DNA of 54,276 nucleotides from a virus: the IMG/VR virus record IMGVR_UViG_3300045020_000038, positions 1-54,276 of that record, one strand, 5' to 3'. Shown piece by piece: positions 1 through 54,276 of the stretch (the stretch's first letter is position 1; each line of letters opens with the position of its first letter). The translations under genes and the position numbers were made by a program. The notes beneath the pieces are model-generated. The model had not been told where the DNA came from, did not search any database, and was given only the letters and a program-made list of their open reading frames with translations.

Positions 1-127
1 GACAAGATATGCATTCGCATCCTGTCGATATCTCGGCTGAGGCTTTCCCTTACGATTAGCTTTATACTCTGGATCAACAGTATATCTGAATTGGTCAGTT
101 CCGGTAATGTAACACTCATACTCAGTA
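1..127. repeat. Terminal duplication, left copy (assembly overlap of a circular genome)
   Basis: Bases 1-127 are identical to bases 54150-54276. The repeat lies inside the 5'-3' exonuclease gene, and the reading frame joins without a break when the ends are overlapped. A length of 127 is a common assembler k-mer size, so this is best read as overlap of a circular or circularly permuted genome rather than a packaged direct terminal repeat. Confidence 0.9.
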
Positions 128-255
128 GCTCCAGTGGAAGTAAGGATGCGCTCCATCATACCATCGATGTCAATCCGAGCAGCATCCCATCCAAACGTTT
201 CATTATAGATGGCGCAACTGTATGAGACTATATCCCCATCAATTAGCGCTTTCAA
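1..255 (-). CDS. 5'-3' exonuclease (flap endonuclease family), N-terminal part
   Basis: The gene starts here and continues across the window edge at base 54149, giving about 249 residues in total. The N-terminus reads L-K-A-L-I-D-G-D-I-V-S-Y-S, the usual start of phage and PolI-type 5'-3' exonucleases, where the Asp of DGD binds metal. There is no ATG. The best start is TTG at 255-253, with GGGAG four bases upstream, overlapping the end of the 62-residue gene before it. Its likely role is removing RNA primers and degrading DNA, as for T7 gp6. The catalytic core and helix-3-turn-helix are in the 53655-54276 part. The family is clear; the start is inferred. Confidence 0.85.
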   Translation of the reverse strand, partial: MKALIDGDIVSYSCAIYNETFGWDAARIDIDGMMERILTSTGATEYECYITGTDQFRYTVDPEYKANRKGKPQPRYRQDANAYLV

Positions 256-427
256 GAAACTCCCGCATTTCACGAAGGTATCGTGCGGCAATAAACTTGG
301 CGGTATCATAATCATCCGCACCACCAACACACTGTCCCTCATCATTGATGATACGATATGGATCTTTATTCACGAGTACCTCACCTTGCGCGTTTTGGAA
401 ATAATAAGGCTTAAATTGAATTTCCAT
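239..427 (-). CDS. Small conserved-looking phage protein (62 aa)
   Basis: It opens with MEIQFKPYYFQN and has no recognisable domain. It is acidic and soluble, with a short helical C-terminus. The ATG abuts the stop of the 51-residue gene upstream (428-583), and its own stop overlaps the exonuclease start region, so it is translated within the replication operon. Function unknown. Confidence 0.65.
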   Translation of the reverse strand: MEIQFKPYYFQNAQGEVLVNKDPYRIINDEGQCVGGADDYDTAKFIAARYLREMREFLESAN

Positions 428-583
428 TTATCGACCTCGTCCAGTGTTCCGTCGGGTTGAAGTATTACGACGTGCTGTGTTCAGTGCAATAGCAACGGCC
501 TGTTTCTGAGGCTTACCAGCAGCTTTTTCTGTGCGGATATTTTGACTAATGGCCTCTTTAGATTTACCCTTATTCAGCGGCAT
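428..583 (-). CDS. Small basic protein, DUF6496-like (51 aa)
   Basis: The pattern [20 protein letters not shown] resembles the small DUF6496 proteins common in phages and bacteria, whose function is unknown. The C-terminus is Arg/Thr-rich ([16 protein letters not shown]), suggesting nucleic-acid contact; that is inference. The start is the ATG at 583, overlapping the stop of the upstream gene; longer in-frame extensions run into that gene and are rejected. Confidence 0.65.
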
Positions 584-779
584 TCGGTGCAGCCTCCACA
601 ACGGTAGCGGCAGTTTCCACAGAAGCCGCAACGGTAGGGTTTACCGGAACGGCCTCCACAGCTTGAGCAGCCTTTACAGCATCTGCTGCTACCTGGGTAT
701 GAATATGTGAGAAGATCGCCTCAACCCTTTGTTCGAGAGAAGTCAGACGAGCCTTGATATCAGAGAGAAAATTAAACAT
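570..779 (-). CDS. Small coiled-coil / Ala-Val-rich protein (69 aa)
   Basis: It starts at ATG 779 ([18 protein letters not shown]). The first 30 residues could form an amphipathic helix or coiled coil; the rest is low-complexity Ala/Val/Thr/Pro. It lies just downstream of SSB and overlaps the next gene by 14 bases. No function is recognised. Confidence 0.6.
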
Positions 780-822
780 GTCATTTACCTTATAAAGTGA
801 ATAGAGAACTTCAATTACGGAA

Positions 823-1380
823 TCAGAAAGGAATATCTTCTTCCATCGTATCAATACTGCCCACATCCTTGCCGACAACAGCTTTAACATTATCGCTACT
901 GAAAACAAACTCTTCCAATTGACGTGCATAGTCGATAACCTCGTTAGCGTTCGGAATTACCTTTCCCGTCGCAGTTAGTGCATTCACCGCAGCACTGATG
1001 CTCGACTGTCGTACGATGTAAATCTGCTTCTTGGCTCGTTCCTCCGGAGTCTCCCACCCACCCTTCGTCACCGCAGGGCTTGATGCAGTAGCCCTTGTGG
1101 GTTGGTCCGCCACAGAAGAAGCACCGTTCCCTTTCGTTACCTTGATCCAATCGTTATACCCCGCATCGTTCTTTTTAACTTCCACATCCCAATGACTAGC
1201 GGCAGCCGCAGTAGCCAGTGTCTTGAATACATCTGCTTGTACACCAAAATCAAACAACTTCTTGGATTCAACCTTACCCTGAAAGGTAAGATTCTTATAA
1301 GCTACTTCCAACACTTGCATCGGCTTACCCGCCTTATTGGTCTGGGTAGTTACCATATTACTGAGAACTTGAATTTGCAT
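823..1380 (-). CDS. ssb: Single-stranded DNA-binding protein
   Basis: A 185-residue protein with an N-terminal beta-rich region, a flexible Thr/Ser/Ala linker and the C-terminal tail MEEDIPF. That acidic tail ending in IPF is the protein-interaction tip of bacterial and phage SSBs. I chose ATG 1380 (MQIQVLSNMV), with AAGGAGC ten bases upstream; a longer in-frame start at 1440 would overlap the polymerase gene. It would coat ssDNA and recruit replication proteins. It sits between the polymerase C-terminal subunit and the exonuclease, which fits. The call rests mainly on the tail and context; the OB fold was not verified. Confidence 0.7.
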   Translation of the reverse strand: MQIQVLSNMVTTQTNKAGKPMQVLEVAYKNLTFQGKVESKKLFDFGVQADVFKTLATAAAASHWDVEVKKNDAGYNDWIKVTKGNGASSVADQPTRATASSPAVTKGGWETPEERAKKQIYIVRQSSISAAVNALTATGKVIPNANEVIDYARQLEEFVFSSDNVKAVVGKDVGSIDTMEEDIPF

Positions 1381-1417
1381 CTCTGCATTGCTCCTTGAGT
1401 ATTGAATTATAATTCTA

Positions 1418-2146
1418 TCAGAGTTTATCGGTTCTGTCAACTAGTTTCATATTTTTCATATCCATACCTGCCTTTACTTCACATCCCAAGGGTACCTGCC
1501 AATCATATTTAAAGGTACGTCGAATGTTAGTTACCAGATCATCGAAGACTTGGTAGAACAGATTAGCCACCTGTGAGACATATTTCTTTTCGGCATCTAC
1601 GACAATAGAATCGTGGACGGTCGAGATAAGCAAGACCGGAATACCAAGCGTACGAAGACGCCTCGCGAAGGAGATGCGGGCAATCATCATAACATCTGCA
1701 CCAGTACCCTGGACTGGGTAGTTTGTTAGGACGGTCCATGGTATTTTGACATTCCCATAGTTATCTCTCCCCATTGGGATTTCCCATACACGTCCGAAGG
1801 GTCCCATAATCGGCTCCCCTCGAACCACGCTTTCACTCCAGGCCAAATGAGTTTGGCTAATGACTCCGTATTTAGTATAGAATTTTTCCCCGATCGCATC
1901 CCAGAACTTAGGGTCTTTCGAGACGTGCATGAATGCTGGGTCGTTGGCGAATGCCCAACCACTACCACGGTAAATCGTCCGAAAGAGGTAGATCTTCGCA
2001 ATGAGCCGACTGGGGAGTTCAAACGCCGCCTGGTTAAGCGAGTGCGTATCAAGTCCCTTTGCAATTTCCTCCATCGCAACCGGGTCTCGTGCAAGCTCCG
2101 CAAGGGTGCGCCATTCGAGTTGTGCTGCATCACATGAGACAAGCAT
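1418..2146 (-). CDS. Family A DNA polymerase, C-terminal half (palm and fingers)
   Basis: The protein has 242 residues. Motif A is at the very start (VSCDAAQLEWR, with the metal-binding Asp at residue 6). The O-helix-like motif B is RLIAKIYLFRTIYRGSGW near residues 47-64, and motif C is VHDSIVV. It lacks the exonuclease domain and the TGR...PNLQN motif, which are on the separate upstream gene at 2435-3565. The ATG at 2146 shares its A with the stop of the 52-residue gene before it (TAATG), so it looks like a translationally coupled gene, not a pseudogene fragment. It presumably joins the N-terminal half to form the replicative polymerase; total length would be 618 residues against 704 for T7 gp5. 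Confidence 0.92.
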   Translation of the reverse strand: MLVSCDAAQLEWRTLAELARDPVAMEEIAKGLDTHSLNQAAFELPSRLIAKIYLFRTIYRGSGWAFANDPAFMHVSKDPKFWDAIGEKFYTKYGVISQTHLAWSESVVRGEPIMGPFGRVWEIPMGRDNYGNVKIPWTVLTNYPVQGTGADVMMIARISFARRLRTLGIPVLLISTVHDSIVVDAEKKYVSQVANLFYQVFDDLVTNIRRTFKYDWQVPLGCEVKAGMDMKNMKLVDRTDKL

Positions 2147-2304
2147 TAATCTCCATAGTATCGTTTGATTTCAGTGAACAAAGTCAGACGGGCTTCCTCA
2201 CTCATATTCTTGATAAACTCTTCAAAGGTATCACTATACTCAAGAAGTACAAACATATCGTTGAGGAGTTTTTCTTCGGTTACCCTGGGTTTGCGGCTAG
2301 CCAC
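2146..2304 (-). CDS. Small acidic helical protein inserted inside the split polymerase (52 aa)
   Basis: GTG start at 2304, with GGAG eight bases upstream. The protein begins MASRKPRVTEEKLLNDMF and ends EIKRYYGD. It lies between the two polymerase halves, overlaps the preceding 51-residue gene slightly, and its stop overlaps the ATG of the polymerase C-terminal half. It has no recognisable domain. The coupling suggests expression together with the polymerase; an assembly or accessory role is speculation. Confidence 0.6.
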   Translation of the reverse strand: MASRKPRVTEEKLLNDMFVLLEYSDTFEEFIKNMSEEARLTLFTEIKRYYGD

Positions 2305-2435
2305 GTAGTGATCTCCGTGTTCTGATCATTAAGATTCTGAATCATTACCAACAGATTAGTGATGTCAGCCTGGTAGGCTGCTAGTTGTCCCTGGTTCTGT
2401 TGAAGGAGTTGTTGTAGTACTTCCTGTATTGTCAT
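2280..2435 (-). CDS. Small Gln-rich coiled-coil-like protein inserted inside the split polymerase (51 aa)
   Basis: The ATG at 2435 overlaps the stop of the polymerase N-terminal half (TAATGA). The sequence is Gln/Leu-rich (MTIQEVLQQLLQQNQGQ at the N-terminus) with heptad-like spacing, ending NPG. It could be an oligomerisation helix. Function unknown. It is one of two tiny genes that separate the polymerase halves. Confidence 0.6.
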   Translation of the reverse strand: MTIQEVLQQLLQQNQGQLAAYQADITNLLVMIQNLNDQNTEITTWLAANPG

Positions 2436-3565
2436 TAGTCGTATCTACTCACAAAAAGGTCATTTGCTTCTGAATCCAGATTCTGGAGATTGGGTCCACT
2501 TGAACTGAGTCGTCCGGTGGTTACCGTTACCTGATTGAACTGACCATGAAGATATTCAGGTTCCCAGTTCTGTTCTTCGGCCTTAAGGATAAGGCCATTG
2601 TAGGTCTTCGAGAGCAATGTCTCTAGCCGTACCTGCTTCTTGATAAGATCCAATATATGTCTAGTAGTTTTATTGGCTTTCAGCTTTAGCAAAGTATCAG
2701 CATTCGTGGCGAAGAATCCCTGCTTCTTAAGGGCACTACCACGCAAGGGTTCAATCAACCGGGGTAGTTCCACTAACCGTTCTATATTTTTATACTTCGG
2801 TTCACCAGCCCTTAGTCCCGTCTTGAAGACGCCCACCAGTTCTTTATCCGGGATTGTAATCGTGCCACCATACAGAAAGGCAGATAACTGATCGCCACTA
2901 CCAAAGTTAATAGGCACATCAGGATAAATCGTAGATAGTTCACCGGTGATTTGTTGTATTTGTTCTTTAATTTCTCCAGCACGGGTTCTTGCTAACTCCT
3001 CATTAAACTTTATTCCATTCCATTCCATCTCAGCCAGAATCATCAGGTCCATACACATCAGATTGCACAGACGCCTCTGTGATTCGGACATGAGACCCAT
3101 CTGATGTTCGTACAACCGTAAGGTCATAACAGCGTCCGTCGTAGCGTAGGAGCCCAGTATATCCCACGGAATGTCTTCCGTCTGGACTCCACGTTTCCAA
3201 TATTCCGCTACCTTGTCCTCTTTGTGTCCAAGACCATGTTTGACCAAGGACTCTTCGAGACTTGGATATTTCCATTGTTGGTTACTCAGTAAGAATTCAG
3301 CTACTTGGCAACACCAGATCCGGTTTTCTTCTAGGTTGATTCCGAGTTTTCGGCAGACGTTCGCATCGTATTTAATATTGAAGCCAACGATTGTTCCAGC
3401 TTTATCAACTCTTCGTTGCAGGAGTTCAATTGATTCCGGAGAGATCCTTTCTGCACCAGAATCTTGTTCATCTGCGAAAGAATAGCAGACAGGTTTGTGT
3501 CTTCGGTCACTCCAACTCCCCTTATTCCAAGTGTTTGACTCTGTATCGATAGCCAGAACATTCAT
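2435..3565 (-). CDS. Family A DNA polymerase, N-terminal half (3'-5' exonuclease and thumb)
   Basis: The protein has 376 residues. The DnaQ-like exonuclease motifs are visible: Exo I LAIDTESN (Asp6, Glu8), Exo II around FNIKYDANV, and Exo III YATTDAVMTLRLY. The thumb region follows, and the protein ends just after the conserved TGRLSSSGPNLQNL and LFVSRYD. In an intact family A polymerase the next residues would be motif A, which instead begins the separate gene at 1418-2146. The break is therefore exactly between conserved blocks and almost no sequence is missing. It overlaps the 60-residue gene upstream by four bases. Confidence 0.92.
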   Translation of the reverse strand: MNVLAIDTESNTWNKGSWSDRRHKPVCYSFADEQDSGAERISPESIELLQRRVDKAGTIVGFNIKYDANVCRKLGINLEENRIWCCQVAEFLLSNQQWKYPSLEESLVKHGLGHKEDKVAEYWKRGVQTEDIPWDILGSYATTDAVMTLRLYEHQMGLMSESQRRLCNLMCMDLMILAEMEWNGIKFNEELARTRAGEIKEQIQQITGELSTIYPDVPINFGSGDQLSAFLYGGTITIPDKELVGVFKTGLRAGEPKYKNIERLVELPRLIEPLRGSALKKQGFFATNADTLLKLKANKTTRHILDLIKKQVRLETLLSKTYNGLILKAEEQNWEPEYLHGQFNQVTVTTGRLSSSGPNLQNLDSEANDLFVSRYD

Positions 3566-3744
3566 TCGTACATCATCGTAGTTAATACAAAGAAATGGAT
3601 ATCTAGTTTCTGTTCTTCCATTGAGAGATTATATCCTTCCGCGTTACCTTCAGCAGTTTCCAGATCTTTGAATACAGCTACTGGATGGAAGTCATCTCCA
3701 ATCTCCCGCATTACTACATATACCTGTGTAGATTTAAAGGTCAC
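3562..3744 (-). CDS. Small hypothetical protein (60 aa)
   Basis: It begins MTFKSTQVYVVMREIGDDFH, with a predicted beta-beta-alpha pattern and no known motif. It overlaps the end of the helicase gene and the start of the polymerase N-terminal half by a few bases, so it is part of the helicase-polymerase operon. Function unknown. Confidence 0.65.
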   Translation of the reverse strand: MTFKSTQVYVVMREIGDDFHPVAVFKDLETAEGNAEGYNLSMEEQKLDIHFFVLTTMMYE

Positions 3745-4957
3745 GATATCTTCCTATCTCTGGTTCAATCAACGTTTCCCAACGATCATGTCTCAACTTC
3801 GGATCAGTATCTTCATCTCCCCACAACTTATTCTTACTCAAATGGAGGAAACGAAGATTATCATAACCGGCTTCATTCACTTTTCCAACACCAAGAATCC
3901 AGTCCGCCTCAGCCTGTTTGCTTGTCTTAGCGTTAGCCACGTTTGCCATGGACAACCAGCGAACTCCCTCACCAGACCCATCTGCCTGGCAGACCCCGAT
4001 GACCGGACAATATGTCTTGGCGAGTTCACGAGCCCAAATGTATATGGATCCGAGTCGCAGATCCTCTCGATCATTGTCAAATCCTTTGATCTTATCGATC
4101 TGATCGAAAACAACGAGGCTCGGCTGGACTTTCTTACAGATGGCCTCAACTTGTTTAAAGTGAATTGACGCACTGTCCTTGAGCTTAATGTTGTCCTTAG
4201 TCGCCTGCAGATATTTCTCACGATTCTCTTCCAGATTACTCAGAAGTTGGGTGTTATCCATTCCAAGAGCAGACTGGTAACACCGAAGCATTACTTCCGT
4301 TCCGACCTGTTCATTGTTAAACCAGAGTACAGGATTCGTAGCTTGCGCAGCCATGAATGTAACTTCCGAAGCCAGGAACGTGGTTTTCCCTGTTTCCGGC
4401 CTTGCAAATACAAACCCAAAATTGCCCTGTCTAAGCGACCCAAGACGTTTATTGAGAGATTCAAGACGCCATCGCAAGCCTTCCACAGCGCGACTTGTAT
4501 TAACGATCTCCACAAGATCACTGCTAACGAAATCATTATCCTCGTCTTCACATAGTTGCTCCGGTGACTTGAGTTGTTCTACCAGTTGTTGATAGTCTTC
4601 TTCCTTACCCCGACCCTCCGCTAGTTCATAAGCAGATACAGATAGTTCCCGTAGAAGTCGGCTACGCTTGAACGTCTCAATAAGTTTTTCAGTCGAGAAA
4701 TCATTTGCATCTACCTGTTTGAGAGCGTCGAAGACGCCTGAGTAGAAATCTACCTTACTACGATTACTGGAGAAATACAGATTAGATAAGTCGTCAACGG
4801 TTAGATTACCGTCGGATTCTGTGGTAGTAAAGTACCCGTCGATGGTACGTACTACAGGATGTAGTTCCTTGGAGAAATCGGATACATCCAGGGTATCTCT
4901 GATCTTATTATAATTCTCTTTACTCAGAAGATATTTTACAATACTTAACTCTATCAG
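3734..4957 (-). CDS. Replicative DNA helicase, DnaB/T7 gp4 helicase type
   Basis: RecA-fold helicase of about 407 residues. Walker A reads ARPETGKTTFLAS and Walker B SLVVFDQIDK; VIGVCQAD resembles motif H3. The N-terminal part (KYLLSKENY... HPVVRTIDGYF) is open well upstream of the first NTG codon usually chosen (GTG 4513), which would cut off about 148 conserved-looking residues. No ATG, GTG or TTG fits at the true 5' end. The best start is CTG 4957, which forms a four-base CTGA overlap with the HNH stop and has GGAGGGAGG just upstream. It unwinds DNA at the fork and works with the separate primase at 7865-8650. The helicase call is secure; the CTG start is inferred. Confidence 0.88.
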   Translation of the reverse strand: MIELSIVKYLLSKENYNKIRDTLDVSDFSKELHPVVRTIDGYFTTTESDGNLTVDDLSNLYFSSNRSKVDFYSGVFDALKQVDANDFSTEKLIETFKRSRLLRELSVSAYELAEGRGKEEDYQQLVEQLKSPEQLCEDEDNDFVSSDLVEIVNTSRAVEGLRWRLESLNKRLGSLRQGNFGFVFARPETGKTTFLASEVTFMAAQATNPVLWFNNEQVGTEVMLRCYQSALGMDNTQLLSNLEENREKYLQATKDNIKLKDSASIHFKQVEAICKKVQPSLVVFDQIDKIKGFDNDREDLRLGSIYIWARELAKTYCPVIGVCQADGSGEGVRWLSMANVANAKTSKQAEADWILGVGKVNEAGYDNLRFLHLSKNKLWGDEDTDPKLRHDRWETLIEPEIGRYRDL

Positions 4958-5559
4958 ATATACCTCCCTCCAACTAGTTTCTTATTTTTGATAAAATCTT
5001 CAATAGCTTCGTGAACTTCTTTATTATTAAAAGTTGCTCGTTGCTGTCGAGGTGTTTCTTGCTTGGCAAATTCTCCAAAACCCTCTCCGGCTAATCTATC
5101 ATACTCTTTACAAGCATCCTGGTAATTATAAAAAGGTCCTCGTGAAATAACATTATTATCAATCTTCATATGTACATGCCAGGTATCACTACGAAAATCT
5201 TTTACTACTCCTTTAATACCTGTGAAAGAATTAAATTTCCTTTTCTTGTTTTGAGCATTCTGTTGTGCTGTCGCCAACCTAAGATTGTCCCAGCGATTGT
5301 TGCGTGCATTACCATCTTTATGATCTACATATTCAGGAGGCCATTCTCCTGTCATATAGAAGAAAGCTAATCGATGATAAGAATATGAATACCCTTCAAT
5401 TGTTATACTTCTATAGCCATATTCACTTTCTGTACCAGCAGGTCGTTCTATGTTACGACCTTGTTTTGGAACTAACCACCAGAACAAACCTGTTTCTGGT
5501 TCATACAACAATAGTTCTTTGAGTTCTTCTTGAGTTATCTTTTGTTCTTTATCTGTCAT
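4954..5559 (-). CDS. HNH homing endonuclease with AP2-like C-terminus
   Basis: A 201-residue protein from ATG 5559. The HNH core is visible as YHRLAFFYMTGEWPPEYVDH, then KDGNARNNRWDNLRLAT, the usual pattern of free-standing HNH endonucleases. The C-terminus (GIKGVVKDFRSDTWHVHM) looks like the AP2-type DNA-binding module often fused to them. It sits directly before the helicase, overlapping its inferred start, as a mobile gene inserted in a replication operon. The Shine-Dalgarno is poor at this ATG; an in-frame upstream start at 5601 is possible. Confidence 0.85.
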   Translation of the reverse strand: MTDKEQKITQEELKELLLYEPETGLFWWLVPKQGRNIERPAGTESEYGYRSITIEGYSYSYHRLAFFYMTGEWPPEYVDHKDGNARNNRWDNLRLATAQQNAQNKKRKFNSFTGIKGVVKDFRSDTWHVHMKIDNNVISRGPFYNYQDACKEYDRLAGEGFGEFAKQETPRQQRATFNNKEVHEAIEDFIKNKKLVGGRYI

Positions 5560-5602
5560 TAAGTATTCACTTATAAATAACCTGAACGGAAGAGAAAACA
5601 AA

Positions 5603-5692
5603 TCAGCAGAGCCTTTGATGACTCTGCTTCAAAGAAAAGAGAAGTAATCTAACCTGACACAGTTTATTGGACTTGTCAAGTATTTCGTTCAT
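5603..5692 (-). CDS. Possible leader peptide gene overlapping a terminator hairpin (29 aa)
   Basis: ATG 5692 follows GGAAAGGGAAG and opens a 29-codon frame (MNEILDKSNKLCQV at the start). Its TGA stop lies at the foot of the hairpin 5606-5627. A promoter-like sequence lies about 30-60 bases upstream, and the repeated 32-bp box forms the middle of the frame. Promoter, short frame and terminator is the layout of an attenuator. Whether it is translated is unknown; conservation could act at the DNA or RNA level. Confidence 0.35.
   Translation of the reverse strand: MNEILDKSNKLCQVRLLLFSLKQSHQRLC
5605..5628 (-). terminator. Hairpin terminator or attenuator before the HNH-helicase operon
   Basis: On the minus strand AGCAGAG pairs with CTCTGCT around a ten-base loop, followed by the T-rich GATTTGTTTT. 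It lies 25 bases beyond the repeated box and upstream of the HNH gene, so it may end transcripts from upstream or regulate entry into the replication genes. Confidence 0.45.
5651..5682 (-). repeat. 32-bp repeated box, copy 1
   Basis: Read leftward: TACTTGACAA, six variable bases, then TAAACTGTGTCAGGTT. The same blocks and spacing recur at 23906-23937. TTGACA could serve as a -35, but no good -10 lies 17 bases away; a TAGATT hexamer lies 22 bases on. A terminator hairpin follows, as in copy 2. Confidence 0.7.
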
Positions 5693-5719
5693 CTTCCCTT
5701 TCCAATGTTACTTATATCT

Positions 5720-5749
5720 AGTTTACCATATAAATGGATACCTTGTCAA
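5720..5749 (-). promoter_or_regulatory. Candidate leftward promoter, TTGACA-N18-TAAACT
   Basis: A perfect -35 TTGACA (5749-5744), an 18-base spacer and TAAACT (5725-5720, four of six matches to the -10 consensus). It stands just after the 49-residue gene and before the leader frame and the HNH-helicase-polymerase genes. Confidence 0.4.
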
Positions 5750-5895
5750 GAACTTTCATATCTTACCCTGTCACATCCTACCAAACTTCCATCCGGGTAT
5801 CGGTGGTAACCCGCCTCCGAGGGTATGTTTCTAAGATAGTTACGCCACGGATTAAACACTGGTAGACCTAACATACAACCGTCACACTGGTTAAT
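5746..5895 (-). CDS. Small Cys-rich phage protein, apparent ATT start (49 aa)
   Basis: The frame after the preceding stop reads (I)NQCDGCMLGLPV ... DGSLVGCDRVRY, resembling small phage proteins that begin MNQCDGC and carry a CxxC plus a later Cys. The only codon in the right place is ATT 5895, overlapping the TAA of the upstream gene (ATTAA). The next in-frame ATG upstream (6057 and internal ones) would overlap the 62-residue gene almost fully. A metal-binding role is possible; function unknown. Confidence 0.6.
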   Translation of the reverse strand: MNQCDGCMLGLPVFNPWRNYLRNIPSEAGYHRYPDGSLVGCDRVRYESS

Positions 5896-6079
5896 TCTCT
5901 GCGGAGTGATAGAGGGGTCGTAGTCCTTCTCTCCAATCGAGTCTACCCCTAAGCCTTCCAAGTTCCCAGGTGTTGTAGTCATATTCCCCTTCGGAAGGTA
6001 CATACGGATTGTCCCACGTAAAACCTCCGTCATAAAACCCAACACGGTATCCCTCAATATAAGATTGACTTCTAATCAT
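5891..6079 (-). CDS. Small Tyr/Gly-rich phage protein (62 aa)
   Basis: Begins MIRSQSYIEGYRVGFYDGGF and continues TWDNPY ... YNTWELGRLRGRLDW, a pattern of aromatic and Gly residues that recurs in small phage proteins. The ATG overlaps the upstream stop as ATGA. Function unknown. Confidence 0.7.
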   Translation of the reverse strand: MIRSQSYIEGYRVGFYDGGFTWDNPYVPSEGEYDYNTWELGRLRGRLDWREGLRPLYHSAEN

Positions 6080-6435
6080 GGCGTACCTTCGATGTTGTCA
6101 TCCGGAATAACTGCTCGGTGTCCCTTGTTCCGTTCAAGTGCTTTGGCACAGTGGTTCTCCTGAAATATAGCTAGAAAGGAACACATACGACATCCCCACC
6201 CCCACGATGGGGGAGTAGTGCTCTGCTCATACAACTCAGCCTTGCTAGAACGGCTGGAGATCGTCTCGTCGGGGTCACCGAAGGCCAGGGTATTACCGAG
6301 ACAGTCCAACGTCACCAGGACGTTTTTAACGTACCCATCATCAGTACTGTACTTGTAGATCCCCAGGATAGACCGGGGTACTCGCCACAGAGCGATCCCC
6401 AGATTTTTGAAGTAAAGAATAAACAAACTATTCAT
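6076..6435 (-). CDS. Hypothetical protein (119 aa)
   Basis: The N-terminus is hydrophobic (MNSLFILYFKNLGIALW), the middle is beta-rich, and the C-terminal third carries WGWGCRMCSF and FQENHC, possible metal ligands. It overlaps both neighbours by a few bases. No family is recognised. Confidence 0.65.
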   Translation of the reverse strand: MNSLFILYFKNLGIALWRVPRSILGIYKYSTDDGYVKNVLVTLDCLGNTLAFGDPDETISSRSSKAELYEQSTTPPSWGWGCRMCSFLAIFQENHCAKALERNKGHRAVIPDDNIEGTP

Positions 6436-6748
6436 AGATCTTCTCCGTGATTACGTGGTTAAGTTTTCTTTGCCCCATCTCGTGAATTTCTTTGAGTTGT
6501 CGATCATAGTCCTTCATCTGTTCAATTGCTGCATCTTCCGAGTACCAGATATGTGTTTTGATATAACTATAAGGTGGATATCCCAATGCAGGTTCCCATT
6601 CACAGGAACCGGGTGTCTGAACATAGACCGCCCACGTGTAGGGATCTTCATGAACAATCTTATACTTGGCAAACAAAGGGGACTCCTTAGGAGGATAACC
6701 ATGTTGGATTACTGCCGATTCTGCTGGCTTATATTTAAACCAATTCAT
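6428..6748 (-). CDS. Hypothetical protein (106 aa)
   Basis: Rich in Tyr and Pro in the first half (MNWFKYKPAESAVIQHGYPP), with a charged helical C-terminus (MKDYDRQLKEIHEM). The ATG overlaps the upstream 53-residue gene as ATGA. No domain is recognised. Confidence 0.7.
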   Translation of the reverse strand: MNWFKYKPAESAVIQHGYPPKESPLFAKYKIVHEDPYTWAVYVQTPGSCEWEPALGYPPYSYIKTHIWYSEDAAIEQMKDYDRQLKEIHEMGQRKLNHVITEKIYE

Positions 6749-6906
6749 TTTAAAATACTCCTGTAAAATTGTTCAAAGATCCGATCCAGTTGTAGGAGTA
6801 ATCGATCATACTTGTCGGGAATACCTTTAAATGAATTCCTTCGTTGACGAATCTCTTCATACTGCTGTAGGCACCATTTATAATATTCCGGATCAAGCAT
6901 TCTCAT
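6745..6906 (-). CDS. Small helical protein (53 aa)
   Basis: ATG 6906 is five bases after GAGGAA. The protein (MRMLDPEYYKWCLQQYEEIR onward) is a charged two-helix type rich in Arg, Gln and Tyr. Its stop overlaps the next start as ATGA. It is too short for most gene callers, but start, stop and ribosome site all fit. Function unknown. Confidence 0.65.
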   Translation of the reverse strand: MRMLDPEYYKWCLQQYEEIRQRRNSFKGIPDKYDRLLLQLDRIFEQFYRSILK

Positions 6907-6907
6907 A

Positions 6908-6985
6908 TCATTTCCTCAACATTATGATAACATAGATAATCAGTGTTCCCCAGAACAATATATCAATTAAATCATAAGAGCTCAT
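6908..6985 (-). CDS. Hydrophobic micropeptide, one membrane span (25 aa)
   Basis: ATG 6985 overlaps the protease stop as ATGA, and its stop lies just before the 53-residue gene. The peptide runs MSSYDLIDILFWGTLIIYVI and ends IMLRK: a single transmembrane segment with a basic end. It sits directly after the membrane-anchored protease and may partner it; that is inference. Confidence 0.5.
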   Translation of the reverse strand: MSSYDLIDILFWGTLIIYVIIMLRK

Positions 6986-7674
6986 TTGAGATCTGCCAGT
7001 TCATAAGCCGGGGTTAGGTAACCAATCATAAACGGAATACCATTAATAACTTTCACCTGATCCATTTCCGCAAGACCCATTACACAACTGAGGGAATCAT
7101 CCACTGCCGGACCACCACTGTTCCCCGGCACTAACGAGGTATCATACTGGATAAAGTGATCAAATGGAACTGTCAGAATATCCTCTTGGGCACGATCCGG
7201 GTAAGCGACGTGACCAATGGAAACAGTCTTGGATAGACCGAGGGGTCCTCCCATGAGATCAAGTACCTCTCCATAATATGGTTTAAATGAGCATACAGCC
7301 AGCCCAACGGGCCAGTTGACCGTAGCATCACTGGTGGTAAGGGTCATGATGTCCGGACCCGTTGTATCGTCTGCATCACCGAGCTTCTGAATGTGGAAAG
7401 GGTGTTGCTTACCATCCCCAAAATCTACATTCAATACTGCTGTTGGATCCAATCCTTCGGCACAGTGTGCTGCCGTTACTACCTCATGTGTTCCCTTTAG
7501 TACCCAACCACTACAGTAACTGGAGTCCGTAGTCACTGCTACTACATTCTCCAGTTTCTGTTCCAGAGTCGGTGGAGGAACATAGTGACTAGTCTCATAA
7601 TAGATATGACCAAACAGAGACACCATAGCAATGAATGCCAAGGCACCAAGGGCGCTACCGATCTTCGTAAACAT
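6982..7674 (-). CDS. Membrane-anchored trypsin-like serine protease
   Basis: A 230-residue S1-fold protease. The triad is visible: His70 in VTAAHC, Asp108 in GPDIMTL, Ser186 in PGNSGGP. Residues 7-27 form a hydrophobic segment without a clear signal-peptidase site, so it probably stays anchored with the enzyme domain in the periplasm. Cys54 and Cys71 could form the usual disulfide next to His. It lies in the early block between primase-side genes and small membrane peptides, away from capsid genes, so it is unlikely to be a prohead protease. Roles in superinfection exclusion, host envelope processing or lysis timing are possible. Substrate unknown. Confidence 0.88.
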   Translation of the reverse strand: MFTKIGSALGALAFIAMVSLFGHIYYETSHYVPPPTLEQKLENVVAVTTDSSYCSGWVLKGTHEVVTAAHCAEGLDPTAVLNVDFGDGKQHPFHIQKLGDADDTTGPDIMTLTTSDATVNWPVGLAVCSFKPYYGEVLDLMGGPLGLSKTVSIGHVAYPDRAQEDILTVPFDHFIQYDTSLVPGNSGGPAVDDSLSCVMGLAEMDQVKVINGIPFMIGYLTPAYELADLK

Positions 7675-7865
7675 TATTTATCACCTTTAAGAATTTCTTC
7701 TAAAACCACATCATCATAAATTGTGTTGATCAACTTATTTGCTGCACGAATAGCGGGTTTCATCAACTGCTCTGCAGTATATACGTTACCCGGATTACTA
7801 AGAGTACTTCCAATAATACCTGCTGCATAACAAAGCAAACGCTCACGCTCATTACTTAATTTCAT
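7674..7865 (-). CDS. Small helical protein (63 aa)
   Basis: MKLSNERERLLCYAAGIIGS followed by an amphipathic helical stretch (KPAIRAANKLINTIYDDVV). Its ATG is at the primase stop and its stop at the protease start, so the three are co-transcribed. Function unknown. Confidence 0.65.
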   Translation of the reverse strand: MKLSNERERLLCYAAGIIGSTLSNPGNVYTAEQLMKPAIRAANKLINTIYDDVVLEEILKGDK

Positions 7866-8650
7866 TACAGTTTCAAAGCCTTTTTAATTTGATCAAGTGC
7901 ATGGTCCTTCGGATCATCTAATGTAAATATTGCTCGGCTATGTACCCCCAACATACCCAGTTGACGTGCCATCTTCTGTGCTTCCGGAAACTTGTCATGG
8001 TCCAGCCACACAAAGATATTCTTGTATAGCTGGCGGATACGACTTAGCTTTTTGAGCGGCATCGCTGCACTAAAGCACGGGATTCCATCAATGCCTGCGT
8101 GGCTAACGCAGATTCCGCTGATGCAGTCTTCAACAATGCAAGCCGTGTTTGTTGACGTGCGACTATAATAAGCTGCAATAACGTCCGCTGGCGTTCCTCC
8201 AGTAAAGAAGCGATTGTCATGGGTGGTACCGGCTCGGAAATTACGGGCTTGCCACAACACCAGGTCCTTATCTTCTCCATAAAATCGGAAGATGAGTTGT
8301 TCACGAGATTTACTCCAGCCAACATGGTGACGGATCAGATCGGGAACCGCCAGACCGTACTTACCTACCCATTCCAGCACTACCTCAGGATATCCTCCAG
8401 ACTCAGTGTCATCAGGACAGGATCGTAGTAGACTATTGCTCCCATCACTCTCGGGTCGTCGTTCTCCTGATTGCGACTGTCGAGATAGTTCTGATAGGCT
8501 CTTGACAAATCCGGATTCTCCCGGTTCATATGCTCCACATCCAAAACAGAATGCTGAACCTCCCTCATACCGGGCCAGATTGTCCTTTGATCCGCATACC
8601 GGACAGGGCTCATGCTTGAGAAATCGTGCGCTTTGTGCATAGCCATACAT
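7865..8650 (-). CDS. DNA primase (zinc finger plus Toprim, T7 gp4 N-terminal type)
   Basis: The protein has 261 residues. The zinc-binding domain is CPVCGSKDN ... FCFGCG at residues 16-39. The Toprim region shows the catalytic Glu in ACIVEDCISG and the DxD motif in FVWLDHDKF. The helicase half found in T7 gp4 is absent; the helicase is a separate gene at 3734-4957. It would synthesise RNA primers for lagging-strand synthesis. The internal linker (about residues 55-90) is Ser/Arg-rich and probably flexible. Confidence 0.9.
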   Translation of the reverse strand: MYGYAQSARFLKHEPCPVCGSKDNLARYEGGSAFCFGCGAYEPGESGFVKSLSELSRQSQSGERRPESDGSNSLLRSCPDDTESGGYPEVVLEWVGKYGLAVPDLIRHHVGWSKSREQLIFRFYGEDKDLVLWQARNFRAGTTHDNRFFTGGTPADVIAAYYSRTSTNTACIVEDCISGICVSHAGIDGIPCFSAAMPLKKLSRIRQLYKNIFVWLDHDKFPEAQKMARQLGMLGVHSRAIFTLDDPKDHALDQIKKALKL

Positions 8651-8652
8651 AG

Positions 8653-9273
8653 TTACTCCATAACATCCAAGAGATTCTGCACCAACTTTCTTAGTTCCTC
8701 TTTCTCATATCGGAGATATGCATTAGGAGTGGGAATAGTCTCTCCCAGATCTTTCTTGCTAAACAACGTTGAATGTTTCTTTACCGTGGGAAACTCAAAG
8801 ACCATGAATGCCGTCAGTTTCTTTGGGTCATTCTGGACATTATGAATCTCTGTATGTTTTTGAAAGTGTGACTCTCCTAGTTTTAACTCCGTCTTTGATA
8901 CTATCTTTAATCCAATCTTCCTGAGAAACTCCAACTTGATTTTCTTTTCTTTATTTTCTGGATGCAGGGCTGACGTCAGATGATAGGCATTATAATCCTG
9001 CTTATCATAATCCACTTTATAAACCGTATTGACAATCCATCCATGTAATACCAGGAGCTGGCTATCATACAGATGATTATGGATCTGGACATTTGTGGTA
9101 TCCAGATTATCTCTCGGTTCAACTATATACAATCTGATTGTTTGATGTGGTGTGAAATCAAAACACACGTAATTCAAACCAGGAAAATGAAAGTTCTTGA
9201 TGGAATCTTTGACCATCTTATCCAGATTGTGTTCTAGTTGGAGTGAAATCCAATGCTTCCAGAATGAGTTCAT
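8653..9273 (-). CDS. Cupin-like hypothetical protein (206 aa)
   Basis: Residues 84-100 read VQIHNHLYDSQLLVLHG, resembling the metal-binding HxH of cupin motif 1, and there is a later HFQKHTEIHNV. The predicted fold is beta-rich, as for the cysteine-dioxygenase-like group. No catalytic assignment is possible. It lies upstream of primase in the same operon. It could be a dioxygenase-like enzyme or a structural cupin. Confidence 0.5.
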   Translation of the reverse strand: MNSFWKHWISLQLEHNLDKMVKDSIKNFHFPGLNYVCFDFTPHQTIRLYIVEPRDNLDTTNVQIHNHLYDSQLLVLHGWIVNTVYKVDYDKQDYNAYHLTSALHPENKEKKIKLEFLRKIGLKIVSKTELKLGESHFQKHTEIHNVQNDPKKLTAFMVFEFPTVKKHSTLFSKKDLGETIPTPNAYLRYEKEELRKLVQNLLDVME

Positions 9274-9278
9274 TTCCT

Positions 9279-9566
9279 TTACTTCCTCTTCTTACTAAAG
9301 TGTTGTTTGGGTACGATGATGTCTACTACCATTACATCCGGTACATCCATCATGTACTGCTTCACTTCTGCCAGATATCCCGTGGGAAGAGTACCCCGTT
9401 TAATATTTTGAACAGGACCGGATCGCATCTTCTCCATTACCTGACTGGTTTTCTGTGTCAACTCCTTGACTCCCGGGCAACTACAGTTGGGATTGTCACA
9501 GGTGGTTTTCTTCATCCACTCATCCCCGTTGAACCGTTGCTTACACGCCTTACATGTGACAATCAT
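9279..9566 (-). CDS. Zinc-ribbon protein (95 aa)
   Basis: Starts at ATG 9566 just after the upstream stop. The N-terminus (MIVTCKACKQRF ... TTCDNPNCSC) has CxxC and CxxxxCxC, a likely zinc site; the rest is helical and ends in a basic tail (KQHFSKKRK). A nucleic-acid-binding role is plausible but not shown. Confidence 0.65.
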   Translation of the reverse strand: MIVTCKACKQRFNGDEWMKKTTCDNPNCSCPGVKELTQKTSQVMEKMRSGPVQNIKRGTLPTGYLAEVKQYMMDVPDVMVVDIIVPKQHFSKKRK

Positions 9567-9567
9567 A

Positions 9568-9801
9568 CTACTCGCTCCCATTGTCGGCTCCCCTCGGGTC
9601 AAAGCTGATGCCTTCCATATCCTCGGCATTGTAATCCTCCTCATCTGCACCGAAACCCTCGGTGCTTTCGGTGATATCGGGTATCTCTTCCGCGACGTAA
9701 GAAAAGCACCGATCACATAGGTCAATAAAAGTCCCGCTAGAAGAATATTTGCGAGTGCTCTCACGGTTATTTAACCTCACATTGCAACTTAGGCAACGAA
9801 T
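9568..9801 (-). CDS. Zinc-ribbon protein with apparent ATT start (77 aa)
   Basis: The frame reads (I)RCLSCNVRLNNRES ... FIDLCDRCF, a four-Cys zinc ribbon known in small phage proteins that normally begin MRCxSCN. The first two Cys lie before any ATG or GTG that could serve; a start at 9780 would remove half the zinc site. ATT 9801 has GAGGAA six bases upstream and is in the expected place. The C-terminus is very acidic. This is one of the clearest ATT-start candidates. Confidence 0.7.
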   Translation of the reverse strand: MRCLSCNVRLNNRESTRKYSSSGTFIDLCDRCFSYVAEEIPDITESTEGFGADEEDYNAEDMEGISFDPRGADNGSE

Positions 9802-9821
9802 TTTGGGTTCCTCTCTTTTTA

Positions 9822-10271
9822 TTATCGTGGACGACGTGGCGGAGCAACTGGACGATTAAAGAGTTCGTCAAGATTCACGTTACGGGGTTCCCATCTACCA
9901 GGATCAAACGCATCGCCGGGAGCAGCAACCTTAGCTTTCTCAACCCGTTTAGCTTTAACTGCTGGTTCGAGCTTCACTCCATCAGGTAGGACTTCCAGAA
10001 TTGTTTCTTCTTCTTTCAGTCGATCCGGGAAATTACGAGCTCGATCGTTAAACACCAGGATAGATCCGGTTACAGGAGACTTCAGATTCTCCAGCCCATC
10101 ATTAGTTTCAATGACGAGCATGGGTCCTCCCCTGACTACCTTGTTCAGATCCGCCTGCATCACGTGGAAACACTCACCCAACTTCTCTTCAATAAACCGT
10201 TGGGTAAATCCAATACGGAGTGTTCCTCGTGGACTGGTTTCTGTCCAGAGATTTCCGTTAACTTCTTTCAT
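9822..10271 (-). CDS. GcvH/lipoyl-domain-like protein (149 aa)
   Basis: Residues 1-95 follow the pattern of glycine-cleavage H proteins: an N-terminal beta hairpin, GPMLVIETNDGLENL, then KSPVTGSILVFN. In true H proteins the ESVKA segment carries the lipoylated Lys; here the segment is ETNDGLEN, so the Lys is missing and it should not be lipoylated. The tail is Lys/Ala/Pro-rich and ends PVAPPRRPR. It lies three small genes downstream of the amidoligase cluster in the same operon, so a scaffold or acyl-carrier-like role is possible. Confidence 0.5.
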   Translation of the reverse strand: MKEVNGNLWTETSPRGTLRIGFTQRFIEEKLGECFHVMQADLNKVVRGGPMLVIETNDGLENLKSPVTGSILVFNDRARNFPDRLKEEETILEVLPDGVKLEPAVKAKRVEKAKVAAPGDAFDPGRWEPRNVNLDELFNRPVAPPRRPR

Positions 10272-10453
10272 ACAACCTCTGTTTGAGTTTTAATCAATTC
10301 ATCTCTAAGTTTCATAAGCTCTAGCATACCTACCGTATTGACGTGGTATTTAGCCTGTGCATCAGTCAATAATCGAAGAAGATCCTGATGATCTTGACTC
10401 GTATTTATTTCAATTTTATATGGACGAAATGCCTTGGTTACATGAATTTTCAC
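10268..10453 (-). CDS. Small protein, paralogue of 10608-10799 (61 aa)
   Basis: GTG start overlaps the upstream stop (GTGA). The N-terminus MKIHVTKAFRPYKIEINTSQ shares the pattern MKI-x3-F-x-P-x2-I-x2-T-x-QD-x2-DLL with the gene at 10608-10799, suggesting an old duplication. The C-terminus is helical. Function unknown. Confidence 0.65.
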   Translation of the reverse strand: MKIHVTKAFRPYKIEINTSQDHQDLLRLLTDAQAKYHVNTVGMLELMKLRDELIKTQTEVV

Positions 10454-10611
10454 TGTAAATCTCCTAGATATCGCAACATTTCTACCGCTGTTTCATGAAA
10501 CTGAAATCGAGTAGTAATTCCAATGTCCCGAAGATCTGACCAAAAGAAAGGAAAGATTCTTTGTTGTAGATAAAACCATCCATCCCGCTTTTGTTTTATT
10601 CTGAATTTCAT
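10450..10611 (-). CDS. Small basic aromatic protein (53 aa)
   Basis: Starts ATG 10611, overlapping the upstream stop (ATGA), and ends at 10450, overlapping the next GTG (GTGA). Sequence begins MKFRIKQKRDGWFYLQQRIF. It sits between two paralogues. No known domain. Confidence 0.65.
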   Translation of the reverse strand: MKFRIKQKRDGWFYLQQRIFPFFWSDLRDIGITTRFQFHETAVEMLRYLGDLQ

Positions 10612-10799
10612 TTCAAATCCTTCAAAAAGATTTCAATTTTCTCCAGTGTATCTGCATCGTCTCTAGAAAGTTTGGACAACATAGACTTTGGATGTATAAT
10701 CTCCCATCGAGCTCTATGTATGATTACCAAGAGATCGTCCAAGTCTTGCTTGGTCTCTAGAATAATAGTCATCGGTGCAAATTGTTTTTGGATCTTCAT
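10608..10799 (-). CDS. Small protein, paralogue of 10268-10453 (63 aa)
   Basis: Begins MKIQKQFAPMTIILETKQDL and then turns helical (ARWEIIHPKSMLSKL). The ATG overlaps the ATP-grasp stop. It shares its N-terminal pattern with the gene at 10268-10453. Function unknown; it may belong with the amidoligase operon because of tight coupling. Confidence 0.65.
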   Translation of the reverse strand: MKIQKQFAPMTIILETKQDLDDLLVIIHRARWEIIHPKSMLSKLSRDDADTLEKIEIFLKDLK

Positions 10800-11572
10800 T
10801 TTAGATGCCTAACAAACGCTTGTGCGTAGTTTCCCACGGTACTGCCCTCAAGTCCTGGCGCGGTGTTGACTTCCAGACAGTAACACTCGTTCCGTTTTTC
10901 ATTCCAAATGATGTCAACTGCACCAAAGTCGAGGTTGAGTTGAGCCACCACTCGTTGAGCCATTTGTCGCATCCCTTCAGGCTCGGTGATGTCTTCACGA
11001 CAATAGACCCATCCGGTTTGATGATTACGTACCTGAAAGTCTGCCTTAAAATCTTCTGGCAGATCCTTTCGTTTTCGCTTTTCCTGAACATCGATTACTT
11101 CTCCAAAGGCGACGTGGATCCGGAACTCTTTTTGCTTCTTGATGTACTGCACATACAACGGTGCCCGGACCAGTTTATCTTCGGTATCAGCAAGCACAAT
11201 ACCGGCACCAGAATGACCAGAAAGTACGGTCCGACACACCACAGTAATCTTTTCAGCCAACCAGCTAGTTGCAACAGCTCGGTCGGTAGTATAAACGGGT
11301 ATACGAATTCCATCCACATCCTTCAAAGCGTTAAAAGTACTCAGCTTATTACTGGCGACAGCCACATTAGCTGGATTGTTGATAGTCTTCTTCCCTTCAC
11401 CCACCTCTAGATTGGAGTTGCCCCAATTGATATAGACAGTCCATGGATGTTCCTTGAAGGTGGGGTTCGGGCGATCAGTGAACAGTCGGCGGATTTTGTA
11501 GCCGCAGAGTTCGCTCATTGATAGAGCCAGATTCCTTGCTGACTGAGAGCCGATCTTGTACGGCAGCAGCAC
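10796..11572 (-). CDS. ATP-grasp ligase of the phage amidoligase cluster
   Basis: A 258-residue ATP-grasp enzyme of the RimK/phage peptide-ligase type. An N-terminal strand-helix (LLPYKIGSQSARNLAL) is followed by the ATP-binding Gly-rich loop (RTVLSGHSGAGIVL), KEFRIHVAFGEVI, and the metal-binding end FGAVDIIW ... EVNTAPGLEG. GTG 11572, with AAGGCGG upstream, keeps the N-terminal strand; the shorter ATG 11518 would delete it. It overlaps the GATase gene by 98 bases in another frame. ATP-grasp ligases join a carboxylate to an amine through an acyl phosphate, so it probably extends or caps an amide product with its neighbours. Substrate unknown. Confidence 0.85.
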   Translation of the reverse strand: MLLPYKIGSQSARNLALSMSELCGYKIRRLFTDRPNPTFKEHPWTVYINWGNSNLEVGEGKKTINNPANVAVASNKLSTFNALKDVDGIRIPVYTTDRAVATSWLAEKITVVCRTVLSGHSGAGIVLADTEDKLVRAPLYVQYIKKQKEFRIHVAFGEVIDVQEKRKRKDLPEDFKADFQVRNHQTGWVYCREDITEPEGMRQMAQRVVAQLNLDFGAVDIIWNEKRNECYCLEVNTAPGLEGSTVGNYAQAFVRHLK

Positions 11573-13082
11573 TAGAGGCCGCCTTGGTGCGGGCTGCTTC
11601 AATTGCTTTCTTGGTGTTGGTGTACGATGCAAGGTACTTGTCACGGTAGTCCTCCCGTTCAATCTTCTTGGCGATACAGTCAGGGCACAACATTGTCAAT
11701 ACATTAACTGGCTTTTCTTTCTTCGGCATGATGACATGCTTCTCAACAAGAGTTGTAAATACTTTCTCCCAAGCCTCTACCTTACGTTGGCATTCCATAC
11801 AGCATCCATGATTCATGGCATAGTCCCACAACATAACCGGGACTTCCTTGGAATGTACCTGTGTAAATGTAGCCTTCTTGGTATCCTTTACGTGGATGGT
11901 CCATCCTCCATTAACTGTATGGGTGTGATGTTGTACCGTCCCAATACACATTGTTTCAAACCACTGAGGTAATTCATTACCCGATACATCATGTGGAAGA
12001 AATCCCTTGACATCCAGACGTTCCTTCCCGGGGGTCATAACCAACCCATTGAAAGAGAACCGTCCATTGGCTGTCTTCGATGCCGCATGAATCTTGATCA
12101 GCATTGTCTCATTACGAGGGAATGCCTCATTGTACGCATGGATAGATGCAGTCCGAGCTTCCGCCTGATCCTCATCACTAGAAGGCGAGGTGTCTTTTGC
12201 GAGCGTTAGCGCGCAGGGCTTCGAAGGCGTCGGGGTCGAGTGGGCTTGTTTTGCGGGAGCCATCTCCGTCCCTTTCGGAAAAAGCTCACAGTCCTTCCGT
12301 GCCTGTGCCCTCATACCCGTACTATATCGTTGCCAAGCCAGAAGCTCGGCATCATCGTCGAACTCCCCCGATAGGGTCACATCCTCCTTGTTAAAGGAAC
12401 CATCAGCGTTGAATACAAAAATCTCGCCTGGTTCAATCGGGATAGAACGCTTGATCTCAATATGAGCGCGCTGTGCCGGGAAAGCAGCAATCCACGCCTC
12501 CGAAGTGAGGAACATGAAGTTATCACTTTCCAGAATACAGAGAGGTCGTTCATCATTCCGGGTAGCATACAACTTCTCAGTATTGGTATCATACCAGATC
12601 AATGCAAATGCCCCATTAATCTTGGAGATTACTCTCTTGTAATCACCATGACCTTCTAGTTCACTTTCTTCTGCCAACGCGTGGGCGATAGCGTGGCTAT
12701 CCACCTTGGTACTCACGTCGGTCAGGTTCTTCTGATCCTTCAACGTACCATTGTGAACCAGAATAATATTCTTTTCCACGAAGGGATGGGCGTTGTCTGT
12801 GTTGACTTCACCACGGGTCGCCGCACGGTTGTGCCCAACAATAAACTTACCCCGATTGGTAACACTAGACTTGAATTCTCCCCACTCCGTCGATCGGAAT
12901 AGATTGTAGGGATGTGAACCATGCTTAATAGCTCGAACATCACCATTACGGAAACGGGTAAATACCCCCGTCGAATCCTTCCCTCGGATGGAATCAATCA
13001 GTAACATGGTTTCGAATACCTCCACGTCACCATAGTTGAATCCTTGGGGCTTACGAGCGATCATTCCCAAAAGTCCGCACAT
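11475..13082 (-). CDS. Class II glutamine amidotransferase (Ntn) with C-terminal extension
   Basis: A 535-residue protein. Residues 1 to about 240 are an Ntn-type glutaminase: Cys2 after the initiator Met is the nucleophile (MCGLLGMIA), with GHNRAATRGEVN, NAHPF and LVHNGT forming the glutamine site. A Pro/Thr/Ser/Lys linker of locally higher GC follows (about 285-330), then a domain of about 200 residues with CCMECQRK and LCPDC, four possible zinc ligands. The sugar-isomerase or synthetase half of GlmS or AsnB is absent. It would release ammonia from glutamine for the adjacent ligases. The last 30 residues share DNA with the ATP-grasp start. Confidence 0.88.
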   Translation of the reverse strand: MCGLLGMIARKPQGFNYGDVEVFETMLLIDSIRGKDSTGVFTRFRNGDVRAIKHGSHPYNLFRSTEWGEFKSSVTNRGKFIVGHNRAATRGEVNTDNAHPFVEKNIILVHNGTLKDQKNLTDVSTKVDSHAIAHALAEESELEGHGDYKRVISKINGAFALIWYDTNTEKLYATRNDERPLCILESDNFMFLTSEAWIAAFPAQRAHIEIKRSIPIEPGEIFVFNADGSFNKEDVTLSGEFDDDAELLAWQRYSTGMRAQARKDCELFPKGTEMAPAKQAHSTPTPSKPCALTLAKDTSPSSDEDQAEARTASIHAYNEAFPRNETMLIKIHAASKTANGRFSFNGLVMTPGKERLDVKGFLPHDVSGNELPQWFETMCIGTVQHHTHTVNGGWTIHVKDTKKATFTQVHSKEVPVMLWDYAMNHGCCMECQRKVEAWEKVFTTLVEKHVIMPKKEKPVNVLTMLCPDCIAKKIEREDYRDKYLASYTNTKKAIEAARTKAASSAAAVQDRLSVSKESGSINERTLRLQNPPTVH

Positions 13083-13085
13083 CAG

Positions 13086-13982
13086 TTATGCTCCGATAAT
13101 TTTAAAATAAGGCGACTCTTTCGAGACACTTTTGATCAAGGTTGTTAACCTGTTACGGTCGATGAACGACCTCTTGACTACACCACTGGAACGACGGATA
13201 TCCTCAAATGATTCAAACTTCAATCGAATATCATCGTTACCAAAGATATCGTGTAGCAATTCCCTCCAGTTAGTAAAGGCATTACACTCAATTGCCAATC
13301 GACAAATGGCGGGAGTCCCCACCTTCAGTACATAGTCCACCAACTTATTGATAATCCGAATCCAGATCACCACCTTATTGTGATTGAAGGTTCCATGCAT
13401 GTGACGAAATTCAATGGTACCGAATTCCCCCAGCGGAATGATATTCAATCCCGCATACTTGGACCAGGTTTCTACAACGGCACCCAGATTCTCCCGACCC
13501 ATGCCAGTAATCAGCATGGTATCCATCAACGGTACACAGTAGATATTCTTGATTCGTCCACGACCCGTGTACTTATAGAACAACGGCTCAAGGATGGTAT
13601 ACAACATCAAGATGTCGGTTACCTGTGTTCCGGTCATCCCCTGACAATTCACATGTACGTGGATGGACGTACGTGGAGAGAAGCAGCATGACTCAGCCAG
13701 ACTGTTACCCAGTAAATCCTGCAACGCATTGGGGGCATACTTGGCTGCGATCGGATGCGTCACCCATTCCACACCAGCATTACGCAAACTACCATCTGCC
13801 TTATTCATCCACACCGGTTGTGGATTGTGTTTATATCCAGCATTCTCCACTTCCACTTCAATACCAATGGCCCGATCACAATCGATAACCTCTGGACCAG
13901 GCTGCATCGTGGCATAGAAGGGACCAGCATCCAGTATCGTCGGAGGACGTACCCCGAAGATATCTCCTACAGTTTTAGCCAT
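13086..13982 (-). CDS. Amidoligase (COOH-NH2 ligase, Amidoligase_2-like)
   Basis: A 298-residue member of the glutamine-synthetase/GCS-like amidoligase superfamily. Visible motifs: IGIEVEVEN (metal-binding Glu), KADGSLRNAGVEWVT, TSIHVHVNCQG, and GTIEFRHMHGT (Glu plus Arg for nucleotide). These match the active-site pattern of phage and bacterial amidoligases described by Iyer and co-workers. It should form an amide bond from a carboxylate and an amine or ammonia with ATP. It lies between the Ntn GATase (3 bases) and the 208-residue gene (8-base overlap). Substrates unknown. Confidence 0.85.
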   Translation of the reverse strand: MAKTVGDIFGVRPPTILDAGPFYATMQPGPEVIDCDRAIGIEVEVENAGYKHNPQPVWMNKADGSLRNAGVEWVTHPIAAKYAPNALQDLLGNSLAESCCFSPRTSIHVHVNCQGMTGTQVTDILMLYTILEPLFYKYTGRGRIKNIYCVPLMDTMLITGMGRENLGAVVETWSKYAGLNIIPLGEFGTIEFRHMHGTFNHNKVVIWIRIINKLVDYVLKVGTPAICRLAIECNAFTNWRELLHDIFGNDDIRLKFESFEDIRRSSGVVKRSFIDRNRLTTLIKSVSKESPYFKIIGA

Positions 13983-14601
13983 GAATATCCTCCAGCAAGA
14001 ATTGTACAGTCGGACGATAATCTTCTTCCATCAACACCGTGAGTTTTCCCTTCGAATCCACTCGTGCAATTGGATGAACCCAATGCCATAGCACGTAATC
14101 CGGATTCTCGAACAACGTTTGAGTCAAGGTGAAGTTATCCCGTAGTGCAACACCACGAAATCCCCCTACCTTCAACATCTTCAATGCCTCCTTGACAGAA
14201 TAGGTTTCGTGCTCGAAGGCGTCACGGATTTCTGCGTGATTCCATCGGGACCGATTACCCACCACATTCCGGGTAACATTAAACAGAACACTGTTATCCG
14301 GGCAGATTCCCCTACGATACTGCCGTTGGGGGCGACGGTAGAATACCATCGCATCCGTTTCATGCTGGAATACCCCGACCGGAGGATACTTGAATCGGAG
14401 TTGATGCCCATCCGATCCAAAGTTAATCTGGAATTTACCCAGAGTATCACTGGATAGATGCATGGTGGCAATCTTCGATCCACCTGTCTCTTCTACCAGA
14501 TCTACCTTGACCAGTTCTTCCTCTCGATCTGCGATATCCAGCCAGACAAACGTTCCTTGCCAGCGTCGGCTAAAGTCCTGGATCACTTCCGAGTTAGTCA
14601 C
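13975..14601 (-). CDS. Uncharacterised amidoligase-cluster protein (208 aa)
   Basis: Locked between the two amidoligases by 8-base and 4-base overlaps, so very likely part of the pathway. Readable features are a beta-rich first half (WQGTFVWLDI ... KIATMHLSSD), a basic centre (FYRRPQRQYRRG) and a mixed C-terminus ending FLLEDIHG. No catalytic motif is recognised. It could be an accessory subunit or a new enzyme. Confidence 0.75.
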   Translation of the reverse strand: MTNSEVIQDFSRRWQGTFVWLDIADREEELVKVDLVEETGGSKIATMHLSSDTLGKFQINFGSDGHQLRFKYPPVGVFQHETDAMVFYRRPQRQYRRGICPDNSVLFNVTRNVVGNRSRWNHAEIRDAFEHETYSVKEALKMLKVGGFRGVALRDNFTLTQTLFENPDYVLWHWVHPIARVDSKGKLTVLMEEDYRPTVQFLLEDIHG

Positions 14602-15377
14602 AGTCCAATCTCCTGCTTCAGTTGAGCGAGCAACTTCAGATCGCTGTTGTTGATACAGGCTTGGATCATTGCACCCTGTTCATCCGTGAATGTCCGACCA
14701 GATGCCACGAATTCCAGAGCTTTTTCGGTCTGATCCCAGACCCACTGAATCCGTTCATCCGATTCGATCCACCGATTGGACGCGGTGCGATATTCCACCC
14801 CGTAACTCTTCTTACGGAATGCTCCAGCCTTACCATATAACTCACGACGACCAGCATCGTTGTCAAACTCCAGCATCAGACAGCCAACAAAGGCGTCCAT
14901 CGCCTTGACAACAGCCAGCATGTCCATCTCGTCATGGTCAAACTGAATGTGGATATGGCCACCACACGAGCGGAGATTCTTGTTCGCTGCTTGTGGAGGG
15001 GGGTTTTGATTACCATTATTCCACGCATTGTAATCCGGCTCACAGCCGAAAGTCTTAGCAGCACGAGTTTGCAACTGATCATCATCGAACACGGCGCTGG
15101 GCTTTATCACCATTTCCAATCCCAACTCGGCAGCACGAGCCTTGATCCAATCCTTATTCAGATTGATATTCTTGATGAAGTCCGCCGCACTCCTGCAAGG
15201 AGGGGTGTTGAATTCAATCGTAACATTGTCTTCCTGCACAGCGTTACCTTCATCGTCAATCGGACGAGGTTGTTCTTTCGAACCCCCTACCAGACCAACA
15301 CTGCTGATGAACTTGTTGTTCTTCGGATCGAAGAGAAACGTTTCAGGATCACAGCCAAGGCGTCGAATTTGTTGCAT
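14598..15377 (-). CDS. phiEco32-like COOH-NH2 ligase, type 2
   Basis: A 259-residue protein matching the phage phiEco32-like COOH-NH2 ligase family. It has LGCDPETFLFD at the N-terminus, DNVTIEFNTPP with the metal-binding Glu, CGGHIHIQFDHDEMD, and KSYGVEYRTASNRW with Glu/Arg near the end of the fold. It is the second, divergent amidoligase of the cluster, so the product may hold two different amide linkages. ATG 15377 follows AGGTTAAC. It overlaps the 208-residue gene by four bases. Confidence 0.88.
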   Translation of the reverse strand: MQQIRRLGCDPETFLFDPKNNKFISSVGLVGGSKEQPRPIDDEGNAVQEDNVTIEFNTPPCRSAADFIKNINLNKDWIKARAAELGLEMVIKPSAVFDDDQLQTRAAKTFGCEPDYNAWNNGNQNPPPQAANKNLRSCGGHIHIQFDHDEMDMLAVVKAMDAFVGCLMLEFDNDAGRRELYGKAGAFRKKSYGVEYRTASNRWIESDERIQWVWDQTEKALEFVASGRTFTDEQGAMIQACINNSDLKLLAQLKQEIGL

Positions 15378-15384
15378 GTTAACC

Positions 15385-16128
15385 TCACTTATTCAGGATA
15401 TATTGATCAACTTTACGCAGGCAATACTGGACAAACGGACTTTCTTCCGGGTTACCCACAAATTCCGGATGACCTTGAATCGCTAGACCCTTGATATCCG
15501 GGAACCACACAATCTCCGGTTCAGGAGTATCCGTCTTGTGCATCTCGGCATCTTCAGCATCTCCCTCCGTGATGTATGTGTTACTCCGCTTAGGCCATGC
15601 CTGAGCCAACAATACGTGACTCACATCAAACGGATACATCATCTGGTGGTGTACCGACGTGGTATTGATCACGATATCTTCATCCAGACACTTCATCCCG
15701 TGTGTACCACCGTGATTGTTCACGTGCTGGATAAGACGCCCACCAGCCAAAGCACACAGAAGTTGAGCACCCCGGCAAACACCGATAAGAGCAATCCCCC
15801 TCTCCATAGCCGCGAAACATGCTTCAGCTTCCACTTGATCCCGTCGTGATAGACTTGTACGAGCATCAGTATACTTACTAGGCAGCTCCCCATATAGAGA
15901 AGGAGAAATATCCTCCCCACCCCAAATAACGAGAGCATCAATGTCGACTCCATTTGCAATCTCCGTGGGAGTTACCAGTCGACCCTTCTGGTAACGTTGA
16001 TCAAAGGGATCCAGGGTACCCGTACCCATTCCTACATGACCGAGAGTCAACGCCTTCGATTCTTGTCCCAACGTTAGTACTTCGCTTTCAACTGCCTTAA
16101 CGATATCTGTCAATTTACTTACTCCCAT
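15385..16128 (-). CDS. Class I glutamine amidotransferase / gamma-glutamyl hydrolase-like (peptidase C26)
   Basis: A 247-residue protein. The nucleophile elbow is LIGVCRGAQLL (Cys118), and the His-Glu pair is in IQGHPEF, giving a complete triad; VIWGGEDISPSLYG marks the oxyanion region. Such enzymes release ammonia from glutamine or cleave gamma-glutamyl bonds, as PuuD does. Having both this and an Ntn GATase in one cluster suggests one supplies ammonia and the other removes a gamma-glutamyl group, but either could do either. TTG 16113, with GGGAG upstream, is a possible alternative start. Confidence 0.85.
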   Translation of the reverse strand: MGVSKLTDIVKAVESEVLTLGQESKALTLGHVGMGTGTLDPFDQRYQKGRLVTPTEIANGVDIDALVIWGGEDISPSLYGELPSKYTDARTSLSRRDQVEAEACFAAMERGIALIGVCRGAQLLCALAGGRLIQHVNNHGGTHGMKCLDEDIVINTTSVHHQMMYPFDVSHVLLAQAWPKRSNTYITEGDAEDAEMHKTDTPEPEIVWFPDIKGLAIQGHPEFVGNPEESPFVQYCLRKVDQYILNK

Positions 16129-16474
16129 TTGTCAGAACATAACATTCAAGGGTATTACCACTTCCCGGATTCTTCCACTTGTGGACAAACAAACAGTCCG
16201 GTTGTTCACGCACAAGAGTGCGCAATTCCTTATTATCAAATATCCGATTACCACTACGTTTAACAAAGTTAAACACAATGGGTCGTTTTCCACACTCATC
16301 GCGAGCTTTTGTGAGCTCGTTAATCCAGGCTTCTTTTAGCGTGGGAAATCCGTATCGATTTGCCCACGCGGCGGACTCCAAAATCGGATATGAATCAAAA
16401 CTTCCTGCCGTCATCATTCCACAGCAAAAAGAAATATCATCTACGGACATGTCCGCTACAAATTTCTTGCTCAT
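16115..16474 (-). CDS. Hypothetical protein, tandem paralogue A (119 aa)
   Basis: Shares with its upstream neighbour the pattern FCCG near the N-terminus, then RPIVFNFV and a C-terminal HKWKNPGSGN (neighbour: FCCG, RPLIFNFV, GHWTNPGTYN). The two adjacent Cys could bind metal or act as a nucleophile. It overlaps the class I GATase start by 14 bases. Not a known family to me. Confidence 0.7.
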   Translation of the reverse strand: MSKKFVADMSVDDISFCCGMMTAGSFDSYPILESAAWANRYGFPTLKEAWINELTKARDECGKRPIVFNFVKRSGNRIFDNKELRTLVREQPDCLFVHKWKNPGSGNTLECYVLTNGSK

Positions 16475-16475
16475 T

Positions 16476-16784
16476 TCAATCCTCAGTAGCTGTCATATTG
16501 TTCTTGATGACATATGAATCAATCCGATTATACGTACCTGGATTGGTCCAGTGACCCAGATATACTACGTCCGGATGATTCTTCACTGCTGCAACAATTT
16601 CCTCCGGACTGGATCTCACGAAATTGAAGATCAGCGGACGACCATTTGCATCATCGATCAACTCTTCAACCAGTTCAGCCGCCGAATCGGAATTGAATTC
16701 GGTATCGTCATCTCCCGTGAAATACCCCGCTTCATTGAAGCCACAGCAAAACGGTAGCCTGGCTGTATCCGCTTGAAAACTCAC
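16476..16784 (-). CDS. Hypothetical protein, tandem paralogue B (102 aa)
   Basis: GTG 16784 is preceded by a perfect GGAGGT and overlaps the upstream stop (GTGA), so the longer frame to 16901 is rejected. It holds LPFCCGFNEAG, RPLIFNFVR and LGHWTNPGTYN, matching paralogue A directly downstream. An acidic region follows the FCCG. Function unknown; probably tied to the amidoligase operon. Confidence 0.72.
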   Translation of the reverse strand: MSFQADTARLPFCCGFNEAGYFTGDDDTEFNSDSAAELVEELIDDANGRPLIFNFVRSSPEEIVAAVKNHPDVVYLGHWTNPGTYNRIDSYVIKNNMTATED

Positions 16785-17236
16785 AGTTCCACCTCCGATT
16801 CCGCTGTCGCTTTGGCGACGGGTTTGAGAACCAATTCGCCTGCGTCGTTGTACTGCTTGGTGATAATGGTGGGCTGCGCGGTCTCGAAGATATCTCCACA
16901 TTTGAATACCCCATAGAGACGAGTCGGCTTCAACGCAGCTTGCTCTTCTGCATACGTCTTGGCTTTACCCTCTGACGTGAATACAACAATATCATTCTTG
17001 GTTTTGGAATCCGGAAAGAAACCATAACCAGAATCTTCTGCGGGAGAATCTTCCACAATCACTTGAGGACGTCGCTCAGCGCGACGATTGTCCGGCTGTG
17101 CCCGGGCTGGTTGAGCTTCCTGCAACCCAAACCCCTGATCTCGTCCGATACCATTCACGAGTACGACCTTGTTAGGATCAGCGGCTACATCCAATGGAAC
17201 GACCAGCCACATACGCCCTACAGTTTTACCAGCCAT
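16781..17236 (-). CDS. Hypothetical protein (151 aa)
   Basis: N-terminal strand-rich part (MAGKTVGRMWLVVPLDVAA), an Arg/Gln/Pro-rich middle (ARAQPDNRRAERRPQ), and a C-terminal part with AKTYAEEQAALKP and YGVFKCGDIFE. The GC content is somewhat above its neighbours. No family is recognised. Confidence 0.65.
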   Translation of the reverse strand: MAGKTVGRMWLVVPLDVAADPNKVVLVNGIGRDQGFGLQEAQPARAQPDNRRAERRPQVIVEDSPAEDSGYGFFPDSKTKNDIVVFTSEGKAKTYAEEQAALKPTRLYGVFKCGDIFETAQPTIITKQYNDAGELVLKPVAKATAESEVEL

Positions 17237-17242
17237 TTTCTA

Positions 17243-17479
17243 TCACTCCAAAATAACATCAGGTAGTTCACGATCTCTCAAGAAACTAACGCCTTCTTCT
17301 TCCAGCACAGTCTGCGACAGAAAGACAAAAGGTTTCTTGAGCTCTCCCAAAAACTGCTCTACTGCACCCAGAATCTCATATGGTTCATGATTAACCGTGA
17401 GAACCGTTACGTATTTATTCCCACTGATAAACGTGAATTGCATCCATCGATCCCGGTAATAATTCCGGAAATCAATCAC
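17243..17479 (-). CDS. Hypothetical protein (78 aa)
   Basis: Beta-rich start (FTFISGNKYVTVLTVNHEP), then a helix (ILGAVEQFLGELKKP) and a charged end. The ATG overlaps the stop of the 181-residue gene upstream. Function unknown. Confidence 0.65.
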   Translation of the reverse strand: MIDFRNYYRDRWMQFTFISGNKYVTVLTVNHEPYEILGAVEQFLGELKKPFVFLSQTVLEEEGVSFLRDRELPDVILE

Positions 17480-18021
17480 ATTTGTTCCTCAATAATGGAA
17501 TCCAGCAAGTCGTCCGACAGACATGCATGAATCACAAACAGATCCTCCGCCCATGCGGCTTCACGGTTTGGTCCTTGCGGATCGAGCCATAAAACCGAAA
17601 AGGGAGTCCAGACGGTATCGTTCGCCATCAGATACCGGTTTACATCCAGAATAACTCCCCACTGGATATGGGTCTTATACCTCCATTCACTGCACCACTT
17701 ACGTGCAACGACTGTTCCCTTTCCATACCCGTGAATCTCTGCCTGTTTGAGATATTCATTCATCTCATTGGCAGTGGGTCGTTGGGGTGCGTGATACTTG
17801 ATTGAGTGGACTTTGTCCTTAAAAATAAAATCGTACTTATCCCGGGTGCTGGCCAATCGACAGGGACTTTCCAGACTTTTGGTATCCACTGTCATCGCCT
17901 GCTTTCCGGCACGAATGACTGAGATATCCACAACACTGGGTTTCTCAAAATACAACTTACCCGGAATACCTAAGTCATCTTGCATCTCTTCCGGCACGGG
18001 GCCTTTATATCGGCGGCCCAT
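17476..18021 (-). CDS. Hypothetical protein (181 aa)
   Basis: Mixed alpha/beta, with Trp-rich patches (RKWCSEWRYKTHIQWG; VWTPFSVLWLDP) and an acidic C-terminus. It lies in the run of uncharacterised leftward genes upstream of the amidoligase cluster and overlaps its downstream neighbour by four bases. No domain is recognised. Confidence 0.65.
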   Translation of the reverse strand: MGRRYKGPVPEEMQDDLGIPGKLYFEKPSVVDISVIRAGKQAMTVDTKSLESPCRLASTRDKYDFIFKDKVHSIKYHAPQRPTANEMNEYLKQAEIHGYGKGTVVARKWCSEWRYKTHIQWGVILDVNRYLMANDTVWTPFSVLWLDPQGPNREAAWAEDLFVIHACLSDDLLDSIIEEQM

Positions 18022-18270
18022 TTAATGAAACTCCTTCAGCAGTTGTTGGCGGGTAGATTCGGTGAGATGCAATCCGTTCAACTGGAGAATATCCCGGGAA
18101 CCATCCCGTTGACGAATAATACGGAAACGGCTAGCAACTCCCCACCCCTCTCCGTAAAAAATATCATACAGATTGTGGTCCATCCGAAATACCTTGGACC
18201 CATCCGGACGATTACGTGTATGTGTCTTGTGTTGCCGGACACAACGGCTGGTATATTCAGACTCAGTCAT
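18022..18270 (-). CDS. Hypothetical protein (82 aa)
   Basis: Starts ATG 18270 (MTESEYTSRCVRQHKTHTRN), overlapping the end of the upstream gene. It has a basic N-terminus and a central DHNLYDIFYGEGWGVASRF. No known family. Confidence 0.6.
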   Translation of the reverse strand: MTESEYTSRCVRQHKTHTRNRPDGSKVFRMDHNLYDIFYGEGWGVASRFRIIRQRDGSRDILQLNGLHLTESTRQQLLKEFH

Positions 18271-18664
18271 CACTCTTGATCTCCCATTCAACAATGTAAT
18301 GATTTTTGCGCGCTGGAACGGCGAAATTATGCTCCAGATAACGTTCGGCGTCGAGCCAGGAGTTGAAAACCCCAGAACAGAATCGTCCCGCGGGGTGATT
18401 CCAGATAGCGTATCGTCTCTCGGGAGTCACATCCACTACAATCAACCCCGAATTACAAATTACATCGGAACCAATTCCCTCATACACCCATAAGGTTCCG
18501 TCCTTATGATTTATATAATTGGTAGAAACCAATCGAGCGGGTCTCGGGGACGCTCCCACAGCTCCATTCCAAAACGCCTTCAATTTCCCACTCTGAACAT
18601 TGGGGAGATCAGAAGGAACCAAAATACGATATTTGCGATCACTTTGTTGCACGGACATAGCCAA
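18263..18664 (-). CDS. Hypothetical protein (133 aa)
   Basis: Beta-rich throughout, with VSTNYINHKDGTLWVYEG and a Trp-containing C-terminus (YIVEWEIKSDD). The start may be ATG 18658 rather than 18664. Overlaps both neighbours. Function unknown. Confidence 0.62.
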   Translation of the reverse strand: MAMSVQQSDRKYRILVPSDLPNVQSGKLKAFWNGAVGASPRPARLVSTNYINHKDGTLWVYEGIGSDVICNSGLIVVDVTPERRYAIWNHPAGRFCSGVFNSWLDAERYLEHNFAVPARKNHYIVEWEIKSDD

Positions 18665-19448
18665 ATTTCCTCAGAAGGTCATCGGGAACTTCTCCTGCAT
18701 TGAGACAATCCTCTACTGTGTAAAGTCGATTCTGTCTTGCATGTGCCTTTCTCAGTTCGGACTTTTTCTGCTCTTCAGCAAACCTCGCCGCGATCAGCGG
18801 CTTTGCTGCCTCGATCAGCTTGGCTTGTTCCTCCACCTTTAGTTGGTGATACCACAACGGATTGTAAAATCCGTATACCGGATCGTGGTAGACATATTTA
18901 TCCCATACTGCTGCCGGAACCTTCTTCGGCGAAAACACATGCAGATGCAACGTGTGTGGGGCATGATTGTAATTGGGACGAACGTCTACTTCTTCAGCTC
19001 CGAGTTCGCGCAACAGATTAGCAACTGTGTTATTTAGTTCCAGTTGATAATTAGCTGCAATAAAATAGAAGTTCTGAGTGGTCATCAGATGCCGCCGGAT
19101 TTGACACACGATGTTCTGACGTGTCTTGGTATCCATTATCTCCATACCAATCGACTCAATGATTGATGCTCCACAGCAGTTAAACTGGTGTGGTTGAGTA
19201 TAGACCAGATACGGAATCGTCCGGGGATAAGTTTTTGGATCCGGAGCCATATAGCAGATTTGGTGGGCTCCCTGTTTGTATATCGAACCGTCGATATACA
19301 TCTGCATTACTTCCGGGAGGCAGGCCATCTCTCGGAGAGGAGCCGGAGCCTTTTTCACACCACTGGGTTGACTGAATCCCTGGGTCAACACTTCAACCCC
19401 ATTCGATGAAAACATGTTATTGATGAATTGCTGCTGCATCTCGGACAT
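18639..19448 (-). CDS. Hypothetical protein (269 aa)
   Basis: The start is ATG 19448 (MSEMQQQFINNMF); the longer frame to 19595 overlaps the gene upstream. The central part reads QPHQFNCCGASIIESIGME and RPNYNHAPHTLHLHVFSP, with Cys/His residues that could bind metal. The C-terminal 80 residues are helical and charged. It is one of the larger unknown genes of the early block. Confidence 0.7.
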   Translation of the reverse strand: MSEMQQQFINNMFSSNGVEVLTQGFSQPSGVKKAPAPLREMACLPEVMQMYIDGSIYKQGAHQICYMAPDPKTYPRTIPYLVYTQPHQFNCCGASIIESIGMEIMDTKTRQNIVCQIRRHLMTTQNFYFIAANYQLELNNTVANLLRELGAEEVDVRPNYNHAPHTLHLHVFSPKKVPAAVWDKYVYHDPVYGFYNPLWYHQLKVEEQAKLIEAAKPLIAARFAEEQKKSELRKAHARQNRLYTVEDCLNAGEVPDDLLRKFGYVRATK

Positions 19449-19611
19449 CTCCCCTAACGTAAATGAAAAGATTGAAGGAAAATACATCTTCCCCACTGCC
19501 GATGTTGATTCGCTCTGCCTCGGCCTCTTCTTGTGCCAATGCCCGCGCATTAATCTCACGTAACTCGGCGATGATTTCGTCGTATGTGTCTTCATTGAAC
19601 ACAGATTCCAT
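19417..19611 (-). CDS. Small acidic helical protein (64 aa)
   Basis: From ATG 19611 (MESVFNEDTYDEIIAELREI). A Glu-rich helix is followed by a beta stretch (VFSFNLFIYVRGDV). Overlaps the following gene by 32 bases. Function unknown. Confidence 0.6.
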   Translation of the reverse strand: MESVFNEDTYDEIIAELREINARALAQEEAEAERINIGSGEDVFSFNLFIYVRGDVRDAAAIHQ

Positions 19612-19612
19612 A

Positions 19613-19747
19613 CTAATCCTTATGGATGGAATAACATTTAAAAGACTTGGGTTTAACTTCTTCGATATATGTGAATACTTCTTCAAGCGTATCGAAGTCA
19701 ATCTCTACCAGATCTTTCCACTCATTCAAGTAACGCAATCTCCACAC
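19613..19747 (-). CDS. Small protein (44 aa)
   Basis: GTG 19747, with CCGGAG six bases upstream. Sequence starts VWRLRYLNEWKDLVEIDFDT and ends at TAG 19613. Its start lies just after the upstream stop (19749). Shape and composition look like a real gene, but no domain is recognised. Confidence 0.6.
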   Translation of the reverse strand: MWRLRYLNEWKDLVEIDFDTLEEVFTYIEEVKPKSFKCYSIHKD

Positions 19748-19748
19748 A

Positions 19749-19943
19749 TCAATCTCCGGTCTGATCTCTCCATGCCTCTATATCCGACTTGAGATCTGTA
19801 TTTTGTTCCTCCAACTCCCGGATGTAATTAGCCAGAATACGACAGGCCAATGCAGGAACAGCGATGACATCATCCGCTTCGAAAATCGCTGCTACGCGGA
19901 GCGCGTCATCTACTGTCATACTACTCTTGGTCTTTCCGGTCAT
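19749..19943 (-). CDS. Small helical protein (64 aa)
   Basis: ATG 19943 (MTGKTKSSMTVDDALRVAAI). Two amphipathic helices (ALACRILANYIRELEEQN) suggest a coiled-coil or DNA-binding accessory protein. Overlaps the upstream gene by 23 bases. Confidence 0.6.
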   Translation of the reverse strand: MTGKTKSSMTVDDALRVAAIFEADDVIAVPALACRILANYIRELEEQNTDLKSDIEAWRDQTGD

Positions 19944-20229
19944 AATAGGATGCTCCCTCATTTTGATAAAGGTAATGAATCGGAGACTGCTTCGTCGGAT
20001 CGAAGTTTTCGACCACAAACACCTGACCGTGATTGAATCGTCCGCTGCTTACCAGACGACCGGTACGGCGACAGAAGTTTTCCCGATCGGCACACCGAGC
20101 GATTGAGTATTTGAGCTTTCCTTCCGCGACTTCATACGCAATGGTCTTGCCACCCTTAGTCCGGACAGTGTCTGTCTGTGTATCCGGACCATCGTTGATA
20201 TCAACGTAACGGAAATGAAGAAATTTCAT
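19921..20229 (-). CDS. Hypothetical protein (102 aa)
   Basis: Begins MKFLHFRYVDINDGPDTQTD, then KYSIARCADRENFCRRTGR, with a beta strand HGQVFVVENFDP. Similar small proteins are common in phage early regions, but I cannot name the family. Confidence 0.65.
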   Translation of the reverse strand: MKFLHFRYVDINDGPDTQTDTVRTKGGKTIAYEVAEGKLKYSIARCADRENFCRRTGRLVSSGRFNHGQVFVVENFDPTKQSPIHYLYQNEGASYYDRKDQE

Positions 20230-20237
20230 ATGAACCT

Positions 20238-20408
20238 CTACTTGGAATCAATAAGTGTTACGATAACTTCATCCAACTTGAAGTTACGATTTTGGAAGGA
20301 AATATTCATTTCCTGTCCCGGTTTGAGCTTGAAGTTTTCACCGACATGTTGAGAAATTATCTCGGCTAATTCATTCACATTAATACGAATAACCTGTTCT
20401 TTTTTCAT
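20238..20408 (-). CDS. Small protein (56 aa)
   Basis: ATG 20408 to TAG 20238. Begins MKKEQVIRINVNELAEIISQ, with a helix then beta strands (NISFQNRNFKL). It fills the gap between its neighbours exactly. Function unknown. Confidence 0.65.
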   Translation of the reverse strand: MKKEQVIRINVNELAEIISQHVGENFKLKPGQEMNISFQNRNFKLDEVIVTLIDSK

Positions 20409-20411
20409 AAG

Positions 20412-20636
20412 CTACTTACCCCATCCCCAACCTACGGCTTCATCGAATGCCGATTGATTGGGAACAAATTGATCCGTGTTGACGGAATGAAACGTTGCAC
20501 TACGGACGTGAAAGTCCTTGTGCTCTTTTTCTGCTTGATCAAACGCCTCCTGAATTGATACAGCATGGATAATCACTTCCTTCTTTTCAAAGGGAGTGGA
20601 CTTACGGATGATAGATACAAGCCAATTGGTCATCAT
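20412..20636 (-). CDS. Small protein (74 aa)
   Basis: MMTNWLVSIIRKSTPFEKKE at the N-terminus, then a helix (SIQEAFDQAEKEHKDF) and a Gly/Trp-rich end (AVGWGWGK). Similar beta-alpha small proteins occur in many phages. Function unknown. Confidence 0.65.
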   Translation of the reverse strand: MMTNWLVSIIRKSTPFEKKEVIIHAVSIQEAFDQAEKEHKDFHVRSATFHSVNTDQFVPNQSAFDEAVGWGWGK

Positions 20637-20668
20637 GAGTGTTGCTCCAACGCGATAATATCGCTTTT

Positions 20669-20854
20669 TTATTGAATGGGTGCGGCCAAAAGAGACATAG
20701 AAAGGACGGGATAGTTGGTTGCAAACTCATCCCACGAATCACATCCATATTCCGGATGTGTGTTAACCCATTGACGCTGAACGTCGAATACATCCGTAGC
20801 ATCATACCGGGCCAGCATATTCATTGATACACGGTGGATAACAGCAAATTGCAT
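20669..20854 (-). CDS. Small protein (61 aa)
   Basis: Start taken at the ATG at 20854 (MQFAVIHRVSMNMLARYDAT). Acidic centre (YGCDSWDEFATNYPV). First gene after the structured noncoding stretch 20864-20988. Function unknown. Confidence 0.6.
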   Translation of the reverse strand: MQFAVIHRVSMNMLARYDATDVFDVQRQWVNTHPEYGCDSWDEFATNYPVLSMSLLAAPIQ

Positions 20855-20863
20855 AATACTCAC

Positions 20864-20988
20864 CTTAGTACTTACCTTACATGAAGTAAGGCTTAAGATT
20901 ACAAACCCTACAATTGTAACTGTAGGTCCTGTAACGCCAAAAGCCCCAATTAAGGGGCTTAAGGGATACTACTAGAGGGTCTAGTGAG
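20864..20988 (-). other. Noncoding stretch with three hairpins
   Basis: Three inverted repeats within about 90 bases: CCTTAC-5-GTAAGG (20875-20891), CCTACA-8-TGTAGG (20907-20926) and AAGCCCC-6-GGGGCTT (20941-20960). Read leftward the last is followed by CTTTTGG, so it may be a weak terminator after the gene at 20989-21189; the other two would lie in the leader of the next gene. No frame fits here. Confidence 0.5.
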
Positions 20989-21189
20989 CTAACACCAGAC
21001 TACCTTGTTAAAAGAGACATAGCGGGCGTAGATTGGGATTCCACTCCATCCACAAATACGCTCGCGCCAATACCCACGCCCACGCGGACAATCATAGACT
21101 TGATTGCGGACCATTTTGCCAACTCCAATCGACGTAACAGACCTTAAGGTCTGAAGTGGTAAGGGTTTGCTGCAAATGCGACATTCCAT
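20989..21189 (-). CDS. Small Cys-containing protein (66 aa)
   Basis: MECRICSKPLPLQTLRS at the start (CxxC) and two later Cys (DCPRGRG, RICGWSG) suggest a single zinc site. Positively charged. Last gene before the hairpin cluster. Function unknown. Confidence 0.6.
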   Translation of the reverse strand: MECRICSKPLPLQTLRSVTSIGVGKMVRNQVYDCPRGRGYWRERICGWSGIPIYARYVSFNKVVWC

Positions 21190-21245
21190 CCTGATAAGTC
21201 ATTAGATGGAGTGACAGAGACAGACCTAACAGGATGGACAACACA

Positions 21246-21476
21246 CTAAGCTCCAAAGGGGTCGGTATACCCCGGTTTAATCCACTCGTCACGAGACCAA
21301 GGGGATTGATTATCGGTACGATCTAACGTCACACGGACAATTGACCCTTGGGACATGTTGGACAAGAAACTACGGATAATTTCGTGTTTCTCATCAATCC
21401 GTTTAAGACGGACCGAATGATGTACAGTCTCACCATTAGGGCCATCGGGTTCCCAAAAACACAATTCAAGTGCCAT
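21246..21476 (-). CDS. Hypothetical protein (76 aa)
   Basis: Beta-rich start (MALELCFWEPDGPNGETVHH) with a helix (KRIDEKHEIIRSFLSNM) and a strand (SIVRVTLDRTD). Ends DPFGA. Function unknown. The gap 21190-21245 downstream of it shows nothing clear. Confidence 0.62.
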   Translation of the reverse strand: MALELCFWEPDGPNGETVHHSVRLKRIDEKHEIIRSFLSNMSQGSIVRVTLDRTDNQSPWSRDEWIKPGYTDPFGA

Positions 21477-21561
21477 AACTTCTACTCCCGTGAATCAATG
21501 ACTACTGGCCATCGTCAGAGTACGCCTCACGTACTGAACCCCTCACGGGGTTTTCGGCCTA

Positions 21562-22353
21562 TTACTCCGTTACTTCTTCTTCTGATTCGGGTTCCGTCTC
21601 CGGGGTTTCCGTGACTTCAACGCCAGTAGCATAAAGCAACAGCTCTGCAATCTGAAACAGAACGTTCGGACCATACTTGCCGATCAGCTTTTCAGCCTCT
21701 TTGGTTGCCAGCGACGTTTCCTTATCGACCCGAGCTTGTTGCATGGCGGATTCGGCAAGCTTGAACGTCCGCTCATTCCATTGAGGGAGCGTCTCGATAC
21801 GGCTGTCAAACGGATTATCTTTCTGGACTTCCTGAAGTGCGTCGACTTGCTCCTTATTGTCGCGTTGAAGACGGGCGGTCTCTTTTTGCGCTTCTGTCTT
21901 CAAAGCGTCGCCTTTCCAATCCACCTGAGCGGCATCAAGCGCCCGCTTGGCGAGCACGCGCATATCCTGATAGCCCGTCTTGTCGTCATACCCCATATCA
22001 TCAAGCTGGAGTCGCGCAAAGCGCAAAGCGCCCCATGCTTGTTGGATGACGGTGCGCGTGTTCATAGCCGATTGCTCTTTCGGACCGCGATCGGCACCCT
22101 TAGGCTTGCCTGTAGGCCAATCAACCAACACGGCCTTTTTGACCATGTTATCAGCCGCACCCTTGATTTGGAGCGCATCCGCGATATCAGCCAATTGTCG
22201 GATGATACCCATCTTGGTGATTTGAGCGTCGTCGGATACAACAAACGTGTTATAGAGATATTCGCCCGTTACAACGAGGGGACGAACGATGGGTGCAGGT
22301 GCAGCGGGTTCCATCTTACCGTCGACAACTGCGGCAGTAGCTACTTGAGACAT
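21562..22353 (-). CDS. GC-richer hypothetical protein (263 aa)
   Basis: ATG 22353 follows AAGGAG at nine bases, a strong ribosome site. It is the largest gene near the leftward promoter end, with an Ala/Pro-rich N-terminus, a central conserved-looking stretch (VLVDWPTGKPKGADRGPK), a helical Lys/Glu/Gln section and an acidic tail. Parts reach about 60% GC by hand count, above neighbouring genes, and codons prefer G/C at third positions, suggesting later acquisition or high expression. It is flanked by a long leader upstream and a hairpin region downstream. No family is recognised. Confidence 0.72.
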   Translation of the reverse strand: MSQVATAAVVDGKMEPAAPAPIVRPLVVTGEYLYNTFVVSDDAQITKMGIIRQLADIADALQIKGAADNMVKKAVLVDWPTGKPKGADRGPKEQSAMNTRTVIQQAWGALRFARLQLDDMGYDDKTGYQDMRVLAKRALDAAQVDWKGDALKTEAQKETARLQRDNKEQVDALQEVQKDNPFDSRIETLPQWNERTFKLAESAMQQARVDKETSLATKEAEKLIGKYGPNVLFQIAELLLYATGVEVTETPETEPESEEEVTE

Positions 22354-22428
22354 GGTGAAATACTCCTTAGAGGTTACAAGAAAGGGGACTACAAAGGTCA
22401 TTGTAGACCATCTCCAAAGAAAAACAAG

Positions 22429-22458
22429 ATAATAACGTTAGGATTTTTCTTACACCAA
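22429..22458 (-). promoter_or_regulatory. Weak candidate leftward promoter before the 263-aa gene
   Basis: TTGGTG (22458-22453), an 18-base spacer and TATTAT (22434-22429, five of six matches to -10). It lies after a strong terminator and 76 bases before the 263-residue gene. The rest of the gap 22354-22612 shows no convincing gene. Confidence 0.3.
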
Positions 22459-22612
22459 CCTAACACCCGAATCCGACCGGCAAATACATCTAGGGAGAAG
22501 TATAGACCATAGAACAATGTAGCGTATGCTTAATTGAGAACTGTTACAACCTTTACAAACACCTTTCAAAGCAATATTCATGCCTGTAAGGTCAGTACTA
22601 ACCAAAGGACAA

Positions 22613-22638
22613 TAAAAAAGCCCGTTGGTTGGGCGGGC
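22613..22638 (-). terminator. Intrinsic terminator, leftward
   Basis: On the minus strand GCCCG pairs with CGGGC around a nine-base loop and is followed by six T. It lies just after the stop of the 47-residue gene and separates the first early genes from the 263-residue gene. Confidence 0.8.
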
Positions 22639-22645
22639 ATATAGG

Positions 22646-22789
22646 TTAGTGAATCTCTGCATCCGGGGGGAGTCTACTTACTATCTCCCAATCTCCGTTA
22701 TCGTGTACAAGGTATACAATCCATCTCTTCTGCATCATAGACCATTGGATATGAAACTGTCCCATTGGTAAACATCGTCTTGTACGCAT
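22646..22789 (-). CDS. Small protein (47 aa)
   Basis: ATG 22789 after AAGGGG, stop at 22646 just before the terminator. Begins MRTRRCLPMGQFHIQWSMMQ and includes RWIVYLVHDNGDWEIV, a beta-hairpin-like stretch. Good ribosome site and placement; function unknown. Confidence 0.62.
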   Translation of the reverse strand: MRTRRCLPMGQFHIQWSMMQKRWIVYLVHDNGDWEIVSRLPPDAEIH

Positions 22790-22802
22790 TTTAAAGCCCC
22801 TT

Positions 22803-23000
22803 CTAGCGGTTTGTCGATCTACCCGGTACTTCCCTATACGTCTCGCCCTGCGAAGCCTCTAGCGGGCGTTTAATGCCTCCATGCTTGGCAATCCGTTCAT
22901 CAAAAGCCTGTAACTCCCGATCAATCTTGGCTGCACACCGTAGGGCTAGCGCCAGCGAGATTAGATCAACTGCGAAAATACCCAACAAAAGTGTATACAC
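22803..23000 (-). CDS. Small membrane protein (65 aa)
   Basis: Residues 1-22 (MYTLLLGIFAVDLISLALAL) form one membrane span; the rest is a charged cytoplasmic-type helix (KIDRELQAFDERIAKHGG). Likely an early inner-membrane peptide. Function unknown. Confidence 0.62.
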   Translation of the reverse strand: MYTLLLGIFAVDLISLALALRCAAKIDRELQAFDERIAKHGGIKRPLEASQGETYREVPGRSTNR

Positions 23001-23001
23001 G

Positions 23002-23220
23002 TTAGAACCCCCAGTTCATGGGCTTGACTTCGGCGCGCTTCTCACGTACCGCTCGCTGAAAACACGGTTCACACGAGTGGAGTTTGAAGTATCCCTCACC
23101 ATAGACATACTCGCTTCTGAGCTTACACTCCGGCTCGGACACGAACGTGTTGCACACAGGACACGGTACTGTGACCGTGACTTTGAAAGCCCAAGAAGGG
23201 CGGGTTACATATTTGGTCAT
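23002..23220 (-). CDS. Small zinc-finger protein (72 aa)
   Basis: ATG 23220 (MTKYVTRPSWAFKVTV). CPVCNTF and a later CEPCFQ make a four-Cys zinc site. The ATG overlaps the upstream micropeptide stop (ATGA). Possibly an early DNA- or RNA-polymerase-binding protein, by position only. Confidence 0.65.
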   Translation of the reverse strand: MTKYVTRPSWAFKVTVTVPCPVCNTFVSEPECKLRSEYVYGEGYFKLHSCEPCFQRAVREKRAEVKPMNWGF

Positions 23221-23276
23221 TTCCGCTCCGTAATAGCGATGTACACCAACATTACACAAATGAGAACGAACAACAT
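23217..23276 (-). CDS. Hydrophobic micropeptide (19 aa)
   Basis: MLFVLICVMLVYIAITERK, a single membrane span with a basic end. ATG 23276 has AAGGAG at six bases, and the stop overlaps the next start (ATGA). Very short, but ribosome site, coupling and composition are all what a real membrane peptide would show. Confidence 0.5.
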   Translation of the reverse strand: MLFVLICVMLVYIAITERK

Positions 23277-23286
23277 AACAAGCTCC

Positions 23287-23439
23287 TTACAGGACGTCGT
23301 CCTTATTGAGAACAGCAGAAGCCGGGAAACCATTAAAGATGGATTGATACGCCTTGTCTTCGACAGCCTGACTAAGCAAGTCTTCTGTGCCTAGCCAGTC
23401 ATCCATCGCGTGGTAACGCGTACTGTGATCAATCTCCAC
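23287..23439 (-). CDS. First gene of the leftward block (50 aa)
   Basis: GTG 23439 stands six bases after a perfect AGGAGGT; an in-frame ATG at 23460 would place that site inside the gene. Begins MEIDHSTRYHAMDDWLGTED and is acidic. Being nearest the leftward promoter, it is probably transcribed first. Function unknown. Confidence 0.62.
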   Translation of the reverse strand: MEIDHSTRYHAMDDWLGTEDLLSQAVEDKAYQSIFNGFPASAVLNKDDVL

Positions 23440-23563
23440 AACACACCTCCTACATAGCATTTGGGTATGTTCAGTATAGGTGATAACAATCGGATTTACA
23501 AGGTTTCGAGATGGGTGAAGCGTACTAACGTGACTACTCACCTGACTGGATGCTAACTACTTG

Positions 23564-23569
23564 ATTATA
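23564..23569 (-). promoter_or_regulatory. Candidate leftward promoter, -10 TATAAT
   Basis: A perfect TATAAT on the minus strand, preceded by ATG (near-extended -10). The -35 region is weak. It lies about 125 bases before the first leftward gene. Confidence 0.45.
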
Positions 23570-23755
23570 CATGATTGATCCTTGACACCTTAAATAAACC
23601 CTTGCGGATGACCTTATGTCTTTATTTAAAATGACCTAGTTTACGACGGGGGGTAGGGGGGAAAACGGACTTAATGAAATAGCTCGAAAGGCAGGATGCT
23701 ATGTTTCTAGCACTTTTTGAAAGGTAGGGACGTTCTGGAATATAAAAAATGGCTC

Positions 23756-23816
23756 GGCGGTGAGGCATACCTCGCCAGTACCTGGCTCAGTAGGTATCGG
23801 GATCTTTGTGGATCCC
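23756..23816. other. Three consecutive stem-loops
   Basis: Stem 1: GGC-GGT-GAGG cata CCTC-GCC. Stem 2: TACCT, loop of eight, AGGTA. Stem 3: GGGATC tttgtg GATCCC. They are packed with almost no spacing and lie in noncoding DNA. Could be a small structured RNA or a protein-binding DNA element. Confidence 0.5.
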
Positions 23817-23863
23817 TCGCCATAGCTTTACATCTTATTTAAATAACATCAACCCGAAGAAAG

Positions 23864-23890
23864 AAAAAAGAGACATTCGTCTCTAAAAAA
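23864..23890 (-). terminator. Intrinsic terminator following 32-bp box copy 2
   Basis: Perfect hairpin AGAGAC-GAAT-GTCTCT read leftward, followed by a run of T. It lies 22 bases beyond the box at 23906-23937, the same arrangement as copy 1. Confidence 0.7.
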
Positions 23891-23905
23891 GAAAGAAGAA
23901 AGTAT

Positions 23906-23937
23906 AACCTGACACAGTTTAATCATTTTGTCAAGTA
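23906..23937 (-). repeat. 32-bp repeated box, copy 2
   Basis: Same blocks and spacing as 5651-5682: TACTTGACAA, six bases, TAAACTGTGTCAGGTT. A TATACT hexamer lies 22 bases after TTGACA. It precedes a terminator. Confidence 0.7.
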
Positions 23938-23982
23938 CTTTCTGTAAAAAGATAGAAAAAGATGAAATAGTGTAAAAAAGAC

Positions 23983-24011
23983 TTGACTTTTCTATTAAAC
24001 TAATATATGAT
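23983..24011 (+). promoter_or_regulatory. Strong sigma70-type promoter for the virion block
   Basis: TTGACT, exactly 17 bases, TATGAT: five of six matches at both hexamers with ideal spacing. It points at the terminase genes about 150 bases away. The leader contains the stem GGTAGGT-7-ACCTATC (24054-24074). A host sigma70 RNA polymerase could use it, consistent with the absence of a phage RNA polymerase gene. Confidence 0.65.
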
Positions 24012-24159
24012 TATGATTGTAGTATAAAAGTGTTGACAAGTTCTCACTTTTGTGGTAGGTCTTGCGTACCTATCCACTGATTAGGGAGGTGATCCCATAT
24101 CTCGTCAGCCGGCCACGTCAGACGTTAACAGGTTGTGGCATCTAACAAAAAGGACAAAG

Positions 24160-24750
24160 ATGGCCTTATCAGATTCCCCTATTGGACGTACTCTCCGGCC
24201 CGCCAGACGGGCTATTGCCGCTCGTAAGCGCAACTGGAGTGATGGTCAGAAGCTGGAAGCTGTCCAGACCTTTATGGTCCTGGGTAATCTCAAGTTGGTT
24301 AGTGGCACCCTGAAGATTCCGTATGATACCCTGAAAGTCTGGAAAGCCAGTGAATGGTGGAAGACCCTGGAAGGGGAACTGCGGGTACAGGATGATCTCC
24401 AGCTTTCCACCCGCCTGCAGCGGATCGTTGCTAAGTCGTATGATGTCGTAGAAGACCGGCTAGAACATGGTGACTTCGTCTACGATCAAAAGACTGGGGT
24501 AATGCGACGGAAGCCAGTAGCCATGCGGGATGCCCACAAGGTAGCACTGGATCTCTCAGATAAACGGGATCTGTTGATTGACCGGCACATGACCGGAGAT
24601 ACAATCACTACCGACAAGATTGAAAAAACACTACAAGATCTGGCAGCCAATTTCGAACGAATTGCTAACCAGATTACGACTAGTAAACACCCTATTGATG
24701 TAACAGATGTGATATTCGGAGACGATGAACATGCCAAGGAAAAACCCTGA
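24160..24750 (+). CDS. terS: Terminase small subunit
   Basis: 196 residues from ATG 24160, seven bases after AAGGA. The N-terminal part contains a helix-turn-helix-like segment (GQKLEAVQTFMVLGNLKLVS ... IPYDTLKVW), as in DNA-recognising small terminases, followed by an oligomerisation region. It lies directly before an HNH gene and the large terminase. It would recognise the packaging site and regulate TerL. The call depends on helix pattern and position. Confidence 0.75.
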   Translation: MALSDSPIGRTLRPARRAIAARKRNWSDGQKLEAVQTFMVLGNLKLVSGTLKIPYDTLKVWKASEWWKTLEGELRVQDDLQLSTRLQRIVAKSYDVVEDRLEHGDFVYDQKTGVMRRKPVAMRDAHKVALDLSDKRDLLIDRHMTGDTITTDKIEKTLQDLAANFERIANQITTSKHPIDVTDVIFGDDEHAKEKP

Positions 24751-24991
24751 TGGATCCCGAGACTACAGTTACGACACCAAGTACGAAGCAACCAAGCAGC
24801 ACCGACACGAACGGGTTGAGCGAGTCACCGCCCGAAGAGAGTTGGCGAAGGAAGGTAAGGTTTCTAAAGGCGACGGCCAGGATGTTGATCATATCCGCCC
24901 AGTATCTAAAGGCGGTACGAACCAGCGATCGAATCTACGAGCGATCAGTGCTCACGCAAATCGATCGAAGGGGAACCGCAGCAAACCATGA
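24731..24991 (+). CDS. HNH endonuclease of the packaging module
   Basis: 86 residues from ATG 24731. The core DVDHIRPVSKGGTNQRSNL is a compact HNH motif with the Asn-Leu following. Small HNH proteins next to terminases act in DNA cleavage during packaging in several phages. Overlaps TerS by 20 bases and TerL by 4. It lacks the Cys pairs of zinc-containing HNH proteins. Confidence 0.85.
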   Translation: MPRKNPDGSRDYSYDTKYEATKQHRHERVERVTARRELAKEGKVSKGDGQDVDHIRPVSKGGTNQRSNLRAISAHANRSKGNRSKP

Positions 24992-26505
24992 AAATTACCA
25001 GTCAAGTCGTAGCAGGATTCGTGGGTAGTCTGCTGGCACCGAACTTCGAAGATAGTTGTGCTTCTCCGGAGTTTCACCACGAAGTGTGGGATCTGTGTTG
25101 CAGCAACGAACGATTCGTCGCCATAGCAGCCCCTCGTGGACACGCTAAATCGACCGCTGTGACGTTCGGATATGGTCTAGCTACCCTCCTATTCAGGGAG
25201 CGTAAGTTCATGCTCCTGGTGTCTGATACAGAGTCTCAGGCGGCTCTTTTCCTGGGGAATATCAAGAATGCCCTCCAGGATAACCAGCAACTGATCGAAC
25301 TGTTTGGATTGAAGCGTAATCTGGCTGGACAGGTAGCCTTTGTAAAAGATAGCGAAACTGACATCATTGTAGAATTTGATGACGGACATAGATTCCGTAT
25401 TATCGCTAAAGGCTCAGAACAGAAACTTCGTGGTCTTCTCTGGAATAACTCCCGTCCCGATATTATTATCGGTGATGACATGGAGAATGATGAACTGGTA
25501 ATGAACAAGGAGCGTCGTCTCAAGTTCAAGAAGTGGGTAAACAATGCCTTGCTTCCCTGCCGGTCAGACAAAGGTATCATTCGCTTCGTGGGAACTATTC
25601 TCCATATGGACAGTATGCTGGAAGGCTTGATGCCCAAACTATACGACAAGAAGACAATCACAGAACCACTGAAACAGTATTCTAGTCGTCGTAATATGTG
25701 GAAATCGATTAAGTATCGTGCCCACAGTGATGACTTCAAGCAGATCCTTTGGCCACAGAAGAAGACGGCTGAAGAATTCAAGATGCTCCGCCAACAGGCT
25801 TTTGATAACGGGATGCCCGATGGATACAGTCAGGAATATCTCAACATACCAATTGATGAAAGTACCACGTACTTCCGCCGAACAGATTTCCTTCCCATGC
25901 GGGAAGAAGATTATAAATCCCCTTGCCGCTATTACATTACAGCGGACCTGGCGATCTCTGACAAGGAAACAGCAGATTACTCTGTATTTGTGGTCGGAGC
26001 AGTGGATGAAGACAAACGAATCCAGATCCGGAATGTTATCCGCGAACGCATGGATGGCCGGGAAATTGTCGACACCCTCCTGATGCTTCAGAAGCTGTAT
26101 CAACCTGAGGCTATTGGTATTGAGGAAATGCAGGTCTCCAAGGCCATTGGTCCGTTCCTTCGGGAAGAGATGATCAAGAACAATAACTTCATTTCTCTGT
26201 ATCCCTTGAAACATGGTGGTAAGGATAAGATCACCCGGGCACGTTCCATTCAGGCTCGTATGCGAGCAAGTGGATGTAAGTTTGATAAGGCTGGGGACTG
26301 GTATCTAACCTTCGAAGATGAATTGATGCGCTTTCCTCGGGACAAGCATGATGACCAGGTTGATGCCTTTAGTTATCTCGGTTTGATGCTCGATGTAATT
26401 ATTGAAGCTCCTACAGTCAAAGAACTTGAAGAAGAGGAATACCAGGAAGAATACGAAAAGTCTGGTATGAACAACCAAGGACAATGTGAAAGTACAGGAT
26501 ACTGA
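24988..26505 (+). CDS. terL: Terminase large subunit
   Basis: A 505-residue packaging motor. Walker A is AAPRGHAKST, Walker B PDIIIGDDMEN, and the nuclease carries Asp residues in YYITADLAISDKE and DKHDDQVDAFSYL. It pumps DNA into the procapsid using ATP and cuts concatemers. The length is normal for the family. It overlaps the HNH gene and is two bases from the portal. Confidence 0.95.
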   Translation: MKITSQVVAGFVGSLLAPNFEDSCASPEFHHEVWDLCCSNERFVAIAAPRGHAKSTAVTFGYGLATLLFRERKFMLLVSDTESQAALFLGNIKNALQDNQQLIELFGLKRNLAGQVAFVKDSETDIIVEFDDGHRFRIIAKGSEQKLRGLLWNNSRPDIIIGDDMENDELVMNKERRLKFKKWVNNALLPCRSDKGIIRFVGTILHMDSMLEGLMPKLYDKKTITEPLKQYSSRRNMWKSIKYRAHSDDFKQILWPQKKTAEEFKMLRQQAFDNGMPDGYSQEYLNIPIDESTTYFRRTDFLPMREEDYKSPCRYYITADLAISDKETADYSVFVVGAVDEDKRIQIRNVIRERMDGREIVDTLLMLQKLYQPEAIGIEEMQVSKAIGPFLREEMIKNNNFISLYPLKHGGKDKITRARSIQARMRASGCKFDKAGDWYLTFEDELMRFPRDKHDDQVDAFSYLGLMLDVIIEAPTVKELEEEEYQEEYEKSGMNNQGQCESTGY

Positions 26506-26507
26506 TT

Positions 26508-28796
26508 ATGCCTATTAATGGAACGCCCGGTGGGGCTATGCAAGCGATGCAAGCTGGCTCCCAAGGTGGGGGCTTTGATCCTAACCAGGATCCGTACAAT
26601 CTGGCTGACGTAGCTCAACAAGCGGGCCAACAACAGCAACAGATGAATCAGATGCCGCAGCAGCCGCAACAGCCTGATATCCCTCACCCAGATCAACAAC
26701 AACCTCACCAACGTCTGCGTGGTTTCATCGAATCTGTTAACATCGCTGAAAAGCTGGATGAACAGACCTTGATGAAGATTGGCCATGATTGTGCCGAGGG
26801 GTTTGAAGTTGATCTGATGAGTCGAGATGTCTGGGAACGGAAGATCAATGAATACACTAAACTGGCTCAGCAACTTCAGGAACAACGGACATATCCTTGG
26901 CCTAAAGCCAGTAATGTTAAGTACCCACTCCTTTCGACTGCTGCTATGCAGTTTGCTGCTCGGGCTTATCCTACCTTGGTTCCTTCTGATGGTAAAATTG
27001 TACTGGGGCAAGTGATTGGTAAAGATCCCGATGATGCTAAACAAGATCAGGCTGATCGTATTAGTACTTACATGTCTTATGACATTATGCATCAGATGAA
27101 GGGTTGGGAAGAAGGTATGGATAAACTCCTTATCATGCTCCCGATTGTTGGTACTATCTTCAAGAAAACCTATTGGGATCCTATCAAGAAACAGAATTGC
27201 AGCCATGTATTGATGCCCAAGAATGTAGTGGTTAATTATTGGGCTACCGATCTGTGTGATGCTGAACGGGTCAGTGAAATGATCCCGATGACCAAGCGTC
27301 AGATCAAACAACGCAAGATGAGCAAGTTGTTTTGTGAAGATGTGGATCTGGGAGCTCCTCCGAGCATTCCTTTTGATTTACATCCAAAACAAACTCAGTG
27401 GATGCCTAGTAATGACGACACTACTCCTTATGAAATCATTGAGCAGCATTGTTACTACGATCTTGATGATGATGGGTATGCTGAACCTTATATTGTTACC
27501 TTTCACAGGCAGACTCGTAAGGTTCTCCGGATTACCGCGCGTTTTGATGAAAACACTATGTTGTTTAACGACGATGGTAGTCTGGCTGGGATTGAGCCTA
27601 TTCATTACTATACCAAGTTTGGGTTCATCCCAAGCCCTGATGGGGGTTTTTATGACATCGGCTTTGGCATGCTTCTCGGCCCGCTTAATGAATCAGTTAA
27701 CACCCTCATCAACCAATTGATCGACAGTGGTACACTTAATAACCTCCAATCTGGTTTTATCGGTAAGGGTCTTCGTCTGCGCATGGGTGATATGCGTTTT
27801 ATGCCTGGTCAATGGCAAGCGGTAAATGCTGTTGGAGATGACCTGAAGAAACAGATCTTCCCGCTCCCGACCAAGGAGCCTAGCCCCGTGTTGTTCAACC
27901 TCATGGGCACCCTCATTACCTCTGGTAAGGAACTAGCTTCTGTTGCTGATATCTTCACTGGTAAGATGCCTGGACAGAACACTCCTGCTACCACAACGAT
28001 GGCCACAGTTGAGCAGGGAATGAAGGTCTTCACCGCGATCTATAAACGGATCTATCGGGCTTTGGCCGAAGAGTTCTGTAAACTCTTTAAGTTAAATGCA
28101 ACTTATCTGAATCCCCAGACCTATAGTGCTGTGGTTAACGAACCTATTGGACCAGATGATTTTGATGAAACCACGTATCGAGTTATCCCGGCGGCTGATC
28201 CCAATGCAGTCAGTGCGCAGGAGAAACTGCAGAAAGCACAGGGTCTGCTTGAACTGTTGCCTATTGGAGTACTCGATCCTGTACAGGTTATCACACGAGT
28301 GCTTAAAGCACAAGAACAGCCGAATTATGAGCAGTTGTTCAACCAGGCAGTTCAACAGACAGGTCAAATGCCTCCGCCGCCACCTGACCCGAAGGCGCAG
28401 GAACTACAGATGAAAGCTCAGGCTCAGCAACAAGATGCTCAGCTTAAGATGGTAATGGGTCAACAAAAGATGGAACTGGAAGGACGTAGCGCTGAACAGA
28501 AGATGGCTATGCAAGCTCAGGAACATCAGCAGGAAATGCAGTTCAAGCAACAGGAAGCACAGATTGGTGCTCAAGCCCAACTTCACCAGACACAAGCCCA
28601 GATTCAGGGTGAATTGATGAAGAATAAGGCGGAAGCCCAGATGCATCAACAAACGTTGCAACATGGCGAAGAAGATCATAAAGCTCAGTTGCAGCATGGT
28701 GAAGAAGCCCATAAGGCCACCATCCAACAGAAGAAGGAGACTTCCAAATTAGCAGCCCAATCCAAATCTTCGCCGACTGGCGCAAAGAAGAAGTAA
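26508..28796 (+). CDS. Portal protein (large, P22-like)
   Basis: 762 residues. The N-terminal 70 residues are Gln/Pro-rich; the core carries readable portal sections such as RQTRKVLRITARFDENTMLF and GFGMLLGPLNESVNTLINQL. The last 170 residues are a Gln/Ala-rich coiled coil like the P22 portal barrel, which extends into the capsid. It is the dodecameric gate for DNA and nucleates head assembly. The length matches P22-type (725) rather than T7-type (536) portals. Confidence 0.9.
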   Translation: MPINGTPGGAMQAMQAGSQGGGFDPNQDPYNLADVAQQAGQQQQQMNQMPQQPQQPDIPHPDQQQPHQRLRGFIESVNIAEKLDEQTLMKIGHDCAEGFEVDLMSRDVWERKINEYTKLAQQLQEQRTYPWPKASNVKYPLLSTAAMQFAARAYPTLVPSDGKIVLGQVIGKDPDDAKQDQADRISTYMSYDIMHQMKGWEEGMDKLLIMLPIVGTIFKKTYWDPIKKQNCSHVLMPKNVVVNYWATDLCDAERVSEMIPMTKRQIKQRKMSKLFCEDVDLGAPPSIPFDLHPKQTQWMPSNDDTTPYEIIEQHCYYDLDDDGYAEPYIVTFHRQTRKVLRITARFDENTMLFNDDGSLAGIEPIHYYTKFGFIPSPDGGFYDIGFGMLLGPLNESVNTLINQLIDSGTLNNLQSGFIGKGLRLRMGDMRFMPGQWQAVNAVGDDLKKQIFPLPTKEPSPVLFNLMGTLITSGKELASVADIFTGKMPGQNTPATTTMATVEQGMKVFTAIYKRIYRALAEEFCKLFKLNATYLNPQTYSAVVNEPIGPDDFDETTYRVIPAADPNAVSAQEKLQKAQGLLELLPIGVLDPVQVITRVLKAQEQPNYEQLFNQAVQQTGQMPPPPPDPKAQELQMKAQAQQQDAQLKMVMGQQKMELEGRSAEQKMAMQAQEHQQEMQFKQQEAQIGAQAQLHQTQAQIQGELMKNKAEAQMHQQTLQHGEEDHKAQLQHGEEAHKATIQQKKETSKLAAQSKSSPTGAKKK

Positions 28797-28981
28797 CTGT
28801 TGCTGTGTTTGAATACCTGAAGACACTACGTGATACAGCCCTTCAGGACCTAGAGTTTAATGCTGGCAAAGATGCCCTACATGACCGCTGGAATGCGGGC
28901 CTCCTTGCTGGAATTAATGAAGTGCTCAACATGAGAGCAGATTCTATTTTAGACGAGGAGAGTCAAGAAAATGACTATTAA
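28748..28981 (+). CDS. Small post-portal protein, apparent ATT start (77 aa)
   Basis: The frame is open from within the portal C-terminus: FADWRKEEVTVAVFEYLKTL and onward looks like a conserved W-x-hydrophobic helix region seen in small genes after podovirus portals. The only NTG in frame is GTG 28805, which would remove that region and lacks a ribosome site. ATT 28748 has AAGGAG eight bases upstream. It overlaps the portal by 49 bases. Possibly a head-completion or scaffold accessory protein. Confidence 0.55.
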   Translation: MSSPIQIFADWRKEEVTVAVFEYLKTLRDTALQDLEFNAGKDALHDRWNAGLLAGINEVLNMRADSILDEESQENDY

Positions 28982-29324
28982 AGCCGTATTGCACCGATTG
29001 GTGGTACAACCTGTAGATATTGAAGTCTACGACGATGTGGCAATCAAGATGAAAGAACTGGGCTTCGCTCAAGCAAAGACTGAGGAAACCAAATATCTTC
29101 ATACTCAGATTGATCAGGGTTATGTTCTGGATGTAGGCCCTACAGCCTTCCTGGATTATGTAAAGAAGCATGATCTGGCAGTTCCAGTCAAAGTAGGTAC
29201 TCTCGTTACCTATGCTCGTCATAGTGGTAAAGCAGTAAAAGAAGATCCGCGCAAGGATGATTACGTTGTTATTCTGAATGACGAAGACATCTTGTGCATT
29301 CATGAGGAGACTCAAAATGGCTAA
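28971..29324 (+). CDS. GroES-like co-chaperonin
   Basis: 117 residues matching the GroES fold pattern: LHRLVVQPVDIE at the start, a central extended segment, QGYVLDVGPTAFLDY, VPVKVGTLVTYA, and the end DDYVVILNDEDILCI. T4 gp31 is a known phage GroES that helps host GroEL fold the capsid protein. Its place two genes from the scaffold and just before capsid genes supports the same role. The mobile loop (about residues 22-45) differs from host GroES. Confidence 0.7.
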   Translation: MTIKAVLHRLVVQPVDIEVYDDVAIKMKELGFAQAKTEETKYLHTQIDQGYVLDVGPTAFLDYVKKHDLAVPVKVGTLVTYARHSGKAVKEDPRKDDYVVILNDEDILCIHEETQNG

Positions 29325-30099
29325 TGATCCCAAGAATGAACAAGGCATTAAGATCGAAGGTGAAGCACTTACTCCGGTACAACAAGAAGCCCTGGAACAG
29401 GGTTGGGTACCTAAAGATGAGTTTGATGGTGATCCGGAACGATTCGTAGATGCTGGTGAATTTCTCCGTCGTGGAGAACTCTTCCGAAAGATTGAATCCC
29501 AATCCAAGGAAATGAAGGATATGCGCCGTGCTTTGGCTGAACTTGCGAAACATAATTCCAAGATTGCTGAAGTAGAATACAAACGTGCTATTGCAGATCT
29601 GAAAGCACAAAAGAAGACAGCGCTCTCTGAAGGAGACGCAGATAAAGTTGTAGAGATCGATGATAAGTTGGATCTCGTAAAAGATCAACAACGACTAGCC
29701 TCACAACAAGCAGTACAACAGGCAATTCCGCAAGAAGTTCATCCTGAACTGCAGAATTGGATCTCGAATAACTCCTGGTATGAAACCAATAAGGGTATGC
29801 GAGGTTGGGCAGATGCCCGTGGTGTCGAACTTGCTGAAGAAGGTAAGTCCCCCCGAGAAGTCCTTAAGGCTCTCGAAAAAGAAGTCAAAGATCGTTTTAA
29901 AGAGAAGTTCACCAACCCTAATCGGGAACGTGCTGGTGCTGTTGAAGGAGTCCGTGGACGTCCTGCTGCAAGCAAATCAGATGATTCCTATGAGTTGACT
30001 GATACCGAAAGAACGATTATGAATACTCTGGTGAACCAGAAGGTTCTTACCAAGGAAGAGTATATCAAGCAGCTCAAAGCTGTTAAAGAACGTAACTAA
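29317..30099 (+). CDS. Capsid scaffolding protein
   Basis: 260 residues from ATG 29317, after GAGGAG. Highly charged and helical (FRKIESQSKEMKDMRRALAE), with little hydrophobic core, and located between portal/GroES and capsid genes, as scaffolds are. The N-terminus PVQQEALEQGWVPKDEF is common among podovirus scaffolds. It would guide procapsid assembly and leave before or during packaging. Confidence 0.75.
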   Translation: MANDPKNEQGIKIEGEALTPVQQEALEQGWVPKDEFDGDPERFVDAGEFLRRGELFRKIESQSKEMKDMRRALAELAKHNSKIAEVEYKRAIADLKAQKKTALSEGDADKVVEIDDKLDLVKDQQRLASQQAVQQAIPQEVHPELQNWISNNSWYETNKGMRGWADARGVELAEEGKSPREVLKALEKEVKDRFKEKFTNPNRERAGAVEGVRGRPAASKSDDSYELTDTERTIMNTLVNQKVLTKEEYIKQLKAVKERN

Positions 30100-30117
30100 C
30101 CCCAGAGGGATCATACA

Positions 30118-30552
30118 ATGGTAAACCGTAAAACCGCACAAGACGAATCAACTGTGACGAGAGCTCGTCCGAAACGTACTCCTGTTGGGGCACGTCCTAG
30201 GCTACATCTGGAAGGTAAAGATCCCAACTTCGAATATCGTTGGGTTAATGATACTCCAGGTAATGTCTCAACGTATAAATATCATGGATGGCAACTCTGT
30301 ACAAATGATGAAGTAGATACGGGTAACTTCCGGGCTGAACAAGCTACCGAAGTTGGCTCTCTTGCTTCCGCAATCGTAGATGGTGGGAATGGTCTTAAAG
30401 CATATGTTATGAAGATTTCTAAGGAAGAATTCCAGGAAATCCAGGACTATTATGAAGAGATCAATCGCTCCACCGAAGAGACAATGCATCCGAATCGTAA
30501 CGATGGCGAATATGGTAAAATTGAAATTGATCGCTCTGGTCGACGGATTTAA
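30118..30552 (+). CDS. Hypothetical head-module protein (144 aa)
   Basis: Basic N-terminus (ARPKRTPVGARPRLHLEG), then YRWVNDTPGNVSTYKYHGWQ, a stretch typical of small proteins between scaffold and capsid in podoviruses, and an acidic helix. Probably an assembly factor or minor head protein. Confidence 0.65.
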   Translation: MVNRKTAQDESTVTRARPKRTPVGARPRLHLEGKDPNFEYRWVNDTPGNVSTYKYHGWQLCTNDEVDTGNFRAEQATEVGSLASAIVDGGNGLKAYVMKISKEEFQEIQDYYEEINRSTEETMHPNRNDGEYGKIEIDRSGRRI

Positions 30553-30595
30553 CCTTACTCAGCCATCACTGTAAATTATTTTTGGAGATTTATAA

Positions 30596-31201
30596 ATGGC
30601 TAACGTAAGTCGTATTAACGGGTTCACGCCCGTTCTGCACTTCGATGGTTCTCCTTGGAATGGACAAGTTCGTCGGTATGTTACTGGTACTGGTGATGCA
30701 ACTCCGATCTTCAAGGGTGACCTCGTAACACTTGCTGCAGTAACTGATCAACCTGGTGCTGTTGCCTATCAAGGTAACGTTGGTGGTACCCAGGGTGTTA
30801 CTAAAGCAACTATTGGTGCGTCTAACCCGGTTGTTGGTGTAGCAGTTGGTTTTATGATTAACCCGCTTAACCTCAACAGCCCCCAATATCGTCTAGCATC
30901 GACTGCTATCTATGTTTTGGTAGTTGACGATCCGACGGTCATTTTCGAAGTCCAATCAGGCGCGGCTGCAAGTCCGACTGATTTGAACAGCAATGGTGTT
31001 GTTACTGACAATGGTGGTTCTACTGTGACTGGTGTTTCTGGTCAGTTTGTGAGCGCCTATGGTACATCGGCTACTAACCAGGTTAAGGTAATGGGCGCTG
31101 TACAACGAGTCGATAATGATATCACTTCCACGAACTACAAGATCTTGGTGAGTTTGAACAATCATCAATACTCTGGTGGTACTGGTACTGCTGGCGTCTA
31201 A
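30596..31201 (+). CDS. Capsid decoration / minor head protein (201 aa)
   Basis: Beta-rich, Gly/Val/Thr-rich protein (FTPVLHFDGSPWNGQVRRYV; TVTGVSGQFVSAYG) with a ribosome site TTTGGAG ten bases before ATG. It sits directly before the major capsid gene, where decoration proteins are commonly found. Composition and place support a virion protein; exact role not certain. Confidence 0.65.
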   Translation: MANVSRINGFTPVLHFDGSPWNGQVRRYVTGTGDATPIFKGDLVTLAAVTDQPGAVAYQGNVGGTQGVTKATIGASNPVVGVAVGFMINPLNLNSPQYRLASTAIYVLVVDDPTVIFEVQSGAAASPTDLNSNGVVTDNGGSTVTGVSGQFVSAYGTSATNQVKVMGAVQRVDNDITSTNYKILVSLNNHQYSGGTGTAGV

Positions 31202-31213
31202 GGAGAATAGAAA

Positions 31214-32128
31214 ATGGCAAGTATTATCAATAGTTCGAGCTTTGCAAAAGCTCTTTGGCCTGGCGTAAATGCCTGGTGGGGTAAGGCTTACGATGAGTAT
31301 CCTGTTGAATGGGATAAACTCTTCGAGAAGTTTACTTCGCGGAAGCAGTATGAAGAAGATGTTGGTATCTCTTCGTTCGGTCTGGCATCGGTTAAGCCTG
31401 AAGGCTCGCCGATCACGTATGATGGTGAAACCCAAACCTTCACGACTCGCTACACTCACATCGTCTATGCTATCGGGTTTATTATCACCCGAGAAATCAT
31501 GGAAGATGATCAATATGATGTAGTTGGTCAGCGTAAGGCACAAGGTCTTGCTTTCTCGGTTCGTCAGACGAAGGAAGTCAACGGTGCTAACGTGTACAAC
31601 CGTGCATTCAATGCATCGTATGTTGGTGGTGATAATGTCTCGATGGTAAACTCGGCTCACCCCCTGTTTGCTGGTGGCACGTTCTCCAACCAGATCGCGA
31701 CTGCTGCTGACCTGAGCGAAGCTGCTCTGGAACAAGCATGTATCGATATCGCCAACTTCACGAATGACCGTGGTCTGCGTATTGCAGTTCGTCCGGAATC
31801 GCTGATTCTTCCGATTCAACTTGAATTCGAAGCTGAGCGTATCCTGAAGACGGAACGTCGTGTTTCGAGTAACCTGAACGATGTCAATGCACTGAAAGAA
31901 ACTGGTCGTTTCCCGAAGGGCATCATCCTCAACCACTACTTCACCAACCCGCTTGCATGGTTCATCCGCACGGACGTGAAGAACGGTCTGAAGATGTTTG
32001 AACGTCGTGGTGATGAATTTGAAATGGATAACGATTTCGATACTGAAAACGCCCGTTTCAAAGCAACCTCGCGTTACAGCTTTGGTTGGACTGATCCTCG
32101 TTGCATCTATGCTTCACCGGGTGTGTGA
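31214..32128 (+). CDS. Major capsid protein
   Basis: 304 residues with the HK97-type order: N-arm (SSSFAKALWPGVNAWWGKAY), E-loop region (ITYDGETQTFTTRYTHIVYA), long spine helix (REIMEDDQYDVVGQRKAQGL) and C-terminal P-domain strands (FKATSRYSFGWTDPRCIYAS). It resembles Mu gpT-like head proteins. A strong AAGGAG precedes ATG, codons look optimised, and a 7-bp UUCG hairpin follows the stop, as expected for the most abundant virion protein. Confidence 0.85.
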   Translation: MASIINSSSFAKALWPGVNAWWGKAYDEYPVEWDKLFEKFTSRKQYEEDVGISSFGLASVKPEGSPITYDGETQTFTTRYTHIVYAIGFIITREIMEDDQYDVVGQRKAQGLAFSVRQTKEVNGANVYNRAFNASYVGGDNVSMVNSAHPLFAGGTFSNQIATAADLSEAALEQACIDIANFTNDRGLRIAVRPESLILPIQLEFEAERILKTERRVSSNLNDVNALKETGRFPKGIILNHYFTNPLAWFIRTDVKNGLKMFERRGDEFEMDNDFDTENARFKATSRYSFGWTDPRCIYASPGV

Positions 32129-32134
32129 TAAATC

Positions 32135-32160
32135 GCAGCTCTTCGGGGCTGCTTCTTCTG
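32135..32160 (+). terminator. UUCG hairpin after the major capsid gene
   Basis: GCAGCTC-TTCG-GGGCTGC (32135-32152), seven pairs including one wobble, followed by TTCTTCT. Either a partial terminator or an mRNA-stabilising hairpin. Confidence 0.55.
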
Positions 32161-32169
32161 GAGATTTAA

Positions 32170-32631
32170 ATGGGTATTAAGAATGTAGCGGATCTGATTT
32201 CGCTTAACCCCAGTTATCCGGACGCACAGAATCCCGTTCGTAAGTCTCGCCTTGTAGTTCCGTTCCAGGTTCTTCGCACGAATACGACTGCTATTAAAGT
32301 AGCGGTACTTCCTGCTGATGCAACCATCGTTGGCTTTACCTGGTTTATCCAGACGGCCTCGAATGCAACGACGACTGCAACGGTAACGCTTACCGGCCAA
32401 GGTGTGGGTCCGACTGGACAGACGTTTGCTTTTGGTTCACAAAACGTTTTGGTTACTGGTACGTATTTGATGAATTCCACCGTGAATATCCTGACGGGTA
32501 CTTTCAATCTGGAGCGGCCTCCGGCAGTCCAGACATCTGGTGATATCATCATTTATGCAACGTATGCCGAAACCGGTACGGCTTCCACGACTGGTGGACC
32601 GTTCTATTGCATTATTGATTACGTTCGTTAA
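32170..32631 (+). CDS. Head or decoration protein (153 aa)
   Basis: Beta-sandwich-like composition (VQTSGDIIIYATYAETG; ATTTATVTLTGQGVG). It lies between two UUCG hairpins just after the capsid gene, suggesting its own mRNA level. Likely a virion surface protein; no family named. Confidence 0.6.
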   Translation: MGIKNVADLISLNPSYPDAQNPVRKSRLVVPFQVLRTNTTAIKVAVLPADATIVGFTWFIQTASNATTTATVTLTGQGVGPTGQTFAFGSQNVLVTGTYLMNSTVNILTGTFNLERPPAVQTSGDIIIYATYAETGTASTTGGPFYCIIDYVR

Positions 32632-32636
32632 TCTGG

Positions 32637-32660
32637 CAGCCTCTTCGGAGGCTGTTTCAC
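32637..32660 (+). terminator. Second UUCG hairpin
   Basis: Perfect CAGCCTC-TTCG-GAGGCTG (32637-32654), followed by TTTCACTT. Nearly the same as the hairpin 500 bases upstream. Confidence 0.55.
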
Positions 32661-32673
32661 TTGGAGATACTTA

Positions 32674-32988
32674 ATGCGTCCCGTTACGGAAACAGTAACT
32701 GGAGTTGGGACTTCCCCAACTATCCCGATGGATTTTCGGGCACAGAATTTTAATATTGGTTTTGGGTGTGAGGTTACTGGTTCGGTGACGTATTCAGTGC
32801 AGCATACTTTTGACGATATTTATAATCCCTTGATTACACCCGTTTGGTTTAATCATGCATTTGTAGTTGGTGCTACTACGAGTATGGATGGTAACTATGC
32901 CTTCCCAATTCGTGCTATGCGCCTTAACGTTACAGCCGGCACTGGCTCTGTAACCATTAACATTATTTCGTCGTCTGGTCAGGGTTAA
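32674..32988 (+). CDS. Small virion protein (104 aa)
   Basis: All-beta (FNIGFGCEVTGSVTYSVQHT; ITPVWFNHAFVVGATTSMD). Probably a head or neck protein by position and composition. ATG 32674 follows TTGGAG. Confidence 0.6.
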   Translation: MRPVTETVTGVGTSPTIPMDFRAQNFNIGFGCEVTGSVTYSVQHTFDDIYNPLITPVWFNHAFVVGATTSMDGNYAFPIRAMRLNVTAGTGSVTINIISSSGQG

Positions 32989-32993
32989 TCATC

Positions 32994-33674
32994 ATGACTA
33001 CAGCCGTCTCTCTCGTTACAGGTGTATCTGGTGCAGGAGTCGGATTTCAACCTCCTAGTTCAAATACAAATCAAGCTGTTGCCACAACGGCCTATGTAAA
33101 TACACAACTCGAATATATTCGATCTACCCTTCCGCTAACAGGTGTAACCGGAGGGGTATATAATCAAGCAACTCTTGGATCTGGCTGTACCTTTGCAATT
33201 CTCTCCTCTGGTGGTGTTATCACTGGTATTGCTACTGTGGTTTCTGGGGGAAATAATTATGTGGTTGGAGATCTTTTGGTCGCCCAAACTGGTAATTATG
33301 ATGCAGTGGTTCGAGTAACATCAGTCAATAGTGGGTCGGTTTTGACACTAGCTGTGGTCTATGGTGGTACTGGTTATACTAATGGTCTCCAAACAACCTC
33401 TGGAGAAATTCCTCCGGGTGAACGTTTTGTACCGATCTTTGGAACACTTACCAGTAATATGACTATTGTGATTGCTGGCGGCCCTTCATTAACGACAACT
33501 CGCCGTCCAATCTTTGCTAATAACACTACTGGGGCTTTTACCGTAACTGTGTTGCTAAGTAATGGTGCTGGGGGTACGGTAGGAACAGGTGTAGTTCTCA
33601 CACAAGGATCTAACAATTCTACTGCCCAAATGGTTGTAACGGATGGACAGGCAGATGTCTGGAAAGTAGCATGA
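32994..33674 (+). CDS. Virion protein with Gly-rich beta repeats (226 aa)
   Basis: The start shares SNTNQAVATTAYVNTQL with phage fibre repeats (compare AVATTAFV in the next fibre gene). Then VVSGGNNYVVGDLLVAQTG and VYGGTGYTNGL resemble beta-strand repeats of tail fibres. Probably a tail or fibre-associated protein. Confidence 0.62.
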   Translation: MTTAVSLVTGVSGAGVGFQPPSSNTNQAVATTAYVNTQLEYIRSTLPLTGVTGGVYNQATLGSGCTFAILSSGGVITGIATVVSGGNNYVVGDLLVAQTGNYDAVVRVTSVNSGSVLTLAVVYGGTGYTNGLQTTSGEIPPGERFVPIFGTLTSNMTIVIAGGPSLTTTRRPIFANNTTGAFTVTVLLSNGAGGTVGTGVVLTQGSNNSTAQMVVTDGQADVWKVA

Positions 33675-33841
33675 GTGGAGTTACCATTGATCCTAGTGTT
33701 ACCGATGGTCCTTCAGTGGTCGATGGTCCAGGTGTCTCTGAATATGTTTCAACAACTGCTGGTGCCATGCAAGGAGATCTACTTCTTATGACAACAGCAA
33801 TTCTTTTATTGATGACTGGTGGTAGTCTTCTTCTTGTATAA
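33671..33841 (+). CDS. Small protein with C-terminal membrane span (56 aa)
   Basis: ATG overlaps the upstream stop (ATGA). The N-terminus is Ser/Thr/Pro/Gly-rich (VTDGPSVVDGPGVSEYV); the last 22 residues (LLLMTTAILLLMTGGSLLLV) form one hydrophobic helix. A similar segment ends the protein at 34858-35298. Could be a virion membrane-contact peptide. Confidence 0.6.
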   Translation: MSGVTIDPSVTDGPSVVDGPGVSEYVSTTAGAMQGDLLLMTTAILLLMTGGSLLLV

Positions 33842-33849
33842 GGTCTGTT

Positions 33850-34851
33850 ATGGCAGCTAATCAAAATGTAACCCAACTGACGCAGCAAACGGTTAGTGCT
33901 AATACCACATCTCTGTTTTATGCTGTGACGAATGGCACGACAGATACCGGATTACCTTTATCTGTCTTTGTCAATAATCTGGGATTGACAGGAGTTCCCA
34001 CGGCCCCAACGGCAGGATCTCTTATTAATACTACCCAGATAGCAACTGGTGCTTATGTGGCAAGTTTTTATGCACCATTAGCAAGTCCGACTTTTACTGG
34101 TACTCCAACACTACCTACAGGTACTATCGCAGTAACACAGACCGCTGGTAATAATAGTACGGCAGTGGCTACGACCGCCTTTGTTGTAGCTTCTTTTGCT
34201 CCGCTGGCATCTCCTACATTGACCGGTACTCCGTTGGCTCCTACAGCCACCACGGGCACGTCTACGACCCAACTGGCCACGACGGCATTTGTTGGCAATA
34301 GTTTCGCAGCACCCCCGGCGTATGGTACGACAACCCCCGCTGCCGTTCATGCCACTACCATCAGTGCCTCAGGCCTCATCTCGCCGACCAGTACTGTGGG
34401 TATTGCCGGTACGACGGCAGCCGATAATGCTCAGGCCGGCAGTGTGGGCGAGTTCATTTCGTCGATTGTCGTTGCAGGCTCAGCAGTGGCCTTGACCAGC
34501 GGCACACCCGTCAATATCACTTCGATTTCCCTGACGGCGGGCGACTGGGAAGTGCAGGGCGATGCGTATTTCACGGGCGGCGCGTCTACGGTGGGCGTCT
34601 ACCGTGCGGCTTCGGTATCGCAGACGACCGGAACGCTGGACCTGAATGTGCCGAACTACAATATTGCACCGGACTACGCTTCGACTCCGTTCGGAACGAC
34701 GACAGGAAACGCGAGCGGCCTGGGCGTGCTCACGCCCATGATCAGAAAGTCGTTTGCCTCGACGACGACGATTTTTCTTGTCGTGCAGGCAGGGTTTTCG
34801 GTATCGACGGAATCGGCATACGGAATGCTCCGAGCCCGTCGCGTGAGGTAA
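33850..34851 (+). CDS. Tail fibre protein with GC-rich tip domain
   Basis: 333 residues. The shaft (about 60-160) carries degenerate repeats of the kind ASPTFTGTPTLPTG plus TTQLATTAFV, known from phage tail fibres. The last 190 residues form a Ser/Thr/Gly-rich beta domain (TAGDWEVQGDAYFTGGAST) that would be the receptor-binding tip. The DNA from about 34,200 to 34,850 is about 55-62% GC by hand count, against about 45% before and 40% after, so the tip was probably acquired by recombination. Confidence 0.78.
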   Translation: MAANQNVTQLTQQTVSANTTSLFYAVTNGTTDTGLPLSVFVNNLGLTGVPTAPTAGSLINTTQIATGAYVASFYAPLASPTFTGTPTLPTGTIAVTQTAGNNSTAVATTAFVVASFAPLASPTLTGTPLAPTATTGTSTTQLATTAFVGNSFAAPPAYGTTTPAAVHATTISASGLISPTSTVGIAGTTAADNAQAGSVGEFISSIVVAGSAVALTSGTPVNITSISLTAGDWEVQGDAYFTGGASTVGVYRAASVSQTTGTLDLNVPNYNIAPDYASTPFGTTTGNASGLGVLTPMIRKSFASTTTIFLVVQAGFSVSTESAYGMLRARRVR

Positions 34852-34857
34852 CTCACA

Positions 34858-35298
34858 ATGCCACGTAACTATTATAAAGAAGGTGAGTGGAACATCCGGT
34901 GTATGATCTGTGATAGAAAGATCAAATCCGGTGAAATTATGAAACGATGGGATGGTCTTCTGGTATGTCCAGATGATTATGAGAATCGTCATCCTATGGA
35001 TTTTTTAAGAGCAAGACAAGAGCGCATTAATGTGCCATTTGCTTATCAGTCATCTTTTACTCTGTCTGATGCCCCTAAATATCCACAATATCCCTTCTGT
35101 ACAGCAATGGGATCGAGTGGTATTACTGGCTGGGGCGTAGCAGGTTGTATGCGGCCCTCCTTGGGATTTCCTAATGGTCTCCCCGTCACGGCCCCTGAAA
35201 TTCCAGATGAACCTACTTCATTACAGATAGCACTCATGTCGACGGGATTGTTATTGTTAATGAATGGGAACTTTCTTAGTACTGTAACTTTAGACTAA
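34858..35298 (+). CDS. Zinc-ribbon virion or tail-associated protein (146 aa)
   Basis: The N-terminal zinc site is IRCMICDRKIKSGE ... LLVCPDDYENRHPMDF, a compact pattern widely found in podovirus structural regions. A central Gly/Pro region and a C-terminal hydrophobic segment (LQIALMSTGLLLLMNGNFL) follow, resembling the end of the 56-residue protein upstream. Role unknown. Confidence 0.65.
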   Translation: MPRNYYKEGEWNIRCMICDRKIKSGEIMKRWDGLLVCPDDYENRHPMDFLRARQERINVPFAYQSSFTLSDAPKYPQYPFCTAMGSSGITGWGVAGCMRPSLGFPNGLPVTAPEIPDEPTSLQIALMSTGLLLLMNGNFLSTVTLD

Positions 35299-35309
35299 TA
35301 ATAATCACT

Positions 35310-35510
35310 ATGACCGAACTACACGAACGCGTTGCCGCCCTGGAGCAAGCACGCAAAGATGACCGGGAAACAATCACCAAGATCTTAGCTCATGTAAAAT
35401 CTATCGATGAGAATATGAATCGGTATAAAGGTTTTATTGGAGCAGTCTGGTTTGCTATTTCATGTATTGGTGTTTTCTTCAGTGCATTTAAATTCTTTCA
35501 CAAAGGTTAA
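35310..35510 (+). CDS. Small coiled-coil membrane protein, possible holin/antiholin (66 aa)
   Basis: Residues 1-38 are a charged coiled coil (HERVAALEQARKDDRETITK); residues 42-62 form one membrane span (FIGAVWFAISCIGVFFSAF) followed by a basic tail. The layout resembles XhlA-type lysis-associated proteins, and the gene is three bases before the 3-TM holin. Could modulate hole formation. Confidence 0.6.
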   Translation: MTELHERVAALEQARKDDRETITKILAHVKSIDENMNRYKGFIGAVWFAISCIGVFFSAFKFFHKG

Positions 35511-35512
35511 TT

Positions 35513-35947
35513 ATGGGTATTCTTGATCTTGTCGCGGGACCTATCTTGGACATTGTAGACAAGATTATCCCAACACCTATGACTGCAGAGCAGAAAGTTC
35601 AAGCTCAATTGGCAGTAGCACAACTTGCACAAAATGAAGAATTTAAACAAATTGATGCACAGTTAGCTACGACTCAACAACAAACAGATACTGATAAGGC
35701 TGAAGCATCTAGTAATAGTTTATTTGTTGCTGGATGGCGGCCCTTTATTGGCTGGATTTGTGGTACCGGTCTTGGTTGGAACTATATTGGAATTTCTGTG
35801 CTTTCCTTCTTGACTACGGTAGTGGGACATCCGGTTGTGATGCAAAAAGCTGATCTCAGTGAAATGATGCCACTACTTATTGGTATGCTCGGTTTGGGTG
35901 GTATGCGTACATATGAAAAAATCAATGGAGTAAATAGTGGCCAATAG
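35513..35947 (+). CDS. Holin (3-TM, gene-transfer-agent type)
   Basis: 144 residues. A Gln-rich helical region (EEFKQIDAQLATTQQQTDTD) leads to RPFIGWICGTGLGWNYIG, a second span ISVLSFLTTVVG, and MMPLLIGMLGLGGMRTYEKI at the end. This is the characteristic pattern of the GTA-type 3-TM holin family. It would permeabilise the inner membrane so endolysin can reach the wall. The endolysin is 12 kb away at the end of the block. Confidence 0.82.
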   Translation: MGILDLVAGPILDIVDKIIPTPMTAEQKVQAQLAVAQLAQNEEFKQIDAQLATTQQQTDTDKAEASSNSLFVAGWRPFIGWICGTGLGWNYIGISVLSFLTTVVGHPVVMQKADLSEMMPLLIGMLGLGGMRTYEKINGVNSGQ

Positions 35948-37505
35948 TCCAACCAATGTCACCTTTGTTGATTATGTTACTCCGGTAACTGCGACATGGC
36001 TTAATTTTGTAAACAATGCTGTTCAAGGATTAGCAGGATCTGTACTTTCGTTTGGCGCGGACCCCACTGGAGCTACGGATAGTACATTAGCTTTTCAGAA
36101 AGCATTGAATGCTGGCGGATCAGTATATATCCCAAATGGAACCTATCAGATTTCTAGTATTACAGTTCCCGTTGGTTGTAATAGTATGCTAGGTCAATCC
36201 CGTTCTGGCGTGATTTTTGTCCCCGCAACCGGACGAAGTTCAGGGACTCCCCTTATTACATTGAATGCCACATCTCGTGGTCAGTATGGTAATTTTACTA
36301 TTCAAGCAACTTCTGCCCTAACAGATTCTCCAATTTTTATTACTAATGATAATTATTCTGATTTATCATTTGTAACTATTACTAATTGTGGTGGAATTGG
36401 TATTCAGACGAATACCTGTACTGGTACCAGAATCTTCTCGAATTCAGTATTAGATAATGGTACCTGTGCAATTTTTAATGGTGCTTCTAATTATGTAGAG
36501 ATTTTTGGTAATGAATGTTATTCGGTAAGTTCCGATACTAATTCTACGATTGGAACTCAAAATGGAACCAATAATTCCATTTATGATAATTATTGTAAAC
36601 GCACTACTGCTAGTATTGGATTCTGTATTGGAGTACAATTCGAATCTTATACAACGGTTAAAAACAATACCGTACTTCCAAATACCCTGGAAGGTATTGC
36701 TACCACGGATTCAAGCCACATTAGTATCCTGGATAATACAGTGTATTGCCAAACAGGACATCATGATTTTGGTATTACTATTGATGCAACTGCGGCTAAT
36801 GCTTTGTCCTGTGTTGTAGCGAATAATCATATTGAAAATAGTGGAAAAGCTGGTGTTGATCTTACCTCAACATCCTCTTCTGCATATTGTCTTGGTTGTA
36901 CAATCCAAGGAAATCATGTACTCGATCCGTGTCAGAATCAATTGGCAGGAGAACCGCATGCAGCCTTTATTGTTACTCAAGGTACTGGGATTAATGCGAC
37001 TCAAAACACGGTACAAAATAACACAGTAGTTGATTTCACGAATCAAGTGCATTATATTTGCTATGAAAATAATGGTACGGCAAATATTTTTAAAGATAAC
37101 TCACCAGTAGTTAATACTGCAATTCTTACAACCGAAAACATTTCTAGTGGAACTACATCTCGGTTCTGGGATATGCTGCAGAATATTTATTCTGTAAACG
37201 TCGTGGCCGCTAGTGGTACTCTTGGGGGATTTACTTCTACTGGACTTTATAGTCGTCGTGGCCAGTTTATTGATTTATTTATCACGGTTAATATTAGTAA
37301 TGCCGGTAGTGGGACAAATGCTTTGGATATTTCTTTACCATTTGCATGTACTGGGGCATTATCGGGACGTGAGACAACTACCGGTGGTTCAATAAGCGGT
37401 AGTGCAAATAATTCAACCGCAATCTTTACAACATTCTATAATGGAGGTTATCCTGGTGTTACCGGATATAATCTGGTATTGAGTGGTACCCTCGAACTTA
37501 CTTAA
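35937..37505 (+). CDS. Tailspike with pectate-lyase-like beta helix
   Basis: 522 residues from a GTG that overlaps the holin end. The segment VLSFGADPTGATDSTLAFQK is the usual entry to phage spike beta helices (GADPTG...D...F). Many short repeats follow in which Asn/Thr/Val strands alternate (ISILDNTVYC, CVVANNHIEN, CTIQGNHVLD), forming the parallel helix, then a C-terminal all-beta cap (about 410-522). It probably binds or degrades a surface polysaccharide of the host. Catalytic residues cannot be fixed by eye. Confidence 0.85.
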   Translation: MANSPTNVTFVDYVTPVTATWLNFVNNAVQGLAGSVLSFGADPTGATDSTLAFQKALNAGGSVYIPNGTYQISSITVPVGCNSMLGQSRSGVIFVPATGRSSGTPLITLNATSRGQYGNFTIQATSALTDSPIFITNDNYSDLSFVTITNCGGIGIQTNTCTGTRIFSNSVLDNGTCAIFNGASNYVEIFGNECYSVSSDTNSTIGTQNGTNNSIYDNYCKRTTASIGFCIGVQFESYTTVKNNTVLPNTLEGIATTDSSHISILDNTVYCQTGHHDFGITIDATAANALSCVVANNHIENSGKAGVDLTSTSSSAYCLGCTIQGNHVLDPCQNQLAGEPHAAFIVTQGTGINATQNTVQNNTVVDFTNQVHYICYENNGTANIFKDNSPVVNTAILTTENISSGTTSRFWDMLQNIYSVNVVAASGTLGGFTSTGLYSRRGQFIDLFITVNISNAGSGTNALDISLPFACTGALSGRETTTGGSISGSANNSTAIFTTFYNGGYPGVTGYNLVLSGTLELT

Positions 37506-37513
37506 TAGGAATT

Positions 37514-38275
37514 ATGATGGCAGTATCTGGAGATACCACCTGGACAATGAATCAAGCAGCTATTGTTAATGCTGCTTTCCGAAAGATTGGTGTAGCCGTC
37601 GATGGAGCTACTGCCACTCCTACCCAAATTATCAATGCTAATGAAGCACTGAATAATGTGGTGTTTAGTTTATATGCAATGGGTATGCCCGTCTGGGCAA
37701 TGACTACGACCTCTTTTACTCCGACCCAAGGTGTTATAACATATCCGGTCGGATTAACTACAGGTGTTCAAACAAATCTTATTATTCCCGCTCCACTTAA
37801 GATTACCCAGGGATGGAGTCGAGATAATATTAGTAATACAGATATCCCATTAAATATTTATACTCAGTATAATTACAATCTATTGAGTACCAAGATTAAT
37901 CAAGGATATCCTGTCCACTTGTGGTATCAACCATTGAATCAGACTGGTGTGATTACTATTTGGCCTGCTCCTGATCAATATACGGCAACAAATCGATCAA
38001 TCTTTATTGTCTATCAACGACCCTTTGATCAATTTGATCAGACTACGGATACACCCGATTTTCCTCAGATCTGGCTAGAACCGTTGATTTATTCTCTAGC
38101 ACACAGACTCTCTCCTGAATTTGGTCTTCCTTTGAGTGAGCAAGATAAATTAAATGAGACTGCAAATTCTTTAATACAGAATGCTCTTTCCTTCGGTACA
38201 GAAGAGGGTGGTTTATTTATTCAACCGGATTGGGTTGTTATGGGCATGGGTTCGGATAATCCAAATGGCTACTAA
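37514..38275 (+). CDS. Head-tail adaptor, P22 gp4-like
   Basis: 253 residues. The opening NQAAIVNAAFRKIGVAVDG and the LNNVVFSLYAMGMPVW region match the P22 gp4-type head-completion protein family. It binds under the portal and carries the tail. It is followed directly by the gp10-like gene, as in P22-type tail modules. Confidence 0.78.
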   Translation: MMAVSGDTTWTMNQAAIVNAAFRKIGVAVDGATATPTQIINANEALNNVVFSLYAMGMPVWAMTTTSFTPTQGVITYPVGLTTGVQTNLIIPAPLKITQGWSRDNISNTDIPLNIYTQYNYNLLSTKINQGYPVHLWYQPLNQTGVITIWPAPDQYTATNRSIFIVYQRPFDQFDQTTDTPDFPQIWLEPLIYSLAHRLSPEFGLPLSEQDKLNETANSLIQNALSFGTEEGGLFIQPDWVVMGMGSDNPNGY

Positions 38276-38304
38276 GAGCGCAAGCAGCGCGATGGAGAGA
38301 TGTC

Positions 38305-39756
38305 ATCGCTACTAATCCTTATTTCACACAATTACATACACAGCGTTTTTCTTTTATTGGATCTCCCCAACAACGGGATGGTACAGCTACAAAAGATCAA
38401 CGTTTTGTGAATATGTATCCGGAGATGATTAAAGCTCCTGTTACGGATGGAAAGAAATATTTTCTTAAGAAACGTCCAGGGACGAGTGCTTTATTTACGC
38501 TCGGCGCAGGTCAAGGCCGAGGAACTTTTTATTGGCAAACAAACGGAAATTATTTATCTGTTGTTGGTAATGTACTTTATTCTAATTCGACCGCTATTGC
38601 TTTCCTTACCACCGGAAGTGGTCCTGTCGGATTCACAGAATTTCGTACACCTGTATCTGACTATATTTTTCTGTGTGATGGCACTCATGGATATACAATT
38701 ACAGTTGGAAATGTTGTTACCCTGATTACCGATGCTAATTTTCCTAGCCCACATATTCCACGACCAGTCTTCTTGGATGGATATATTTTTCTAGGTCAGG
38801 CGGGCAGTCAGGATATCATAAATAGTAATCTGAATGACGCCACAACCTGGCCCATCGATGGGTTCATCAGTGCAGAAATGTTCCCAGATAACTTAGTTGG
38901 ATTAGCAAAAGTACAGAACTACATTGCTGCAATCGGTGGAGAATCCATCGAGTGGTTCTACGATAACGCCAACGCAACGGGCAGTCCACTAAATAGAAAT
39001 GCACCAGCCGTCTCCCAGTTGGGTTGTCCTGCTATGCAGACAATTAATCAAACGGAAATGGAATTGATCCTGGTGGGCCAGACTGCAAACGGTGGTAGGA
39101 CCGTATGGGTCATTAATGGATTCCAGCCGACAGAAATTGCAACTGAACCAGTCCGTGAGGCTCTGGATTTGGAGGGGACGGGTATTGTAAATGCTACCGC
39201 GTTCACGATCCAATGTTCGGGACACAAATGGTATGTCCTTAATCTTAAGACAAACCAAAGAACTTTTGTCTACGATTTTGAAGAACAGATGTGGCATGAA
39301 TGGGGATCGATGAGCAATAATGTTTTGTCAGGTTTTGTATTTGACTATGCTGCAGATTCTGGAAATGGTTCTCCTCTACTAATCAGTCAAAATAATGCCG
39401 GACAAGCCTGGATTTTGAGTCCATCCAATTATACGGATGGGGGTGGAAATTTTGAATGTCTAGTAGTTACTAGTAAGATTGATTTCGATACAGTGATGCG
39501 CAAACGAATTTTCCGGCTATCTCTTGTAGCCGATGGTCCCGATAATGATGTACCTGTACCGATAACTGTATCATGGACGGATGATGATTATAATACCTTT
39601 ACTCCTGGAACAATTCTAAATTTAAGTGGTGGTTATTCTACGATAACTCAACTAGGTTATACACGGAGAAGGGCTTTCCAATTTATCTATATTCAACCCT
39701 TTCCTCTTCGAATGGAATCTTTTGAATTAGATATCATCCAAGAAGTGAGGCGCTAA
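38305..39756 (+). CDS. Packaged-DNA stabilisation / tail hub protein, P22 gp10-like (apparent ATC start)
   Basis: About 483 residues. The body (GGESIEWFYDNANATGSPL, ... VWVINGFQPTEIATEP) matches P22 gp10-type proteins that plug the portal channel. The first NTG codon is GTG 38407, but the frame upstream encodes ATNPYFTQLHTQRFSFIG and SPQQRDGTATKDQRFV, clearly part of the protein. No NTG codon exists there. ATC 38305 has GGAGAG five bases upstream and gives a length close to P22 gp10 (472). An alternative is a frameshift from ATG 38266, whose own frame stops at 38314. Confidence 0.78.
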   Translation: MATNPYFTQLHTQRFSFIGSPQQRDGTATKDQRFVNMYPEMIKAPVTDGKKYFLKKRPGTSALFTLGAGQGRGTFYWQTNGNYLSVVGNVLYSNSTAIAFLTTGSGPVGFTEFRTPVSDYIFLCDGTHGYTITVGNVVTLITDANFPSPHIPRPVFLDGYIFLGQAGSQDIINSNLNDATTWPIDGFISAEMFPDNLVGLAKVQNYIAAIGGESIEWFYDNANATGSPLNRNAPAVSQLGCPAMQTINQTEMELILVGQTANGGRTVWVINGFQPTEIATEPVREALDLEGTGIVNATAFTIQCSGHKWYVLNLKTNQRTFVYDFEEQMWHEWGSMSNNVLSGFVFDYAADSGNGSPLLISQNNAGQAWILSPSNYTDGGGNFECLVVTSKIDFDTVMRKRIFRLSLVADGPDNDVPVPITVSWTDDDYNTFTPGTILNLSGGYSTITQLGYTRRRAFQFIYIQPFPLRMESFELDIIQEVRR

Positions 39757-40262
39757 TGTCTGCAGGAATCCCTCCGCCACCACTCAACTCTCCTAATGGT
39801 AGTTATTATTGGCTTGAGTGGTATACCCAGTTAACCAATGTCTTGAATCAAACTGGATATCCTTTTACAGCTTTGAGTTTTTCTGGTTCTGATATTGCTA
39901 GTATTCAATCTCGTAATCACAATGAGTTAACCCAGATTCAAGGAGGGACTGCTTCTGGTGTATCTCCTGGTACTGGTTTTGCTTATCACATGACTGGAAA
40001 GGGATATGTATCGGCTGGTGGTACCCTAACTGGTGGGCCTTCTGGTTGGTCCATCACAAACCCATCTGCCGGGGTTTACACTTTGACTACCGGATTATCC
40101 ACCGCTCTACCAGCAATTGGAGCTATGGCAACCTCAAACACAAATGGTATTGTAGTTGACTGGATTGATTTATCCTCGACTGGGTTTGTTACCTTTCATC
40201 TGGTAGCTCGAAATACAACTACCCCGCAAAACGGAGCTTTTACTTTTCTGGTGAGTACATGA
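39756..40262 (+). CDS. Tail protein (168 aa)
   Basis: Pro-rich start (PPPPLNSPNGSYYWLEWY), then beta-rich (YVSAGGTLTGGPSGWSITNP). Overlaps the previous stop by one base. Probably a tail or needle-associated protein; family not recognised. Confidence 0.62.
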   Translation: MSAGIPPPPLNSPNGSYYWLEWYTQLTNVLNQTGYPFTALSFSGSDIASIQSRNHNELTQIQGGTASGVSPGTGFAYHMTGKGYVSAGGTLTGGPSGWSITNPSAGVYTLTTGLSTALPAIGAMATSNTNGIVVDWIDLSSTGFVTFHLVARNTTTPQNGAFTFLVST

Positions 40263-40705
40263 TTAAAACGATCTTGACACGAGAAGATGCTGAACGAATT
40301 ATGGAATTAGGTCGACAACTCCACCAAGAATCTCGTTTTGCTCATCAACCATATGATGAACTCCGTTGCTGGCAAGCTCTTGATAATACCCTAGCGTCTC
40401 CCGATCGGCATTTTATTGCTTTTGATTCAGAGTATCGGGGATTTATCTTAATGACTATGACCCAGGAATTCTTCTCGGGAACTAAATGGTCAGGAGATCG
40501 ATGTCTATATATAGCTCCTGAATATCGTGGTGGATCTCTAGTCGTACGATTACTCAATGCAGCTTACAACTGGTCAAAAGAGAATGGTGCAGAAGAAATG
40601 GTAATCTTGCACAATACGGGCATCAATACTGATAAAGCCCCTAAACTATTTAATAAATTGGGATTTGATATGAAGGGTTATATCTTTGTGAAGGAGATCC
40701 AGTAA
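40259..40705 (+). CDS. GNAT-family N-acetyltransferase
   Basis: 148 residues. It has a typical GNAT topology: N-terminal helices, then FIAFDSEYRGFILMTMT, the acetyl-CoA region LYIAPEYRGGSLVVRLLNAA, and NTDKAPKLFNKLGFDMKGY near the end. Such genes recur among podovirus tail and ejection genes. It may be a virion-carried enzyme that modifies host proteins, or act on virion proteins. Substrate unknown. Confidence 0.82.
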   Translation: MIKTILTREDAERIMELGRQLHQESRFAHQPYDELRCWQALDNTLASPDRHFIAFDSEYRGFILMTMTQEFFSGTKWSGDRCLYIAPEYRGGSLVVRLLNAAYNWSKENGAEEMVILHNTGINTDKAPKLFNKLGFDMKGYIFVKEIQ

Positions 40706-42030
40706 TGTGTGGAATTATTGATGACGCCCTTCCTATTCTGGGTAGTATTGCGGGTACGATCATTGCCCCAGGTATTGGTACAGCTATTGGTGCAGGGCTA
40801 GGGGGTGCTGTCGGAAACTATGCACAAACCCACAACTTCGGGTCGGCACTGGAATCTGGTGCTATCTCGGGTGGGGCCTCTGCTCTTGGTAATTGGGCTG
40901 GTGGTCTACTTGGCCCTACTGCTGGGGCGGATGGGGGCGCTTTGAGTACTACCCAACAAGGTGCCTCCACCCTTGGTGATGTAGAACAGGGTGCTGGTGG
41001 TGCTGCCTTATTTGGTCCAGCAGCCGGTACTGGTACAGCTATTGGTAATGCTGCTGGTAGTATTGGAGCTGGTGGATTAGGTGTTGCTGGCGGCTCTAGT
41101 CTATCCGGTGTAGGATCTGGTCTCGGTTATCTTTCGGGTCTCGGTGGGACTCCTACCGGTACTGGTCTTGGTTTGGGGGGTACGGGTTCTAGTGCCGACC
41201 TTAATGGTGTTATGAATGGTACCAGTGGACCAGGAGGTCTTACCTCAGCTTCTCCTGTACCCACTGCTATGGGGCAAACTACTCCGACAGCAGGCGCGGC
41301 TGGTGTATCTAGTCCCACTGCGGGGAATGCGGTCGGTTCACTGTCCAATACGGGAGCAGTTGGTACCGAAGGGACCGGCTCTCCTATGGGATTTGATCAG
41401 ACCGGAGGTGCTCAATTTACTGATGCTGGTGCTCAGGGTGCTGCCCCACAGGGTTCTTTGGCTTCGATGTATGGTCCGACCTCAGTGGCTGGTGGATCTC
41501 CACAAGGAGCTTTAATTGCTCAGACTGGGCAGGATGTAAATCCGGGTGTACAGTTTGGTGCAATGGGACAAGGTACTGCCGGTTCTGTTGCGGATGCTGG
41601 ACAATCGGGAACCCTTGGTAGTATCTTTGGTGATACTGGTACGGATATGAAACTCCTAAATACCGGACTGAATGCATATCAACAATTCGCCAAACAGAAT
41701 GCAGCAAATAACTATCGGAATTCCATTAATCAGATTTTTAGTCCGACCGGTGCTTATGCACAACAGATGCAAAGTAATATTGCCCGGCAATATGCTGCAC
41801 AAGGTAAGAATGCTGAAGCTGGACCCCAAGGTGTACAATTGGCTGCTGCCCTCGCCCAAGCTCAAGCACAAGCTCTTGGTGGAAGTAACTATGCCAATGC
41901 TGCTCAGAATACGGCTGGTGCATCGGCTCTAAATGGATTGTTTGCTAACTTCTCTACCCCTCAAGCACAACAAGGTCTAACTAACTTTGGTAAGAATGCT
42001 TTCCAGGGTCTTCAAACTCTTTGGAGTTAA
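40705..42030 (+). CDS. Ejection/internal virion protein, Gly/Ala-rich (441 aa)
   Basis: The N-terminal glycine zipper (IAPGIGTAIGAGLGGAVGNY) could insert in a membrane. The middle is a long Gly/Thr/Ala low-complexity region, and the last 110 residues are helical and Gln/Ala-rich. In position and composition it resembles the first ejection protein of podoviruses (P22 gp7 or T7 gp14), expected to enter the cell envelope with the DNA. Confidence 0.68.
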   Translation: MCGIIDDALPILGSIAGTIIAPGIGTAIGAGLGGAVGNYAQTHNFGSALESGAISGGASALGNWAGGLLGPTAGADGGALSTTQQGASTLGDVEQGAGGAALFGPAAGTGTAIGNAAGSIGAGGLGVAGGSSLSGVGSGLGYLSGLGGTPTGTGLGLGGTGSSADLNGVMNGTSGPGGLTSASPVPTAMGQTTPTAGAAGVSSPTAGNAVGSLSNTGAVGTEGTGSPMGFDQTGGAQFTDAGAQGAAPQGSLASMYGPTSVAGGSPQGALIAQTGQDVNPGVQFGAMGQGTAGSVADAGQSGTLGSIFGDTGTDMKLLNTGLNAYQQFAKQNAANNYRNSINQIFSPTGAYAQQMQSNIARQYAAQGKNAEAGPQGVQLAAALAQAQAQALGGSNYANAAQNTAGASALNGLFANFSTPQAQQGLTNFGKNAFQGLQTLWS

Positions 42031-42033
42031 TCT

Positions 42034-42999
42034 ATGCCATACCAAAATGATATGTCTACTTTGGCAGATGTAGTGGGACCGGCATATGCAGCACAACAAG
42101 CGGGTATCCAGAATGATTATGCCAATCAACAAGAGGCTGCTAAAGCTGCAGTAGCACAGGGTACAATTGGTGCTGAAATTGCAAAACCAACACTAGCTAA
42201 TCAATTTACTCAAGCTCAGACTAGTAATGAACAAGGCCTGGCTAAGACCTCGAATGCTGCTGGGAATATTGCTCAGGCTGCTGAACCCAGTGGAGCACAA
42301 GCAGCAGTTGCTGGTAATCAGTTGAAGATGACAGCAGATCAAGCGCAGAAACTTGGTCAAGTAGGTCAACTGGCGGGACAAGCGGCAGCATATATGGATA
42401 ACGTCCCCGCTCCTGCTAGACCGGCTGCTATGGCCCAACTACTGCAATCAAATAATATAGATCCCACCACGCTGGGTCCCCTAGCTTCTGGTGATCCAGC
42501 GACCCTTCGTCAAGCGGCTGATGCAATGGCCAAGTCTTCGGCCCAGTTTATTCAGGAATCTGCCCTCACTGGTCAAAAAGTTGCTGGTGAAGAAAATGTT
42601 GCTGGTATTGGTGCAGCGGGTCATATCCAAGCTACCAAGGAACTGGTTGGTGGTCGTGTGGATGTGGCTAATATCCAAGCGCAAGTTAAACAAGCAACGG
42701 CACCTTTGGCAGCTCTTCAGCAACAACTTTACACTAGACTTACCAATGGTACCTCCAAAGATCCTGCTAGTGATCGTGCAATGCTTAACAACATTAATCA
42801 AACAATTCAGCAGATTCGACAGACCTCTCTGTTCCAACAAGGTATTACTGGTACCAATGCTCCGTCAACTGTACCTCCGGTACCAACAACAGGTGGAGGT
42901 GGGGGTACCCAAGCACCAACGGGGAATCAACCCGCCCCTACGGCTCCTGATCAAAATGCTATTGAAGCGGAAATGCGTAGACGTGGTCTTCTTAAATAA
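42034..42999 (+). CDS. Ejection/internal virion protein, helical (321 aa)
   Basis: Ala/Gln-rich coiled-coil (GIQNDYANQQEAAKAAVAQ) with a central helical core and a Pro/Gly/Thr-rich tail ending EAEMRRRGLLK. Lies between the other two ejection genes, as P22 gp20 or T7 gp15 do. Confidence 0.65.
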   Translation: MPYQNDMSTLADVVGPAYAAQQAGIQNDYANQQEAAKAAVAQGTIGAEIAKPTLANQFTQAQTSNEQGLAKTSNAAGNIAQAAEPSGAQAAVAGNQLKMTADQAQKLGQVGQLAGQAAAYMDNVPAPARPAAMAQLLQSNNIDPTTLGPLASGDPATLRQAADAMAKSSAQFIQESALTGQKVAGEENVAGIGAAGHIQATKELVGGRVDVANIQAQVKQATAPLAALQQQLYTRLTNGTSKDPASDRAMLNNINQTIQQIRQTSLFQQGITGTNAPSTVPPVPTTGGGGGTQAPTGNQPAPTAPDQNAIEAEMRRRGLLK

Positions 43000-43007
43000 G
43001 GTAACAC

Positions 43008-46000
43008 ATGGCAGATCTTTCTCAACTCAGTAATGATCAACTCACTCAGTTGTATTCTATTACTAAACAAGAGACTGGTGGGGCTTCTGATAAGTCCACC
43101 ATTACCAGTCCCAAGGGGGCTACTGGTTCTATGCAAGTAGAACCGGCTACTGCCGGGGATCCGGGATTTGGTGTACGACCTTCTGATGGTTCACCTGAAG
43201 ACACGGCCCGCATGGGCCGTGACTATTTCTTGGCCTTGTCACAACACTACAAGGATCCCACAACCGCTGCTATTGCTTATAATATGGGTCCAGGTCGTAC
43301 GGATAAATGGTTAGAGAATGGAGCTAACCCTGCAGATCTCCCTACGGAGACTCTAGCATATGCCCACAACTTTAATCAGAATACCCAACAGGCTACCCAA
43401 CAACAACAACCCCAAGCTCCTCAACAACAAGGGGGTGGTGATCTCTCGTCTCTAACAGATGATCAGTTGAAACAGATGTATAAAGCCCCAGCAGATGATA
43501 AGAACAGTCTCTGGAACAACATCAAAGGGCTTGGTCTACAAGCAGCAAATCTGGCTGTAGCAGGGATTGAAACTCCGGCTATCCTTGGTGCCGGAGCTAT
43601 TGGAGCCACCGGTCGGGCTCTTGAAGGTCAACCTTTAGCAGCGAACCTGGCCAAGACTGTTGAGAATGTTCAAAAGAACTACGGACAATTCTCTGCTGAA
43701 GCAGGTTTGAATAAAGCCGGTATTGATACATCTGGAGTCCAGGATACAGCAGGATATCAGCTTCCTAATGAAGCTATGAACTATATTGGAAATACTCTAC
43801 CAGGTCAGCTAGCTGCTGCTGGTACTGCTGGTTCTCCGTTCAGTGCTGCTCAAACACTGAGTCCAAGTCAACAAGCAGTTGCTAAACCAGCTTTGCAATT
43901 AGCCGAACTAGCCACACCCTTCCTACATAGAGGAGGTGGTATAGTAGCCGAAGGTGCTGGTGCTCCTGCGGAGGCTGCTGCTAAACTAGCTGGTGATGAT
44001 GCAGCCGCTCCTAGTGCAAATCAGTTTACGGGACCTCCTCGTAATGCCGCAGATTTTGGTCCACGGCGTTCTATTATTGTAGATAGTCAGGGACGTGCTG
44101 TATTCCAAGGACAAGAACCGACTACTGAACAATTACTGGCAGATGCTGCTCAACGTCGTGCCGAAGCCTTCATGGGACCCAACGCCGGTCCTCCGGCCCC
44201 AGCACGTCCATCATTTCCTCCAAACATGGGACCAAATGAAGGCCCTCAACAAATGTTCCCAGGTAATATGGGTGCTAATGAAGGTCCACAGATTCCCAAT
44301 GCTCAGGCATTTGCTCGGGGGATCATGCAACCGGTGGAACCTAATATGGGTCCACAACGTCCACCTATCACTGTAGATCGCCAAGGGGTGGCTTCGACCA
44401 ATCTTGGTAATACCCAAGAACAGATGGCATTACAAGGTCAACAAGCTGGATTAGAACAAGCCCAACGTAATGCCGGATTGGCCCAATTACAAGGCCAAGG
44501 GGAATTATTTCCTCAAGGAACAGAAGGTCAAGCTAGTCCATTTAATCCTAATCGGTTATCTGAGGACTATCAACAACCATTCAATCCGAGAAATCCGACT
44601 AACCTTCGTCAGGGTCAACTAGATTTTACCCAAGCACAAACACCTGATATATTCCAAGTAAATCGTGAAGGTGAAGCCGGGACTCCCCAACAACATGAGG
44701 AAGTTGCTCCATATCGGGATGCGACACAACGGCGTATGGATGATATGTCCCGACAATCTCCTGAGCAGTTGGATATGTTTAATCCAATTGACCAACGTAC
44801 ATTTGATCAATTTGGTCCTAATGAAACACCGCGTAGTTTAAATCCTGATGAATTTGCGGAGACAGTTCAGAATCTTGCAGCAAAAGATGGTACTAGATTT
44901 CCGTTGCCTGAAGATATGGAGGGAGCATATAGTCGCTATCTGGATACTGTACGAGATGATCAAGGTGGTTTATTTGATCGAGCAACCATTGCCAAGAAGT
45001 TTGTGGAAGCTGCTGCCGATGAATCAAAATCTCGGATGGTAGCAGATCATCCAATTGTTAAAGCTAATCAAGATCGAGTTAATCGTCTTCAAGCATCTAT
45101 TGATCAAGCGGGGGGTGTAGCCCCTCCTGGTATGAGAGATGCACTCGCACAAGCACAACGAACCTTGGAAAAATCCCAGGAAAATATTGGTAAGCAAATG
45201 CCTAAGGATCCCCGTCTGCCTTATGAAAAGGACGGTGTGGTTAATATGTTTACCTTTGGTAATCTTCCAGAGATGTTTAAGAGTATCGGTGCTGTGCTAA
45301 AGGGACTACATGGTGTAGTATTCAAAACACTTGATCGCATGATTCCTGCTAGTCGTAATCTGGATTCTTTTGCCAAGATCGCGCAGCAAGGTATCAAGAA
45401 CTTTGTTAACCGGGAAGCTAATCGAGACTGGTCACAGACCGTCAATGAGAAGCCGATGGATCAACTAGGTAAGATCCCGGGTATGAGGAATGCTGTAGAT
45501 TCTCTGAATCCCCATGCACAAGATGATCTTAGTCCAGAAGAACTGAAAGCACAATTTAACCAAGCTACTGATCTATCAGATAGTAAGGTAGGTAACTTCC
45601 TTCGGAATAACGTTCTGCAGGGTGGGTTGATGTTGTCTGATTTTAGTCGACATCCACTGGTAAAATATACTACCGACTCTGTAGCGAAGGCTTTCCGCTC
45701 TGCGGACAAGTGGGCTAGGGAAAATCTGTTGAATAAACAGACCGGGCTGGGTCAGATGATCAAGGATATGCCTCTGGATCACTTCACTGAGATCCGTACT
45801 CTGATGGAAGCTAATGAAGGTACTCGTGAGTTTACTCCGTCTGAATTGAAGAATCGCGGATTCACAGATGAACAGATCAAGTACTACCAGCGTAGTTTGG
45901 AACTACAGAAGGAAGCCTTTACCAAATTTAATACGGGAAGACAAGCAGCCGGGTTGCCCCCGGTAACACCTCGTATTGCCCACATCGCTGGTTATTTTAC

Positions 46001-48107
46001 TGGAGATTTTAAGCAGATTGTAAAGGATAGTGAAGGTCGAGTGGTAGCAGTACTTGGACATAACAATCGTACTGCCCTTGGAGTTATTGCTAAGCGGTTT
46101 CAGGAACTACATCCGGATGGAGAGAATCTGGATATGGGTAAACCAATACTCCGTAAGGGTAGTGTAGATGATCATACCTTCAATGGCTTCATGAACATCC
46201 TGAATGAACTGTCCAAGACCAATGCAGATATTGATCGGATTGTACAGGCGTACCATGATACCCAGATGGCCAGCACTAACAAACTGAGCCAGATGGCTAA
46301 CCGGGGTAAGTTTAAATCTAATCCGGAAAATACCGTTGGTGGGGCAGAGGGAAGTAAACTTTGGCAGTCGATGCAACAGAATGCAATCGATGGTGGGAAA
46401 CAACAGTTGAAGTATCTAGATTCCGTGAATCGCTGGAGTGAGTTTCAACAAGCTATCAGCAAGGCTGAGAACTTCATTAAGGATCCTACTGTAGATGCAC
46501 CCAATGCTAAGGCTGTTAGTCAAGACTATCTGGACAACCAGATGCATCGGAACCTAGGTGATCTGAATAAGTTTACCAACAGTATGGTAAATGGTATTGC
46601 TGAAGTGACTGGTGTAGGTCCTACCCAAATGCGACAGATGGCTAACTTTACCAAGACTGGTTTGCTTAATATGTTTGTTGGTCTCGGGAAGTTCAGTCAT
46701 AGTCTTGTTACACTACTTCAACCGATCTTTGGTATTCCAATGGTGAATAGTGTAATGCGAGCTGATGGTGCTGCTTTTGGTAAAGCTAGTGTCTTGTCGA
46801 TCTTCAAATCTTTGATGTCGAATAAAGATATGTTGCAATCCCTGGCAACCAAACAACCCATTAGTGATCCATTTGTACGAGCAGCGAATGAGTATGCACG
46901 AGCTAATGATAGCTTCAATACTAGTCAGTTTAATATGGGTACCATTGCACATCAACCATCCAAACTGGGTAATGCTCTTCACATTAATGTGACTGTTCCT
47001 GAATCAGGTACTCGGGCATTTACGTATATGTATTATGCCCATATGCTGAAGGATACTGTTGGTGATCAGATGTCTGATAAGGAGATCTTTGGTACCGCCC
47101 ACAATGCTGTACAAAAAGTAATGGCGGACTATAGTCGAGAGGCAGCAGCACCCATGTTTAACAAGATGGGTTTCCTGGGTGATCTTACCCGGATGTTGAC
47201 GACCTTCAAGATGAATCAGATCAGCCAAGCAGCCACTGCAGGTAAGATGTTTGGTCAAGGCAAGGTAGGTCCGATGGTAACAATGCTTGCAACTAGTATT
47301 GCTGCTTCAGGAGTTCGTGGTTTTATTGGATACAACATTGCCAATGGTCTGTTGGGGCAACTTACCACATGGGCCACCAAACAAGGCTTAATGCAGCAAC
47401 CGACCAACTTGGATCAAATCCTATTGCATTCGCTTCATGGAGTGAATAAGGGTCTTGCAGATGCTCTGAATTTTGGGATGACATCGGGTCTTGGTATTGA
47501 TATGACAGGATCTCTGTCTCATGCGGATGACATTCCTGACGATCCTCTAGGGACTCTTTTGCCAGAAGGTAGTCCTGTGGCAAAGGTGGTGGGTTCTGTA
47601 GCGACTCTAGCAGAACATCCCAACAAGCAGAATGCGAAAGCGGCTCTGTATGATGCATTACCTAACTCTATGAAAGGGGTTATGGAGAATATGGCGTATA
47701 CGGATAAGAATGGTAATTACTATGATCCCCACACCGGGAATCTGGTAGCTAACCGCACACCCACTGATCAGATGAAACGGAACTTCTCATTCCGTCCGCT
47801 GGACGAAAGTAAGATGCGTCTGCAGGCTACAGTTGGTGCTGAACAGAATCAACAACTGGAAACAGTGAAGTCTGAGATTATTAAACGGGCTTTAAGTGAT
47901 TCCGATTCTGGTAGTCTTACCCAACAAGCTATGCATGATTATGCGAATAGGTATTACCAGGCTGGAGGAGATCCTACTGAACTAGCTAATAAACTAGCTA
48001 CTCATATGGGAGTTAACAAGCATCTCAACATTGAACAACGTGAAGCCGGTATGGCTAGTGGCCTAGCTGGTGCAGAACGTTATCAACGCGCACAAGGACT
48101 TAAATGA
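43008..48107 (+). CDS. Giant internal virion protein with lytic transglycosylase domain
   Basis: 1,699 residues. Residues 10-120 form a lytic transglycosylase: Glu22 in LYSITKQETGG is the expected acid, then GSMQVEPATA and AIAYNMGPGRTDKW. A membrane-like segment lies near residues 180-210. Residues 380-480 carry short repeats (NMGPNEGPQ, NMGANEGPQ). The C-terminal 900 residues are helical, as in T7 gp16 and similar ejection proteins. It should be ejected ahead of the genome, cut peptidoglycan locally and form part of the trans-envelope channel. It is the last virion gene before endolysin. Confidence 0.85.
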   Translation: MADLSQLSNDQLTQLYSITKQETGGASDKSTITSPKGATGSMQVEPATAGDPGFGVRPSDGSPEDTARMGRDYFLALSQHYKDPTTAAIAYNMGPGRTDKWLENGANPADLPTETLAYAHNFNQNTQQATQQQQPQAPQQQGGGDLSSLTDDQLKQMYKAPADDKNSLWNNIKGLGLQAANLAVAGIETPAILGAGAIGATGRALEGQPLAANLAKTVENVQKNYGQFSAEAGLNKAGIDTSGVQDTAGYQLPNEAMNYIGNTLPGQLAAAGTAGSPFSAAQTLSPSQQAVAKPALQLAELATPFLHRGGGIVAEGAGAPAEAAAKLAGDDAAAPSANQFTGPPRNAADFGPRRSIIVDSQGRAVFQGQEPTTEQLLADAAQRRAEAFMGPNAGPPAPARPSFPPNMGPNEGPQQMFPGNMGANEGPQIPNAQAFARGIMQPVEPNMGPQRPPITVDRQGVASTNLGNTQEQMALQGQQAGLEQAQRNAGLAQLQGQGELFPQGTEGQASPFNPNRLSEDYQQPFNPRNPTNLRQGQLDFTQAQTPDIFQVNREGEAGTPQQHEEVAPYRDATQRRMDDMSRQSPEQLDMFNPIDQRTFDQFGPNETPRSLNPDEFAETVQNLAAKDGTRFPLPEDMEGAYSRYLDTVRDDQGGLFDRATIAKKFVEAAADESKSRMVADHPIVKANQDRVNRLQASIDQAGGVAPPGMRDALAQAQRTLEKSQENIGKQMPKDPRLPYEKDGVVNMFTFGNLPEMFKSIGAVLKGLHGVVFKTLDRMIPASRNLDSFAKIAQQGIKNFVNREANRDWSQTVNEKPMDQLGKIPGMRNAVDSLNPHAQDDLSPEELKAQFNQATDLSDSKVGNFLRNNVLQGGLMLSDFSRHPLVKYTTDSVAKAFRSADKWARENLLNKQTGLGQMIKDMPLDHFTEIRTLMEANEGTREFTPSELKNRGFTDEQIKYYQRSLELQKEAFTKFNTGRQAAGLPPVTPRIAHIAGYFTGDFKQIVKDSEGRVVAVLGHNNRTALGVIAKRFQELHPDGENLDMGKPILRKGSVDDHTFNGFMNILNELSKTNADIDRIVQAYHDTQMASTNKLSQMANRGKFKSNPENTVGGAEGSKLWQSMQQNAIDGGKQQLKYLDSVNRWSEFQQAISKAENFIKDPTVDAPNAKAVSQDYLDNQMHRNLGDLNKFTNSMVNGIAEVTGVGPTQMRQMANFTKTGLLNMFVGLGKFSHSLVTLLQPIFGIPMVNSVMRADGAAFGKASVLSIFKSLMSNKDMLQSLATKQPISDPFVRAANEYARANDSFNTSQFNMGTIAHQPSKLGNALHINVTVPESGTRAFTYMYYAHMLKDTVGDQMSDKEIFGTAHNAVQKVMADYSREAAAPMFNKMGFLGDLTRMLTTFKMNQISQAATAGKMFGQGKVGPMVTMLATSIAASGVRGFIGYNIANGLLGQLTTWATKQGLMQQPTNLDQILLHSLHGVNKGLADALNFGMTSGLGIDMTGSLSHADDIPDDPLGTLLPEGSPVAKVVGSVATLAEHPNKQNAKAALYDALPNSMKGVMENMAYTDKNGNYYDPHTGNLVANRTPTDQMKRNFSFRPLDESKMRLQATVGAEQNQQLETVKSEIIKRALSDSDSGSLTQQAMHDYANRYYQAGGDPTELANKLATHMGVNKHLNIEQREAGMASGLAGAERYQRAQGLK

Positions 48108-48688
48108 ATACCAACAATCTAACTTATAGCCCGAACGGTTTTAAGCTCACAGAGCAATTCGAGGGTTTGTCCCTGACGGCTTACCAGGATGTAGCCGGTG
48201 TATGGACTAATGGTTATGGGAATACTCACGGAGTTGTTCCTGGTAGTACCATTAGTTTTCAACAGGCTCAGAATGATCTCGCGAGCAACATCGAAGGAGC
48301 TGAGTATGTTGTCAACCGTGTAGTTACTGTGCAACTCAATCAGAATCAATTTGATGCATTGGTGGATTTCGTATTCAATCTGGGAAGCGCTAACTTTCAA
48401 TCCAGCACCCTTCTCCGGAAGCTCAATGTGGGAGATGTATCTGGCGCTAGTGCTGAGTTTCCTAAGTGGAATCATGCGGGGGGTGTAGTAGTAGATGGAT
48501 TAACGAGACGAAGGCTCTCGGAACAAGCCCTTTTCAATACACAAGTGCTCGTGGAAAGCCCACCAAACACTACGACTGTATCTACTGGGATAGTAACCCA
48601 ACCAGTTGATCCAAGCCCTACGGTTACGTCGGTAGTTTCGGATATACAACAGGTAATCACTGATCTTCAAAATAAATTCTCCAGTTAA
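48104..48688 (+). CDS. Endolysin, T4-type lysozyme (GH24)
   Basis: 194 residues. The catalytic triad is spaced exactly as in T4 lysozyme: Glu20 (LTEQFEGLSL), Asp29 (YQDVAG), Thr35 (VWTNGYGNT). FVFNLGSANFQSSTLLRKLN and GLTRRRLSEQALF complete the fold. The C-terminal 45 residues are Thr/Val/Pro-rich with no known binding motif. There is no signal peptide, so it depends on the holin. ATGA overlap with the previous gene. Confidence 0.92.
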   Translation: MNTNNLTYSPNGFKLTEQFEGLSLTAYQDVAGVWTNGYGNTHGVVPGSTISFQQAQNDLASNIEGAEYVVNRVVTVQLNQNQFDALVDFVFNLGSANFQSSTLLRKLNVGDVSGASAEFPKWNHAGGVVVDGLTRRRLSEQALFNTQVLVESPPNTTTVSTGIVTQPVDPSPTVTSVVSDIQQVITDLQNKFSS

Positions 48689-48693
48689 AAGAA

Positions 48694-48719
48694 AGCCGCC
48701 CTTAAGGCGGCCTTTTTTA
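48694..48719 (+). terminator. Bidirectional terminator between convergent blocks
   Basis: GCCGCC-cttaa-GGCGGC followed by six T on the plus strand. Read leftward it is followed by a weaker T-rich run (TTTCTTTT). It ends the virion block and overlaps the stop of the leftward 44-residue gene. Confidence 0.85.
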
Positions 48720-48851
48720 TACTTCAACTACATCTTTATACCACAAAATCCGCAGGACTCCGAGATCCAGACAACCAATAAATCCCATCTGCTCATCTTC
48801 TACATATTCAATACCAAAAGCTAAACCATGAATAAACTGGAACACTATCAT
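48717..48851 (-). CDS. Small hydrophobic/acidic protein (44 aa)
   Basis: ATG 48851, with GGTGGAG nine bases upstream. Begins MIVFQFIHGLAFGIEYVEDE and ends DVVEV; similar tiny phage proteins with a GIEYVEDE-like centre occur. It is the last gene of the leftward block and its stop falls in the terminator. Confidence 0.6.
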   Translation of the reverse strand: MIVFQFIHGLAFGIEYVEDEQMGFIGCLDLGVLRILWYKDVVEV

Positions 48852-48881
48852 GTCGCTACGCTCCACCGCGATCTGCGTCGC

Positions 48882-50762
48882 TCATAAGATGTCACAACTC
48901 CCCGAAGTACAGGCGAACTCTTGGGCACCATTCGTAGTGTCTTCATTCGTCTCATAGTTATCAAACTCTACCCAAGGTATCTTTGGGAACGATGTTCGAA
49001 GTTCATTATACTTTTCCTCCGAGATATCCTGGTATGGCGCTTGTTGATATACGTGATCATTGTGAGGTAGGAAAGAGACTCCACCAATTTCATCCAGATG
49101 TTTATACACCCATGCACCAACTTCAAGCCACTCATGTTCCCTCACGTACACAGTAATACTTGGGTTATGCTCACACCAATGACGCTTAAAAGATAGGTAA
49201 TGTTCCAACTGTTGGATCGCAGTACGGTCCGATCGGTTAACACTACCAGCAGGAGCAGCCACTGGAAAAGAGAAAACAAGATTAGAGCTATTCGTAACGT
49301 CCACTTCATATGGGACTCCTTTCTCCTGCATGAATACTGCAAGTGGATCTTTTACATCAGCTCGGACAGTACGCACATAATGACTATTATGGCGAGGGTG
49401 GATCCCACTAGCAGAGTCCACCAACTGAGATACAGTGCCACTAGGCTTAACAGTAGTAATAGCAGCACTAGGATTAATCCCCAGCTTTGCAGCCCATTCA
49501 GCATTCGTTTGAATAGTTTCATTCTTTAGTCCGGTGAGTAGATCCGCAAGATCAGTGCCCCGATCATGGCCGCTAAGGATAGGATTATCCATAATGCCAG
49601 TAAGAGATACCCCCAACAAACGTTCGTCTTCCGCATTTACTTTCCATTGCTTTCGGATGTACCGGAAGTCTGTGAGTGTTGATTGGAACGTCCCAAGGAT
49701 TGTAGCGAGCCTAACCTTATCGACAAGTTCTTTGCTAGTATCCGATTGTCGGACAACGACTTCTGTAAGGTTACAAAAACCGAAGGGTCGGAGAATAATC
49801 TCCCCGCAAGGGTTTGTTCCAAAGTCGTGATCAACTTCTCGGCGTCCAGTAGCTGCTGCTTGCTTCTTTGCAGATACCCGGTTATATATTCCACGTTCGC
49901 CTGATTTGCTTTCATAGAGAGCATGCCATTCCTTCATAAAGATGCCAACATCGGGCTTTTCAGTATACGCTACAGAATTATTGGCAAGAGCGCGGTGAAC
50001 AGAACCATCCCACCAAGCACCATTCTTGGCGTTCCGCATACGTTCATCCGTGAGATTAGACAGGCTAATGAGGGCGCTACGACGAACCCCACCAACCACA
50101 ACCACCTGTGCCACTTTACATACCAGGTCATGACATTCTATTGAGTTGAGCTTTCGGCCCAAGGCACCCTTGAATAGTTGCTTAGTGAAGTTGAATAGTT
50201 CCACCAAAGGAGCAGGACCACTTGCTCGGCCTCCGAAAGTTTTGAGGCGCGCTCCTGAAGGTCGGATTCGGTCAACATCAAGTGACGGAGATTGTCCTGA
50301 ATAAAGGAGGGCGATGAGTTGGCGAAATGCCGAAGCCCAACCCTGCTTAGAATCTGCGACAACAATATTTGTTTCCGAATCGTAAATGCGCTCCGGAACT
50401 TCTGGAAGTTTATTAATGTATTGTCTTTCAACACTGAATCCTACTCCAGTACCATTCATTAGAATGTACATGATTTCATCGAAACACTTCTGATCCTGAA
50501 TAGGAATATAGGAACAGTTATATCCTGCGATGTTATCCCGTTCAAGAGCCGGACCAGCCGTCATCAATGCCCGCATACTGGGCATTACCTCCAGACCATG
50601 AATAGCAGTATAAATACTATCATAGGGGAAAAGATCGCCAAACCTATTAGCCCAGAAATCACAATACCGCTTAACCGTTTCATGCCAATGTTCCCTTCGG
50701 CCTTCTTTATCTAGCCACCTTGCGTAGCGGCTCTTATACACATAGTGTTGTAGATCGTTCAA
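48882..50762 (-). CDS. nrdJ: Adenosylcobalamin-dependent ribonucleotide reductase (class II, monomeric)
   Basis: About 626 residues matching the Lactobacillus leichmannii RTPR type. GYNCSYIPI holds the first redox Cys. TNPCGEIILRPFGFCNLTEV carries the thiyl-radical Cys and the second redox Cys. The C-terminus ACTSGSCDIL has the shuttle pair. It reduces ribonucleoside triphosphates to dNTPs using host or environmental B12. The start is probably TTG 50762 after AAGGGA; a longer frame reaches 50789 but overlaps the previous gene. It is shorter than RTPR (739). Confidence 0.92.
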   Translation of the reverse strand: MNDLQHYVYKSRYARWLDKEGRREHWHETVKRYCDFWANRFGDLFPYDSIYTAIHGLEVMPSMRALMTAGPALERDNIAGYNCSYIPIQDQKCFDEIMYILMNGTGVGFSVERQYINKLPEVPERIYDSETNIVVADSKQGWASAFRQLIALLYSGQSPSLDVDRIRPSGARLKTFGGRASGPAPLVELFNFTKQLFKGALGRKLNSIECHDLVCKVAQVVVVGGVRRSALISLSNLTDERMRNAKNGAWWDGSVHRALANNSVAYTEKPDVGIFMKEWHALYESKSGERGIYNRVSAKKQAAATGRREVDHDFGTNPCGEIILRPFGFCNLTEVVVRQSDTSKELVDKVRLATILGTFQSTLTDFRYIRKQWKVNAEDERLLGVSLTGIMDNPILSGHDRGTDLADLLTGLKNETIQTNAEWAAKLGINPSAAITTVKPSGTVSQLVDSASGIHPRHNSHYVRTVRADVKDPLAVFMQEKGVPYEVDVTNSSNLVFSFPVAAPAGSVNRSDRTAIQQLEHYLSFKRHWCEHNPSITVYVREHEWLEVGAWVYKHLDEIGGVSFLPHNDHVYQQAPYQDISEEKYNELRTSFPKIPWVEFDNYETNEDTTNGAQEFACTSGSCDIL

Positions 50763-50764
50763 TA

Positions 50765-50995
50765 TTAATATGTCCCTTTCCAATACCAATAACCATTAAA
50801 TTCTTTCAGCTTAATATAAGGAAGCAAATCAGGATAAGGAAAGCGAGGTGCTTTAATTACAAAGTAACTATGTCCCATCCATTGTACTTCCCAGAAGTAG
50901 ACTTCAGTCTTCTTGGTCTTCCAGTTTAGACGCTGGGCGATTGGAAGTATCCTTGCCTTCAAGATATTCTTCCAGAATTTCTTTAACTTTAGCAT
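50765..50995 (-). CDS. Small aromatic protein, start uncertain (76 aa or shorter)
   Basis: The C-terminal part KTEVYFWEVQWMGHSYFVIK ... PYIKLKEFNGYWYWKGTY is convincingly protein-like, with many Trp and Tyr. The N-terminal part overlaps the previous gene by about 90 bases and may not be used; ATG 50995 and an internal ATG are both possible. Function unknown. Confidence 0.5.
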   Translation of the reverse strand: MLKLKKFWKNILKARILPIAQRLNWKTKKTEVYFWEVQWMGHSYFVIKAPRFPYPDLLPYIKLKEFNGYWYWKGTY

Positions 50996-51101
50996 TGTGA
51001 ATATAGTTCCGTACCAAGAAGTCCTTGATTAGTTCATCCGCTTCAGAATCCCGTACTTCATTGGTCATCTTTCGTTTCGTCTTGAAATCAGTCTTCTTCA
51101 T
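50904..51101 (-). CDS. Small charged helical protein (65 aa)
   Basis: ATG 51101 (MKKTDFKTKRKMTNEVRDSE), overlapping the upstream gene end. Contains DELIKDFLVRNYIHNAKVKE, a helical hairpin, and an acidic tail. Function unknown. Confidence 0.6.
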   Translation of the reverse strand: MKKTDFKTKRKMTNEVRDSEADELIKDFLVRNYIHNAKVKEILEEYLEGKDTSNRPASKLEDQED

Positions 51102-51279
51102 CTTCGTCGAAATACTCCAGAAGCTGGTCATACTTTTCGATTACCTGGTCTGCTAGAAACTCCACCAATTCTTCACTGGTAATATCCAGCAGTTCTAGAA
51201 TGGTTAGCTCGTCAAGCTGACTCAGCCTCTCCATCATTTCCTGCAGTGTTCGTTCCGTTATTGTCATTTTTGTAGTCAT
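51088..51279 (-). CDS. Small very acidic helical protein (63 aa)
   Basis: Glu/Leu-rich (TERTLQEMMERLSQLDELTI) and ending EYFDEDEED. Might mimic DNA by charge, but there is no direct evidence. The start may be the second in-frame ATG at 51267. Overlaps the DUF4406-like gene. Confidence 0.58.
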   Translation of the reverse strand: MTTKMTITERTLQEMMERLSQLDELTILELLDITSEELVEFLADQVIEKYDQLLEYFDEDEED

Positions 51280-51565
51280 CTTCCTCGTAGTACATATCTA
51301 ACCCCAGCGCAGAACCAATGGTATATTCCAGGGTAGCCCCCGCACTCTCTTGCCATCCAATAAGCATATACATCGCTTCACAATGAATCAGTGCCTCGAT
51401 ATCCTTGATCATACATTCTTTCCAATCCGCTTTTGGATCTGGATTAATGTCGACCGGATTGACAACCTCCCACCCATCATATCGTAGATCATCTGCCACA
51501 GAATTGAAGGCATCAAAGTTCATACCTTCGTAACCAGTCATCGGTCCAGCAATATAGATGCTCAT
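51212..51565 (-). CDS. DUF4406-like, nucleoside deoxyribosyltransferase-fold protein
   Basis: 117 residues. MSIYIAGPMTGYEGMNFDAF, then VNPVDINPDP and LIGWQESAGATLEYTIGSAL follow the pattern of DUF4406, related to nucleoside 2-deoxyribosyltransferases; the Glu in ATLEYTIG fits the catalytic position. It lies with the RNR and the dNTP diphosphohydrolase-like gene, so a role in nucleotide salvage or hydrolysis is likely. Confidence 0.78.
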   Translation of the reverse strand: MSIYIAGPMTGYEGMNFDAFNSVADDLRYDGWEVVNPVDINPDPKADWKECMIKDIEALIHCEAMYMLIGWQESAGATLEYTIGSALGLDMYYEEDDYKNDNNGTNTAGNDGEAESA

Positions 51566-52116
51566 TACTTGTCCTCAATCGTATAATGTTTGGGGAATTT
51601 ATCCTTATGATTATTTTTTATCTTTTTTACCAAAGGAGTATATTGTTCAATCAATTTCTGATATCCTTCTCCCCTCGTCTGACGATCATCTACAAGTTTT
51701 CCAGTACTTTGTGCATCTACCAGAATAGCCAGACAAGCCAGAGCATGAGCAAGGTGAGGAACCCCGCTGTCATCAGCATTATCCTCTCCTTCAAACCAGG
51801 CATCCAGATGACGCTTGCAGGCATCCACATAAATACTAGAACGCACACCAGCATGCCTCCAATTGGAGCGCCCATATTTACACATCCCGTCGAGTAGACC
51901 TAGAGTACCAAATATAGTAGCACTAGCGGGCCATAGATGAAGAGGTAGTTTATCACTACCTATAACATCTTTTGGATTAGAAGGTTTCATCAAAAGATTC
52001 TGACCCTCTTGTTGGTTACTCCATTCAAGGAGTTCTAGTTCTTGAATGCCCATATTAATATGCGGTAATGACCAAAGGTTTATCGGTGGCAGCTTTAAGT
52101 TTTTCCAGTCTATCAT
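51565..52116 (-). CDS. dATP/dGTP diphosphohydrolase-like protein (DUF5664)
   Basis: 183 residues. SNPKDVIGSDKLPLHLWPAS, then DGMCKYGRSNWRHAGV, DACKRHLDAWFEGEDNADDS and HLAHALACLAILVDA match the phage DUF5664 family, named for dATP/dGTP diphosphohydrolase. The HLDAW and ExExNADDSG residues look like a metal site. It may adjust purine dNTP pools. Its ATG overlaps the 80-residue gene upstream; its stop abuts the DUF4406 gene. Confidence 0.75.
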   Translation of the reverse strand: MIDWKNLKLPPINLWSLPHINMGIQELELLEWSNQQEGQNLLMKPSNPKDVIGSDKLPLHLWPASATIFGTLGLLDGMCKYGRSNWRHAGVRSSIYVDACKRHLDAWFEGEDNADDSGVPHLAHALACLAILVDAQSTGKLVDDRQTRGEGYQKLIEQYTPLVKKIKNNHKDKFPKHYTIEDK

Positions 52117-52297
52117 TTAGATCCAGGATAGCCATAGAGAGAACATGAAATGTGGTTGCATCAGCTGTCTGCCAATCTTCTAGATCCTTGGCATACACCA
52201 GAGCTCCCCCAGCCCCATGCATCAACTCTTCAATCCGTTTATAATCGGACGCATCCATGCGTGCCGAACGAGCTGTGCTCTTATCAGTTTGATCCAT
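52055..52297 (-). CDS. Small helical protein (80 aa)
   Basis: ATG 52297 (MDQTDKSTARSARMDASDYK), overlapping the phosphoesterase end. Helical, with YAKDLEDWQTADATTFHVLS. Function unknown. Confidence 0.6.
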   Translation of the reverse strand: MDQTDKSTARSARMDASDYKRIEELMHGAGGALVYAKDLEDWQTADATTFHVLSMAILDLNDRLEKLKAATDKPLVITAY

Positions 52298-53051
52298 ACT
52301 TACGCTCCAGATAGGGGAGACTAATAAACATTTCATCGAATTCGCCGTCATCTACTTCATTGAGCATAAAGGCACCTCGCCAGTGTTTATTACCCTGTGG
52401 TCCTAGATAATCTTCATCATGTTCATAACATGAACCTGCAATGATCGATGCGATACGCCGACCATCTGCCCGGTATCCATAAGCTACCTGTCGACCTTGT
52501 TGATGGCCTGCAATACAACTCATGTGTTTTTTGTTAAGAGTGAGTTGAGCACTTGAGATAGGACGGTTGCTAACACCGGTGACAAAATAATGGCTGTAAG
52601 CAATACCATCAATAACAACCACGTCAAGAAACGGGTGTACTTCCCACCCATAATCGCTGTAACCCAGGTCATCGACACTAATAGTCCCATCGAGTTTAGG
52701 ATCACCATTAACCACGCGATCAATTCGATTCTCGTGGTTACCGAGGGTAAGAACCATTCGAGGCTTGTACTGACGTTTACCATTCTTTCGCTGCCTATCG
52801 TTGTGTTCCTTAATAGGCTTCAGAAGGTGCTCCATTGCTTTATGGCTTGCTTCCACGTCAGCGATATACCGACGGCCTTCGAACGCCTTTTTACCAATAT
52901 CGTAGCTAGACAAACTAGCCATATCGGCGAAGTCCCCAATATTAATAATAATATCAGGCTGATGGTCACAGATATAATTACCAATTCGTGTAAGATAATC
53001 ATAACTGTGACCAGGTTTTACTTGACAATCTGGCAAAATAAAATGTCGCAA
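52284..53051 (-). CDS. Calcineurin-like metallophosphoesterase
   Basis: 255 residues with the full motif set: LPDCQVKPGH, INIGDFADMASLSSYD, LTLGNHENRID, and later GHQQGRQ plus HYF. Phage members of this family resemble SbcD/Mre11-type or lambda-phosphatase-type enzymes; the substrate may be DNA or protein. It sits between endonuclease I and the nucleotide genes, so a DNA-processing role is the better guess. Confidence 0.88.
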   Translation of the reverse strand: MRHFILPDCQVKPGHSYDYLTRIGNYICDHQPDIIINIGDFADMASLSSYDIGKKAFEGRRYIADVEASHKAMEHLLKPIKEHNDRQRKNGKRQYKPRMVLTLGNHENRIDRVVNGDPKLDGTISVDDLGYSDYGWEVHPFLDVVVIDGIAYSHYFVTGVSNRPISSAQLTLNKKHMSCIAGHQQGRQVAYGYRADGRRIASIIAGSCYEHDEDYLGPQGNKHWRGAFMLNEVDDGEFDEMFISLPYLERKYGSN

Positions 53052-53053
53052 GA

Positions 53054-53245
53054 TTATTGCTCCGTGTCGGGCATTTCGTAAATGTCGAAGCCCTCATGTT
53101 CTAGTGTTGAAACAAAGGGAACTGCACCAGCTTGTATGATAGCTTCCATCCCCATCTCAATCACAAACGCTAGTTCCTTTCCTTCGAGCACTCCTTGGAA
53201 TACTACACTTCCATTATCTTTTTCTGTTACATGCTTAATGTGCAA
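53054..53245 (-). CDS. Small hypothetical protein, TTG start (63 aa)
   Basis: TTG 53245 has GGAGG at six bases, inside the end of the endonuclease gene; a longer frame to 53308 would overlap that gene fully. Begins MHIKHVTEKDNGSVVFQGVL, with an amphipathic helix FVIEMGMEAIIQAGAVPFV. Function unknown. Confidence 0.65.
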   Translation of the reverse strand: MHIKHVTEKDNGSVVFQGVLEGKELAFVIEMGMEAIIQAGAVPFVSTLEHEGFDIYEMPDTEQ

Positions 53246-53609
53246 ACCAGACCTCCGGAATCGTGTCGATTGTTGCCCATTCAATCCCATGCTTATCACA
53301 GTACTCACCGTATGTAGTCTTGGAGACTCGGCTCAGCTTATTATTGGGATTCTGGAAAACGAGATAGACCGTTACTTCAGGATGCTGTTCCCGGATATGT
53401 AGGTGCTTGGCTCTATCTGCTGCTCGCCACAGACCTTTGGTTTCTATATAGACGTTCTCTTTTATTTTCCAGTCTGGGTTATAGGTATGTTCTACCAGAT
53501 ATTTCAGCTTGTTAGTTTCATATTCTAACTGAGGATATCGGGTGTGAAACTCCTGCTCAAATTTACTCTTGTACGGTAAGGTCGAGACTCGTTTCTTTTT
53601 GCGTGTTAT
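53235..53609 (-). CDS. Endonuclease I (T7 gp3-like Holliday-junction resolvase), apparent ATA start
   Basis: 124 residues closely following T7 endonuclease I: KFEQEF near the start (Glu20), HTYNPDW (Asp46), YIETKGLW (Glu56, Lys58), DRAKHLHIREQHPEV and TTYGEYCDKHGIEWA. All four catalytic residues are present. It is in frame with the exonuclease but after its TAG stop, and no NTG start exists before the conserved part. ATA 53609 has AAGGGGGG five bases upstream. Alternatives are stop readthrough or an undetected assembly error. It would resolve branched DNA before packaging and degrade host DNA. Confidence 0.85.
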   Translation of the reverse strand: MTRKKKRVSTLPYKSKFEQEFHTRYPQLEYETNKLKYLVEHTYNPDWKIKENVYIETKGLWRAADRAKHLHIREQHPEVTVYLVFQNPNNKLSRVSKTTYGEYCDKHGIEWATIDTIPEVWFAH

Positions 53610-53754
53610 AGTAGCCCCCCTTGAGCCACGTACATGGGAAACGATCCAGACCTGCTAGATAGTATCCGATGTAGGGTCGTTCAATTCCTGCGATGAAGTC
53701 TGTGATGACAACCTTGCTGCCTGCTCGGCTAGTTGTGTAAAGTGGATAGCCCAA
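53563..53754 (-). CDS. Small protein nested between exonuclease and endonuclease I (63 aa)
   Basis: TTG 53754 after AAAGGAAG at seven bases. Begins MGYPLYTTSRAGSKVVITDF and contains RPYIGYYLAGLDRFPCTW, which reads like a conserved small phage protein rather than a shadow. It overlaps the exonuclease end by 100 bases and the endonuclease start by 47 in other frames. Function unknown. Confidence 0.58.
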   Translation of the reverse strand: MGYPLYTTSRAGSKVVITDFIAGIERPYIGYYLAGLDRFPCTWLKGGYYNTQKETSLDLTVQE

Positions 53755-54276
53755 TCGTCGTCTTCCTTTCGCCAGATATAAAGTAATCGTCCTTGTCTCA
53801 ATAACCTTTCATCATCATTGTACAAAGTCTGTACAGCTTGAAACATATCGATTTCATCCACGAGATCATTGATAATCTTGGCGGATTTAACTGGACCGAT
53901 ACCACCAACTCCCCGAATCCCATCAGCAGTATCACCAGTAAGCAACTGCCTATAGAAAGAACGGAGTCCATCAACAGGAGATACCAGATCGTATTCATTC
54001 CGCCGCCAATTGTAATGATGTCCCGGAACCTGTTTCAGATCTTTGTCAATACTTGCAATGATTGTTGTTCCGTCCACGCTTTGAGACTGTGCAATACCGA
54101 GAGCATCGTCAGCTTCGATGATAGTGGTAACTCTGGCACCGTAGGTAGCGACAAGATATGCATTCGCATCCTGTCGATATCTCGGCTGAGGCTTTCCCTT
54201 ACGATTAGCTTTATACTCTGGATCAACAGTATATCTGAATTGGTCAGTTCCGGTAATGTAACACTCATACTCAGTA
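53655..54276 (-). CDS. 5'-3' exonuclease (flap endonuclease family), C-terminal part
   Basis: Continuation of the gene at 1-255 through the window edge. It holds TIIEADDALGIAQ and IIASIDKDLKQVPG (metal-binding Asp residues), and LLTGDTADGIRGVGGIGPVK, the helix-3-turn-helix that binds DNA. The C-terminal 60 residues are helical. It ends at TAG 53655; the same frame then continues into the endonuclease I gene. The first 127 bases at the edge duplicate bases 1-127. Confidence 0.92.
   Translation of the reverse strand, partial: TEYECYITGTDQFRYTVDPEYKANRKGKPQPRYRQDANAYLVATYGARVTTIIEADDALGIAQSQSVDGTTIIASIDKDLKQVPGHHYNWRRNEYDLVSPVDGLRSFYRQLLTGDTADGIRGVGGIGPVKSAKIINDLVDEIDMFQAVQTLYNDDERLLRQGRLLYIWRKEDDDWAIHFTQLAEQAARLSSQTSSQELNDPTSDTI
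54150..54276. repeat. Terminal duplication, right copy
   Basis: Identical to bases 1-127; see the left copy. It shows the contig closes on itself. Confidence 0.9.

Follow-up and report, generated by a model that had tools for sequence, protein, structure and literature searches.

We propose that a gene in the replication block of a tailed phage encodes an exported, envelope-tethered serine protease of the chymotrypsin fold, and that during infection this protease probably cuts at least one protein of the host envelope. The gene is part of the window, by which we mean the whole 54,276-nt stretch of viral DNA analyzed here (IMG/VR record IMGVR_UViG_3300045020_000038). The first 100 bases of the window are repeated near its end, consistent with a complete, circularly assembled genome, and matches of the terminase and of an amidoligase cluster identified Alcaligenes phage vB_Af_QDWS535 as the nearest cultured relative. 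The genes around the protease, in their order of reading, are as follows:

7865..8650, minus strand, DNA primase (phrog_47, E=2.7e-18)
7674..7865, minus strand, orf63, the clade-specific conserved upstream neighbor of the protease
6982..7674, minus strand, trypsin-fold serine protease of 230 aa, predicted to be exported and anchored (Pfam, AF2 model, fold match and syntenic homologs)
6908..6985, minus strand, single-span membrane peptide of 25 aa, MSSYDLIDILFWGTLIIYVIIMLRK
6076..6435, minus strand, orf119 (phrog_3342), the conserved downstream neighbor

The protease ORF starts with an ATG at 7674, which is preceded by a good Shine-Dalgarno sequence (AAAGGTG), and its TGA stop ends at 6982; the translation contains, in order, MFTKIGSALGALAFIAMVSLFGHIYYETSHY, CSGWVLKGTHEVVTAAHC, GPDIMTL and VPGNSGGPAVDDSLSCVMG. 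It matched Pfam Trypsin_2 (E=4.8e-12) and Trypsin (E=1.1e-6) above the curated cut-offs of both families, and is therefore not a chance ORF. The residues discussed below are encoded at these positions:

7603..7662, minus strand, N-terminal hydrophobic signal or anchor, residues ~5-24, rich in Gly, Ala and Ser (hydropathy and lipobox scan)
7462..7515, minus strand, Cys54 and Cys71 (the latter in TAAHC), at the positions of the chymotrypsin C42-C58 disulfide (invariant columns; presumptive pair)
7465..7467, minus strand, catalytic His70 in TAAHC (invariant column)
7351..7353, minus strand, catalytic Asp108 (invariant column)
7117..7119, minus strand, catalytic Ser186 in PGNSGGP (invariant column)

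The first-pass annotation had described a complete S1 triad with Ser186 in the region 6908-7674, and both the coordinates and Ser186 were correct. H70, D108, S186 and the GNSGG sequence were invariant in an alignment of five diverged homologs (36-55% identical), so the His-Asp-Ser order and the G-x-S-G-G motif of family S1 (PA clan) are conserved across the protease family. An AF2 model of moderate confidence (pLDDT 73, pTM 0.73), built on the five-sequence alignment, gave a two-barrel chymotrypsin fold whose best PDB match was the DegS protease domain (Foldseek E=4e-10, prob 1.00). Many of the DegS matches were delta-PDZ protease domains, and they were followed by Rv3671c (E=1.2e-9), DegP and other HtrA proteins. 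Pfam detected no PDZ domain in any homolog, and the window protein ends about 44 residues past Ser186. The residue at -6 from Ser186, equivalent to S1-pocket position 189, is Ser in the window protease and not the Asp of trypsin (S1A, Arg/Lys specificity); across the homologs it is S, A, Q, V or K. From what is known of the S1 family, trypsin-like specificity for Arg or Lys would therefore not be expected.

The evidence for export came from the N-terminus and from the cysteines. The N-terminal anchor claimed in the earlier reading is present as the hydrophobic segment at residues ~5-24, and a hydrophobic, Gly/Ala-rich N-terminus was found in four of the five distinct homologs aligned. In the remaining lineage (L094-096), the N-terminus starts MNNFIRGAMVGLAILLAGC and carries a lipobox (LLAGC) in place of the hydrophobic anchor. 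These export signals were predicted from hydropathy and motif. That one catalytic domain is combined with two different anchors argues that export and tethering are under selection. Leaving aside the lipobox Cys of L094, exactly four Cys are invariant in all five homologs, with Cys128 and Cys197 forming the second presumptive pair, and this pattern fits an oxidizing periplasm in which the two putative disulfides could form. The portion beyond the anchor is strongly acidic (net charge -8 to -17). An envelope location is thus well supported by the predicted signals, and is strengthened by the lipobox in one homolog lineage and by the four invariant cysteines. We suggest that the N-terminus directs the protease across the inner membrane of the host and retains it at that membrane, by a hydrophobic anchor in most lineages and by a lipid anchor in one, so that a disulfide-stabilized catalytic domain would face the periplasm, free, unlike DegS, of gating by a PDZ domain. 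That the gene product is an exported protease with activity, as its conserved triad predicts, is in our judgment very probable.

The mode of action of such a protein may be likened to that of a membrane-tethered periplasmic serine protease such as E. coli DegS (MEROPS S1C), with which it shares the chymotrypsin fold, the GNSGG motif, a single N-terminal anchor and, by prediction, a periplasmic catalytic domain. Unlike DegS, the phage protease is without a PDZ domain, has four invariant Cys and takes a lipoprotein form in one lineage; the two are about 23% identical, and the NCBIfam DegS model gave the phage protein 22.5 bits where the cut-off is 423. Sequence similarity to the HtrA/HhoA/Do family extended over residues 51-195 (E=3e-11), but the phage protein has cysteines and no PDZ domain, and its score with the NCBIfam HhoA/HhoB/HtrA model (43.1 bits) was below the cut-off of 450. 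Judged by the PDZ domain and the curated scores, the phage protease falls outside the DegS/HtrA group (S1C). We evaluated the possibility that it is nevertheless a DegS mimic, a permanently active site-1 protease without a PDZ domain, which by cleaving the anti-sigma factor RseA would switch on the envelope-stress sigma factor of the host to the advantage of the phage. The DegS matches, many of them delta-PDZ, the shared layout of one N-terminal anchor and a putative periplasmic domain, and an S1 position that is not Asp would suit this proposal; the low identity, the presumptive disulfides and the lipid anchor of one lineage, which are not features of DegS, together with a literature search that found no precedent, make it distinctly unlikely.

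MarP (Rv3671c), a mycobacterial membrane-bound periplasmic serine protease, likewise has a membrane-linked protease domain and was among the fold matches noted above, but its sequence match to the phage protease was only marginal. MarP has several TM helices, which is a further difference. The first-pass annotation regarded a protease of this type as rare in phage genomes, and that is a fair description, although the gene is not unique: a trypsin-like serine protease has been reported from cluster N, a group of T4-like rhizobial phages (PMC10783043). These proteases and the 'HtrA protease' of Rhizobium phage AF3, which matched the window protease by fold, are phage-encoded and trypsin-fold. 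They belong to a different phage type and gave no tblastn sequence match, and in the portions of the sources we consulted their export is not described. A tblastn search for relatives among sequenced phages recovered only weak matches to HtrA-type proteins, some of them in bacterial-looking contigs. Phage trypsin-like proteases were already known; what is new here is a version without a PDZ domain that is exported, tethered by a lipid or a TM segment and marked by a disulfide-like arrangement of cysteines.

The protease gene is a minus-strand member of the replication block, lying between the primase and DnaB genes, while the terminase, portal, capsid, tail, holin (35513-35947) and endolysin (48104-48688) genes are on the plus strand. 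The early-block placement noted in the first reading is therefore correct in that the gene lies away from the head, tail and lysis genes. We infer from gene position that the protease is expressed early, and it would be made together with the replication genes; a promoter scan gave no excess over shuffled sequences (26 versus 31.7 expected). The same early placement had been taken to exclude a role in prohead maturation. We agree that a prohead or virion maturation protease is highly improbable, but the argument runs through export and fold and not through position alone. Phages need proteases of this kind and PHROGs identified no separate prohead protease in the window, which would speak for such a role. 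Against this, the protein carries an export signal or lipobox and the cysteine pattern, its gene is in the replication block on the strand opposite the head genes, and G003, a relative whose packaging module is similar (terminase 83% identical), lacks it. To our knowledge, the trypsin fold is unlike the folds of known prohead proteases.

We then considered whether the protease might act late, weakening the envelope together with orf119 as part of lysis. The only conserved downstream neighbor of the protease, orf119 overlaps the protease stop in L094, and its relatives are found downstream of holin-lysozyme-spanin in Xanthomonas phage PBR31 and, in Caulobacter phage Percy, ahead of the holin. 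A simple lipobox scan of the late region of the window (24-49 kb) found no spanin-like lipoprotein despite the holin and the endolysin, a result that would favor this reading. However, the protease gene shares its strand with the replication genes and is distant from the holin and endolysin genes of the phage, orf119 persists in a relative without the protease (L092), and orf119 relatives elsewhere often adjoin tail genes. We regard a lysis role as unlikely; the link through orf119 is suggestive, but the contexts of orf119 are mixed, and since its relatives lie in lysis cassettes but also beside tail genes, orf119 gives no firm clue to the function of the protease. The orf119 family, with the motif VLVTLDxLxNxLxxGDPDETISSR...CxxC...HC, is widespread in phages, by spanin, endolysin and holin genes or by tail genes.

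When 2.9 million viral contigs were scanned with the single protein and with a profile, the protease was recovered in seven contigs, representing five lineages, besides the window. The identities to the window protease were as follows:

G001/L001, the sister of the window, 97%
L090, 55%
L093, 54%
L094, L095 and L096, 51%, identical to one another
L097, 36%

In all seven contigs the gene occupies the same slot, directly after orf63 and before orf119, and the recurrent order in the phage clade is primase - orf63 - protease - orf119 - DnaB. The neighbor orf63 was itself found in exactly eight viral contigs, seven of which have the protease. The eighth (L092/G003) contains no trypsin domain anywhere in its 54-kb record; there orf63 leads directly into a small ORF and then orf119, leaving the slot cleanly without the protease. 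Phage vB_Af_QDWS535 has an equivalent of the amidoligase/ATP-grasp cluster (10.8-16 kb in the window), but the annotation of its replication region lists no trypsin-like gene, and a link between the protease and this cluster was not retained. The protease was also absent from the wider relatives searched. The same slot in seven contigs, the clean absence in L092/G003 and the absence in wider relatives indicate that, on this comparison, the protease gene is accessory, stably kept at one fixed site and yet dispensable, a distribution that would fit an accessory host-interaction function. The DnaB and primase trees were too poorly resolved to tell whether G003 lost the gene. A profile scan of 84,980 genomes for bacterial donor or prophage copies confirmed no relative, and a plasmid search yielded only trypsin-like proteins of about 29% identity.

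The window and sister proteases differ by 36.5 synonymous and 6.5 nonsynonymous differences (dN/dS about 0.05), and the gene thus appears to be under strong purifying selection. The sister gene (L007 (G001) 3853-4545, minus strand), in contig IMGVR_UViG_3300050821_007602, has one in-frame TGA at the Trp121 codon, upstream of Ser186. Taken by itself the TGA may be a sequencing error, a very recent loss or a sign of dispensability; because the dN/dS shows constraint, we read it as either an error in the sequence or a loss that happened very recently.

The first reading had also coupled the protease to the 25-residue peptide. The peptide is a single hydrophobic span and does overlap the protease stop, as had been described, with its ATG and the TGA of the protease sharing a stretch of 4 nt, but it lacks a clear Shine-Dalgarno sequence and overlaps occur at five of the six adjacent junctions from primase to orf119. 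The peptide is retained at 88% in the sister G001, where a 67-aa ORF sits between the protease and the peptide and takes over the 4-nt overlap; it is absent from all other homolog loci, and the adjacency of the two genes is thus not conserved. Given that overlaps are common, that the peptide has no evident Shine-Dalgarno sequence and that the sister arrangement is broken, we attribute the stop-start overlap to ordinary operon packing and not to a conserved unit. The proposal that protease and peptide form a two-part functional unit draws on their adjacency in the window and the retention of the peptide in the sister, but with the peptide missing elsewhere, an ORF intervening in the sister and overlaps being the rule in the operon, it is very unlikely, and the comparison argues against the peptide as a partner of the protease. 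The overlap of stop and start had been read as a sign that the two genes function together, a reading that falls away once a single sister genome is compared.

The best overall explanation of these results, which we consider reasonably probable, is that the gene encodes an exported, envelope-tethered protease that cuts host envelope protein(s) during infection, and a target in the host envelope is itself rather likely. It has been argued that phage peptidases of patchy distribution are directed at host proteins (PMC7824862), and Llp of phage T5 is an early lipoprotein that acts in exclusion at the envelope (PMC9586334). On the strength of these two reports, we favor cleavage of host envelope proteins, with exclusion and anti-defense as its leading uses. 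The resemblance to T5 Llp lies in an early phage protein in the envelope of the infected cell (PMC9586334) and in the lipobox of one homolog lineage; Llp, however, is not a protease and acts by binding and blocking FhuA. The most likely benefit would be an infected-cell envelope altered against a competitor or a defense, and possible targets include a receptor or DNA-entry factor, as in superinfection exclusion, or a membrane-bound defense protein. Superinfection exclusion specifically is a tentative suggestion. The exclusion of other phages and the processing of a surface protein, both put forward in the first reading, would be two of several conceivable uses for an envelope protease. Somewhat less likely still is an anti-defense protease that inactivates or degrades membrane-anchored defense or exclusion proteins of the host or a prophage and lets the phage's own infection proceed. 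An accessory, patchy gene in the replication block with a predicted exported product would suit it, as would the general case that patchy phage peptidases target host proteins (PMC7824862), but the locus has no defense-related neighbors, only a homing endonuclease and a weak domain-level resemblance to RT-Protease XI, and we did not retain a link to a defense system.

Manipulation of the envelope by phages is known mostly through bind-and-block proteins of the Llp type or sugar-modifying enzymes, and a dedicated exported protease would be a catalytic route to the same end. A literature search on phage-encoded DegS-like or exclusion proteases found nothing direct. In its most specific form, the favored cleavage of host envelope proteins would involve a PDZ-less, constitutively active DegS-like protease that is exported early to the periplasm and cleaves a specific host signaling or receptor protein, reprogramming the envelope by proteolysis and not by blocking of the Llp type; we offer this form as speculation that is rather unlikely to hold in every part. 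The analysis also adds a compact family of proteases that have no PDZ domain and whose cysteines are arranged in a disulfide-like way.

Some further features of the window were recorded. The DnaB helicase (3734-4957, minus strand) has an intact frame of ~407 codons, probably with a CTG start, which follows GGAGGGAGGT in the window and the sister; the DnaB frames of L090, L094 and L092 start with TTG at the same place. In the window and the sister the CTG overlaps the stop of an HNH homing-endonuclease-like ORF (4954-5601, minus strand) directly upstream, and ORF callers truncate DnaB to 259 aa; ORFs similar to the HNH one occur at this position in L092 and L094. The ORF at 51565-52116 (minus strand) matches phrog_2252 'endolysin; inhibits RNA polymerase' (E=2e-57), but this lysis label is doubtful because the ORF also matches the dATP/dGTP pyrophosphohydrolase family. 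A cluster of ATP-grasp, glutamine amidotransferase, amidoligase and COOH-NH2 ligase genes occupies 10796-16128 (minus strand), as in QDWS535, and the COOH-NH2 ligase has matches in about 310 phage records.
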